44,417 nt of DNA from Deltaproteobacteria bacterium (GTDB taxonomy: Bacteria; Desulfobacterota; GWC2-55-46; UBA9637; GWC2-42-11): assembly GCA_016223005.1 (NCBI GenBank), contig JACRPW010000041.1:1-44417 (forward strand). The letters run 5' to 3'. The position numbers were made by a program, and so were the translations under genes. Each line of letters starts with the position of its first letter. The first letter of the stretch is position 1. Positions 1-44,417 of the stretch are shown here, in pieces. The notes beneath the pieces were generated by a model. That model was not told the DNA's origin. It was given only the letters and a program-made list of their open reading frames with translations, and did no database searches.

Positions 1-25
1 CGTTTAAATTGGTGAGATACGTAAG

Positions 26-484
26 ATGATTGTAGAAAGCAAAGGGTGTGAAGCGATAGAAATCCGAGAAATACAAGATGACGATATAAATGATTTGTTC
101 AACTGGAGAAATCATCCTGATGTTAGAAAAAACTTTTTTAATTCTGACCTAATATCATGGGATGAACATGAAAAGTGGTTTAAAGCGAAAATAAAAGATT
201 CGTATACTTCAATTTATATCGCCTGTTCTGGAAAAGATAAAGTCGGCTCAATAAGATTTGAAGATAAAAGCGATGTGATAAAAGTGAGCATCATGCTTAA
301 TCCTGACTTTTTAGGCAAGGGGGTTGGATCTAGTGTTATCAGGATTGGAACGGAGAGGTTTATAAAAGAAAAGAATCCAGATAAGCCTATTCATGCTGAA
401 ATTAAAAGAGAAAATATAGCCTCTATAAAAGCATTTCAAAAAGCTGGGTTTAAGGAAAGCCATGTTACATATGTTTTTCCTTGA
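26..484 (+). CDS. GNAT N-acetyltransferase, PseH-like
   Basis: A 152-residue GNAT-fold acetyltransferase that probably transfers acetyl from acetyl-CoA to an amino-sugar nucleotide. The acetyl-CoA pyrophosphate-binding loop is visible as LGKGVGS at about residues 96-102. The N-terminal stretch with WRNHPDVR (about 27-34) followed by an SWDEHEKWF-type segment is typical of PseH and related amino-sugar acetyltransferases. A GGTGAG sequence about 9 bases upstream supports the ATG. PseI lies 2.3 kb downstream, so a role in pseudaminic acid synthesis (4-amino N-acetylation) is the likeliest inference. The substrate cannot be read from sequence. An upstream frame ends with a TGA at 13-15, probably the end of the preceding gene outside the window. 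Confidence 0.8.
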   Translation: MIVESKGCEAIEIREIQDDDINDLFNWRNHPDVRKNFFNSDLISWDEHEKWFKAKIKDSYTSIYIACSGKDKVGSIRFEDKSDVIKVSIMLNPDFLGKGVGSSVIRIGTERFIKEKNPDKPIHAEIKRENIASIKAFQKAGFKESHVTYVFP

Positions 485-585
485 TTACAGTTTTGCAATA
501 GAGCCAAATGACCTTAACCCGAAAAATGCATTTGAATATTTATTGCTTTTTTAGGTTAAAGAAATGATTCGTGGGAAGATTTAAA

Positions 586-1599
586 ATGAAATCAGACATT
601 TCCAAAGACATTTGTACTGTTCTTATTACAGGCGCAGGCGGAGCAGCGACTCCAGCGATGATTGAATTATTACGTAAAAAAAAATACAGGGTAATTGGCG
701 TAGATAGCGATCCTTTTGCAATTGGTCTTTATGTCGCTGACAAGGGCTATGTTATTCCCGGAGGAATGTCCCCTGATTTCCTGCCGGTTATAAGGAATAT
801 CTGCAGGAAGGAGTCAGTAAGAGCAATAGTCCCTTTAGTGGATGAAGAATTAATCTCATCTTTTGAGTTAGAGCAGGATGGGATAATCGTTCTCTTACCA
901 AAACAAGAATTTGTGGCAATGTGTTTGGATAAATTTGTCCTTATGAAACGATTAAACGCTGTGGGTATATCTGTTCCAGAAACAAAACTCGTTACTGAAG
1001 GATGTACAGGTATTCGTTTTCCCGTAATAGTTAAGCCGCGCAGAGGGAGAGGGAGCCGGGGGATTGGGATTGTAGATTCTGAAGAGAGTTTAAACTCCTT
1101 TTTAAAAGCAAGTCCACATGCGCCCAATGAACTTCTTATACAGGAATATATAGAAGGAACTGAATATACTGTTTCTGTCGTTGTATGGAGGGATGGGGAA
1201 GTCCAATCTGTGGTACCAAAAGAGATTATTTTAAAAAAAGGCATTACAAGGATTGCTGTTACGCGCAGAAATCCCAAGATAGAATCTTTATGTATAAAAA
1301 TACAAAAACAATTAAATGCCGATGGTCCATTCAATGTGCAGTTGAGAGTTGATGCATTAAGTGGCGAACCATTTATATTTGAAATTAATCCGCGCTTTTC
1401 AACAAGCATTTCATTGACTATAGCATCTGGTATTGATGAACTGGGAGGCTTGATGTCCCAAGCGCTCTATGGTAGAAACAGTGAAAAGTTCGGAAACTGG
1501 CAGCCGGGTATTGTCATGATTAGGAAGACTGTAGACGAGTTTATGAGCGAATCTGATTTCCATTTCCTCAAGACAAAGATAGTGGAAAGGGTGAAATGA
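586..1599 (+). CDS. ATP-grasp carboxylate-amine ligase family protein (CarB/PylC-like)
   Basis: A 337-residue ATP-grasp enzyme, expected to join a carboxylate to an amine or thiol through an acyl-phosphate. The N-terminus carries a nucleotide-binding-like ITGAGGAATPA segment. The ATP-grasp core shows VIVKPRRGRGSRGIGIV near residues 144-160, a QEYIEGTEYTV strand near 185, and the metal-binding EINPRFS near 265-271, as in carbamoyl-phosphate-synthase-like ligases. The ATG at 586 is preferred over the upstream GTG at 571 because GGAAG lies 8 bases before it. The stop codon overlaps the start of an epimerase remnant (ATGA), so it once headed a tighter operon. Members of this type occur in nonulosonate and glycan clusters, but the substrate is unknown. 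Confidence 0.8.
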   Translation: MKSDISKDICTVLITGAGGAATPAMIELLRKKKYRVIGVDSDPFAIGLYVADKGYVIPGGMSPDFLPVIRNICRKESVRAIVPLVDEELISSFELEQDGIIVLLPKQEFVAMCLDKFVLMKRLNAVGISVPETKLVTEGCTGIRFPVIVKPRRGRGSRGIGIVDSEESLNSFLKASPHAPNELLIQEYIEGTEYTVSVVVWRDGEVQSVVPKEIILKKGITRIAVTRRNPKIESLCIKIQKQLNADGPFNVQLRVDALSGEPFIFEINPRFSTSISLTIASGIDELGGLMSQALYGRNSEKFGNWQPGIVMIRKTVDEFMSESDFHFLKTKIVERVK

Positions 1600-1679
1600 T
1601 ACTTGTAACTGGGGCAGGGGGATTCCTTGGAAGTCATCTCATGGAGCATTTTAAATCCACGCGGCAGAACAATACATAA
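1596..1679 (+). pseudogene. Remnant of an NAD-dependent epimerase/dehydratase (N-terminus only)
   Basis: A 27-codon reading frame that overlaps the stop of the ATP-grasp gene by ATGA. Its translation begins MILVTGAGGFLGSHLMEHF, a textbook Rossmann nucleotide-binding loop (GxxGxxG) of an extended short-chain dehydrogenase such as a UDP-sugar epimerase. Family members run about 300 residues. Here the homology ends after about 20 residues, and a few unrelated codons lead to TAA at 1677-1679. Nothing like the YxxxK catalytic region follows before the next gene at 1701. It is therefore a deletion remnant, not a functional gene. Confidence 0.72.
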
Positions 1680-1700
1680 CTCTCGGTGTTTTGATATAAA

Positions 1701-2513
1701 ATGATTAACGAAATATCAGGAATTGTAAAAGAAGTTGGCAATCTGCTTTTAAAATGGCGTAATAATGGAATTATTGAAGGTCAATGGGATGGTTCACAGT
1801 TTAAAGCCAAAGTAGATCAAATGGCTCATTTTGCATTAACCGAGCGGTTAAAGAAGATATATCCGGATATTCCAATAATCAGCGAAGAGGATATATCTTC
1901 GCATTATAAAATCAGACCTGAAATTTATTGGATTATTGACCCAATTGATGGGACATCAAGTTTTGTTGAAGGTTATGAGGGTTTTGTTACCCAGATATCT
2001 TTAATAGTAAAAAACCTCCCTGTGCTTGCAGCTATTTATGCCCCTCTTTTAGAGCTGCTTTATACTGCAAAAAGAGGTCATGGAGCATTTCTTAACAATG
2101 AAAGGCTGGCAACTCTCAAGAATAAGGAACCTAAAATATTGATTGATAATTATCCTGAACCACGGGGAATCGCCCGTGAATTATATAACGACTTATGTTT
2201 TGCCCGATATATAGAGTGTGGGAGTATTTCATTGAAAATATGTAAAGTCGCTGATGGAACCGCAGATGTTTTTTTTAAAAATGTAACAGTGAAAGACTGG
2301 GATATTGCTGCACCTCACTTGATTCTGGAAGAGGCAGGGGGTGTCTTGAAAGATAATAAAGGCGAAGAAATCAGATACACTGGAGATTTTACGCATAAAG
2401 GAATCGTAGCTGCTTCATCTGATAAAACAATCTTGCATATTGTTTTGTGTTATAATAATTTGAAAAGAAAGGAATGTCACAGTGAAAATACTTATAGTTG
2501 CTGCTCATCCTGA
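1701..2513 (+). CDS. Inositol monophosphatase/CysQ-family sugar or nucleotide phosphatase
   Basis: A 270-residue Mg-dependent, Li-sensitive-type phosphatase. Metal-site motifs are clear: SEED at 61-64, DPIDGTSSF at 80-88 and KDWDIAAPHLILEEAGG around 198-214, in the usual order for the inositol-phosphatase superfamily. Length is normal. The family hydrolyses inositol-1-phosphate, fructose-1,6-bisphosphate, 3'-phosphoadenosine phosphate or sugar phosphates, and the sequence does not decide between them. In this setting a phosphatase acting on a sugar-phosphate intermediate of nonulosonate or heptose synthesis is plausible. The last 32 bases overlap the next gene, so the cysteine-rich C-terminal tail may be a read-through extension created by rearrangement. 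Confidence 0.85.
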   Translation: MINEISGIVKEVGNLLLKWRNNGIIEGQWDGSQFKAKVDQMAHFALTERLKKIYPDIPIISEEDISSHYKIRPEIYWIIDPIDGTSSFVEGYEGFVTQISLIVKNLPVLAAIYAPLLELLYTAKRGHGAFLNNERLATLKNKEPKILIDNYPEPRGIARELYNDLCFARYIECGSISLKICKVADGTADVFFKNVTVKDWDIAAPHLILEEAGGVLKDNKGEEIRYTGDFTHKGIVAASSDKTILHIVLCYNNLKRKECHSENTYSCCSS

Positions 2514-2820
2514 TGATGAAGTTTTAGGCTGCGGCGCAACTATAGCAAAGCATACAAAAACAGGTGATGAGGTGCATGTAGCTATTTTTGCAGAAGGAGT
2601 AACAAGCCGCGATGAAAAACGTAGCCGCGAGAAAAGAAATACAGATTTATCACAACACTTTGCCAACGAAGTTAAATGCCCTTCAGCGTATAAGTCTGAA
2701 ATGGAGCCCTGTCCGCACGCCCGCTCTTTAAAGGCAGTAGAACATCTGGCTAGGTGGATGGGGGCTTCTGTTGGTATGGAAGAGGCTGAGGCATTTTCGT
2801 TAGGCAGAGTGCTGGGTTAG
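2482..2820 (+). pseudogene. PIG-L/LmbE deacetylase with large internal deletion
   Basis: The GTG-started 112-residue frame begins MKILIVAAHPDDEVLGCG, with the Zn-binding AHPDDE motif of PIG-L N-acetylglucosamine deacetylases at residues 8-13. It then jumps near residues 55-65 to a segment typical of the C-terminus of the same family (KSEMEP-PHARS, GASVGMEEAEAF). Intact members have about 220-230 residues, so roughly 100 residues, including the second metal-binding HxxH-type motif, are missing while the frame stays open. It should not be catalytically competent. It lies directly upstream of pseI with a 9-base gap. PIG-L proteins are common in nonulosonate clusters. A complete second PIG-L gene is encoded at 33922-34542. 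Confidence 0.75.
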
Positions 2821-2829
2821 GGAGAAGCA

Positions 2830-3882
2830 ATGAAAGAGATAATTATAGGCAATAGGACAATCGGTCTTAATCGGACACCTTTTGTGATTGCAGAGATGTC
2901 GGGCAACCATAATCAATCTCTGGAGAGGGCGCTGACAATTGTTGAGGCGGCAGCAAAATCAGGGGCACATGCTGTTAAGATTCAGACATACACGGCTGAT
3001 ACCATAACTATTGATATTGAAGAAGGTGAATTTTATATTGATGACTCTAATAGTTTATGGAAAGGGAAATCTCTATATAAACTTTATCAGCAGGCTTATA
3101 CCCCATGGGATTGGCACGAACTTATTTTTAAGAGATGCAGTGAACTCGGATTGATATGTTTCAGTACTCCTTTTGACGAGACTGCAGTTGATTTTCTGGA
3201 AGGGATCAATGCACCTGTATATAAAATTGCCTCATTTGAAAATAATCATTTACCTTTAATTCGCAAGGCAGCATCAACAGGAAAGCCTTTAATTATATCA
3301 ACAGGTATGGCAACGATTGCAGAACTTGATGAGGCAGTGAGAACTGCAAGAGACGCTGGTTGTAGGGATTTAATCTTGCTGAAATGCACGAGCGCCTATC
3401 CGTCTTCGCCTCAAGATTCCAATATCCTGACAATTCCTCACATGCGGGAACTTTTTCAATGCCAGGTCGGCTTATCAGACCATACCCTTGGAATAGGTGT
3501 TGCAATTGCAAGCGTTGCATTGGGAGCAACTGTCATTGAAAAACACTTTACATTATCACGTGCTGACGGCGGGGTTGATTCAGCATTTTCAATGGAACCT
3601 CATGAGATGAAACTTCTTGTAGAAGAAACTCACAAGGCATGGCAGTCGTTGGGTATAGTTAGTTATGCTCTTACTGAGAAAGAAAAGGCATCCATTAAGT
3701 TTAGACGTTCTATTTATGTAGTTGAAGATATGAAAAGCGGAGACGAGTTTGCTCCAAGTAATACAAGGGTTATCAGACCCGGCAACGGACTCCATCCAAG
3801 ATACTATGATTTCCTTTTGGGTAAAAAAGCGAGAAGAAATATTAGGAGAGGATCTCCTTTAAATTGGGAAATGGTCCAATAA
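2830..3882 (+). CDS. pseI: Pseudaminic acid synthase (NeuB family)
   Basis: A 350-residue enzyme that condenses phosphoenolpyruvate with a 2,4-diacetamido-trideoxy-hexose to form pseudaminic acid. The NeuB TIM barrel is clear: AEMSGNHN at 21-28, KIQTYTADT at 50-58, FSTPFDETAVDFL and a GLSDHTLG segment. A C-terminal SAF/antifreeze-like domain covers about 290-350 (RRSIYVVEDMKSGDEF). The LWKGKSLYKLYQQAYTPW segment is characteristic of PseI rather than of sialic or legionaminic acid synthases. An AGGGAGAA ribosome site lies just before the ATG. It belongs with the PseH-like gene at the window's left edge. The product would decorate flagellin or a surface polysaccharide. Confidence 0.92.
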   Translation: MKEIIIGNRTIGLNRTPFVIAEMSGNHNQSLERALTIVEAAAKSGAHAVKIQTYTADTITIDIEEGEFYIDDSNSLWKGKSLYKLYQQAYTPWDWHELIFKRCSELGLICFSTPFDETAVDFLEGINAPVYKIASFENNHLPLIRKAASTGKPLIISTGMATIAELDEAVRTARDAGCRDLILLKCTSAYPSSPQDSNILTIPHMRELFQCQVGLSDHTLGIGVAIASVALGATVIEKHFTLSRADGGVDSAFSMEPHEMKLLVEETHKAWQSLGIVSYALTEKEKASIKFRRSIYVVEDMKSGDEFAPSNTRVIRPGNGLHPRYYDFLLGKKARRNIRRGSPLNWEMVQ

Positions 3883-3906
3883 GATTGGAGGGTGAGCAAA
3901 AGTATT

Positions 3907-4734
3907 ATGGCAGAAGTGAGTAGATTTCTATTAGACTGGATAATCCCAATGGGATTCAGAGAACTCATGCGATGGAGGGAGTTTAAACAGGGAATTAAGA
4001 CTGCCTCCAAGGATTCAGATATCCTGTCACGAAATAAAAAGTTCCATAATTTATATGCGGGAAGGCGATGTTTTATAATTGGAACTGGACCATCAATTAG
4101 CAGGCAGGATTTGACGCTTATTAGCAATGAGATTACTATAGTTATGAACCACTTCCATGAACACCCAATTCTTGAAAAATGGCAGCCAACATTTTATTGT
4201 GCAGGTGATCCACTATCTAACTATACCCCGGAAGAAACAAAATATATAAGTAAAGTTGCTTCTAAAATTCATCCGCAGGCATATTTTCTTCATTTGTCTT
4301 TAAAGGATATGATTGTTAAGAATAAAATGTTTCCCATAGAAAATACATACTACTTAAAATTTTTGGGATCGCCCCATGAGTGGGCGAGACTTAAATATAA
4401 TTGGAATTTGAACGGTGCGGTGATGGATATTTTAACCACAATGCATATGGCAATTATAGTTGCGCTATATTTAGGCTGTTCGCCGATTTATCTCATTGGT
4501 GCAGACCATGATTGGCTATCATCCAATACACACATGAAACATTTTTATACCAATATGGATGGGAATGATTTTAAAGGAAGTTATAAATATGCATTGGAAT
4601 ACACCCTTGAATTATGGCAGATTCATGAGGCGCTCAGGGATGCCGCCCTTGCACGAGGAGTGACTATTTATAATGCAACAGACGGCGGTTTTCTGGATGT
4701 TTACCCTCGTGTAGATTATAAAACTCTGTTTTAA
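3907..4734 (+). CDS. DUF115/GT42-like putative nonulosonate or sugar transferase
   Basis: A 275-residue protein with a Rossmann-like nucleotide-binding signature FIIGTGPSIS near residues 57-66 and a later IYLIGADHDW segment near 193-202. This motif pair, separated by a central helix region ending in ALYLGC, is the pattern of DUF115/Maf-type proteins and resembles GT42 sialyltransferases (CMP-sugar donors). It follows pseI by 24 bases, so transfer of a CMP-activated nonulosonic acid is an attractive but unproven role. The ATG at 3907 is chosen with a rather long spacing from GGAGG at 3887-3891. The GTG at 3892 abuts the GGAGG and is less likely. Its last 39 bases are copied at 5837-5875 by the downstream tandem duplication. 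Confidence 0.62.
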   Translation: MAEVSRFLLDWIIPMGFRELMRWREFKQGIKTASKDSDILSRNKKFHNLYAGRRCFIIGTGPSISRQDLTLISNEITIVMNHFHEHPILEKWQPTFYCAGDPLSNYTPEETKYISKVASKIHPQAYFLHLSLKDMIVKNKMFPIENTYYLKFLGSPHEWARLKYNWNLNGAVMDILTTMHMAIIVALYLGCSPIYLIGADHDWLSSNTHMKHFYTNMDGNDFKGSYKYALEYTLELWQIHEALRDAALARGVTIYNATDGGFLDVYPRVDYKTLF

Positions 4735-5730
4735 CAAAGACCCTGAAGTCACAAGGGGATATTTATGATTACCATTTTTACAACCACTAAACCATTTATA
4801 GGTCAGATGAAAATCAACCAGATTAATGCGATTACGAGTTGGAAGATGCTGCATCCTGATATTGAGGTTTTAATATTTGGGAAAGGTGAAGGTAGAGAAG
4901 GTATAGAAGATGTGGTTAAGGAATTTTCTTTATTGCATATCCCTGATGTTGAAACAAGTGAAAGAGATATGCCCCTTATCAGTTCAATGTTTGATATAGC
5001 GAAAAGGAGAGGTCATTATAATATTCAAATGTTTATTAATTGTGACATTATTCTTGTGGACGATTTTTTACCAGCATTAAGAAGGATAACAATGGATAGA
5101 TTTCTCATGGTAGGTCAGCGATATAATTTGACACTTGACAGACCAGTCAATTTTAAATCTCCTTGCTGGATAGATGATTTAAGAAAAGAGTGTAAAGAAA
5201 AAGGAGAGATTATGGATGTATGTGGTATAGACTATTTTACATATCCAAAAGATATATGGAAAAATCTTCCGCCTATGGCTGTTGGGCGGCCTGTTTACGA
5301 TAATTGGCTGCTATATAACTGCCGTCGGTTAGGTATTCCATTAATTGATGTCTCCAATCATGTGCTGGCAGTGCACCAGAATCATGATTACAGTTATTAT
5401 CCTGGTGGCAAGCAGGGTATTTCTACTGGAGCGGAGGTGGAACAAAATCGCAGGTTAGCCGGTGGAAAGGATAACTATTTTACAATAAGAGATGCGGATT
5501 GGGTATTAACTGATGAAGGACTAAAAAGGAATTATTGCCGCGGCGATATCTTGAGGTATATGGATGTTTATGCGATTTTATATCCTGACAAATTTGGTTG
5601 GTTTAAAAAAATAACTTATCTGATGCGTATGCCGAGAGAGATAGCATCATACTTGTACGGGATAACATTTAAACCGCTGGTCAAAAGGATAAAGGATGGT
5701 AGAGAAAAGGCAGGTAGAGTTATACAATAA
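4696..5730 (+). repeat. Tandem segmental duplication, copy 1
   Basis: The first copy of a repeat that begins inside the 3' end of the DUF115-like gene, crosses the 30-base intergenic gap and covers the following gene. Copy 2 starts 1141 bases downstream at 5837. About the first 175 bases match with one visible mismatch, and 5093-5222 is identical to 6225-6354. Intervening stretches are diverged, so identity is a mosaic. A 9-base difference (three codons near residue 45 of the encoded protein) separates the copies. Confidence 0.9.
4765..5730 (+). CDS. GT-A-like putative glycosyltransferase, tandem copy 1
   Basis: A 321-residue protein starting MITIFTTTKPF, preceded by AAGGGG 7 bases before the ATG. 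The beginning (strand, then NAITSWKMLHPDIEVLIFG) and the NCDIILVDDFLPALR segment near residues 92-106 look like a nucleotide-diphospho-sugar GT-A fold, with NCDIIL in the place of a DxD metal site. Other landmarks are FLMVGQRYNL, VCGIDYFTYPKDIW, a YDNWLLYNCRRLGIPLIDV segment and HQNHDYSYYPGGKQG. I recognise this as a bacterial glycosyltransferase-like family of unknown acceptor, with no EC-level assignment possible. It has a close paralogue at 5906-6850 and sits between a putative nonulosonate transferase and methyltransferase/CgeB genes. Confidence 0.6.
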   Translation: MITIFTTTKPFIGQMKINQINAITSWKMLHPDIEVLIFGKGEGREGIEDVVKEFSLLHIPDVETSERDMPLISSMFDIAKRRGHYNIQMFINCDIILVDDFLPALRRITMDRFLMVGQRYNLTLDRPVNFKSPCWIDDLRKECKEKGEIMDVCGIDYFTYPKDIWKNLPPMAVGRPVYDNWLLYNCRRLGIPLIDVSNHVLAVHQNHDYSYYPGGKQGISTGAEVEQNRRLAGGKDNYFTIRDADWVLTDEGLKRNYCRGDILRYMDVYAILYPDKFGWFKKITYLMRMPREIASYLYGITFKPLVKRIKDGREKAGRVIQ

Positions 5731-5760
5731 CAGTCAAAAAAGATGGATAATTATGCTGAC

Positions 5761-5807
5761 AGGGCAACCCATTAGGGTTGCATAATGCAAGGCTAAGGCA
5801 TTGCCCT
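5761..5807. repeat. Nested palindromic element at the duplication junction
   Basis: Two inverted repeats lie between the duplicated genes. GCAACCC (5764-5770) pairs with GGGTTGC (5775-5781) across a 4-base ATTA loop. The outer arms AGGGCAA (5761-5767) and TTGCCCT (5801-5807) are also perfectly complementary, so two alternative stems can form. There is no run of T after it, so a simple rho-independent terminator is unlikely. It looks like a small REP/MITE-type unit, and it lies about 30 bases before the start of duplication copy 2. Confidence 0.6.
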
Positions 5808-5836
5808 ACATCTACTTATTTTCAACGTTCACTATA

Positions 5837-6850
5837 GATGTTTACCCTCGTGTAGATTATAAAACTCTGTTTTAACAAAGACCCTGAAGTTACAAGGGGA
5901 TATTTATGATTACCATTTTTACAACCACTAAACCATTTATAGGTCAGATGAAAATCAACCAGATTAATGCGATTACGAGTTGGAAGATGCTGCATCCTGA
6001 TATTGAGGTTATAATATTTGGGAAAGGCGAGGGTATAGAAGATGTGGTTAAGGAACTTTCTTTATTGCATATCCCTGATGTTGAAACAAGTGAAAGAGAT
6101 ATGCCCCTTATCAGTTCAATGTTTGATATAGCAAAGAAGGTTGGTAGATATAATATTCAGACACTTATTAATTGTGATATTATTTTATTAGATGATTTTC
6201 TGCCAGCGTTAAAAAATATACCTGTGGATAGATTTCTCATGGTAGGTCAGCGATATAATTTGACACTTGACAGACCAGTCAATTTTAAATCTCCTTGCTG
6301 GATAGATGATTTAAGAAAAGAGTGTAAAGAAAAAGGAGAGATTATGGATGTATGCGGAATAGATTATTTTGCATATCCAAAAGATATATGGAGAAATATC
6401 CCCCCCATGGTTGTTGGACGGCCAGGCTACGACAACTGGTTATTATATTATTGCCGTCAATCGTTTATCCCGTTAATTGATGCTTCCAAATGCGTGCTGG
6501 CAGTGCACCAGAATCATGATTACAGTTATTATCCCGGTGGCAAACAGGGTATTCGTTTGGGGGTAGAGGCAGAACAAAATCGCAGGTTAGCCGGTGGAAA
6601 AGACAATTTTCTTACAATTAGAGATGCCAATTTTATACTAACGACAAAAGGATTAGAGGCTAATTTCTGCCGTGGAGATATTGTAAGATACCTTGAAGTG
6701 CTTGCGATTCTGAGGCCTCAAAGTTTCGGATGGTTGAGGTATGTAGTATATAGTCTCCGCTTGCCGAGAGAGATTCTATCTTTTATTTATAGGATAACTC
6801 TTAAACCAATAATGTTAAATATTTCCAAGGATAAGAACAGGAAAACATAA
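5837..6850 (+). repeat. Tandem segmental duplication, copy 2
   Basis: The second copy of the duplicated block. It starts with a non-coding copy of the last 39 bases of the DUF115-like gene (5837-5875), then the intergenic region and the paralogous gene. The 1141-base offset holds up to the small deletion near codon 45, and is 1132 afterwards. Similarity fades toward the 3' end of the gene, where the C-terminal about 60 codons differ strongly between copies. Confidence 0.88.
5906..6850 (+). CDS. GT-A-like putative glycosyltransferase, tandem copy 2
   Basis: A 314-residue paralogue of the preceding gene, with the same start context and the same landmark segments (NCDIILLDDFLPALK, FLMVGQRYNL, HQNHDYSYYPGGKQG). 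It lacks three residues of copy 1 near position 45. Substitutions cluster around the central YDNWLLYYCRQSFIPLID part and the C-terminus, which may reflect a different acceptor. Long identical blocks between the copies alternate with diverged ones, consistent with gene conversion after duplication. Its stop overlaps the next start by one base (TAATG), so it is translationally coupled to the methyltransferase. Confidence 0.6.
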   Translation: MITIFTTTKPFIGQMKINQINAITSWKMLHPDIEVIIFGKGEGIEDVVKELSLLHIPDVETSERDMPLISSMFDIAKKVGRYNIQTLINCDIILLDDFLPALKNIPVDRFLMVGQRYNLTLDRPVNFKSPCWIDDLRKECKEKGEIMDVCGIDYFAYPKDIWRNIPPMVVGRPGYDNWLLYYCRQSFIPLIDASKCVLAVHQNHDYSYYPGGKQGIRLGVEAEQNRRLAGGKDNFLTIRDANFILTTKGLEANFCRGDIVRYLEVLAILRPQSFGWLRYVVYSLRLPREILSFIYRITLKPIMLNISKDKNRKT

Positions 6851-7569
6851 TGGGTGACAGAGAAGAATTATTTACAGGATATTTTGATTCAATTTTTGCC
6901 AGTTCTAATCTTTTAACTCCTTTGGGGTATGAAAATTACGCGAGAGAATTTGATTCGTACTACAGCAGGTTTTTACCAGAAAGAAAAGATAGTCTGATAC
7001 TTGATATTGGCTGTGGTACAGGACAATTTCTGTATTATCTTAAGAAAAAGGGGTTTGAAAATTATCAAGGGATTGATGTTTCATACAGCCAGATAGAATT
7101 TTGTAAAAACAATGTTACTCCAAATGTTGAAGTAGCCAATACCTTTGAATTTCTGGAAGATAAGATAAATACCTATGACATGATATCTGCCAATGATGTT
7201 ATTGAGCATATGCCTAAAGATACGATTATAAATTTTTTGGAGCTGATATATCAAGCATTGAAACCCGGTGGTATGCTGTTATTAAAGTTACCTAATATGA
7301 GCAATCCATTTGCCCTTAATGCAAGATACAGGGATTTTACCCATGAGTGCGGTTTTACAGAGAAAAGCATCTATCAGGTTCTGTATGTAGCAGGTTTTCG
7401 GAATATCAATATATATCCATCTTTAACACACGATAGGTCAATAAAGGGTCTTATAGGTAAGATATTGATTTCGATATTTCACCGGGTTTTAAGAAAACTT
7501 TTCTGGCATCAGGGATTTACAGCCCCTGAGATATTAAGCAGCTGTCTTGTTGTCATGGCAAAAAAATAA
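6850..7569 (+). CDS. Class I SAM-dependent methyltransferase
   Basis: A 239-residue methyltransferase with motif I LILDIGCGTGQFLYYL near residues 48-63, the acidic end of strand 2 (GIDVS) near 73-77, motif II NDVIEHMP near 115-122, and LKPGGMLLLKLPN near 138-150. This is the Methyltransf_11/23 arrangement seen in sugar O-methyltransferases of polysaccharide loci. It is coupled to the upstream glycosyltransferase-like gene by a one-base overlap and followed 7 bases later by a CgeB-like gene. A role in methylating a glycan residue, possibly as a chain modification, is inferred from context only. Confidence 0.85.
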   Translation: MGDREELFTGYFDSIFASSNLLTPLGYENYAREFDSYYSRFLPERKDSLILDIGCGTGQFLYYLKKKGFENYQGIDVSYSQIEFCKNNVTPNVEVANTFEFLEDKINTYDMISANDVIEHMPKDTIINFLELIYQALKPGGMLLLKLPNMSNPFALNARYRDFTHECGFTEKSIYQVLYVAGFRNINIYPSLTHDRSIKGLIGKILISIFHRVLRKLFWHQGFTAPEILSSCLVVMAKK

Positions 7570-7576
7570 GAAAATT

Positions 7577-8602
7577 ATGAAGATACTTTTAAGTACCTGT
7601 CGTAATCCCCATTTTGCCACTCTCTCAGAATATATAGAAATTGCATTAAAGGCAGCAGGCGGTGATATATTATTTTTTAATGACATGGATTTTGTTATCC
7701 CCGGCAGGATAAGAGATAGCATGTCCTATCTGCACAATTTAGATTTAAAGAGGATAAATAGGAAACTTATTTCAGCAATCAAGTCGTTCAAACCTGCTCT
7801 TTTTCTTGAGGTTGGAGGACATAGAATACTTCCTGAAACCATAGAATATATAAAAAAATGTAGGGTAAAAACAGCCTTACTGACCATTGACGCTCCAAGG
7901 GATTTTGACCCTGTCGCTAAAACAGCGCCATACTATGATTTTATATTTACAGGGGGTTCAGAGGCATATGAAATCTTAAAATATGCGGGGGTAAAAAATT
8001 TACACTGGCTTCCATTTGCATGCGACCCTGATTTCCATAAGCCGATCGTATTAACCGAGGAAGAAAACCAGATTTATAGTTGTGATATAGCGTTTGTCGG
8101 GTCTGTTCATCCTGAATTATATCCATACAGGGTAAAAATGCTTGAATCTTTAAGTAACTATGACCTTGCGATATGGGGACCAGGGACTGAAGACCTGCCG
8201 TCAGATTCACCTCTCAAACCTCTGATTAGAGGGGGCAAGACCCCTTATAATGTTTGGACAAAGATATACGGCGCTGCAAAGATTGTTCTTTGTATACATT
8301 TTAAAGACCTGTCTGGAAATATCCCATGCTATCAGGCAAGTCCACGGGTTTATGAGGTGATGGCATGTAAGGGATTTCTTATGGTTGATAATCAAAGAGA
8401 TGTTCTTACTTTGTTTAGGGATAGAGAAGACCTTGTGGTATTTAAAGATATAGATGACCTTAAGCGTCTTGTTGAATATTATCTGCATCATCCGGAGGAA
8501 AGACAAAAGATTACAGAGACAGGATATAAGACTGTTTTATCAAAACATACCTACAAACACAGAATAAGAGAGATGTTATCAATAATCGCACAAGTTGAAT
8601 AA
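7577..8602 (+). CDS. CgeB-like glycosyltransferase, paralogue 1
   Basis: A 341-residue GT-B-like protein of the CgeB/spore-maturation type (Glyco_trans_1_2 C-terminal half). Seen are the N-terminal MKILLSTCRNPHF strand, an acidic DAPRDFDP segment near 111-118, AFVGSVHPELYPYR near 172-185, LAIWGPG, and the sugar-nucleotide-binding region PRVYEVMACKGFLMVDNQRDV near 257-277. The ATG at 7577 is chosen over an upstream TTG at 7547 because it gives a normal family start just after the preceding stop. It is clearly homologous to the gene at 10623-11627. In glycan loci these proteins act as GT4-type retaining transferases, and donor and acceptor are unknown. Confidence 0.75.
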   Translation: MKILLSTCRNPHFATLSEYIEIALKAAGGDILFFNDMDFVIPGRIRDSMSYLHNLDLKRINRKLISAIKSFKPALFLEVGGHRILPETIEYIKKCRVKTALLTIDAPRDFDPVAKTAPYYDFIFTGGSEAYEILKYAGVKNLHWLPFACDPDFHKPIVLTEEENQIYSCDIAFVGSVHPELYPYRVKMLESLSNYDLAIWGPGTEDLPSDSPLKPLIRGGKTPYNVWTKIYGAAKIVLCIHFKDLSGNIPCYQASPRVYEVMACKGFLMVDNQRDVLTLFRDREDLVVFKDIDDLKRLVEYYLHHPEERQKITETGYKTVLSKHTYKHRIREMLSIIAQVE

Positions 8603-8603
8603 G

Positions 8604-9728
8604 ATGATACCTTTAAAGATTGCCCATATAGTTGAAGACATGAAGATAGGCGGACAGGAAAGGGGAATACAGTCACTACTTATATCTTTAGATAGAAAGA
8701 GGTTTGCCCTTTTATTATTATGCTTAAGCAGCGGCGGAGTTATTGCTGACGATTTATCAAAGAGTGGAGTAGAAACAGAAATTCTCGGCATTAAAAATTT
8801 TAACAATCCTGTAAATATATGGAAAGTTGCAAGATGGTTAAGAACTAACAAGGTGAATATTGTCCATACACATGCACATCCGGCTGGTTATCTGGGCAGG
8901 ATGGCAGCGATTTTATCTGGTGGTATCGGCATTATTCATCATGTGCATACCGTTCCCATAGATTTGAAGATAAGACATCATCTGAAAGAGAGGTTTTTAG
9001 GATTTTTTAGCGATAAGATCTTGTGTTGTTCGCAGGCAGTAAAAGATTTTCTAATCCTAAAAGAGAAGATACCAGATAGTAAGATAGAAGTTGTATATAA
9101 CGGAACAAAAGACCCTCTGCCTGAATATATTTCCCTAAATAAAATGGAATTGGCAAATAAACTTAATATAGATTTGAATTCCAATGTTATTGGGTGTATA
9201 GCATCATTGACATCTCATAAGGGGCATAGATATCTATTAGAAGCCTTTAATGTTGTTAAGAAGCATATACCAAAGACAAAACTTCTTTTATTGGGAGATG
9301 GTCCGTTACGAGCAACCCTTCAAGAACAGGCTGATAGTCTTGGGATTGCGCAGAATATCGTTTTTGCGGGATACCAAAAAGATGTTTTTCCATTTATTTC
9401 TCTGATGGATGTCGTTGTTTTGTCGTCTTTTGAGAGGGAAGGGATGGGACTCTCGCTGGTTGAGGCAATGGCAATGGGAAAGCCTGTGGCAGCAAGCAAA
9501 CTGCAGGGTATTATTGAAGTTGTTAAAGAGAATCATTCAGGGATTCTTGTGCCGCCGGGTGATAGTAATGCCATTGCACAGGCGATTATAAAAGTCTTAC
9601 AAGATGATAAATTAAGAAAGGAAATGGGTAGAGCAGGCAGAGAGATTTTTTTATCAAGATTTACTCTTGATTTGATGGTCAGGAAAATTGAAGATATATA
9701 CGAGGAAATAAATAGGACAGGTCGTTAA
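8604..9728 (+). CDS. GT4-family glycosyltransferase
   Basis: A 374-residue GT-B-fold retaining glycosyltransferase. The N-terminal acceptor domain has IAHIVEDMKIGGQERG, the donor domain has VIGCIASLTSHKGHRYLLEA and LLLLGDGPLR, and the UDP-sugar-binding motif is SSFEREGMGLSLVEAMAMGKPV followed by GIIEVV and GILVPPGD, all in canonical order. The ATG at 8604 follows the upstream stop with one base between. A TTG at 8595 would overlap it and is less likely. Presumably it adds one sugar to the lipid-linked glycan at the cytoplasmic membrane face. The exact linkage cannot be inferred. Confidence 0.9.
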   Translation: MIPLKIAHIVEDMKIGGQERGIQSLLISLDRKRFALLLLCLSSGGVIADDLSKSGVETEILGIKNFNNPVNIWKVARWLRTNKVNIVHTHAHPAGYLGRMAAILSGGIGIIHHVHTVPIDLKIRHHLKERFLGFFSDKILCCSQAVKDFLILKEKIPDSKIEVVYNGTKDPLPEYISLNKMELANKLNIDLNSNVIGCIASLTSHKGHRYLLEAFNVVKKHIPKTKLLLLGDGPLRATLQEQADSLGIAQNIVFAGYQKDVFPFISLMDVVVLSSFEREGMGLSLVEAMAMGKPVAASKLQGIIEVVKENHSGILVPPGDSNAIAQAIIKVLQDDKLRKEMGRAGREIFLSRFTLDLMVRKIEDIYEEINRTGR

Positions 9729-9737
9729 TGACAGTAT

Positions 9738-10589
9738 ATGAATAAATGTATTTTATGTGATAATTGTGAGTCAGAAGTCATAGAAACTTCCGGGATATAT
9801 AAAACCCTCCAATGTAAAGATTGTGGGCTTGTTTATGTAAACCCTATACCGCCGAAGGAATTATTGGAAAAGGCATATTCTGAAGATTATTACACATCAT
9901 GGATAGTTGAACAGAGGGAAAAGCGTATAAAGATGTGGGGGAGAAGGCTTAAAACCCTTAATGACCTTTCACATAAGAAAGGCCGTCTTCTGGATGTGGG
10001 TTGCGCAGAAGGACTTTTTCTTGAATTGTCACGAAAAGATGGTTGGGATGTAAATGGGACGGAGATATCATCCTTTGCAGTAAAATATGGCAAAGATAAA
10101 ATCAGTCTGAATATACTTCAGGGAGAGTTGATTGATATTGGATTTCCGGATAAAAGTTTTGATGCAGTAACCATGTGGCATGTGCTGGAACATGCCCCTA
10201 ATCCTATTGTTGTCTTAAATGAAGTAAGACGCATATTAAAGGATGATGGTATTTTTATCATGGCTATCCCAAATCTCAATAATATCCTTTCACAGTGGGC
10301 TTACAGATTAGTTAAAGGCAAGAGGATGCACTTATTTAATCCTGAAGACCGTGAATTGCATCTATACCACTTTACGCCGGATACAATAAGATTAGCAATT
10401 GGAAAAGCAGGGTTTAGGGTAATGGAAATCATACCTGATATGGGAATTATTCCGTGGCATATAAAAGGTTTAAACTACATTGCCAGTATCATTAGTTTTA
10501 TAAGCGGTAAAATATTAACTGATGCTATAGAGGTTCATGCTGTGACTGATGGTAGTAACGTTGCTGTTTTGAAGGATAGAGTGCCATAA
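9738..10589 (+). CDS. Methyltransferase with N-terminal zinc-ribbon
   Basis: A 283-residue class I SAM-dependent methyltransferase. The N-terminal about 35 residues hold two CxxC-type pairs (CILC-x-NC and CKDC) typical of a small zinc ribbon in Methyltransf_23-type proteins. The SAM domain shows GRLLDVGCAEGLFLEL near 81-96, an acidic NGTEISSFAV, FDAVTMWHVLEHAPNP near 140-155 and LKDDGIFIMAIPN. It repeats the methyltransferase-then-CgeB order seen at 6850-8602, although it is not a close copy of the first methyltransferase. A sugar or lipid-carrier acceptor is inferred. Confidence 0.85.
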   Translation: MNKCILCDNCESEVIETSGIYKTLQCKDCGLVYVNPIPPKELLEKAYSEDYYTSWIVEQREKRIKMWGRRLKTLNDLSHKKGRLLDVGCAEGLFLELSRKDGWDVNGTEISSFAVKYGKDKISLNILQGELIDIGFPDKSFDAVTMWHVLEHAPNPIVVLNEVRRILKDDGIFIMAIPNLNNILSQWAYRLVKGKRMHLFNPEDRELHLYHFTPDTIRLAIGKAGFRVMEIIPDMGIIPWHIKGLNYIASIISFISGKILTDAIEVHAVTDGSNVAVLKDRVP

Positions 10590-10622
10590 GGATTATTACA
10601 AAAAAGCAGAAAGGGTAAATAC

Positions 10623-11627
10623 ATGAAAATAGTTTATGTCAGGAGTTATTTTTCGAGTTTTCTGACGCTTTATGATTATCTTGAAGATGCATTCAGGAGG
10701 GCAGGGCATGAGTTTTATCCTTTTGATTACAGGTCATTCTTAATCCCTGCAAGGATAAGGCAGCACAGTGGATTTTTAAATAACATTGCTATTTCAAAGT
10801 TGAATAGGGAATTTGTCAGGCTGGTAGATAATGTTAAGCCTGACCTTCTGTTTTTGATGCATGGTTTTACCATACAGCCGTCTATAATTGTGGAACTTAA
10901 GAAGAAGCACCATCTTATTACAGTCAACTGGTTATGCGATTATCCAAAAGACTATGAACTGGCATGCAAGTATGCCTCAAACTTTGATTATTTCTTTGTA
11001 TCAGGCACCGATGCTATGAAGAGATTAAGGTTGGCAGGTCATAAAAATGTCCATCCGCTGCTATTTGCCTGTGAACCTCTTTATCATAAACCTGTAGAGT
11101 TAACTCATGAGGATAAAAGGAGATATTCATCAGATATATGTTTTATTGGCTCAATGTATCCTGGCAGACTTAGAATGCTTGAAAAGGTGTCAGATTTTGA
11201 TATTGCTATATGGGGTCCTGGATGGGACAAGATACCCATTGGCTCGGCATTAACTGCACTGATAAGGGGCGGCAGCCTTGATGTTGGGGAATGGGTAAAG
11301 GTTTACTCTGCAACAAAGATAGTTTTGAACAACATAAGTTCATTTGCATCTTATGTGGATAATATGATGAATACACGGCTCTTTGAGATACTTGCCTGTC
11401 AGGCATTTCAACTGGTTGATACAAGAGATGATGTCTTGATGCATTTTACATCAGGCTCTGAACTTGTATGTTACAGCAGTATTGAGGAATTAAGACATCT
11501 TTTTAATTATTATCTGTCTCATAGGGATGAGGCAAAAGAGATAGCAATGAATGGCTACAACAAGGCAATAAAATTTCATACCTACGACCACAGGGTTAAA
11601 GAGATTATGGATGTTATTAAAGGCTGA
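10623..11627 (+). CDS. CgeB-like glycosyltransferase, paralogue 2
   Basis: A 334-residue homologue of the gene at 7577-8602. It shares the KIVYVRSYFSSF-type start, FIPARIR-like and LNREF segments, the ICFIGSMYPGRLRMLE motif, DIAIWGPGWDKIP, the ALIRGGS loop, and the TRLFEILACQAFQLVDTRDDV nucleotide-sugar site. Length is normal for the family. The two paralogues diverge enough to suggest an old duplication and possibly different acceptor specificity. It is the last intact gene of the 4.7-11.6 kb array. After it come 237 bases holding only a decayed gene and a ribosome site. Confidence 0.75.
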   Translation: MKIVYVRSYFSSFLTLYDYLEDAFRRAGHEFYPFDYRSFLIPARIRQHSGFLNNIAISKLNREFVRLVDNVKPDLLFLMHGFTIQPSIIVELKKKHHLITVNWLCDYPKDYELACKYASNFDYFFVSGTDAMKRLRLAGHKNVHPLLFACEPLYHKPVELTHEDKRRYSSDICFIGSMYPGRLRMLEKVSDFDIAIWGPGWDKIPIGSALTALIRGGSLDVGEWVKVYSATKIVLNNISSFASYVDNMMNTRLFEILACQAFQLVDTRDDVLMHFTSGSELVCYSSIEELRHLFNYYLSHRDEAKEIAMNGYNKAIKFHTYDHRVKEIMDVIKG

Positions 11628-11685
11628 TAGGGGATTTCGCTGCTTGCTGTGGAAGAGATGACGATTGAAATAGGGATTTTAGTTT

Positions 11686-11836
11686 ATGTATGATTCTAAA
11701 AATATTTTAGGCATCTCTGCATATTATCATGACTCTGCTGCTGCAATTGTCATTCATACTGACCATAGATGGAGTTGGTGAATGGGCAACAGCGTCCATA
11801 TCACACGGCAGAGGCAGAGAGACAGTATATTTATAA
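11686..11836 (+). pseudogene. Remnant of a NodU/CmcH-family carbamoyltransferase
   Basis: Two fragments of one family lie side by side. Frame 11686-11781 begins with MYDSKNILGISAYYHDSAAA, the nearly invariant N-terminus of NodU-type O-carbamoyltransferases. In another frame at 11759-11836 the sequence reads LTIDGVGEWATASISHGRG, which belongs about 130-180 residues further into the same enzymes. Intact proteins have about 550-600 residues. The intervening part, the frame and everything downstream are gone, replaced by gmd at 11865. This is the residue of at least two deletions. Confidence 0.75.
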
Positions 11837-11864
11837 GCATTACAATTTAAAGGAGATATAAATT

Positions 11865-12851
11865 ATGGGAAAAGCGCTTATTACCGGCATCACCGGTCAG
11901 GATGGAAGTTATTTGGCTGAGTTTCTATTAGAGAAGGGCTACGAAGTTCACGGAATCGTACGTAGAGTTGCGATTGAAGATCCGGAACATAGGCTCTGGA
12001 GAATCAGGCATATCCTCGACAAAATCACTCTTCATGCCGCTTCTATGGAAAGCTATGCAAGCATATTCAATGTAGTAGATAAGGTAAAACCGGATGAATG
12101 CTACCATTTAGCAGCACAGAGTTTTGTAAGTTATTCTTTCGAGGATGAATTTTCTACGATCAACACAAATATTAACGGAACACATTTTGTTTTATCGGCA
12201 ATTAAAGAAAAGGCTCCGGAATGTAAATTCTATTTTGCGGGAAGTTCTGAGATGTTCGGTCTTGTCAAGGAAACACCCCAAAATGAAAATATTCCCTTTC
12301 ACCCAAGATCACCTTATGGGATCTCCAAGGTGGCTGGGTTTGATCTGACCAGAAACTACCGAGAAGCCTACAACCTTTTTGCGTGTTCCGGTATCCTTTT
12401 TAATCACGAATCACCGAGAAGAGGGTATGAATTTGTCACCCGAAAGATAACCAATGCTGTTGCTAAGATTAAATTGGGTTTGGATAAAGAGTTAAGGTTG
12501 GGAAACTTAGAAGCCGAAAGGGACTGGGGTTTTGCGGGTGACTATGTTCAAGCAATGTGGTTGATGCTCCAGCAAGATGAACCTGATGACTATGTAATTG
12601 CTACTGGAGAAACTCATACGGTTAAAGAATTTGTAGAAAAAGCATTTGATTATATTGGATTAGATTGGAAGGACTATGTAAAGGTTGATGAAAAATTTTA
12701 TCGTCCTTCAGAAATTCACATACTTAAAGGAGATTATTCAAAAGCAAAAAATACTTTTGGCTGGGAACCAAAGGTAAAATTTGATGAGTTAGTAAAAATG
12801 ATGGTTGAAGTTGATATAGATAAGTTGAGAAAAAAAGGGAAAGGAGTGTAG
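11865..12851 (+). CDS. gmd: GDP-mannose 4,6-dehydratase
   Basis: A 328-residue extended short-chain dehydrogenase that converts GDP-D-mannose to GDP-4-keto-6-deoxy-D-mannose, precursor of fucose, rhamnose, colitose or perosamine. The NADP loop ITGITGQDGSYLAEFLL starts at residue 6. The characteristic GIVRR follows strand 2. The active site has SSE at 127-129 (Ser where many homologues have Thr) and YGISK at 151-155. NHESPRRG and the RDWGFAGDYVQAMW segment are diagnostic for Gmd. AAAGGAGAT precedes the ATG by 8 bases. No GDP-fucose synthase or reductase lies beside it, so the final sugar may be set by a DegT aminotransferase such as that at 14740. Confidence 0.93.
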   Translation: MGKALITGITGQDGSYLAEFLLEKGYEVHGIVRRVAIEDPEHRLWRIRHILDKITLHAASMESYASIFNVVDKVKPDECYHLAAQSFVSYSFEDEFSTINTNINGTHFVLSAIKEKAPECKFYFAGSSEMFGLVKETPQNENIPFHPRSPYGISKVAGFDLTRNYREAYNLFACSGILFNHESPRRGYEFVTRKITNAVAKIKLGLDKELRLGNLEAERDWGFAGDYVQAMWLMLQQDEPDDYVIATGETHTVKEFVEKAFDYIGLDWKDYVKVDEKFYRPSEIHILKGDYSKAKNTFGWEPKVKFDELVKMMVEVDIDKLRKKGKGV

Positions 12852-12950
12852 ATTATTGCTAACTTTGCTAACTTTTCAACTGGAAACATTAAAAAAAATA
12901 ATATAGAATAAAAAGGTGTGTTAATATATTTTATTCAGGAGGGGATAGAA

Positions 12951-14123
12951 TTGAGTTTTATAACAGGCAGAAGACAAGAGTTATCTTTACTTATAACTAA
13001 CGATTATCCACCAATTGTAAGCGGCATAGGGACTGTTTTTTATAACCTTTTCAAACTGCAGGACAAAAAAGAATATTTTATCCTTTGTCCATGGGAAAAA
13101 GGGAGCGAAGACTTTGACAAAAAAGATGATATGCCCGTAATAAGGGTTAAGGTGCCGACCGGGGAGTCAAAGGTTTCAAAGGTACTAAAAACGGTGATAA
13201 ACCTGCTGGTTATTTTTAAGTATGTCTTTAAGTTAAAGGTAGGACGGATTCACTGTGGGCAGATAATCTCCAACGGTATTGCAGGATTATTATGCAAGAA
13301 ACTTCTAAATATCCCATATGTGGTATGGGTTTATGGTTCAGAGACCATCCGTTTTGGAGACTCAAAGTTACTTGCATCAATCATGAGAAGAGTTCTTTCT
13401 TCGGCAGAGATTGTGGTGGCAATCAGCGACTTTACTAAGGAAGAATATCTGCAGTTCGGCGTTGACCGTGAAAAACTAATGATAATAACGCCAGGTGTGG
13501 ATACCTCCCTTTTTACCACGAAAGACAAATCTGATAGATTATTGCAAAAATATAATCTTTATAACAAAAAGGTATTGCTTACTGTTGCAAGATTGGATGA
13601 GAGGAAAGGACACGATATGGTAATAAGGGCGATGTCTTCTCTGAAAGGGCAATTCCCTGATATTGTGTATCTCATAGTTGGCAGAGGCAGGGAGGAACAA
13701 AGAATCAGAAATCTTGTCAGGGAAGAGGGGCTTGAAGATTTGGTTGTTTTTGCAGGGTATGTCAGCGATGAGGAACTTCCTGATTATTATAATTTATGCG
13801 ATATATTTATTTTGCCAAATAGAGAGACAAAGTTAACTGCACTCAAGGGGGACTATGAGGGTTTTGGGATAGTCTTTCTAGAGGCGAACGCATGCGGGAA
13901 GCCTGTGATAGGGGGTAGGTCAGGTGGTGTTAGGGATGCTGTTGAGGAAGGGGTTACAGGTGTTTTGGTAGACCCAGATTCCATTGATGAGATTGTGTCT
14001 GCGATAAAGAACTTTTTGATAAATAAGGAAGAGATGTACCGTATGGGAATAGCCGGCAGGCAAAGGGTGGAAAAACAATTTGACTGGAACATACTGGCAA
14101 GAAGTTTAGAGAGGATATTATAG
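12951..14123 (+). CDS. GT4-family glycosyltransferase
   Basis: A 390-residue GT-B-fold transferase. The TTG at 12951 is chosen because AGGAGGGG lies 6 bases upstream. The reading frame could open at a GTG at 12918, but that has no ribosome site and the extra residues are not conserved in type. Visible motifs are ITNDYPPIVSGIGTVFYNL at the start, LTVARLDERKGHDMVIRAM near the middle, IVGRGREEQRI, and YEGFGIVFLEANACGKPVIG plus VLVDPDS in the nucleotide-sugar pocket. It follows gmd, so a GDP-linked deoxysugar or mannose donor is possible but not shown. Confidence 0.9.
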   Translation: MSFITGRRQELSLLITNDYPPIVSGIGTVFYNLFKLQDKKEYFILCPWEKGSEDFDKKDDMPVIRVKVPTGESKVSKVLKTVINLLVIFKYVFKLKVGRIHCGQIISNGIAGLLCKKLLNIPYVVWVYGSETIRFGDSKLLASIMRRVLSSAEIVVAISDFTKEEYLQFGVDREKLMIITPGVDTSLFTTKDKSDRLLQKYNLYNKKVLLTVARLDERKGHDMVIRAMSSLKGQFPDIVYLIVGRGREEQRIRNLVREEGLEDLVVFAGYVSDEELPDYYNLCDIFILPNRETKLTALKGDYEGFGIVFLEANACGKPVIGGRSGGVRDAVEEGVTGVLVDPDSIDEIVSAIKNFLINKEEMYRMGIAGRQRVEKQFDWNILARSLERIL

Positions 14124-14129
14124 ATTGCT

Positions 14130-14732
14130 ATGCAAACGAGCGGTAGAAACAAAATTTTCAGGATAAAAGGTATAAGAGGCTATCTGCCGCTTAAAGTCGT
14201 CAGGGTGGCAGCAAGTCTTATGAAGGATTATACTGGAAGAATTGTTGATGTTGCATGTGGGAAGGGGGTGCTTATAGGGGAAGTTGCACATTACGGAAAT
14301 AAAACAGTTCTGGGTATTGATATGGCAGAGGACCAAATTGCTGTCGCAAAGGCAACAGGTATGCCTTTGGTGAGAGGAAACATTTTTAGAATGCCTTTTA
14401 AAGATATGGTGTTTGATGTATCGGTTTGTCTGAACACACTTTATAACTTCAATTCATTATCAGACCTTAAGCCGATATTAAAAGAAATGGTTAGGATTGT
14501 TAGATTGGGCGGTAAAATTATAATTGACATCAGAAATAGAAAGAATCTATTGCTTTATATAAAATACTGGTTACACATGAAGCAGGGAAAACACCCTACT
14601 GTTTCATACCTTCCTGACGAGATGGAATATGAGATGAGAGAGTTGGGATGCAGGCTTGTACAATATGAGGTTGTAGGAATAAATAATCCATACCTAATAT
14701 TGGATTATGTTTTGGTTTTTGAAAAGGAATGA
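14130..14732 (+). CDS. Class I SAM-dependent methyltransferase
   Basis: A 200-residue protein with a compact SAM-binding core: GRIVDVACGKGVLIGEV near residues 33-48, VLGIDMAEDQIAVAK near 57-71, a promoter strand MPFKDMVFDVSVCLNTLYNF near 88-107 and VRLGGKIIIDIRN near 123-136. This is the UbiE/Methyltransf_11 arrangement. It starts 6 bases after the GT4 stop and is followed 7 bases later by the DegT gene, so the three are one transcription unit. A sugar N- or O-methyltransferase is the likely role, and quinone methylation is less likely in this setting. Confidence 0.82.
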   Translation: MQTSGRNKIFRIKGIRGYLPLKVVRVAASLMKDYTGRIVDVACGKGVLIGEVAHYGNKTVLGIDMAEDQIAVAKATGMPLVRGNIFRMPFKDMVFDVSVCLNTLYNFNSLSDLKPILKEMVRIVRLGGKIIIDIRNRKNLLLYIKYWLHMKQGKHPTVSYLPDEMEYEMRELGCRLVQYEVVGINNPYLILDYVLVFEKE

Positions 14733-14739
14733 CAAATAG

Positions 14740-15882
14740 ATGATACCATCTGCAGGCACTCCATTAAAGTTGATAGATATAATAAAGGCATCTGTTTGTT
14801 CATGCGATTTTGAAGCCAATATTAGAAAAATGCTTTCTGTCAAATATGCTTTTACTGTTAATTCAGGGACAACAGCACTCTATGTGATATTAAGTGTTTT
14901 GAAGAGGTTGTCAAATAAAAATGAAATTATCCTTCCTGCATATACAGCCCCATCTTTAATACTTCCTATAAAAAAGGCAGGACTAAAATACAAACTTGCT
15001 GATGTCTCACTTGAAACCTTTAATATGGATGTTAACGAGGCTTTAAATATGGCAGATGATAATACACTTGCTATCCTTTGCATTCATATGTTTGGAATAC
15101 CGTTAGATATGTCTGGAATGCGAGATATGGAAGGTGTATGTGTTATAGAAGATGCTGCTTCTTCATTTGGGACAAGAAAAGAAAACAAATTTACCAGCAC
15201 CTTTGGAGATATTGGTTTTATAAGTTTTAATAGAGGTAAAAATCTTTCTATAATTTCAGGGGGGCTTATTGTAACTGATAGTGATAGATTTGCAGATATT
15301 ATTTCTGATGAAATAAAAAAATTGCCGAGTCTTGATTTTTATGCTAAAGTTGGCATATATCTTAAAGCAGTGGGTTTATCTTATGCAGTAAGACCATGGT
15401 TTTATACGATTATGAATGGAGCAGTCTCTAACTTTAAATATACATCTCTCCATGAAGAGTTCCACAGTTTTCACTATACTGATTTTCAGAGGTCGCTTGG
15501 ATGTGCCTTAATTAAAAAATCTGGCAGAATCTTTTCTGATAGAGAACGGAAGGGCAGGTTACTCTATGGTGCATTAAAAGATATAAATGGTATAAGACTC
15601 CCTCTTATCCCAGATGGATGGAATGTTGTATTTAATCAGTTTCCATTTCTTGTGGAAGATGAAGGAAAACGGTTGAAATTGGTAAATGCAGTTATCAATT
15701 CAGGACTTGAGGCTACAATCCTATATGATAAGCCAATACATAAGATATACAATTCTGAAAACCAGAATTATCCAAATGCAGAGTATATGGCAAGCAGGCT
15801 TGTCTTGATACCTGTGCATCATTATGTGACAGAAAGGAAACTTTATAAAGTTGTTGAGTCAATTAAGGATGCCTTGAAATAG
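14740..15882 (+). CDS. DegT/DnrJ/EryC1-family PLP aminotransferase
   Basis: A 380-residue PLP enzyme of the sugar aminotransferase family. NSGTTALYVIL near residues 46-56 is the phosphate-binding turn, EDAASSFG carries the pyridine-binding Asp138, and FISFNRGKNLS holds the Schiff-base Lys167. These families transaminate 3-keto or 4-keto nucleotide sugars such as the Gmd product, for instance to perosamine. The C-terminal small domain is intact (YDKPIHKIYNS, VLIPVHHYVTE). The NRGKNLSII lysine context is less usual than the common GEGG version, so a diverged subgroup is likely. Confidence 0.85.
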   Translation: MIPSAGTPLKLIDIIKASVCSCDFEANIRKMLSVKYAFTVNSGTTALYVILSVLKRLSNKNEIILPAYTAPSLILPIKKAGLKYKLADVSLETFNMDVNEALNMADDNTLAILCIHMFGIPLDMSGMRDMEGVCVIEDAASSFGTRKENKFTSTFGDIGFISFNRGKNLSIISGGLIVTDSDRFADIISDEIKKLPSLDFYAKVGIYLKAVGLSYAVRPWFYTIMNGAVSNFKYTSLHEEFHSFHYTDFQRSLGCALIKKSGRIFSDRERKGRLLYGALKDINGIRLPLIPDGWNVVFNQFPFLVEDEGKRLKLVNAVINSGLEATILYDKPIHKIYNSENQNYPNAEYMASRLVLIPVHHYVTERKLYKVVESIKDALK

Positions 15883-15938
15883 TAGAAGGTTATCTGAAGG
15901 TCTATGATATTTAACGGAAGGTAAAATAGATACACAAT

Positions 15939-17435
15939 ATGAAGATATTCATTATAGAAAAATCTAAATCAAGGGTCTTCTTATTTCTCATACTCTTATC
16001 TGTCTTTTTACCTAGTAATGAGACCGTGTTTGCATATCAGAATGTCCCTGCTGCAGTTAACCTTGAAAGTGAAGTTGGCGGCAGCGCACTTTCACCTGAA
16101 GAGGTTGTTCAAAGGGTCAGGAACGCAGGACTGAAGGTCGCAATATTTGCAGATAAAGATACAAATAAGGTTGAATACGGGTTGTTCCCTTTAAGAAATT
16201 TGATAAAAAAGGCAGAGGAAAGAGAGTCTATTACCCGCTATGGTGCGCAGCAGTATATAAATCGTATAGAAAATATTGCCAGCCAAAATCCTGACATGGT
16301 TATACTGCATGGAGCGGAGACAGTGCCATTTTATTATTGGGAGGGTTCTGTATTCTCTGGACTTACGATAAAAAATTTTCATAAAAATATCCTTGTCTTT
16401 GGGTTAGAAAAGGCTGAAGACTATGAGAACCTGCCTTCTGTCTCTCATAAAAAATCATTTGAATTTTCAATAAACTGCCTTATTAGTTTATGGCCAATAA
16501 TTGTTATTGTGCTTGGTTTTCTGGCATTCTCCTATAAAAAAAGGTGTAGTTACTCTTACTTAGTTACCTCTTCTGGAGCAGGAGGTGAAATAAAGTTCTA
16601 TAAACCGCCTAAACTTAAGTGGCTTGGTGTTCTTTTAATGGTGGGAGGCATTGTATTTTTAGTAAATAATTATCCATTTTGCAACCATAAGTTTGACCAA
16701 TAACATGGAGATAAAGGTGCTCTGCCCTATCAGAAATTGATTGATTATGTAAATGCAAAAGGGGGGCTTGCATTCTGGTCATCGCCTGATGTGGATTCTG
16801 CAACTTATAAATATGGCCCTGTAACATTTGATACCAGACCATACTATGATGACCTTTTGAATACTGCAGGATATACTGGTTTTGCCGTGTTTGCAGAAGG
16901 GATGAAGCATACAGGTATACCCGGAGGGATATGGGATAAGGTGTTACTAGAATATGTGAATGGTAAAAGAGAAAAACCTGTTTGGGCAATAGGGGAACTT
17001 GATTATGAAGAAGGGGACTGGATGGGTGAAACCCAGACTATAATGCTTGTTAATCAGATGACAAAAACTGATATTCTGGATGCCTTACGAAAAGGTCGGA
17101 TGTATGCAGTTATAGGCCCTTCAGAAAAACCAAAGCCTGTGCTTGAAATGTTTAATATATGGGACAGCGCCAATAATAAGTGGGTGGAAATGGGTGAAAG
17201 TGCTAGAGCAGATAAAGTTACCAAATTAAGAATAAGGCTCACAATACCAGCGGGACAGGATGAACTGCTTAAAATCATTAGAGAGGGTGAGGTAGTAAAG
17301 GAGTTTAATTTGAAGACTGGGGTATTTGATGAAACCATAGAGATTGCTAACCATAAATCAAGTGGTATGACATACTATAGAATTGACTTAAGTTCTCGCC
17401 TTATCTCAAATCCTATCTTTATTATCTTGACATAA
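15939..17435 (+). pseudogene. PHP-like membrane-anchored protein split by an in-frame TAA
   Basis: One continuous reading frame of 498 codons interrupted by a single TAA at 16701-16703. The first part (254 codons) has a signal sequence (FLFLILLSVFLPSNETVFA), a PHP-type segment ALSPEEVVQRVRNAGLKVAIF, HGAETVPFYY near 127-136, and two membrane segments around residues 183-202 and 227-244. After the stop, without a frame change, comes HGDKGALPYQKLIDYVNAKGG, then a second half with HTGIPGGIWDKVL and a beta-rich C-terminal domain. Intact relatives would be CehA/McbA-type metallophosphoesterases. The first metal site HxHS appears as NLES here, and KD replaces a usual HD, so catalytic ability is doubtful. 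It lies just upstream of the PilZ/export module. Confidence 0.75.
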
Positions 17436-17493
17436 AATACTAATTTGTAGTAATTAACTTATAAATTTTAACATTGAAAATCTTGGAGTAACT

Positions 17494-18039
17494 ATGGAAG
17501 TAGTGCATTTAAAAGACAGGCGGATACATACCAGAATCAGTAATGATGAAATTATAGTTTACTACAAAGTAGATGATGCGCAGCAAAAAGATAATGGAGA
17601 TGTAAGCAGGTTTTTGAAGGAGAAGGTATTTGGCGCAAAGATGTCAGAGATTTCCAAGATTTTAAGCGATAAAGGGGAGACATCTTATATTGAGATAATG
17701 GAATCTAAAATAGATAGACTGATTCGTCTGCTCACTGTGTTTGCCAACCCATCAATGGGGAAAGGGGATTTGACTGCTATTAACATTAGTGCATCGGGTG
17801 TTAGATTCCGTGCAAGACATCCTTTTTCTCAAGGGGATGAAATTGAGGCCCTTTTGGTAATTTTACCGCTATTTTATTTAATTGAATGCAGATGCAAGGT
17901 AGTATGGTCTATGAAGTACAGTAATGATTATGGGGACTACTATGAAGTTGCAACTAAATATTGCAATATAAATGAGAGCGATGAGAAGAATATTTTAAAT
18001 TATGTGAAGGTTTGTATTGAAAATAGTGTTTCACAATAA
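17494..18039 (+). CDS. PilZ-domain cyclic di-GMP receptor-like protein
   Basis: A 181-residue protein. RRIHTR near residues 9-14 gives an RxxxR motif, and NISASG at 97-102 gives the [D/N]xSxxG half of the PilZ ligand site, followed by RFRARHPFSQGDEIEALLVILP and CKVVWS, the typical barrel strands. About 80 charged, helix-prone residues separate the two motifs, which is unlike compact PilZ domains and resembles oligomerising variants. The family binds cyclic di-GMP. Position 18 bases before the ExeA-like ATPase and upstream of the exporter suggests that it makes polysaccharide output depend on the second messenger. Confidence 0.78.
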   Translation: MEVVHLKDRRIHTRISNDEIIVYYKVDDAQQKDNGDVSRFLKEKVFGAKMSEISKILSDKGETSYIEIMESKIDRLIRLLTVFANPSMGKGDLTAINISASGVRFRARHPFSQGDEIEALLVILPLFYLIECRCKVVWSMKYSNDYGDYYEVATKYCNINESDEKNILNYVKVCIENSVSQ

Positions 18040-18057
18040 ATAAAAAAGGGGGAGACT

Positions 18058-18861
18058 ATGTACGAGGCATATTGGGGACTCAGGAATCTTCCGTTTCAGA
18101 TACTTCCTGATACAGGCTTATATTATCCAACAAAGATGCATGATGATGCTGTAAAGAGGGTTTTATATGCCATAAAGACTTTGAAGGGCTCGTTTCTTCT
18201 TACAGGCGATATAGGTGCTGGGAAGACAACTGTTGTAAACATGGTTATGGAAAAATTGTTTAAGGATAAAGATAAATATGAAGTGGCACTCATTAATCAC
18301 CCTACAATAGATTGCCTAAGTTTTATGAAAGAGGTATTGCTGCAATTTGGCATCAAAGGTGATATGTCAGAGAAGGCGGATATGATACATGCATTTCACG
18401 AATGGCTTGTTTCTACATATACCAGAGGCAGACATGCGGTACTGATTATAGATGAAGCCCATTTAATAAAGGATATGGATATATTGGAAGAACTCAGACT
18501 TTTTTCTGATTTTAGTATCAACAACCGTCCGCTTTTGACATTGATGCTAGTTGGACAATCAGAGATTAGAAAGACAATTCAGTATAATGGACCACTTGAG
18601 TCAAGGATTGCCATTAAATATCATCTAATGCCATTGAATATGGAAGACAAGGAATATATAAGACATAGGTTGGAGGCGGTTGGAGGAGAGCTCGGGATAT
18701 TTACAACTGATGCGGTTGTGGACATATATAAATTTTCCGGTGGACTGCCAAGGGAGATAAATAAGATATGCGATATGAGTCTTTTTGAGGCATGTTCCGT
18801 GCAGAAAAAATCTGTAGATACAGAGATTGTTAAGAAGGTAGGCAGTGAAGATTTTATATAA
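18058..18861 (+). CDS. ExeA/GspA-like AAA ATPase of polysaccharide loci
   Basis: A 267-residue P-loop ATPase. It opens MYEAYWGLRNLPFQILPD, the hallmark of the ExeA-type group. Walker A GDIGAGKTT starts at residue 50, Walker B HAVLIIDEAH has Asp132-Glu133, and sensor-like residues follow (LMLVGQSEIR). The C-terminal helical part IYKFSGGLPREINKICD completes the AAA module. Unlike secretion ExeA there is no C-terminal peptidoglycan-binding extension. Its neighbours match the ATPase found in exosortase-type EPS loci, but no exosortase is present in the window. GGGGGAGAC precedes the ATG. Possible job: energising or positioning the OmpA-bearing exporter. Confidence 0.85.
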   Translation: MYEAYWGLRNLPFQILPDTGLYYPTKMHDDAVKRVLYAIKTLKGSFLLTGDIGAGKTTVVNMVMEKLFKDKDKYEVALINHPTIDCLSFMKEVLLQFGIKGDMSEKADMIHAFHEWLVSTYTRGRHAVLIIDEAHLIKDMDILEELRLFSDFSINNRPLLTLMLVGQSEIRKTIQYNGPLESRIAIKYHLMPLNMEDKEYIRHRLEAVGGELGIFTTDAVVDIYKFSGGLPREINKICDMSLFEACSVQKKSVDTEIVKKVGSEDFI

Positions 18862-18866
18862 TCTTT

Positions 18867-20297
18867 ATGAGAGTGACTGATATAATAAAGAAATTATCTA
18901 CTGCATATGCTTTAGAAAAAATACCGCCACATACAGCAAATGATATACAGACTCCTGACGAAGATGTTGTGTCTAAAAAAACAGAAGAGAGCCAGATTCC
19001 TTCCAATAACGAAGTCGTCTCTATTGTAAGTGATGTAAACAAAGATACAAAATCCATTAAGGAAGATAATGCCATCCGTGATGATATTGTATTTGACGAC
19101 ATTACTTCTGAAGAATCTAATGATATACTGATTCCTTCCGATAACAAAACCAATCTAATTTTTGACAAAGATTCAAAACTGCTTAAAGAGGATAATGCCA
19201 GCCATGACGATATCGATATTGTATTTGATGACATTATATATAAGGAACTAAAGGATGTTCAGATTCCTTCCAATAAAACAGATAACATCAGTTTTTCCAA
19301 TGCATATTTAGTGAGAGAAGAAAACTCTCAAAAAAAAAATGGTTATGAGACCCTAAATGCTGTAAAGACATCTTTTTTGACTACAGAGTTTCCTTTTAAA
19401 CTGGCGGATATTAGTATAATGTATGAGGGGGAGAATTATTTTATAATGTGGAGAGAACTAAATAATTTCATGATTCAACTTACAGAGGGCAAGAAACCTG
19501 ACCCATCCGTGGTAATCAAAACTGCCAATGTAATTGTAAATCTGCTTGTTGATGATAATAATGAACTTATTAGAGCATTGTTTGTAGAAAAGAAGTCAGA
19601 GGATATTACATCACAACTAATAAATGTAGCCATAATTACAGCAAAGATTGGGACAAGATTGGGATATAGAGATTCTCAATTAAAAGACCTTGTAACATGT
19701 GCCTTACTGCATGATGTTGGAATGCTCAAGGTGCCTGAAAAGGTTAGAAGGAAAAGAGATAAATTAACTGAAGAAGAGTTTGAGGAAATCAAGAAACATC
19801 CTCAATATTCATACGATATGTTGAATGAACTGACTGGACTGCCTTCTATTGTTGCAGAGGTTGTATATCAGGAACAGGAGAGGGAAGATGGCTCAGGGTA
19901 TCCTCTGGGGTTAAGAGGGGACAGCATTCATGAATATGCCAAAATAATAGGATTGTCAGCAATATACGCTTCAATGATACAGCCGAGGCCTCAAAGGGGA
20001 AGAAAATTTCCATTTGATGTTATAAAAGAGATTATAGGAAAGTGCAAAGGACAATTTCCTGAATGCATAATAAAGGCGATTATTGATGAACTTTCTGTGT
20101 TTCCTATTGGTATCTATGTGACCCTTAATACAGGTGAGGTTGGAAGGGTTATAAAGACAAATAAACTTGCGCCCATGAGGCCTGTAATAGAAGTGGTCAG
20201 AGATTTTCACGGTAAAAAACTTAAGGAACCAAAGCGGTATGACCTTACAAAGGAACGTGTATTACAGGTAAAAGATACGCTTTATGAAGTCATATAA
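18867..20297 (+). CDS. Degenerate HD-GYP-like protein with N-terminal acidic repeats
   Basis: A 476-residue protein. The N-terminal about 150 residues are acidic, low-complexity and repetitive: IPSN/IPSD plus a KEDNA-x-x-DDIVFDDI unit appears two to three times. The C-terminal half is HD-GYP-like: LLHDVGMLKVP (His282-Asp283), KKHPQYSYDML, EREDGSGYPLGLRG near 338-351 and an IQPRPQR end of core. Canonical HD-GYP enzymes hydrolyse cyclic di-GMP, but here the expected HHE is QEQERED, and the upstream metal-ligating His is not evident. Hence it is probably a non-catalytic sensor or partner protein. The start is the ATG at 18867. The stop lies 19 bases before the exporter ATG. Confidence 0.8.
   Translation: MRVTDIIKKLSTAYALEKIPPHTANDIQTPDEDVVSKKTEESQIPSNNEVVSIVSDVNKDTKSIKEDNAIRDDIVFDDITSEESNDILIPSDNKTNLIFDKDSKLLKEDNASHDDIDIVFDDIIYKELKDVQIPSNKTDNISFSNAYLVREENSQKKNGYETLNAVKTSFLTTEFPFKLADISIMYEGENYFIMWRELNNFMIQLTEGKKPDPSVVIKTANVIVNLLVDDNNELIRALFVEKKSEDITSQLINVAIITAKIGTRLGYRDSQLKDLVTCALLHDVGMLKVPEKVRRKRDKLTEEEFEEIKKHPQYSYDMLNELTGLPSIVAEVVYQEQEREDGSGYPLGLRGDSIHEYAKIIGLSAIYASMIQPRPQRGRKFPFDVIKEIIGKCKGQFPECIIKAIIDELSVFPIGIYVTLNTGEVGRVIKTNKLAPMRPVIEVVRDFHGKKLKEPKRYDLTKERVLQVKDTLYEVI
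18990..19320 (+). repeat. Imperfect in-gene repeats encoding acidic IPSN/KEDNA units
   Basis: Inside the HD-GYP-like gene, translated units beginning near IPSNN, IPSDN and IPSNK recur about every 43-50 codons, two of them followed by KEDNA-xx-DDI-VFDDI. DNA spellings differ between copies (for example gatgatattgtatttgacg and gatatcgatattgtatttga), so the repetition is old. The predicted product is disordered and strongly acidic, a possible linker or docking tail. Confidence 0.7.
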
Positions 20298-20316
20298 ATT
20301 AAGAGGGGGTATCCCT

Positions 20317-23190
20317 ATGTTTGCAATATTCAATATTACAACAGCTGTTTTTATAAGCATCCTTTTTCTGACTGGATGTAGCGGACCTCAGCCATTATCC
20401 ATGGTTGGACATGGGGTGGAGCAGATAAAATCAGAAACTGTGTGGTCAAGGGATTTTGGTCCAGAACGGTCAGGGCATTTTAGGGCATTGGCAATAGCTG
20501 ATTTTAATAACGATGGTAAACTTGATATTGTTGGAGGAAGTTATGAACCTGGTGCAATATTCCTCTGGTATGGCGATGGGCTTGGTTATTGGGAAAGGAT
20601 TCAAAGGTTTAAAATAAAGGCTGATGTCCGTTACTTAACAGTTGGTGATGTAAACAATGACGGTTGGCTAGATATTGTATCATCCAGCCGCGGCGATACA
20701 AAGGGGATAGGGGTATGGATAAACGAAAACGGTGTTTTCAGAGAAGGGCAGAGGATTAGTGAAAAAGAATTGTATGAGGGTATGAAACTGGTTGATATCA
20801 ATAATGATGGGAAATTGGATGTTATATCTGCAAACAGTTCAGATGTAAGTATTGGAGGTATTCAGGTATGGCTGGGTGTGGGTGATGGAACTTTTATTAC
20901 AGAAACTGGACCAACCCGTAAGGGTATATATTTTGATGTTGCTGTTGGTGACATCAATAATGATGGAAAACTTGATATAGTGGGAGCCGGATGGGGGCAG
21001 GCTGATGGTGCAATAAGGACATGGCTGGGAAATGGAGATGGAACATGGTCCTCTGCACAGATGGTAGATAAAGGCTCATTCTGGGGTATTGATACTGCAG
21101 ATGTGAATAATGACGGCAATCTTGATATTGTAGGTGCCTCTAATTTTGAAGGTGTGACAATATATTACGGTGATGGGAAAGGTGGTTTCCCTACAAAAGA
21201 AAAGTTGGCAGAAACAGGCAGTTTCTGGAGGGCAAGGGTAGTGGATTTGAACAAGGATGGTCTCATGGATATAATTGCCTCATCAAATGATGGACATGGA
21301 TTGGTTGTGTGGTATCAACATAGGATAGATAAAAAATATATGGAGAAAAAAGATAGCAGTGGCTGCAATTGCACCATAGAATGGATAGCAAAGAATGAAG
21401 GTCTGCCTGTTGAAGGATTTTATTTTGACATAGCAATTGCAGACTTTAACCTTGATGGCAGGGCAGACCTTGCTGCATCCACCCATGGCGAGGGTATAAA
21501 GGTCTGGTTTAGATCACCTGGGGAACCTGCAAAGATTAAGAAAGAGATAGTTAAGGAAAAGGAGATTATTGAAAAACCTGTTGAAAAGATAGTTGAAAGG
21601 GAAAAGATTGTTGAGAAACTTACTGTGCCTGTATTTTATACCGCTGTTTTCTTTGATACAGGAAAGGCGGAGATAAGGCCTGAATCTAAAGTTATATTGA
21701 GTAGTGTTGCGGAGTTCTTGAAAAGGGTCACAGGGACGATTGTAAAACTGGAGGGATATGCTGACCCAAGGAGAATAATGAGTAAGGAATTTCCGGATAA
21801 TCAGGTTCTTTCAGAGGTACGGGTAAAGAAGGTGAATGAGTACCTGATAAATGCTGGCATTCCCATAGATAGAATGGAAGTCAGGGGTTTTGGAGACAGC
21901 AACATTAAGTATAAAGGCGATGACCCGAATTCTATGCAGATGAATAGAAGGGTGGATATTACAATAATTTACAAGAGTGCCTTAATGGAAAAGGAAGGGA
22001 TGAAAAATGACCTTCCCGATAAAGAAAAAAAAGGCATGGATAATAAAGAAATAGATAAAAAGGAAATATCGCCTTACAAGAAGGTGTCAACTGAGGGATT
22101 AGAAATCAGCGCGCCCAAAACAAAAGAACTGGTGTCTAAAGACCCGTTTGCAGAGACAAAGGATGTTATACCTGTTACAGAATACAAGGTATTTAAAATG
22201 ATTAAGAATGTCCCTGAGTATAGGATTGGAATAGGTGATACTTTAGAGATTACCTTGTGGGAGGGGATAAAGGAAACTCATTATAGAGTTATTGTCTCAC
22301 CACAAGGAACCATATCATTTTCATATGTAATAGGTTTCAATACAGTAGGATTTACGCAGACAGAGTTGGAAGGGGAATTTATAAAACTTTTGCAGGAATA
22401 TGTTAAGAAACCTATTATAAAGGTAGAAGTTCCTGAGAAAGTGGCACATACTCTTTCTATATTTGGTGCAGTAAGAGACCTCCCCAGACAACCAACAGGG
22501 CCGGGGACATATACTATGTATGGCAGAGAAAGGATAACACAGTTTTTATCAAGGGCAGGTGGGCATTTGCCAATTGCTGACCTCACCCGTGTCCAATTGA
22601 CAAGGGGGGGAAAGACATATTTTCTAAATTTATTTGATGTCCTGTTTAAGGCGGATTATAGACAGGATGTATTTGTAGATGATGGAGATGTAATCTTTAT
22701 TCCTGCTAAGACAGAGATTAAGAATAAGGTTTTTGTCTTTGGTGAGGTGAAAGCTCCAGGGTTATTTCAATACGATGTAGGTATTTCACTTTTTGAGTCT
22801 ATTATTCGGGCAGGCGGTCCCACATTTTATGGTAAGATAGAAGATGTTGTTATAATCAGAGGCGATGAGACCAAGCCAGAAGCCATTAAGTCAAACCTTA
22901 AAGATATTTATGAGAGAGGAGATTTTAGACAGAACATTGCACTTCAGAATAATGATATAGTCTATGTGTCTAAAAATACGGTGGGGAATATTGCTAATTT
23001 TATAAGAAATATAACACCTATATTGGGAATATTACGCTTTCCTATGGATTTGTATGGAGCTACTGCAGTTCCTAGAATAGACGGATTTCCTCTAATAAGA
23101 GAGGCAGCGCCTACACCTACCACTGTAATAACAACTACACCTACAGCCCCTCCACTTGGTGAAGGTGAGAGATGGGGCGAAAGTAGGTAA
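20317..23190 (+). CDS. Lipoprotein fusion: FG-GAP/VCBS propeller, OmpA domain, Wza-type exporter
   Basis: A 957-residue outer-membrane lipoprotein. The ATG at 20317 is chosen over 20284 because AGAGGGGG lies 8 bases upstream and the protein then starts MFAIFNITTAVFISILFL with lipobox LTGC (Cys21). Residues about 50-390 carry seven Ca-binding-like DxNxDGxxD repeats, a predicted seven-blade propeller. A charged linker rich in KEIVEK follows (about 405-435), then an OmpA-type peptidoglycan-binding domain at about 440-550 (FFDTGKAEIRPES, LEGYADPR, MNRRVDITI). Poly_export starts near 635 (YRIGIGDTLEITLWEG), followed by two SLBB-type domains near 710-890. This equals Wza plus wall anchoring plus an exposed or periplasmic propeller. 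It is followed 15 bases later by the Wzc-like gene. Confidence 0.88.
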   Translation: MFAIFNITTAVFISILFLTGCSGPQPLSMVGHGVEQIKSETVWSRDFGPERSGHFRALAIADFNNDGKLDIVGGSYEPGAIFLWYGDGLGYWERIQRFKIKADVRYLTVGDVNNDGWLDIVSSSRGDTKGIGVWINENGVFREGQRISEKELYEGMKLVDINNDGKLDVISANSSDVSIGGIQVWLGVGDGTFITETGPTRKGIYFDVAVGDINNDGKLDIVGAGWGQADGAIRTWLGNGDGTWSSAQMVDKGSFWGIDTADVNNDGNLDIVGASNFEGVTIYYGDGKGGFPTKEKLAETGSFWRARVVDLNKDGLMDIIASSNDGHGLVVWYQHRIDKKYMEKKDSSGCNCTIEWIAKNEGLPVEGFYFDIAIADFNLDGRADLAASTHGEGIKVWFRSPGEPAKIKKEIVKEKEIIEKPVEKIVEREKIVEKLTVPVFYTAVFFDTGKAEIRPESKVILSSVAEFLKRVTGTIVKLEGYADPRRIMSKEFPDNQVLSEVRVKKVNEYLINAGIPIDRMEVRGFGDSNIKYKGDDPNSMQMNRRVDITIIYKSALMEKEGMKNDLPDKEKKGMDNKEIDKKEISPYKKVSTEGLEISAPKTKELVSKDPFAETKDVIPVTEYKVFKMIKNVPEYRIGIGDTLEITLWEGIKETHYRVIVSPQGTISFSYVIGFNTVGFTQTELEGEFIKLLQEYVKKPIIKVEVPEKVAHTLSIFGAVRDLPRQPTGPGTYTMYGRERITQFLSRAGGHLPIADLTRVQLTRGGKTYFLNLFDVLFKADYRQDVFVDDGDVIFIPAKTEIKNKVFVFGEVKAPGLFQYDVGISLFESIIRAGGPTFYGKIEDVVIIRGDETKPEAIKSNLKDIYERGDFRQNIALQNNDIVYVSKNTVGNIANFIRNITPILGILRFPMDLYGATAVPRIDGFPLIREAAPTPTTVITTTPTAPPLGEGERWGESR

Positions 23191-23205
23191 GGAAGTATAA
23201 ATAGA

Positions 23206-25299
23206 ATGGCAGAATATACCATTAAAGATGCAGTAGATATATTTAAGAGAAGAAAAAGGACCGTGCTAATAACGAGTGTAGTATTTATTCTGCTCTCAGT
23301 TAGTATTGTCGTATATTCTATGCCAGAATCCATTTATGAGGCGGAAACTGCAATAAAGATTGAAAAGGTTACAACACTTGGGGAATTACTTTTAGGCAGG
23401 GTTACGGTGGGTGACTATATGGCAACAGCAGAGGCAATGATAAAGGGTTATGATATTCTTTACTCTGTGGCAAAGAAGGTGGGGTTGGTTCCCTTGGATG
23501 TAAAAAAAGAAAAGGCATTAGCCACACCAAAATATATTGGAATTATAAAAGAGATGGAAGAAAGGATAACTGTTGAGAAAGGAAGAGGGAATATCCTATT
23601 GATTAAGGTGCGGCATACAAACAGGCTTATGGCAAAAAATATTGCTAACACTGTCGCTGAAACCTATAAAGAAATGGTATTCTATGAAAGAAACAAAAAT
23701 ATATTGGAACTGGAGAATCTTGTAGGAGTAAAATTGTCTGAGTCTGAATTAAAATTACAAAAGTCCAGAGAGGCTCTAAAATTATTTAGAGAAAAACTGG
23801 AATTTATAACTGTTTTGGATGAACAGAAGTTTATTATTGATGCCTATGCTGTAAAACAAAAGAAACTGGAGGAATTAAGGATAATTCATGTTTTTTTGCA
23901 GGAAAAAGTAAAGGCACTAAGTAGCGGAAAGCATTTAGAAGAAGAGGTAAGTAAGCTGGCTTTTATACCAGGTGGTTTGGGGGAATCTATTGCTACGTTA
24001 AATTCCAGATTAAATGGTTTTAAATTAAGAGAAAATGAACTACTGCTTTATTATACTGAGGGGCATCCGGAGATAGCATATATAAGGGAACAGAAGAATG
24101 CAGTGATAAAACAGATGATGCAGGATATTAGTATGCGTGAGAAACAGATAGCGGATGAAATCAAACTACTGGAAAATGATACTAATGCCCTCCAAATAAG
24201 AATGAAAATTATACCAGATGTCGCATTAAAATATAGTGTATTAGAAAAGGATGTTGCGGTAAACGAGGAACTATACAATAAGATAGTTGCATTGCATCAG
24301 GATGCAGCTGTAAAGAAGACAGAGGTGTCCGAGGAGGTTACAGTAGCCAAGTATGCAGTAGAACCATCTATCCCTGTTAATCGTGTGACATTTATAGGTA
24401 ATATTATTATAAGTTCGTTCCTTGCGATAGTTTTTGGATTTGTCGGCGGCTTTATCCATGAGGCATTTGACACAATTCCTCATCAGACAGCAAGTCTTGC
24501 AGAACTCTTAGGCATTCCAATACTCTCTGTCATTTCTGATTGGCATACATCTAATATATTTAATCTTGTTGGCACAAGATACCCTGACACCTCTGAACAG
24601 GATATAATGAGATACATGTCGTTGCCTGCACATTTTATATCTGATTCAGCAATCTCTGAACAGTACAAGACAGTAGTTCCAAATATCTTAATGATTTCAA
24701 AGGAAAAGGATATAAAGGTGGTTGCTATTCTTCATGGTATTCAGGGGGAGGGGGCAACTGCATATGCTGCAAATCTTGCTATTTCAATCAGTCAGACCGG
24801 CAGTTCTGTGGTGCTGATTGATGCCAATTTTAAAAGTCCAGGTGTCCATAAATTGTTTGGTATAAAAAGGCAGCCTGGATTTACAGATGTCCTCATGGGT
24901 AATTACGAGTGGGATACAGCAGTAATGCGGATAACAGATCTGATGTTGGGTGAAATAAAACCTCAGCATCTTTTATCTCCTCTTGGACTTGACAATCTTT
25001 ATATACTTACAAATGGGGAAAGAATAGAAAATCCATCTACCTTTATAAATTCTGAAAGGATGGATAAGACAATAGAGGCATTAAAAAACTTTTTTGACTT
25101 TGTTATCATAGACACATCACCCATCTTAACCGATTCCGAAGCATCTATGCTTATCAGCAAGGTAGATGCTGCAATAGTATTAACGGAATTTGAAAGGCTG
25201 TCAAGAAGGGCATTATTGAAAATGAGGTCTCAACTTGAAAATATGAGGGTAAAATTAATAGGATTGGTAGTTAATAAAACTAAAAAGATAGAGTTATAA
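23206..25299 (+). CDS. Wzc/GumC-like chain-length co-polymerase with degenerate BY-kinase domain
   Basis: A 697-residue polysaccharide co-polymerase. Wzz domain: transmembrane segment near 18-38 (VLITSVVFILLSVSIVVY), long periplasmic coiled coil around 150-380, second membrane segment near 395-415. The C-terminal half is a BY-kinase/ParA-like fold: Walker A position GIQGEGATA at 511-519, A' VVLIDANFKSPG near 538, Walker B FDFVIIDTSPIL near 630. The invariant Walker A lysine is replaced by Ala517 and the tyrosine-rich C-terminal cluster is missing (end KTKKIEL). The partner exporter is the upstream fusion lipoprotein. It should set chain length and link to the outer-membrane pore, probably without autokinase control. 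Confidence 0.88.
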   Translation: MAEYTIKDAVDIFKRRKRTVLITSVVFILLSVSIVVYSMPESIYEAETAIKIEKVTTLGELLLGRVTVGDYMATAEAMIKGYDILYSVAKKVGLVPLDVKKEKALATPKYIGIIKEMEERITVEKGRGNILLIKVRHTNRLMAKNIANTVAETYKEMVFYERNKNILELENLVGVKLSESELKLQKSREALKLFREKLEFITVLDEQKFIIDAYAVKQKKLEELRIIHVFLQEKVKALSSGKHLEEEVSKLAFIPGGLGESIATLNSRLNGFKLRENELLLYYTEGHPEIAYIREQKNAVIKQMMQDISMREKQIADEIKLLENDTNALQIRMKIIPDVALKYSVLEKDVAVNEELYNKIVALHQDAAVKKTEVSEEVTVAKYAVEPSIPVNRVTFIGNIIISSFLAIVFGFVGGFIHEAFDTIPHQTASLAELLGIPILSVISDWHTSNIFNLVGTRYPDTSEQDIMRYMSLPAHFISDSAISEQYKTVVPNILMISKEKDIKVVAILHGIQGEGATAYAANLAISISQTGSSVVLIDANFKSPGVHKLFGIKRQPGFTDVLMGNYEWDTAVMRITDLMLGEIKPQHLLSPLGLDNLYILTNGERIENPSTFINSERMDKTIEALKNFFDFVIIDTSPILTDSEASMLISKVDAAIVLTEFERLSRRALLKMRSQLENMRVKLIGLVVNKTKKIEL

Positions 25300-25318
25300 G
25301 TTGTAAGTATTGTGAAAT

Positions 25319-26689
25319 ATGGAAGTATCGGTATTCAGTTACGCAGGTATTGTTGTAGGCATCTTCATTTTGGTAATTACAATTGCCTATCCTATTTTTG
25401 CAATCTATCTGCTTCCTGTTGCATTTTCTCTTTCACCCGAGATAGTTGTTGGAGCAACTGCTGCAAGAGAAATAACTGTAAGAATAGAAGATTTTCTGAT
25501 AGCAGTATTGCTGATAAGGATTCTCTTTGAATTTGTTCTGATGGGGCAGTTCCCGCCGCCTAAACTCCGTTACAATGCAGTAATAATCCTGTCCATGTTT
25601 TTATATTCCATGAGTCTGGTTCTTTCAACATCTGCAGGTGTCGCAATTCTGGCGGTCTCACCAACTGGAGGTTTCTTTTTTGTTCTTAAGTTAATTCAAT
25701 TCTTTTTATTTTATTTCGTCTTCTTTTATTACATCCGCAGCCAAAGAGATATAAACATAGTTCTGGCAGTATCACTAATTACTTTGTCAATTATGACAAT
25801 ATATGGGACTTTGCAGATTCCTTTAGGAGAAAGAATATCTATGCCGTTTGAAGGTAGTAAAGCAGGAGAGGCTGAGCCAAACACATTTGGCGGATATCTT
25901 GTGCTCTTAGGTTCTATTGTTGCAGGACTCTATAGCCATGAAACAAAAAGAATAAAAAGGGTGGTATATATCTTGTTAATAGCATCTGCTATTGTTCCTC
26001 TTGTTTATACGCAGTCAAGGACATCGTGGGCATCAGCATGGGTTGCCTTAATGGTATTTCTTATTATAACTAAAGGGTTACAGCGTAAGGTTGTTATATT
26101 CTCATTGATGCTCCTTGTTGTTATGTCCCTTCCACTTATGCCTGGAAAGATTAAACAGAGGGCAGAATTCTGGAAATCTGAAGAGGGGTTTAGATCTACA
26201 GAAACCGTAGGTGGAACTACGTTTGACCCTTCTACATCAGAGCGAATAGGAAAATATAGACAAATACCGCGATATTTTTCTAGAAATCCTGTTCTTGGTG
26301 TTGGAGTTACAGGTGCAGGATTTATTGATGGGCAGTATGTCCGTGTCATAATTGAGACAGGCTTATTAGGGGTATTTACCTTTTCCTACTTTCTTTATGT
26401 AATCTTAAGGTATATGTATTCAGTTTATAAGAGTACTGCTATTCCTTTTAGTAAAGGATTTTCTCTGGGTCTGTTTTGTGGAACTATAGGTATGCTTGTT
26501 CATGGTCTTGGTGCAACTACCTTTTTTATTGTTAGAATTGTTGAACCATACATGATGTTTCTAGCCATTCTGGTCAGCCATGGGTATATTACATCCGTGA
26601 GTAAAAAGGCAGAAATGCCTATACCCTCGCAATATGTCTACCCATATTTAATATGGCATCCTGCTACAGAAAGCAGAGTAGATACATAA
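25319..26689 (+). CDS. O-antigen polymerase/ligase-like membrane protein (Wzy/WaaL family)
   Basis: A 456-residue multi-pass membrane protein with about ten hydrophobic segments. The family-typical region between the later helices has VYTQSRTSWASAWVALMVFL, PLMPGKIKQRAEFW and, after a periplasmic loop, the conserved RIGKYRQIPRYFSRNPVLGVGVTGAGF. This pattern is of the PF04932 O-antigen ligase/polymerase group. Since the Wzc-like gene ends 19 bases before it, Wzy-type polymerisation is likelier than LPS ligation, but the sequence alone cannot decide. The stop and the next start are adjacent (TAA-ATG), implying coupling. Confidence 0.82.
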   Translation: MEVSVFSYAGIVVGIFILVITIAYPIFAIYLLPVAFSLSPEIVVGATAAREITVRIEDFLIAVLLIRILFEFVLMGQFPPPKLRYNAVIILSMFLYSMSLVLSTSAGVAILAVSPTGGFFFVLKLIQFFLFYFVFFYYIRSQRDINIVLAVSLITLSIMTIYGTLQIPLGERISMPFEGSKAGEAEPNTFGGYLVLLGSIVAGLYSHETKRIKRVVYILLIASAIVPLVYTQSRTSWASAWVALMVFLIITKGLQRKVVIFSLMLLVVMSLPLMPGKIKQRAEFWKSEEGFRSTETVGGTTFDPSTSERIGKYRQIPRYFSRNPVLGVGVTGAGFIDGQYVRVIIETGLLGVFTFSYFLYVILRYMYSVYKSTAIPFSKGFSLGLFCGTIGMLVHGLGATTFFIVRIVEPYMMFLAILVSHGYITSVSKKAEMPIPSQYVYPYLIWHPATESRVDT

Positions 26690-27391
26690 ATGAGGATTGC
26701 CATCCATCAGCCCCAGTTTATGCCCTGGCTTGGATATCTTGACAAGATGGACAAGGTTGATGTCTTTGTCCTGCTTGACAATGTCCAGTTTAAAAAAAAC
26801 GAGTTTCAGAATAGAAATAAGATAAGGACTGCAGATGGTTGGATGTGGTTGACAGTCCCAGTTAGATTTAGTTTTGGTGATAAAATCATAGATGTCAAGA
26901 TTGATAATAAGCATGATTGGCAGAAAAAACATTTATATACCCTTCAAACAAATTATGGAAGAGCCGATTTTTTCAAAGAATATTATCCGCAATTTGAGAG
27001 ATTATATAAAAGAGAATTTGACATGTTGTCCCCATTGAATTATGAGACCATAATGCTTATAAAAAAATTCTTTTCTATAAAGTCAGAGATAGTAATGGCA
27101 AGTTCTATTCCAGATTTAAGTAATGATCCAACCCAGAGATTAATAGATATTTGCAGATATTTTAATGCAGATACTTATTTGGCTGGTGCAGGCGGTAAAG
27201 GATATATGGAATGTAGTAGATTTATAGATGCTGGTATTAAACTAAGTTTTCAGCATTTCGCTCATCCTGAATATGAGCAGATTTATGGAAAATTTGAACC
27301 TTATATGTCGTCAATTGACTTTATCTTTAACTTAGGGAATAATTTTGATATGGTGAGAGTATTGAATAGAGATATAGAAGAATATAAATGA
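26690..27391 (+). CDS. WbqC-like family protein
   Basis: A 233-residue protein opening MRIAIHQPQFMPWLGYLDKM, the signature of the WbqC family (PF08889), and continuing with DNVQFKKNEFQNRNKIR and WLTVPV near the N-terminal third, GAGGKGYM near 165-172 and HPEYEQIYG. Function in the family is uncertain. Members are found in O-antigen and nonulosonate clusters beside DegT aminotransferases and may process amino sugars. The start follows the polymerase stop with zero spacing, and the stop overlaps the next ATG by four bases (ATGA), so three genes are coupled. Confidence 0.85.
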   Translation: MRIAIHQPQFMPWLGYLDKMDKVDVFVLLDNVQFKKNEFQNRNKIRTADGWMWLTVPVRFSFGDKIIDVKIDNKHDWQKKHLYTLQTNYGRADFFKEYYPQFERLYKREFDMLSPLNYETIMLIKKFFSIKSEIVMASSIPDLSNDPTQRLIDICRYFNADTYLAGAGGKGYMECSRFIDAGIKLSFQHFAHPEYEQIYGKFEPYMSSIDFIFNLGNNFDMVRVLNRDIEEYK

Positions 27392-28440
27392 TACCGCATT
27401 CAAAACCCACCATTGAAAAAGAAGAATTATCCGCAGTTTCAGATGTTCTTTCTTTAGGTCAAATTTCTCAGGGTCTACAAGTTAAAGAGTTTGAAAGACA
27501 CTTTGAGGAGTTTTTTGGTCTTAAAAAAGCCGTAGCAGTCAATTCAGGAACTTCAGCCTTGCATTTAGCGCTTATTGCTGTTGGTGTAAAAACAGGGGAT
27601 GAGGTTGTGATTCCAAGTTTTGTATGCACTGCCCTACTAAATGCGGTTAATTATATTGGTGCTGTGCCTGTGATTGCAGATATTAATGAAGAGGACTTTA
27701 ACTTAAGTCCTGGGGATACAAAAAAAAGGATTACAAAAAAGACAAAGGCGATTATTATCCCCCACATGTTTGGGACCCCATGCAATGAAATTCATGGGTT
27801 TAAAGATATAGGTATACCTATTATAGAAGACTGTGCCCAATCAATTGGTGCAAAGATTAGCGGGCATTATGTTGGCACAATGGGTGATGTCAGCACCTTC
27901 TCGTTTTATGCTACAAAGATTATGACAACGGGTGAGGGCGGCATGGTGGCAAGCAATTAATTGGAACTGATGGAAAGGATTTATGACTTGCGGGATTATG
28001 ATAACAAAGATGATTACATGGTAAGATATAATTATAAGATGACAGACATTCAGGCAGCAATGGGTATTGAGCAACTTAAGAAACTACAGGATTTTATATA
28101 TAGAAGAAGAGTCATAGCCGAAAGATATAATGAAGGGTTTAAAGATTTGCCCGTAAGACTGCCTGTTATAGCATCTAATATAGAATGTATCTGGTTTAGG
28201 TATGTCCTCTGTTCTGAAAGGGCAGATAGTCTGATAAAATATCTGCATGAAAATGGGATTAGTGCAGTTAAACCTATTTTTAAGCCGCTTCATATATTAT
28301 TAGGTAACAAAGGAGACTGTCCAATTTCTGAGAAGGTATGGAATAATACTGTATCTCTGCCTATATATCCATTATTGTCATTGGCTGAAGTTGATGAGGT
28401 AATTAAATACATGAAACTTTTTTATATTCAGAGGAGATGA
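27388..28440 (+). pseudogene. DegT/DnrJ/EryC1 aminotransferase split by an in-frame TAA
   Basis: A 350-codon PLP aminotransferase frame cut by one TAA at 27958-27960 with no frameshift. Before it: PKP motif substitute, NSGTSALHLAL phosphate turn, IEDCAQSIG (pyridine-binding Asp), FSFYATKIMTTGEGGMVASN with Schiff-base Lys177. After it: LELMERIYDLRDYDNKDDY, the conserved RYNYKMTDIQAAMGIEQL, and the small domain to residue 350. The truncated 190-residue product would lack the C-terminal domain and part of the active site. Internal reinitiation at 27970 (ATG) cannot restore a single chain. Either a nonsense mutation or a sequence error. Confidence 0.85.
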
Positions 28441-28441
28441 T

Positions 28442-29509
28442 ATGAAAAGTATTGTAGTTACAGGTTCATCTGGGTTGATCGGTTCTGAAGTTGTGCTCTT
28501 TTTTAGTAAATGTGGCTTTGAAGTGCATGGTATTGATAATAACCAACGTGCAGTCTTCTTTGGTCCGCAGGGGGATACCCGCTGGAACCAGCAGCGTCTT
28601 CAGAAATCTATATCTGGTTTTTATCATCATGAGATTGATATTCGTGACCGGCAAGGTATACTTAACTTAATAAAAAAAATTTGTCCTGTCTGTACTATCC
28701 ATTCGGCTTCTCAACCTTCTCACGACCGAGCAGCAGATATCCCCTTTGATGATTTTGATACTAATGCAGTGGGAACCTTGAATTTATTGGAAGCAGTACG
28801 TAGATTTTGCCCAGAGTCGCCATTTATCCATATGTCCACAAATAAAGTTTATGGCGATTTACCGAATTCAATCAAATTAAAGGAAATGGAAACACGGTGG
28901 GATTATAATGAACCACAATATGGATATGGAATTCCTGAAACTTTTTCTATTGACCAATCAAAACATTCCCTGTTTGGTGCTTCTAAAGTGGCTGCAGATA
29001 TTATGGTACAGGAATATGGACGTTATTTTAATATGCCAACCTGCTGCCTGCGCGGCGGTTGTTTAACCGGGCCCAATCATTCTGGTGTAGAACTTCATGG
29101 TTTTTTAAGTTATCTGGTGAAATGCAACCTTGAAGGCATTGAATACAAAATTTATGGATATAAAGGAAAACAGGTAAGAGATAATATTCATTCTGAGGAT
29201 GTGGCACGTTTCATGTTTGAGTTTTATAAAAACCCTCGTTGCGGTGAAGTTTATAATCTCGGCGGAGGAAAGGAAAACTCTTGCTCTATCATGGAGGCAT
29301 TTAAAATTGCGGAATCATTAACAGGAAAGAAACAGGTTTATACTTATACAGAGCAAAATCGTATCGGAGACCATATCTGTTATTATAGTGACTTAAGAAA
29401 AATGAAATCGCATTATCCGAAATGGGATATTACAAAATCACTTGAACAGACGATTGGTGAGATTGTGGAAGCGTGGCAACAGCGACTATTGAAGGATTGT
29501 AACCCATAG
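28442..29509 (+). CDS. CDP-paratose 2-epimerase-like NAD-dependent epimerase
   Basis: A 355-residue extended SDR. N-terminal NAD loop [14 protein letters not shown] at residues 5-18, then [22 protein letters not shown] near 36-57, a segment characteristic of CDP-paratose/tyvelose 2-epimerases (RfbE). ASQPSHDRA near 92-100 and STNKVYGD near 136-143 follow, with a [10 protein letters not shown] segment carrying the lysine of the catalytic region. Probably makes a 2-epimer of a dideoxy or related nucleotide sugar. It begins one base after the DegT frame ends. The base composition and codon choice of 28.4-31.4 kb look somewhat richer in GC than flanking genes, an impression only. Confidence 0.75.
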
Positions 29510-29557
29510 GAGATGCTATAAGCACAGTGTGGCACGAAATTAGGAGTTTATTATTTT

Positions 29558-30631
29558 ATGAAGTTGTTGATTACAGGGATATGCGGGTTCGTTGGTAGTG
29601 CATTGGCAAGATATTTATTAAATGCCAAATCTGGACTAACCATTTATGGACTGGACAATCTTATTCGTCAAGGTAGTGAGTTAAACAGGGGCGAACTTCT
29701 GAAATTGGGTATTAAACTCTTTCATGGCGACATCCGAATTCAATCAGATTTTGACACATTGCCTGATGTAGACTGGTTGATTGATGCCGCTGCCAACCCG
29801 AGTGTGCTGGCTGGAGTGGATGGTAAAACGAGCAGTCGTCAACTTATAGAACACAACCTCTGTGGAACTGTAAACATACTTGAGTATTGCAAAAGGCATC
29901 AAGCAGGGTTTATACTTATTAGCACCAGCCGGGTTTATTCCATTAAGCCATTGTCAGAGATAGATGTTGAAGTAAGTGGTAATGCCTACCGTTTAAAAGA
30001 AAATGCCGTTTTACCTCAAGGTTTGACACCTTTAGGAGTTAATGAGCAATTTAGCACAATCCCGCCTCTTTCTCTTTATGGCAGCACTAAGTTTGCATCA
30101 GAAATACTTGCACTTGAATATGGAAAAATGTTTAATTTTCCAGTTTGGATAAACCGGTGCGGAGTTCTGGCTGGAGCTGGTCAATTTGGAAAAGCAGACC
30201 AGGGAATATTTGCATTCTGGATAAATGCATATCTTCGGAGAAATCCGCTAAAATATATAGGTTTTGAAGGGAATGGGTGCCAAGTTCGGGACGCCTTGCA
30301 TCCTCGCGACTTAACACCCTTGCTCCTGAATCAGATGTCTAGCATATCTTCACAGGATATTCCTCAGATAGTTAATATTGGAGGCGGGATTATCAATGCC
30401 ATGTCACTTGCAGAGATTAGTGAATGGTGCGCTGATAGATTCGGCTGGCATGAGATATTAAGCGATCCTCATCCCCGCCAATTTGACATTCCATGGATGG
30501 TTATGGACTACTCTTTGGCAAAACAAGTTTGGGATTGGCAGCCACAGACCCCACTGCAACAAATATTAATAGAAGTATCTGAACATGCAGAAAGGAATCC
30601 TGATTGGTTACAAATCTCCGGAGCATTATGA
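29558..30631 (+). CDS. NAD-dependent epimerase/dehydratase
   Basis: A 357-residue extended SDR with LLITGICGFVGSALARYLL at residues 3-21, a DAAANPSVLAGVDG segment near 82-95, STSRVYS near 128-134 (active-site serine strand) and LYGSTKFASEILALEYGK with Tyr and Lys of the YxxxK motif near 181-185. VNIGGG near 277 and a C-terminal WDWQP-type end are typical of nucleotide-sugar epimerases. Related to, but distinct from, the preceding CDP-paratose-type enzyme. The substrate is not predictable. Its stop overlaps the next start (ATGA at 30628). Confidence 0.82.
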   Translation: MKLLITGICGFVGSALARYLLNAKSGLTIYGLDNLIRQGSELNRGELLKLGIKLFHGDIRIQSDFDTLPDVDWLIDAAANPSVLAGVDGKTSSRQLIEHNLCGTVNILEYCKRHQAGFILISTSRVYSIKPLSEIDVEVSGNAYRLKENAVLPQGLTPLGVNEQFSTIPPLSLYGSTKFASEILALEYGKMFNFPVWINRCGVLAGAGQFGKADQGIFAFWINAYLRRNPLKYIGFEGNGCQVRDALHPRDLTPLLLNQMSSISSQDIPQIVNIGGGIINAMSLAEISEWCADRFGWHEILSDPHPRQFDIPWMVMDYSLAKQVWDWQPQTPLQQILIEVSEHAERNPDWLQISGAL

Positions 30632-31395
30632 AAACAGAACAGGAATCTAAACCACTTAAATTGCTTTCCGTTGTAATACCAGCAAAGAATGAAGAAGGGT
30701 GTATTTGCTCAACTGTAGAACACTTGAACCTAGAACTACGGCTTCATAACATCCCGCATGAGATCGTAATGGTTGATGACGGCAGCGCTGACCAAACATG
30801 GAAACTAGTAACAGAACTTAAAGAACATATTCCACAGTTAATGCCAGTTAAAAATGATGGGCTGCATGGTTTCGGCCGTGCAATTATTCGCGGACTTGAC
30901 AATATGACCGGAGACGCTGTAGTTATTATGATGGCGGACGAATCTGATGATTGTCGGGATGTGGTTCGTTACTGGAATGAATTGAATAAAGGGGTGGATT
31001 GTGTTTTTGGCAGCCGGTTTATAAAAGGTGGAGGTACTATTGATTATCCTCTGGTCAAAAAGGTACTCAACCGTTTAGCAAATACCTTTATCAAACTCTT
31101 GTTCCGAATCCGTCTGAATGACACTACCAATGCATTTAAGGCATATCGGAGCGAAGTAATTGATGGATGTAAGCCGCTGATCTCTCCGCATTTTAATCTG
31201 ACTGTAGAATTACCGCTTAAGGCAATTGTTCGTGGATACACATGGTCGGTCATTCCTATTACATGGCGAAACCGCAGGACTGGTGTTGCCAAATTAAAGA
31301 TAAAGGAAATGGGCAGCCGCTACTTATTTATATGCCTTTATGTATGGCTTGAAAAATATTTTTCCATGGGAGACTACAAGAAATGTGTCAAATGA
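30628..31395 (+). CDS. GT2 glycosyltransferase, DPM1/GtrB-like
   Basis: A 255-residue GT-A enzyme. The ATG at 30628 overlaps the upstream stop and is preferred over a TTG at 30604. Seen: LLSVVIPAKNEEGCI at about 13-27, MVDDGSADQTW with the DD metal-binding motif, NDGLHGFGRAIIRGL, a second acidic MADESDD, and GSRFIKGGG with a VKKVLNRLANTFIKLLF membrane-associated helix near 143-159. Typical of polyisoprenyl-phosphate hexose transferases, but it lacks the two C-terminal membrane helices of GtrB. It probably loads a sugar on the lipid carrier used by the adjacent DUF2029 transferase. Confidence 0.85.
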   Translation: MKTEQESKPLKLLSVVIPAKNEEGCICSTVEHLNLELRLHNIPHEIVMVDDGSADQTWKLVTELKEHIPQLMPVKNDGLHGFGRAIIRGLDNMTGDAVVIMMADESDDCRDVVRYWNELNKGVDCVFGSRFIKGGGTIDYPLVKKVLNRLANTFIKLLFRIRLNDTTNAFKAYRSEVIDGCKPLISPHFNLTVELPLKAIVRGYTWSVIPITWRNRRTGVAKLKIKEMGSRYLFICLYVWLEKYFSMGDYKKCVK

Positions 31396-31527
31396 ACCAC
31401 CACCGTCTGAATACGGCGCTAACTACGGTTAGACTAAGTTGCCTTTAGTCGACAAAACGACTCTATTCTTAAAACCATTAACTGTAGCCGATAGTGCGGG
31501 TTGATTTTACAGAGGGGGAATGTCAAA
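31396..31527. other. Intergenic stretch with two small hairpins
   Basis: 132 bases without a gene. CTAAC-TACG-GTTAG (31419-31432) and AGTCG-ACAAAA-CGACT (31447-31462) can form short stems. Neither is followed by a strong T tract, so no terminator is claimed. A GAGGGGG ribosome site at 31512-31518 serves the next gene. It ends the GT2 transcription segment. Confidence 0.4.
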
Positions 31528-32772
31528 ATGATTGAAAAAAGGAAATTTATTGTCCTGCTGATAATTGCCTCATCATTTTTGGTCTTAACATATTTTCATT
31601 CAATTACAAAGATGGTTTTGGTGGAAAGGAACTTTTGCGATTTTGCCAGTTATTATTTTTATGCAAATCTGCTGAACGATGGTAAGGATGTATATCTTCT
31701 TACAAGAGATAAAAATCTTGCAGAAGAACATACGCAATTAAGGCTATTAGCGGAAGGTTCAGAAATTCCTGTCCATATCTGTTTTGGAGCAGTATACTCA
31801 CCAATATTTTTTTATCTCATATCGTTTCTTGCAAAATTTAAGTTTACAACTGCCAATTTGGTATGGTTGCTAATAAACAATTTATTGGTTATTGCTGCCA
31901 TGGTGCTCTGGATATTCATGCATAGATACAGAGATAGTTGCTTGATTTTGGCGTCCATTATTGTGATGTTTGCAAGTCAACCGTTATTAGAAAATATGGG
32001 AATTGGGCAGGTAGGTGTTATTTTTTTATTTCTATTCCTTCTGGTAGCCTGCCTGTATAATGGAAAGATGGAATATCTTTGCGGTCCTGCTTTAGCATTT
32101 GTCTTACTTTTAAAGCCTCAATGGGGTTTGATATTGTTATTTTTCTTGTGGAAAAGGTCATATACAGTAGTTATATCTACGATAATAAGTTATATAGCGT
32201 TTCGTCTTATAGGCGTTCTTTTATATGGTTTTGATATAGAAGCGTCTTACTGGCAAAGTCTATTTTACTGGTCTCATATTCAGACAGGAGATGTAATGGA
32301 ATTTTCTTTAAAAGCGGTTATTAATAGGATCTTTTTTGGAATATTGCCAGAACAAATGAAACTTGCATCTATAATGTATATATCTGTCAGTTTAATGTTG
32401 GTTATTCTTACTTTCAGGCAGATTCCTAGAATAAAGAATAGTAACGAGTTTCTTTTAGAATATGCTGTGGTAATATCTCTGGTAGTCATTGTTTCTCCAA
32501 AAACTTCAGAACATCATCTGGTGCCGCTCTTTATCCCGTTTGTTGTTGCACTTGACAAGTTGAGTGTAGGAAACATCAGAAGTATTATCTTATTAACTGC
32601 AGCGTTTTGTCTTGTGTCAGTGAAATATTCGTTAATCAATTTTTCTGCTTTTCATGTTGGACTTCCTGCTATTTTAACTGGCGGAAAAATAGTAGGAGTT
32701 TTTATACTTTGGTGGTTGTTGATGGAAACTATATCCCAAAAATATAAAAACGGTATGCAATCTATTCCATGA
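31528..32772 (+). CDS. DUF2029/GT87-like polyprenyl-linked membrane glycosyltransferase
   Basis: A 414-residue integral membrane protein with roughly ten hydrophobic helices. The ATG at 31528 has GAGGGGG about 9 bases upstream and is preferred over the TTG at 31501. The acidic CDFASYYFYANLLNDGKDVY segment near residues 31-50 is the catalytic-loop signature of GT87-type mannosyltransferases (an early periplasmic loop with Asp). LLKPQWGLILLFFLWKRS and SPKTSEHHLVPLFIP segments are also typical. It likely transfers a sugar from a polyprenyl phosphate made by the preceding GT2 to a periplasmic glycan. It converges with the - strand WecA gene. Confidence 0.75.
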   Translation: MIEKRKFIVLLIIASSFLVLTYFHSITKMVLVERNFCDFASYYFYANLLNDGKDVYLLTRDKNLAEEHTQLRLLAEGSEIPVHICFGAVYSPIFFYLISFLAKFKFTTANLVWLLINNLLVIAAMVLWIFMHRYRDSCLILASIIVMFASQPLLENMGIGQVGVIFLFLFLLVACLYNGKMEYLCGPALAFVLLLKPQWGLILLFFLWKRSYTVVISTIISYIAFRLIGVLLYGFDIEASYWQSLFYWSHIQTGDVMEFSLKAVINRIFFGILPEQMKLASIMYISVSLMLVILTFRQIPRIKNSNEFLLEYAVVISLVVIVSPKTSEHHLVPLFIPFVVALDKLSVGNIRSIILLTAAFCLVSVKYSLINFSAFHVGLPAILTGGKIVGVFILWWLLMETISQKYKNGMQSIP

Positions 32773-32806
32773 GTTACATTTTAGAGAATCAATAATGAGG
32801 ATGATA

Positions 32807-33832
32807 TTATCTTATCCTCCAGAGTAACAAAGTAACTATAGCATAAACCAATATTGTCTGAAGAAGTGCTGCTGCAACAAACCAGTCGGAAGTGCCTTTA
32901 TAGATAGCAAATAACGATGGGAAAATTGTGCTATTTGCGGTAATGATATAAATAAAGAGCACTGCTGTTAATCTATCTCCTCCAAATATTTCTGATAGTC
33001 TGTGGTGGATATGGTCTTTACCTGTCCACGATAACCATTCATCAAAATTTTTGACCTTGCCTGTATAGATTCTTGTGACAGTAGTTAATGTCATATCGTA
33101 TATGCAGATAGAAAAGATTATAACAGGCATAATGAGGTTTGTAATACTGGGCATTTCTCCCCATTCAATGTATATACTTGAGCTAGACAAAAAGAACCCT
33201 AAAAATGTGCTCCCGCTGTCTCCAAGAAAGATGCGCGCCTTATATCTCAAATTGAATGGTATAAAACCGCATATTGCCCCGATTACTATGATTATAACCA
33301 CTCCTAGTGTAATATTATTACTGCTAAAGGCAAATATGGCAAGTGTAATACCTATAATGATTCCAATCCCTGATGCCTCTCCATTTATTCCATCAAGAAA
33401 ATTGAAGGCGTTTACTATGCCTACTATCCAGAAAAAGGTTAAAACAAAATTAACTGCCGGTCCTAAAACATAGTCTAATGGCAGTATCTTTACATATACA
33501 CCTGACAGCATTAATATGATTACACTAATGATCTGATATGCTAATCTTGTTCTCTCCCGCAGATGAAAGACATCATCTGCCACCCCGCATATGAACATAA
33601 GAGAGGATGCAATTATAATAGCGATCATCCCTCGGGATAACGGTATGCCTGATATCAAGACTACCGTAATAAACCCGATAAAAACTGCTATTCCACCTAA
33701 TTTTGGAGTAGGTTTGTCATGCACCTTTCTTTCAGCAGGGATATCAAGGATGTTAAATCTAAAGGCAAGTTTTATGATAATTGGTATTATGAGAAAGGAT
33801 ATCAAGAAAGCGAATAATGGCAAAATGGTCAT
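32807..33832 (-). CDS. WecA/MraY-type undecaprenyl-phosphate sugar-1-phosphate transferase
   Basis: A 341-residue polytopic enzyme of the polyprenyl phosphate phosphoglycosyl transferase family. Seen are the HDKPTPKLGG cytoplasmic motif near residues 38-47, FICGVADDVFHLRERT (the DD pair), the NAFNFLDGINGEASG segment near 140-155, FNLRYKARIFLGDSGS near 195-210 and DHIHHRL near 270. The HIHHR-type motif supports WecA rather than MraY. It would start glycan synthesis by moving GlcNAc-1-P or a related sugar phosphate onto undecaprenyl phosphate. It is the last gene of the - strand block, after a strong hairpin repeat. Confidence 0.9.
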   Translation of the reverse strand: MTILPLFAFLISFLIIPIIIKLAFRFNILDIPAERKVHDKPTPKLGGIAVFIGFITVVLISGIPLSRGMIAIIIASSLMFICGVADDVFHLRERTRLAYQIISVIILMLSGVYVKILPLDYVLGPAVNFVLTFFWIVGIVNAFNFLDGINGEASGIGIIIGITLAIFAFSSNNITLGVVIIIVIGAICGFIPFNLRYKARIFLGDSGSTFLGFFLSSSSIYIEWGEMPSITNLIMPVIIFSICIYDMTLTTVTRIYTGKVKNFDEWLSWTGKDHIHHRLSEIFGGDRLTAVLFIYIITANSTIFPSLFAIYKGTSDWFVAAALLQTILVYAIVTLLLWRIR

Positions 33833-33843
33833 GATGTGATTAA

Positions 33844-33919
33844 GACGCGAGAATCGCGGGAAATGCGTAAAAGGCTTCTCGCGATTCTCGCGTTACTTCC
33901 TTTCTCGCAATTCTCGCGG
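33844..33919. repeat. GC-rich palindromic repeat with an 18-bp stem
   Basis: CGCGAGAATCGCG (33846-33858) and CGCGATTCTCGCG (33880-33892) are perfect inverted repeats. The stem extends to about 18 pairs with one G-T and a 13-base loop. A third arm, CTCGCAATTCTCGCG at 33904-33918, is a one-mismatch direct repeat of the second arm and could pair with the first in an alternative fold. It lies between the PIG-L stop and the WecA start on the - strand, so it may attenuate or stabilise the transcript or be a dispersed palindromic element. No T tract is present. Confidence 0.8.
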
Positions 33920-33921
33920 TA

Positions 33922-34542
33922 TTATATAAAGACCCTGAATGGTATATATGCCTCTGCATATTTGACCCTTCCTTCCACCCCTCTGAATATAGCATTTGCA
34001 TCAGTGATTTGTGTAATATTTAATCCCTCTATATTTGTCTTATTTATCTGTGAAGTATGTGAGAATAGCGCCTCAAATTTCCTGTCAATATAATCCGAGA
34101 TATCTACAAAAATGGTTGGACTAAAATCATAGGTGCTTGGGCCCTCATAGAACAGCACATTTTTTGTATATCTGGTTGCTGTGATTGCAGACATGGATAA
34201 TGCCCTGTGGTCCTGATGTGTATCATTATAATGATGCACAAAAACCAAATCAGGTTTAACCTCTCCCACTACACTCTCAATATCAGATATAAGGAGATTA
34301 TTAATAGGCAGTTGTGTATCTAAATAATCACCCCAATAAACCCTTTTAACCCCCAGTCTTTTTGCAGCGTCTTCCTGTTCAGCCTTTCTCTCATCAGGTT
34401 TTCCGCCTGATTCACCGACGGTCATTATCATAAAATAGACCTTTACCTTATTGTCAGCCCATTTTGCTATGGTTCCGCCGCATCCTATCTCTATATCATC
34501 AGGATGGGATCCTAGCGCCAAAACCTTTTCAATCTTTCTCAA
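33922..34542 (-). CDS. PIG-L/LmbE-family deacetylase
   Basis: A 206-residue Zn-dependent N-acetyl-sugar deacetylase. SHPDDIEIGCGGT at about 12-24 provides the metal-binding HPDD, TVGESGG near 42-48, and HHYNDTHQDHRAL near 102-114 the second His cluster. Complete, unlike the deleted homologue at 2482. BshB/MshB enzymes of thiol synthesis belong to the same family, and they pair with a GT4 like the gene next to it. In this locus deacetylation of a lipid-linked amino sugar is equally plausible. It lies 17 bases downstream of the broken GT4 gene. Confidence 0.85.
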   Translation of the reverse strand: MRKIEKVLALGSHPDDIEIGCGGTIAKWADNKVKVYFMIMTVGESGGKPDERKAEQEDAAKRLGVKRVYWGDYLDTQLPINNLLISDIESVVGEVKPDLVFVHHYNDTHQDHRALSMSAITATRYTKNVLFYEGPSTYDFSPTIFVDISDYIDRKFEALFSHTSQINKTNIEGLNITQITDANAIFRGVEGRVKYAEAYIPFRVFI

Positions 34543-34559
34543 ATGAATACCCTCCTATT

Positions 34560-35631
34560 TTATATGATATTTTGGTTTTTTCTGCATAGTATAGAAATAT
34601 ATAGAGACTCAAATCTATTTACCATTTCTCTGAATGAATATCCTTTTACCCTATTGTATCCGTTTGTGCCTAATATTTTCCTCTTTTCTTTGTTAGTTAT
34701 AAGATACCTGATATGCTCAGTCATCCCATCAACATCTTCGCTGTTAACCAGATACCCTGTTACACCATGCTCCACAATCTCTGCTACCCCGCCTACATTT
34801 GTGGCAATAACAGGCTTTCCTGCAGCCATTGCCTCCAGAATTACCATGCCTTGCCCTTCGTTTAAAGAGGTCAGAACAAATATATCAATATCTTTTAAAA
34901 TATGGACTACATCATTTCTATAACCTAAAAGCAGTAAAGACTTTTCAAGTCCGAAGTCTGCTATCTTTTTTTTTATATCATTAAAAAGACTACCATCACC
35001 TATCATGACCGCTGTGGTATTGTCAACGGTTTTGAACAGTTTTTTGCATACTGAAAGGAATATATCAGGTCCTTTAACATGCTCAAACCTGCCGATCCAT
35101 CCGATAATAGTTGTGTCTTCCTCAATACCCAATTCGCTCCTTAAGACCCCATTTTTTGCCTTTGAAAATATAGATAGGTCCAGACCATTTGGAACAGGGA
35201 GAATCTTCCCCTTTTTTGCTATCTTAAGACTTAAAAATTCCTCTTTCTCTTTTTCACTGAGGGTGGTAACAGCAATAAACAATACATTTTGCCCCTGCAA
35301 GTTTTGCTGCAATCCTTCCGATAAAACCTGCCTTTGATGTATGGGTGTGGACTATGAAAGGTTTTTCTTTTAATAAATATCGGGTTATATACAAAAGTGC
35401 CTTAATGTCATTAAAAGGACTAATATCACGGCGAAGATAAGGAAGTGTTTTTATTTCTATGCCTGTCCTTTTAATAAACCCTTCAATATCAGTAACAGGG
35501 TCTTTTGTAAAACCGCTCAGAATACCGACATCATAACCCCTTTTTTTCATCTCCTCTGATAACTTGAGAACTATATCTGATGAACCGCCTTTATCCAGCC
35601 TTGTGATTATATGTATAATCTTTTTGCCCAA
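34560..35631 (-). pseudogene. GT4 glycosyltransferase broken by a deletion with frameshift
   Basis: Read on the - strand, 35631-35254 encodes a GT4 N-terminal domain (MGKKIIHIITRLDKGGSSD, VHTHTSKAGFIGRIAAKLAG). Close to GAKCIVY the frame shifts and resumes in another frame at FIAVTTLSEKEKEEFL, continuing with IIGWIGRFEHVKGPD, MIGDGSL, LTSLNEGQGMVILEAMAAGKPVIA and GYLVNSED to 34560. In intact relatives about 30-35 residues (a TPHG-type stretch and a linker helix) lie between these points, so roughly 100 bases are missing and the two halves are out of frame. No full-length transferase can be made. Confidence 0.8.
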
Positions 35632-35640
35632 TAAAATACC

Positions 35641-36822
35641 TCAATACCTATAGAGTTCTGTACAGCCTTTGCTGCACACATGGAATCTTTTTATTTTTCT
35701 AAGCACCTGCCTGAATCTTCTGTATCTTGCATTATTCCATATCTCGTTAAAGGAACTCTCATTTACATTACCCATTGGGTAATTCATGGTATGATACGGC
35801 ACTACAGAACCATCAGGAAATATGTATGCAACCATCCATGGACTTAAGCATCTATTTGAATAACTTTCTGATTCAAATTCCCAGCCTGTGTAATATTTTT
35901 TAATCTCATCATCTGTGAAATTAGGATAGAAATTTACTGCTGCACTGCTCTGTATATCTCTTATTTTTTTAAATTCCTGCAGTAATATATCTGGATTTAT
36001 TTGAGGAAGTTGAGCCCATACAAAACCATACCAGTCAGGTGATGAGACACCAAATGTCCCCTTAAAAAATGTATTATGTCTGTCGCATATATCTTTATTT
36101 AAGAATAATAGATGGTGGATATTTAAATGATATGCCCCGATTTCATCTGCAATCTCTATAAGTTCAGAAAGGCGATTATAGTTATCTCCATTTACTGTGG
36201 CATTGATTGTTACAAGGGGTTTTTTCTTGCGCTGTTCTTTCTTGAACTGTTTTAAAAGTTTAAAACCTTCCATTGCCCTGTCAAAAGTTCCCTTTACACC
36301 TCTAATCTTGTCATGGATATCTCTTGGACCATCAAGTGAGAATATGATTTCATCAAGTCCTAATTTTACCATTTCTCCTGCATATCGTGCCAATAAAACT
36401 GCATTGGTAACAATGTTGCATCTGAGACCATTCTCTTTTGCAATCTGAACTACAGAAACCCAATCCTTATATAATGTAGGCTCACCTCCAAAGAGTGTTA
36501 TCGTTGGTTTGAATGAACTGAATTCTTGCATTAGTTTTTTTATTGCGCCTAAAGCCAGACCCTGTTTTAACTTATCTTGTGCATAGTCCTTATAAATACC
36601 ATGCTCTCCCCACTGACCGCACATGCTGCATTTAAGATTGCATCTGTAACTTAAAAAGAATGATATGGTTTCTGGAGGGGCACTGTAGCCATTGCCGAAT
36701 CTATAGGTGAGATACGACAAAAGTCTTCTATAAAATGAGTGGATTGCAAATCCCGGGGATTTTATTGCCTTGTGAAGTATTCTGCTTATATTTTTTGTAG
36801 GGATAATGCTTAAATTCTTCAT
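35641..36822 (-). CDS. Radical SAM protein with SPASM domain
   Basis: A 393-residue radical SAM enzyme. The [4Fe-4S]-SAM motif CNLKCSMC gives Cys61, Cys65 and Cys68. FGGEPTLYKDW near 111-121 is the GGE motif for SAM binding. The C-terminal part has CLSPWMVAYIFPDGSVVPYHTMNYPMGN and a closing VCSKGCTEL, an auxiliary-cluster SPASM/Twitch-type region. Proteins of this kind sit in O-antigen and lipid-modification loci, where they may modify sugars or lipids, but the substrate is unknown. Stop and next start on the - strand (broken GT4) are 9 bases apart. A palindromic element precedes it, so a separate promoter is possible. Confidence 0.85.
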   Translation of the reverse strand: MKNLSIIPTKNISRILHKAIKSPGFAIHSFYRRLLSYLTYRFGNGYSAPPETISFFLSYRCNLKCSMCGQWGEHGIYKDYAQDKLKQGLALGAIKKLMQEFSSFKPTITLFGGEPTLYKDWVSVVQIAKENGLRCNIVTNAVLLARYAGEMVKLGLDEIIFSLDGPRDIHDKIRGVKGTFDRAMEGFKLLKQFKKEQRKKKPLVTINATVNGDNYNRLSELIEIADEIGAYHLNIHHLLFLNKDICDRHNTFFKGTFGVSSPDWYGFVWAQLPQINPDILLQEFKKIRDIQSSAAVNFYPNFTDDEIKKYYTGWEFESESYSNRCLSPWMVAYIFPDGSVVPYHTMNYPMGNVNESSFNEIWNNARYRRFRQVLRKIKRFHVCSKGCTELYRY

Positions 36823-36853
36823 AGATTGAGACCTTTGAAAAACTCACAAGTTA

Positions 36854-36955
36854 GTCATTCCCCGACTTGTTCCCCCGAACAAGTCGGAGGACGGAATCCA
36901 GTGTTCTTTAAAATCAAAGGCTTCTGGATTCCCGATTAAAGATTGCGGGAATGAC
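36854..36955. repeat. Nested palindromic REP/MITE-like element
   Basis: Three sets of inverted repeats nest in 102 bases: outer GTCATTCCC (36854-36862) with GGGAATGAC (36947-36955), GGAATCCAG (36893-36901) with CTGGATTCC (36924-36932), and a hairpin CGACTTGTTC (36863-36872)/GAACAAGTCG (36877-36886) with a CCCC loop. The GTCATTCCC...GGGAATGAC design is that of a mobile palindromic repeat common in bacterial genomes. It sits between the GT9 stop and the radical SAM start. No transposase is nearby, so if mobile it is non-autonomous. Confidence 0.8.
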
Positions 36956-36970
36956 AGAAAAAATGTCAAG

Positions 36971-38116
36971 TTATTTATTACCTTCACTATAGTTTGTAGG
37001 AAGGGTTTTGCCCGCCAAAAACTGATAGACCTTTTCCAAAACCTCTTCCACACTTATGTCATTCATGCACTTATGGTCTTCGCATATTGCCTTATTGCAT
37101 GGGCTGCATGGGTAATCCTTGCGAATTACAATATGCCCTTTACCCTTTGGCCACCATACAGCAGGAACAGTTGGCCCCATCACAGACACGGTCTTAATTT
37201 TTAATTCCGCTGCTATATGAAGCGGTCCCGAGTTATTGCATACCAATAATTCACATAGACTCAGGATAGATATAAACTTTCTCAAAGGGATTTGTTTGAT
37301 AATATGTATATTATGCTCGTCCTTAAAAACCGAATCATCGAACTGTGGAAATTCTTTACCATGGATAAAGAAAAGGCAAGTCCAACCGTTTTTGGATATA
37401 TCCCTTGCAACATCTATAAACCTATCCAGATGCCATCTCTGGGATGGGTAATATGCACCCGGATGGATGGCAACCAATCTCTTGTTACTGTGAATTGATT
37501 GCAAGAAAGAACTTGCCTCTTTTTTTTCATCAGGTGTGAGCAGTATTAAAGGGTTATTAAAATTATCTGGTTTAATACCCATCTTTAATAATAATTCCAT
37601 CATCATTTCTGTGAATGATTTTTCAGGACTATATTCAGGACAGTCCATGGGAAAAAGTATCTGTCTTCCTGCCCATTCAATGCCTATCCTGTATTTTGCG
37701 CCTGATAAAATGGTCATGAGCGCTGGTTTTAACTCGTATGTCATGAATGGGTCTATTGCAAGGTCAAACCTTTCATGCCGCATCTCTCTGATATAGGATG
37801 CAAAATCATGGTATATCATTACCCTGTCTACATAAGGGTTGTTAAGTAAGATGTCTTTGTTTGTAACAGAGGCAAGGACTGTAAGGGATGTATAGGGGAA
37901 TGCCTTTTTTAATAATCTGATAGCAGGAAGCGACAAGACCATGTCTCCAACCCTGTCATGTCTTAGAAAAAGGATATTTCTTATGTCTATAATATTAAGT
38001 CTTTTTTTTGGTATCAGGATAGAAAGAGGTTTTAAGAGTAGAAACCTTGCATTTAAATAAATTGTTTTTAATGTTTCTTTTTTGTAAATCTTTTTCAGGA
38101 TCTCTCTAATTTGCAT
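36971..38116 (-). CDS. GT9 family (heptosyltransferase-like) glycosyltransferase
   Basis: A 381-residue GT-B enzyme. The LFLRHDRVGDMVLSLPAIRLLKKAFP start near residues 49-74 is the ADP-heptose:LPS heptosyltransferase signature. RLVAIHPGAYYPSQRWHLDRFIDVA near the middle binds the donor, and LLVCNNSGPLHIAAELKIKTVSVMGPT is the conserved C-terminal domain motif. A CSPCNKAICEDHKCM cysteine-rich tail is seen in several family members. Its start overlaps the preceding GT4 stop by 11 bases. It probably adds a heptose or related sugar to the LPS core or to the glycan. Confidence 0.9.
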   Translation of the reverse strand: MQIREILKKIYKKETLKTIYLNARFLLLKPLSILIPKKRLNIIDIRNILFLRHDRVGDMVLSLPAIRLLKKAFPYTSLTVLASVTNKDILLNNPYVDRVMIYHDFASYIREMRHERFDLAIDPFMTYELKPALMTILSGAKYRIGIEWAGRQILFPMDCPEYSPEKSFTEMMMELLLKMGIKPDNFNNPLILLTPDEKKEASSFLQSIHSNKRLVAIHPGAYYPSQRWHLDRFIDVARDISKNGWTCLFFIHGKEFPQFDDSVFKDEHNIHIIKQIPLRKFISILSLCELLVCNNSGPLHIAAELKIKTVSVMGPTVPAVWWPKGKGHIVIRKDYPCSPCNKAICEDHKCMNDISVEEVLEKVYQFLAGKTLPTNYSEGNK

Positions 38117-39221
38117 TCAATATCTCCAGATATAACCTCTCTGTCTTTTCTATATTGTTTCTGATAGAGAAATCTCTTTCTACAATATGTCTTCCTGCAA
38201 TGCCAATTTCCTGTCTTTTTTCAGAATTATTTAAGATATTCAAGATTGCTGATGACAGTGCTTTTTCATCTTTAGGTGGCACGACAAGACCATTGATGCC
38301 ATCTGTAATTGTTTCTCTGGCACCTCCAACATCTGTGGCTATAACAGGCTTACCTGCTGCCATTGCCTCAAGGATGACCCTTGAGAGTCCTTCTGCGAAT
38401 GATGATGATGATACCAATATATCAACCCCATTTAATATTCCAAGGGTATCTTTTCTATAGCCGGTAAAGGAGAAATAATTGTTCAACCTATAAGTCTCTA
38501 TCAAATCCATTATATATTCTTTATATTTCTTATCCGCCTCTCCTACTAGCAATACCCTTATATCTCTTCTTGCTTCTACTACTTTGGACATTGCCTTTAT
38601 CAGATATTCCTGTCCTTTCATCTCCTCTATCCTTCCAATACATCCTATAACTATTGAACCTGTATCTATCTTGAATTCATCCCTTATGTTTGTTATGGGA
38701 AATCTATCAAACTCTTCCACACTAATGCCGTTATGGATTGTTACAAGTTTGTTTGTGGATTTTAGCCAATAAAATCTGTTTTCAAGTGCCTTTGCAACAA
38801 GGATAAACCTTGTAGATAAGAGGGATAGGAATCTATCCATGAACATGCTGCTGCTTACCCGTATATGCCATATTAAAGGGATGCGATAAAATAAGGCTGC
38901 AATGCCTGCATAAAATGTATCTGCAACAGCATCTGTATGGACAATGGCAATATTTTTCTCTTTAAACAGCCTTAATAGTTTGATTATAAATACAATGCTC
39001 AAGTGTCTGAATCGTTTGGAAGGAATTACCATTGTTTCTATGCCAATCTCTTTAAGACTGTCAACCAACTCCCCTTCGTCAGGGCATACAACAATTGGAT
39101 TAAAGATATTTTTATTTAATCCGGCAACAAGATAATAGAGGCTTCGCTGCCCGCCTCCTTTCATCCCTCCGAAACTGGAAAAGTAGAGTATATTGAATCT
39201 TCTGTTGTTTGTTTTATACAT
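38106..39221 (-). CDS. GT4-family glycosyltransferase
   Basis: A 371-residue GT-B retaining transferase. Seen are LYFSSFGGMKGGGQRSLYYLVAGL at the start, IVHTDAVADTFYAGIAALF, VIGCIGRIEEMKGQEYLIKAMSKV in the donor domain, VLLVGEADKKYKEYI, LVSSSSFAEGLSRVILEAMAAGKPVIA and GLVVPPKDE. The SSFAEGLSRV loop replaces the usual EG(M/F)G context. It overlaps the GT9 gene by 11 bases, so both are translated from one mRNA. It lies between MoaA and GT9 and belongs to the surface-glycan part. Confidence 0.88.
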   Translation of the reverse strand: MYKTNNRRFNILYFSSFGGMKGGGQRSLYYLVAGLNKNIFNPIVVCPDEGELVDSLKEIGIETMVIPSKRFRHLSIVFIIKLLRLFKEKNIAIVHTDAVADTFYAGIAALFYRIPLIWHIRVSSSMFMDRFLSLLSTRFILVAKALENRFYWLKSTNKLVTIHNGISVEEFDRFPITNIRDEFKIDTGSIVIGCIGRIEEMKGQEYLIKAMSKVVEARRDIRVLLVGEADKKYKEYIMDLIETYRLNNYFSFTGYRKDTLGILNGVDILVSSSSFAEGLSRVILEAMAAGKPVIATDVGGARETITDGINGLVVPPKDEKALSSAILNILNNSEKRQEIGIAGRHIVERDFSIRNNIEKTERLYLEILNAN

Positions 39222-39267
39222 CCAACTATCTATTCCGCATCAGAAGGTTTTTGCTGGTTTATGGATA

Positions 39268-40257
39268 TTATCCACCTATAAGCGACATTGTTCTGGAGCA
39301 TTTTTTAAATATATTGTCGTTTATATAATGTCTTTCAGGCTTTTTTTTGACTGCATGGAACAGGATGTCTTCTATTTCTTTGTCTGCCGCACCTCTTCTA
39401 ATGACATCCTTAACATCTGTCTCGTCATCAGAAAACAGGCATGTCCGCAGTTTACCGTCTGCTGTAAGGCGAAGCCTATTGCATGAACCGCAGAAATGGT
39501 CTGATACAGGGCTTATAAAACCTATTTCTCCGATTCCGTCTGAAAACCTATACCTTCTTGCAGGACCTGTCCTTTTTTCAGGAGTTTCAAGAGGTATCAG
39601 TTTTTGATATCTTTCTATAATATCTTTTATTTCCATTGTCGTCATACACTTATCCCTCTGCCAGCCTGCCTCTACCTCAAAAGGCATATATTCAATATAC
39701 CTTATATGATATGGCATCTTTTTTGTCAGCATTGCAAAATCCATTATCTCATCTTCATTAAACCCTTTTATAACAACCATATTTACCTTTATCGGATTTA
39801 AACCAACCCTAAAAGATTCCTCTAATCCTAGCAAGACCTCTTCCAGATTATCAGCCCGTGTGATACTTTTAAACCTCTCCATTTTTAATGAATCCAGACT
39901 AACATTAACCCTGCCGAGTCCTGCGTTTTTTAGCGCCATTGCATATTCTTTCAACAAAACACCGTTTGTTGTAAGACTTAAATCCTCAACCCCAATATCA
40001 GATATATTCTTTATAAAATCAACAACCCCTTTTCTAACAAGTGGTTCACCGCCTGTAAGCCTTATCCTTGTTACACCATGTGACACGCATATCTTTATTA
40101 TCCTCAAGAGTTCCTCATACCTTAAGATGCTTTCATGGTGTGCAAGTTGAATGCCGTCAGAAGGCATGCAGTAAACACATCTTAGGTTACAGCGGTCTGT
40201 AATAGATATCCTCAGATAGTCTATAGAACGGTTGTATGAATCAATTAGTTGCGGCAT
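39268..40257 (-). CDS. moaA: GTP 3',8-cyclase (molybdenum cofactor synthesis)
   Basis: A 329-residue radical SAM enzyme converting GTP to 3',8-cyclo-7,8-dihydro-GTP, the first step of molybdopterin synthesis. DRCNLRCVYCMP carries the first cluster (Cys23, Cys27, Cys30), LTGGEPLVRKG the GGE motif, and FCGSCNRLRLTADGKLRTCLFSD the second, substrate-binding cluster (CxxC then C 13 residues later). The C-terminus ends SLIGG, matching the essential GG tail. It starts 3 bases after the PBP1A stop, an unrelated-gene coupling, and is followed by glycosyltransferases. Confidence 0.95.
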   Translation of the reverse strand: MPQLIDSYNRSIDYLRISITDRCNLRCVYCMPSDGIQLAHHESILRYEELLRIIKICVSHGVTRIRLTGGEPLVRKGVVDFIKNISDIGVEDLSLTTNGVLLKEYAMALKNAGLGRVNVSLDSLKMERFKSITRADNLEEVLLGLEESFRVGLNPIKVNMVVIKGFNEDEIMDFAMLTKKMPYHIRYIEYMPFEVEAGWQRDKCMTTMEIKDIIERYQKLIPLETPEKRTGPARRYRFSDGIGEIGFISPVSDHFCGSCNRLRLTADGKLRTCLFSDDETDVKDVIRRGAADKEIEDILFHAVKKKPERHYINDNIFKKCSRTMSLIGG

Positions 40258-40260
40258 ATC

Positions 40261-42723
40261 TTACTGCCTTTCAGGTGTTTCCGAATCATAATCTGTAAAC
40301 CTTTGCAATTTACCACCTCCGCTGCCGCTGTCTTCCTCAAAAAATCTTGAAGAGCGAGAGGTAACTGATGTATTTTCTACTGCAAACTCTGTTGGTGCTG
40401 TCCCTTGTTTAAATGCCTCAAAGATGATTTTGTCTGAAGCCTGCCCCTGAATGGTTCTATCAGGGGATTGGGAGGCAAGTTTTCCTGTCATGGCATCTAT
40501 CTTTGCAAATACAATCCCTTCTGGTATGGCAAAGTTTTTTACAGGTGTCCTTTCCACTGCCTTCTGCATAAAATAAAGCCATATAGGAAGTGCGGCCCTG
40601 GCACCTGTTTCAGCATGACCAAGAGGTCTTTCATCATCATAACCTATCCATGCACCTGCAGCAAGGTCAGGTGTATATCCTATAAACCATGCATCATTTA
40701 GATTATTTGTTGTGCCTGTCTTTCCTGCCGCAGGTCTTCCCAGTGCCTTTGCCCTCTGTCCTGTGCCTTCCTGTATAACGGCTTGCAGGAGATTGGTCAT
40801 TATAAATGCAGTTTCAGTACTTATAACATCCTCTGTCAGTGTTGTATTTTCCTCAATAATATTACCTGCCTTATCAGTTATCTTTTTAATAAAGAATGGT
40901 TCAACCCTTTTCCCCTGGTTCGCAAACACAGCAAAGGCATTGGTTAGTTCCATTAAGGATACACCTGATGAACCAAGGGCAATGGATAAATTCCTTGCAA
41001 GCGGCGACATTATACCCAGTCTGCGGGCATAATCAATTGCATAGCCAACCCCTATATCTTGTAATATCTTGATTGATACAACATTTCTTGAATGTGTCAA
41101 GGCGCTCCTAAATGTTATTGGCCCGTAAAATTTCTGGTCAAAGTTCTGCGGTCTCCAATCCTCTTCACCCTTTATGGTCTCTTCAAATACGATAGGGGAG
41201 TCCATTATCACAGATGCAGGTGTCCATCCTTTGTCAATTGCTCCTGCGTATATGATTGGCTTAAATGCTGAGCCGGGCTGTCTTCTGGATTGGATGACTC
41301 TATTGAATTGTGTTTTGGAAAAGTCTGAACCGCCTACTAATGCCCTGATATAACCTGTAGATGGTTCAATCGCAACAATGGATGCCTGTGCAATCGGTTC
41401 CTGCTCAAGGGTAAGGATTATAGTCCCTTTTTCTTTTTCTGGCAGTTCTTTGATATTGACAAGGAGTATGTCCCCTTTTTTGATAATCTGGTTTATATCT
41501 TTAAGATGTTTTCCTGCATCAGGGTCATTTGTAGGATTATAGAGTTTTGCCCACTGTATATCATCAAATCTTATTTCTCCCTTTCTGTTGCCAAGCATTA
41601 CTGTTACAACCTTTGTCTGTGGATTTACTGCTGTTACTACACAGCGGTATATCTTGCTTGTCTCAAGCGGTTTTTTTATAATCTCTCCATCTACCTCTTC
41701 AATAAATTTAGTCATCTCATCTTTGCTGGAAAGATGTCCTAATGGTCCTCTGTAGCCATGCCTTCTGTCATATTCCTTTAATCCGTTTGCAACAGCAAGG
41801 TTAGCTGCCTTTTGGAGTTCTACATTTAATGTAGTATATATCTTAAGTCCACCCCTGTAGAGTAAATCCTCGCCATATTTATCTTCTACATAACGGCGGA
41901 CATGCTCTGTAAAATAATGTCCAACCCACAAACTTTTAACCTCTTTTGGTTTTAGTTTGATGCCGTATTTAATGGACCTTTCAGCATCTTCCCTTTTTAT
42001 AAAACCCGCCTCTTCCATCCTTTTTATTACATAATGCTGACGCTCTTTTGCTGTTTGTGGATTATAATATGGTGAATATCTGCTTGGCGCCTTTGGAAGA
42101 CCTGCCAGAAGGGCTGCCTCTGCAATATTTATTTCTTTTGCATCTTTTCCAAAATATGTTTCAGATGCTGCCTGCACACCATAGGCGCCGTTTCCCAGAT
42201 ATATCTGATTGAGATACAGGTGCAGAATCTCTTCTTTAGAAAGATTCCTTTCTATGCGGTGGGCAAGGATCATCTCCCTTATCTTTCTTGATATGCTCCT
42301 TTCAGGGGTAAGAAAAAAGGATTTTGCAACCTGCTGGGTTATTGTGCTTCCACCCTGCACAATCTTTCCTGCAAACAGATTCTTATAAAATGCCCGCATG
42401 ATGCTCATATAGTCAATGCCTTCATGTTTAAAAAAGCGGGCATCCTCCGCAGCAAGAAATGCATTTATCAAATGCCTTGGCATACTTGAAATGGGGATGA
42501 CGATCCTCCTTTCTGTGTAAAACTCTCCTATAATCTGTCCGTCATCTGAGTAAACCTTTGTTATGATATTCGGGTTGTACTCTTCAAGTGTTTTTAATGA
42601 GGGTAGACCATTTGCAAAATATGAATAAACACCGTATGAGACAGCAGCAGCACTGATTATGATGAGAGACATTATTAAAAAAAAGACCTTTAAAAATCTT
42701 TTCACTATAGACCCCTTGTTCAA
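40261..42723 (-). CDS. mrcA: Class A penicillin-binding protein (PBP1A)
   Basis: An 820-residue bifunctional peptidoglycan synthase. One N-terminal membrane helix (about 12-34) precedes a GT51 glycosyltransferase with EDARFFKHEGID (catalytic Glu93), GGSTITQQVAKSF and RNLSKEEILHLYLNQIYLG. After an OB-like insert (about 355-440) comes the transpeptidase: SAFK at 485-488, SRN at 545-547 and KTG at 668-670. The tail (about 770-820) is low in conservation and Ser/Gly rich. Length fits PBP1A. It starts divergently from ssb across a 180-base region holding the ssb promoter. Confidence 0.93.
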   Translation of the reverse strand: MNKGSIVKRFLKVFFLIMSLIIISAAAVSYGVYSYFANGLPSLKTLEEYNPNIITKVYSDDGQIIGEFYTERRIVIPISSMPRHLINAFLAAEDARFFKHEGIDYMSIMRAFYKNLFAGKIVQGGSTITQQVAKSFFLTPERSISRKIREMILAHRIERNLSKEEILHLYLNQIYLGNGAYGVQAASETYFGKDAKEINIAEAALLAGLPKAPSRYSPYYNPQTAKERQHYVIKRMEEAGFIKREDAERSIKYGIKLKPKEVKSLWVGHYFTEHVRRYVEDKYGEDLLYRGGLKIYTTLNVELQKAANLAVANGLKEYDRRHGYRGPLGHLSSKDEMTKFIEEVDGEIIKKPLETSKIYRCVVTAVNPQTKVVTVMLGNRKGEIRFDDIQWAKLYNPTNDPDAGKHLKDINQIIKKGDILLVNIKELPEKEKGTIILTLEQEPIAQASIVAIEPSTGYIRALVGGSDFSKTQFNRVIQSRRQPGSAFKPIIYAGAIDKGWTPASVIMDSPIVFEETIKGEEDWRPQNFDQKFYGPITFRSALTHSRNVVSIKILQDIGVGYAIDYARRLGIMSPLARNLSIALGSSGVSLMELTNAFAVFANQGKRVEPFFIKKITDKAGNIIEENTTLTEDVISTETAFIMTNLLQAVIQEGTGQRAKALGRPAAGKTGTTNNLNDAWFIGYTPDLAAGAWIGYDDERPLGHAETGARAALPIWLYFMQKAVERTPVKNFAIPEGIVFAKIDAMTGKLASQSPDRTIQGQASDKIIFEAFKQGTAPTEFAVENTSVTSRSSRFFEEDSGSGGGKLQRFTDYDSETPERQ

Positions 42724-42813
42724 GACAATTTAGAAATTATCATAACAAAAAGGAACTGCAATAGCAAGCAATACCCTGCCGCCCTGCTGTCGTAGATTGT
42801 GGAATACATTTTG

Positions 42814-42844
42814 GTCTTTTTAACCCTGTTGTCTTTTTAACCCT
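42814..42844 (+). repeat. Direct repeat in the mrcA-ssb divergent region
   Basis: GTCTTTTTAACCCT occurs at 42814-42827 and again at 42831-42844, 17 bases apart, ending at the first base of the TTGACA box. Such spacing could suit a regulator bound twice just upstream of the promoter, but no known site is recognised. Confidence 0.55.
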
Positions 42845-42874
42845 TGACATTAGTTGCTGCGGTGGTAATATAAA
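42844..42874 (+). promoter_or_regulatory. Candidate sigma-70-type promoter for ssb
   Basis: A perfect TTGACA at 42844-42849 is followed at 16-19 bases by TAATATAAA (42866-42874), a workable -10 region. The start codon lies 30 bases further on behind AGAGGAGG (42891-42898). The promoter sits in the 180-base divergent region between mrcA and ssb. The -10 spacing is a little uncertain. Confidence 0.6.
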
Positions 42875-42903
42875 ATCTCATTTTTTTTTAAGAGGAGGAC
42901 ATC

Positions 42904-43332
42904 ATGGCAGGTCTTAATAAGGTTATGTTAATAGGAAGGCTTGGGGCTGACCCGGAAGTAAAATATTCACCCGGTGGCACAGCAGTTACAACCTTTAAAA
43001 TTGCTACTTCTGAAAGATGGAAAGGCAAAGATGGGAATTTGCAAGAAAGGACCGAGTGGCACAGGATTGTTACATTTGGCAAGACAGCAGAGATATGCGG
43101 CGAATATCTGGTAAAGGGTAAACAGATATATATTGAGGGAAGGCTGCAAACCAGAAGTTGGGAGGATAAGGATGGCAATAAAAGATGGACAACAGAAATA
43201 ATTGCAAATACAATGCAGATGCTAGGTAGTCCTCCTAATGAACAGGCAAAAGGACAGGCAATAGGACAGGCAATAGAGGAAGTTGGTTTTTCACAGGATA
43301 ACAATACACCTATAGACGATGTTCCTTTTTAA
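42904..43332 (+). CDS. ssb: Single-stranded DNA-binding protein
   Basis: A 142-residue SSB. An OB fold occupies about residues 1-105 ([61 protein letters not shown]). A short Gln-rich linker follows, and the acidic C-terminal tip DDVPF, which docks replication and repair partners, is present. AGAGGAGG lies 6 bases before the ATG. It covers and protects ssDNA in replication and repair. The size is slightly below the classic 170-180 residues owing to the short linker. Confidence 0.95.
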
Positions 43333-43381
43333 TCCAGAAAATAATAGGTTGAGAAAAATACTGTGTCAAGAAAAATTCTGA

Positions 43382-43792
43382 CTATTTTTTTGTATCAACC
43401 TGATGCCTGTTTAATAACCACTTTTTAAATTCAGGGAAAACTCGTTGCAATTCTATTTTAAGCCATACCCTTTCCTCGTCTGAGGCATTATTCCAAAAAT
43501 CATCAAGCCATTCCTTTATGTCTTCTTTTGGGATATCTTCCTCATTAACGAGCCTCTTATCCCCATTTTGAGGTATGTAAATCTTACCTGTGAGAAGCCA
43601 GTTAATATCTAAATCAAAGCACCTCTTAAGAGATATTAGTATCTCTGCCCCCGGCATCTTTTTATTTGACTCAATCTCGGATAAGAATCCCTGAGAGGTT
43701 ACTATCATATTAGCAAACTCCTGCTGGGTAAGGTTTTTGGATTTCCTGAATTGTCTTAACCTTTTTCCTAATAAGACCTGTTTTTCTTCCAT
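43382..43792 (-). CDS. XRE-family helix-turn-helix regulator
   Basis: A 136-residue DNA-binding protein. An N-terminal XRE HTH spans about 8-65 (KRLRQFRKSKNLTQQEFANMIV, SQGFLSEIESNKKMPGAEIL), followed by an acidic C-terminal region (EEDIPKEDIKEWLDDFWNNASDEERVW) without an S24 peptidase. AAAGGAGAG precedes the ATG on the - strand. It faces RNase J with 96 bases between the starts. The palindrome there is a natural candidate operator. It may control itself and RNase J. Relation to phage repressors is possible, but no phage genes are near. Confidence 0.85.
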   Translation of the reverse strand: MEEKQVLLGKRLRQFRKSKNLTQQEFANMIVTSQGFLSEIESNKKMPGAEILISLKRCFDLDINWLLTGKIYIPQNGDKRLVNEEDIPKEDIKEWLDDFWNNASDEERVWLKIELQRVFPEFKKWLLNRHQVDTKK

Positions 43793-43807
43793 CTTCTCTC
43801 TCCTTTT

Positions 43808-43828
43808 CCTATAGGTATAGGTTATAAT
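43808..43828. promoter_or_regulatory. Putative operator palindrome next to a TATAAT box
   Basis: CCTATA-GG-TATAGG (43808-43821) is a perfect inverted repeat with 6-base arms, two bases before TATAAT (43823-43828). It lies between the divergent XRE gene and RNase J. Location over the -10 side of a + strand promoter is what a repressor site would need. No good -35 is seen. Confidence 0.5.
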
Positions 43829-43888
43829 AATCTCTCATGCATATTAAAAAATTTGAAATTCCCCCAATCCTGTGTTATATCGTTTACA

Positions 43889-44417
43889 ATGGACAATACC
43901 CCCACAGATTACGAGCATCAAGATTTACAAATAGGTGAAATGGGAGATAGATTACGCATCATCCCTCTCGGCGGCCTCGGTGAAATAGGCTTAAATATGC
44001 TCGTTATGGAGTATAGAGATTCCATAATTGTTATAGACTGCGGGCTTATGTTCCCTGAAGACTACATGCTGGGTATTGACATCGTCATCCCTGATATTTC
44101 ATATCTTAAAAAAAATATTGAAAAGGTTAAGGCATTTGTCATAACCCATGGACATGAAGACCATATTGGCGCCCTGCCGTTTGTGTTAAATGAAATCAAG
44201 GCTCCGCTATATGCTACCACCCTTACTATCGGCTTCATTCAGGAAAAACTTAAGGAATTTAATCTTGATAAATCTACACAGTTTGTCCGTGTAAAACCAA
44301 GACAGACCGTATCAATATGTCAGTTTAAGGTTTAATTCATAAGAGTTAGTCATTCCATAGTTGACGGTGTCGGACTTGCCATTACAACACCAATTGGCAC
44401 AGTCATCCACACAGGGG
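43889..44417 (+). CDS. rnj: Ribonuclease J, 5' part, with an in-frame TAA
   Basis: The N-terminal metallo-beta-lactamase domain of RNase J, an endo/5'-exoribonuclease of mRNA decay and rRNA maturation. LRIIPLGGLGEIGLNM starts near residue 22, VIDCGLMFPEDYMLGIDIVIPD follows, and ITHGHEDHIGALPF near 85-98 gives the HxHxDH zinc site. TAA at 44333-44335 ends the frame after QFKV, yet the same frame continues with FIRVSHSIVDGVGLAITTP to the window end, normal RNase J sequence. The stop replaces a residue that is usually Glu (GAA to TAA would be one change). The ATG at 43889 has no clear ribosome site, and an upstream TTG at 43853 is the alternative. The gene continues beyond the window. Confidence 0.85.

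Follow-up and report, generated by a model that had tools for sequence, protein, structure and literature searches.

The stretch of DNA analysed here, referred to as the window (44,417 nucleotides), carries a long lipoprotein gene placed between genes for PilZ, ExeA-type and HD-GYP proteins on one side and genes for a Wzc-type co-polymerase and a Wzy_C-type membrane protein on the other (Table 1). Beyond the Wzy_C protein follow WbqC, DegT and sugar-nucleotide enzymes and, farther in the window, NeuB, glycosyltransferases and methyltransferases; none of the window genes could be recognised as a Wzx flippase. At the syntenic locus the order is HD-GYP, ExeA-type ATPase, fusion gene, Wzc and Wzy. 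These genes make up an exopolysaccharide locus of the Wzx/Wzy type that includes genes linked to c-di-GMP.

Two genes of the cluster contain an in-frame TAA, located at 16701-16703 in a CehA/McbA-like gene (15939-17435) and at 27958-27960 in a DegT/DnrJ aminotransferase gene (27388-28440). Their homologues in L045, the corresponding locus of genome G004, are intact (5488-7005, a single frame, and 16940-17992, respectively), and decay, a mixture of strains or sequence error could each account for two nonsense codons in one cluster. On the minus strand, the overlapping adjacent frames 34560-35312 and 35254-35631 look like one glycosyltransferase gene split by a frameshift.

Table 1. Position of the fusion gene, its parts and its neighbours in the window, with the evidence for each feature.
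Feature	Position	Strand	Evidence
PilZ protein, RxxxR and NxSxxG	17494..18039	+	Pfam PilZ, E 2e-9; motifs by reading; 40% homologue in L045
ExeA-type ATPase (TIGR03015-like)	18058..18861	+	NCBIfam, E 5e-61, under model cut-off; also in L045
HD-GYP protein	18867..20297	+	Pfam HD_5; constant neighbour of the fusion family
FG-GAP-OmpA-OPX lipoprotein, 957 aa	20317..23190	+	Open reading frame, Shine-Dalgarno, orthologues
Signal peptide and lipobox FLTGC; Cys21, candidate lipidated residue	20317..20379	+	Sequence; Cys in 22/22 rows
Seven-bladed FG-GAP/VCBS propeller, residues 41-400	20437..21516	+	Pfam FG-GAP_3; motif count; AlphaFold2; Foldseek
Charged K/E/V linker (KEIVKEKEIIEKPVEKIVEREKIVEK)	21520..21627	+	Sequence; 78% identical in G004
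OmpA-like domain, residues 445-544	21649..21948	+	Pfam OmpA, E 8e-13; phmmer; 79% identical in G004
Flexible linker OmpA-OPX, residues 553-625	21973..22191	+	38% identity to G004; pLDDT mostly <50
Poly_export (PES, Wza D1), residues 632-705	22210..22431	+	Pfam PF02563; AlphaFold2; Foldseek to Wza
Two SLBB domains, residues 706-884	22432..22968	+	Pfam SLBB and SLBB_2, two stretches; phmmer to Wza 2j58
C-terminal amphipathic helix, residues ~885-911	22969..23049	+	phmmer, aligned with Wza D4 helix; hydrophobic moment; AlphaFold2
Wzc-type polysaccharide co-polymerase with tyrosine autokinase domain	23206..25299	+	NCBIfam eps_fam above cut-off
Wzy_C polymerase/ligase-type membrane protein	25319..26689	+	Pfam Wzy_C, E 6e-11; conserved after Wzc

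The mechanical open reading frame of the fusion gene begins at 20284, ahead of the ATG at 20317, which stands behind aagagggggtatccct with a strong Shine-Dalgarno just upstream; from this ATG the 957 codons run to 23190 uninterrupted by stops. The domains and their order are those read from the letters in the preliminary description, and the Pfam search bears them out: FG-GAP_3 (E 3e-40), OmpA (8e-13), Poly_export (3e-12), SLBB (2e-10) and SLBB_2 (1e-18). The lipoprotein signal recognised at that time also holds, with the lipobox FLTGC ending at Cys21, a residue kept in all rows of a 22-row alignment of fusion proteins.

A frame of this composition, in a draft genome of 102 contigs and with TAA codons interrupting two neighbouring genes, could be suspected of being chimeric through assembly, or of having been fused recently by accident and being without function. 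Such an origin is extremely improbable, taking into account that full-length orthologues exist in independent genomes, that all domains are under purifying selection and that the gene order is conserved. The chimera, which the preliminary description had named as one of the outcomes that would overturn it, is ruled out by the presence of the same domain order in G004 (L045), G576 (L070) and G771 (L075).

By the criteria that define the OPX family, the window protein is a member. Poly_export (PF02563) scores 46.9 bits (cut-off 28), SLBB follows it in two stretches, and Wzc, the Wzy_C protein and many glycosyltransferases are encoded alongside. The part comprising PES and SLBB matches Wza (2j58) with an E-value of 3e-15 in phmmer, and Wza is also the first Foldseek match for this part of the full-length AlphaFold2 model, where pLDDT is ~68-95 (>90 over most of PES, ~68-88 in SLBB). 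Wza, the class 1 OPX protein of the Escherichia coli group 1 capsule (2j58, 9r60), is likewise a lipoprotein with PES, two SLBB domains and a Wzc partner, and aligns over most of the periplasmic part of the window protein, in some chains into the D4 helix. The two proteins differ in the segment between lipid and PES, short in Wza and of ~600 residues in the window protein (propeller, OmpA-like domain and linkers). The earlier remark that standard exporters of this type lack these extras agrees with the text of a survey of >91,000 OPX proteins (Saidi et al. 2022, PMC9603273). Its classes 1-3 have in common with the window protein a lipoprotein with Poly_export and then SLBB repeats, and are told apart chiefly by what the C-terminus contains (Wza_C, GfcC or neither); they are set without FG-GAP or OmpA, neither of which appears in that text. 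No description of an OPX protein fused with OmpA, FG-GAP, VCBS or a propeller was found in the searchable literature, outside which most subscription journals lie.

The C-terminal end bears on how such a protein would reach across the outer membrane. Wza_C (PF18412), characteristic of Wza, was not matched by Pfam in any of the proteins tested, even with the threshold relaxed to E 10, and a self-made helical pore is for this reason unproven. It is possible, although in our judgement somewhat short of likely, that the protein is instead a periplasmic OPX, similar to those of class 3, requiring a separate beta-barrel in the outer membrane, and that its extra domains position it and are not part of a self-sufficient pore. 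Class 3 is the commonest OPX class and the C-terminal helix of Wza has 35 residues (PMC9603273), a length to which only ~16 residues correspond in the AlphaFold2 model (892-907). This short helix is nevertheless amphipathic, with a hydrophobic moment of 0.41-0.63 in two orthologues (protein-wide 95th percentile, 0.43); its NxxPxL pattern recurs in unfused relatives, and phmmer alignments to 26gs and 9r60 extend to residue 911, that is, into the outer-membrane D4 helix of Wza. The presence of two SLBB domains, the same as in Wza, also speaks against a class 3-like protein, as does the fact that no beta-barrel was recognised beside the fusion gene in the window cluster, although a few proteins of that cluster are without a family match.

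Among the NCBIfam models, the best for the OPX part is the XrtA/PEP-CTERM export protein TIGR03027 (E 6e-32), and the adjacent ATPase and co-polymerase resemble TIGR03015 and TIGR03007/TIGR03018, respectively, which are proteins of the same type of locus. However, all these likenesses lie under the curated cut-offs (110.6 bits against 180 in the case of TIGR03027), the window protein carries extra domains, and no exosortase (TIGR02602) was matched in the window genome, listed as 100% complete. A PEP-CTERM identity has been rejected on the grounds of these scores and of the missing exosortase match.

The N-terminal part of the protein has the features of FG-GAP/VCBS propellers, that is, seven blades, DxDxDG-type (putative calcium) loops and matches to known propellers. 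The seven DxNxDGxxD repeats counted previously are exactly seven (residues 62, 111, 160, 212, 262, 310 and 376), as many as in an orthologue, while the shuffled N-terminal part contains a mean of 0.0075 matches. The propeller and the OmpA-like domain are poorly predicted in the full-length AlphaFold2 model (mean pLDDT 56); the propeller folds well only when modelled alone with an alignment of homologues, giving 28 strands, seven times four, with a pLDDT of 84 and a pTM of 0.87. Integrin alpha, CRTAC1, the PVL lectin and AUDH likewise have seven blades, each with its DxDxDG-type loop, but, unlike them, the propeller of the window protein is the N-terminal module of a polysaccharide exporter.

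What this propeller binds may be approached through its closest folds. The model of the propeller alone has as its best solved neighbour CRTAC1 (9etn), an FG-GAP/VCBS protein, followed at high rank by AUDH (4a7k), integrin alphaV and WD40 proteins; a viral fold search returned generic propeller matches only. Many FG-GAP propellers bind proteins, and the nearest folds, among them CRTAC1, integrin alphaV, BBSome and KICSTOR, include well-known protein-binding propellers. It is quite possible, if not yet probable, that the propeller does not itself contact the glycan and is a scaffold recruiting a periplasmic partner, for example an enzyme that modifies the glycan or the arms of Wzc. The fixed order of the fusion gene with Wzc, HD-GYP and ExeA fits such a scaffold, but no partner family was found in this analysis.

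It has also been considered that the propeller may hold or sense the exported glycan, as the preliminary description proposed. In its most explicit form, which we regard as rather unlikely, the propellers of the ring would act as a lectin-like receptor or gate, binding the exported polymer in the periplasm and either steering it towards the channel or retaining it while the chain grows to a sufficient length. The full-length model gave fold matches to the carbohydrate-binding propellers PVL (2bwm) and PLL2, yet in the better model of the propeller alone PLL2 ranks only 37th, behind CRTAC1, WD40 proteins, AUDH and integrin. Conserved aromatics (e.g., GSFW, GxYY) precede the first strand in several blades and sit in the DA' loop that forms the sugar pocket of the PVL lectins, themselves VCBS propellers (PMC8023676); the position of the propeller beside the SLBB domains would also suit a glycan-binding role. 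In contrast, the residues with which the propeller lectin AAL2 binds GlcNAc (Asn104, Trp112 and His117; PMC4483166) have, when compared by eye, no clear counterpart by spacing in the fusion propeller, whose connecting segments are shorter than those of AAL2 and do not reproduce the spacing of Asn104 and Trp112.

Between propeller and PES lies the OmpA-like domain, closest to those of OmpA, MotS and PomB. In phmmer alignments against the PDB its GxxD and LSxxR line up with those of OmpA, MotS, PomB and Pal, and it has in common with the peptidoglycan-binding domains of MotS, PomB, Pal and YiaD the sequence domain, GxxD and NxxLSxxR. Unlike in these proteins, the domain rides on an OPX protein, and only four such proteins have been found. 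D483 and R502, conserved in G004 and aligned with the PDB members, are candidate peptidoglycan-contact residues by analogy with Acinetobacter baumannii OmpA. The domain probably ties the exporter ring to peptidoglycan, as far as can be judged from these motifs.

Within the class of the window genome, in which 63 genomes were examined, the full fusion occurs only in the window genome and in G004, members of two families of one order (one further contig record, identical to G004 at the fusion locus, was not counted separately). The G004 orthologue (L045, 9956-12757) is 65% identical by local blast and 69% by global alignment. A restriction to these two genomes was overturned once other classes of the phylum were searched. 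One further full-length case appeared in the class of G210, in genome G576 (L070, 6465-9332; 63% identity to the window fusion), and a more distant one in G771 (L075, 937-3528; 40%). For comparison, a penicillin-binding protein encoded in the window shares 65% identity with its counterpart in G004 and 56% with that in G013, which belong to the same class, so that a 63% match of the fusion in another class suggests that the locus either was transferred horizontally or was mis-binned into G576, whose contamination is 4%. The fusion locus of G576 (contig C26) has HD-GYP, Wzc, Wzy and WbqC as neighbours, the same as the window.

The preliminary description, in regarding the joining of propeller and exporter as unusual, judged its rarity too narrowly. 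In the class of G128, FG-GAP and OPX are found in one frame of ~730 aa without OmpA in many genomes (15 of the 147 genomes of a second sample with better scoring). All 22 aligned fusions contain FG-GAP, Poly_export and SLBB, while OmpA is present in four (window, G004, G576 and G771) and is a secondary, rare addition. No FG-GAP-OPX fusion showed in 8 genomes of the class of G131, only unfused OPX proteins stood above threshold among the matches listed for 85 genomes of the class of G090, and a search of plasmids returned no place covering 80% of the query, with FG-GAP proteins among the best matches. The larger family did not show in the evenly drawn searches of the phylum, in which 2-3 candidates were scored per genome.

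Other arrangements of OPX genes were observed in these searches. In G002 (L007, 1489-3702), one frame of 738 aa encodes both a nucleotidyltransferase (PF14907) and an OPX protein, with a signal-like stretch mid-way; in G013 (L006) these are two genes with an overlap of a few bases, and the single frame of G002 possibly reflects the loss of a stop codon. Two fused proteins (L089, 3015-5501, and L090, 215-2677) have ~60 extra residues ahead of the signal peptide-like stretch. The fused frame of L086 (7880-9886), in the single-contig genome G786, has 669 aa and lacks the second SLBB domain, which may be due to a frameshift, and Wzc was not found in its 18-kb stretch.

The surroundings of the fusion gene are conserved across the family. 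At the 21 fused loci other than the window and G004, Wzc adjoins in 20, HD-GYP lies nearby in 19 (the two loci without it have <1 kb of upstream sequence each) and the ExeA-type ATPase in 14. It had been asked at the outset whether ExeA, PilZ and a Wzc homologue always accompany the gene; with the window and G004 included this is almost so for Wzc (22 of 23 loci), in part for ExeA (16 of 23) and not for PilZ, seen only in those two genomes, HD-GYP being a more constant neighbour than either ExeA or PilZ. The order OPX-Wzc-Wzy is common to loci with unfused OPX proteins across the phylum (G002, G013, G131, G128, G427 and G210), which indicates that the fused protein fills the standard OPX slot. 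The FG-GAP-OPX proteins form a family that keeps its gene neighbours, has no description in the searchable literature and is more widespread than could be told from the window.

With respect to their origin, the fused propellers form one clade against the other FG-GAP proteins of the phylum (support 100/100), inside which the OmpA-bearing propellers are again one clade (99/97); propeller identity is ~40% across the two sub-types and ~27% to FG-GAP proteins outside the family. FG-GAP and OmpA fragments misaligned when added to the OPX alignment and were left out. An unrooted tree of the OPX part also keeps the members of each sub-type together (96/94 and 96/93), but places two unfused OPX proteins beside the OmpA clade with moderate support (87/78). 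For this reason the single fusion event favoured by the propeller tree falls short of proof. The simplest history would be one gain of the propeller and a later gain of OmpA, with losses or transfers. Taking into account that the unfused relatives mostly have a lipobox followed by a short linker, it is in that linker that the propeller sits. Between the window and G004, dN/dS is ~0.1 in most domains and ~0.25 in PES, with synonymous sites near saturation; to judge from these ratios, the fusion protein is selectively maintained, with purifying selection in all domains.

On the whole, we consider it probable that the fusion is the OPX lipoprotein of a Wzx/Wzy-type exporter, with periplasmic propellers around its ring and, in one clade, an OmpA-like domain tying the ring to peptidoglycan. 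The lipid, we infer, would be placed in the outer membrane, and the protein would be partnered with the adjacent Wzc co-polymerase and the Wzy-type protein, export being probably under c-di-GMP control through HD-GYP and PilZ. The OPX part, with PES and two SLBB domains, is expected to form a ring that would be the way out of the periplasm for the polymer. The closed seven-bladed propeller would have been inserted once, early, between the lipidated cysteine and the OPX part, and its location is presumably periplasmic, since a peptidoglycan-type domain comes after it without a membrane segment between them. Several propellers would surround each ring, most likely touching the glycan or a partner protein near the channel; the channel of Wza-Wzc crosses the envelope with C8 symmetry (PMC12881504), and the number of propellers to be expected on each channel is accordingly eight. 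In one clade, the OmpA-like domain would have been added later between propeller and OPX part, probably fixing the ring to peptidoglycan.

A bolder view, which we consider unlikely as a whole, is that of an undescribed exporter branch in which each ring subunit has a periplasmic propeller that binds the outgoing polymer and, in one clade, a domain fixing the channel to peptidoglycan. Export would then be coupled mechanically to the wall and run under the control of c-di-GMP signalling.

OPX proteins have been sorted by what follows SLBB, and this family shows that the stretch from lipid anchor to ring can also take up large functional modules. The covalently attached propeller offers a handle on how the exported polymer or partner proteins engage around the OPX ring, and the OmpA variant a direct route to testing the position of an export channel relative to peptidoglycan. 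With >20 members and conserved neighbours, the family is big enough for experiments and structural work.
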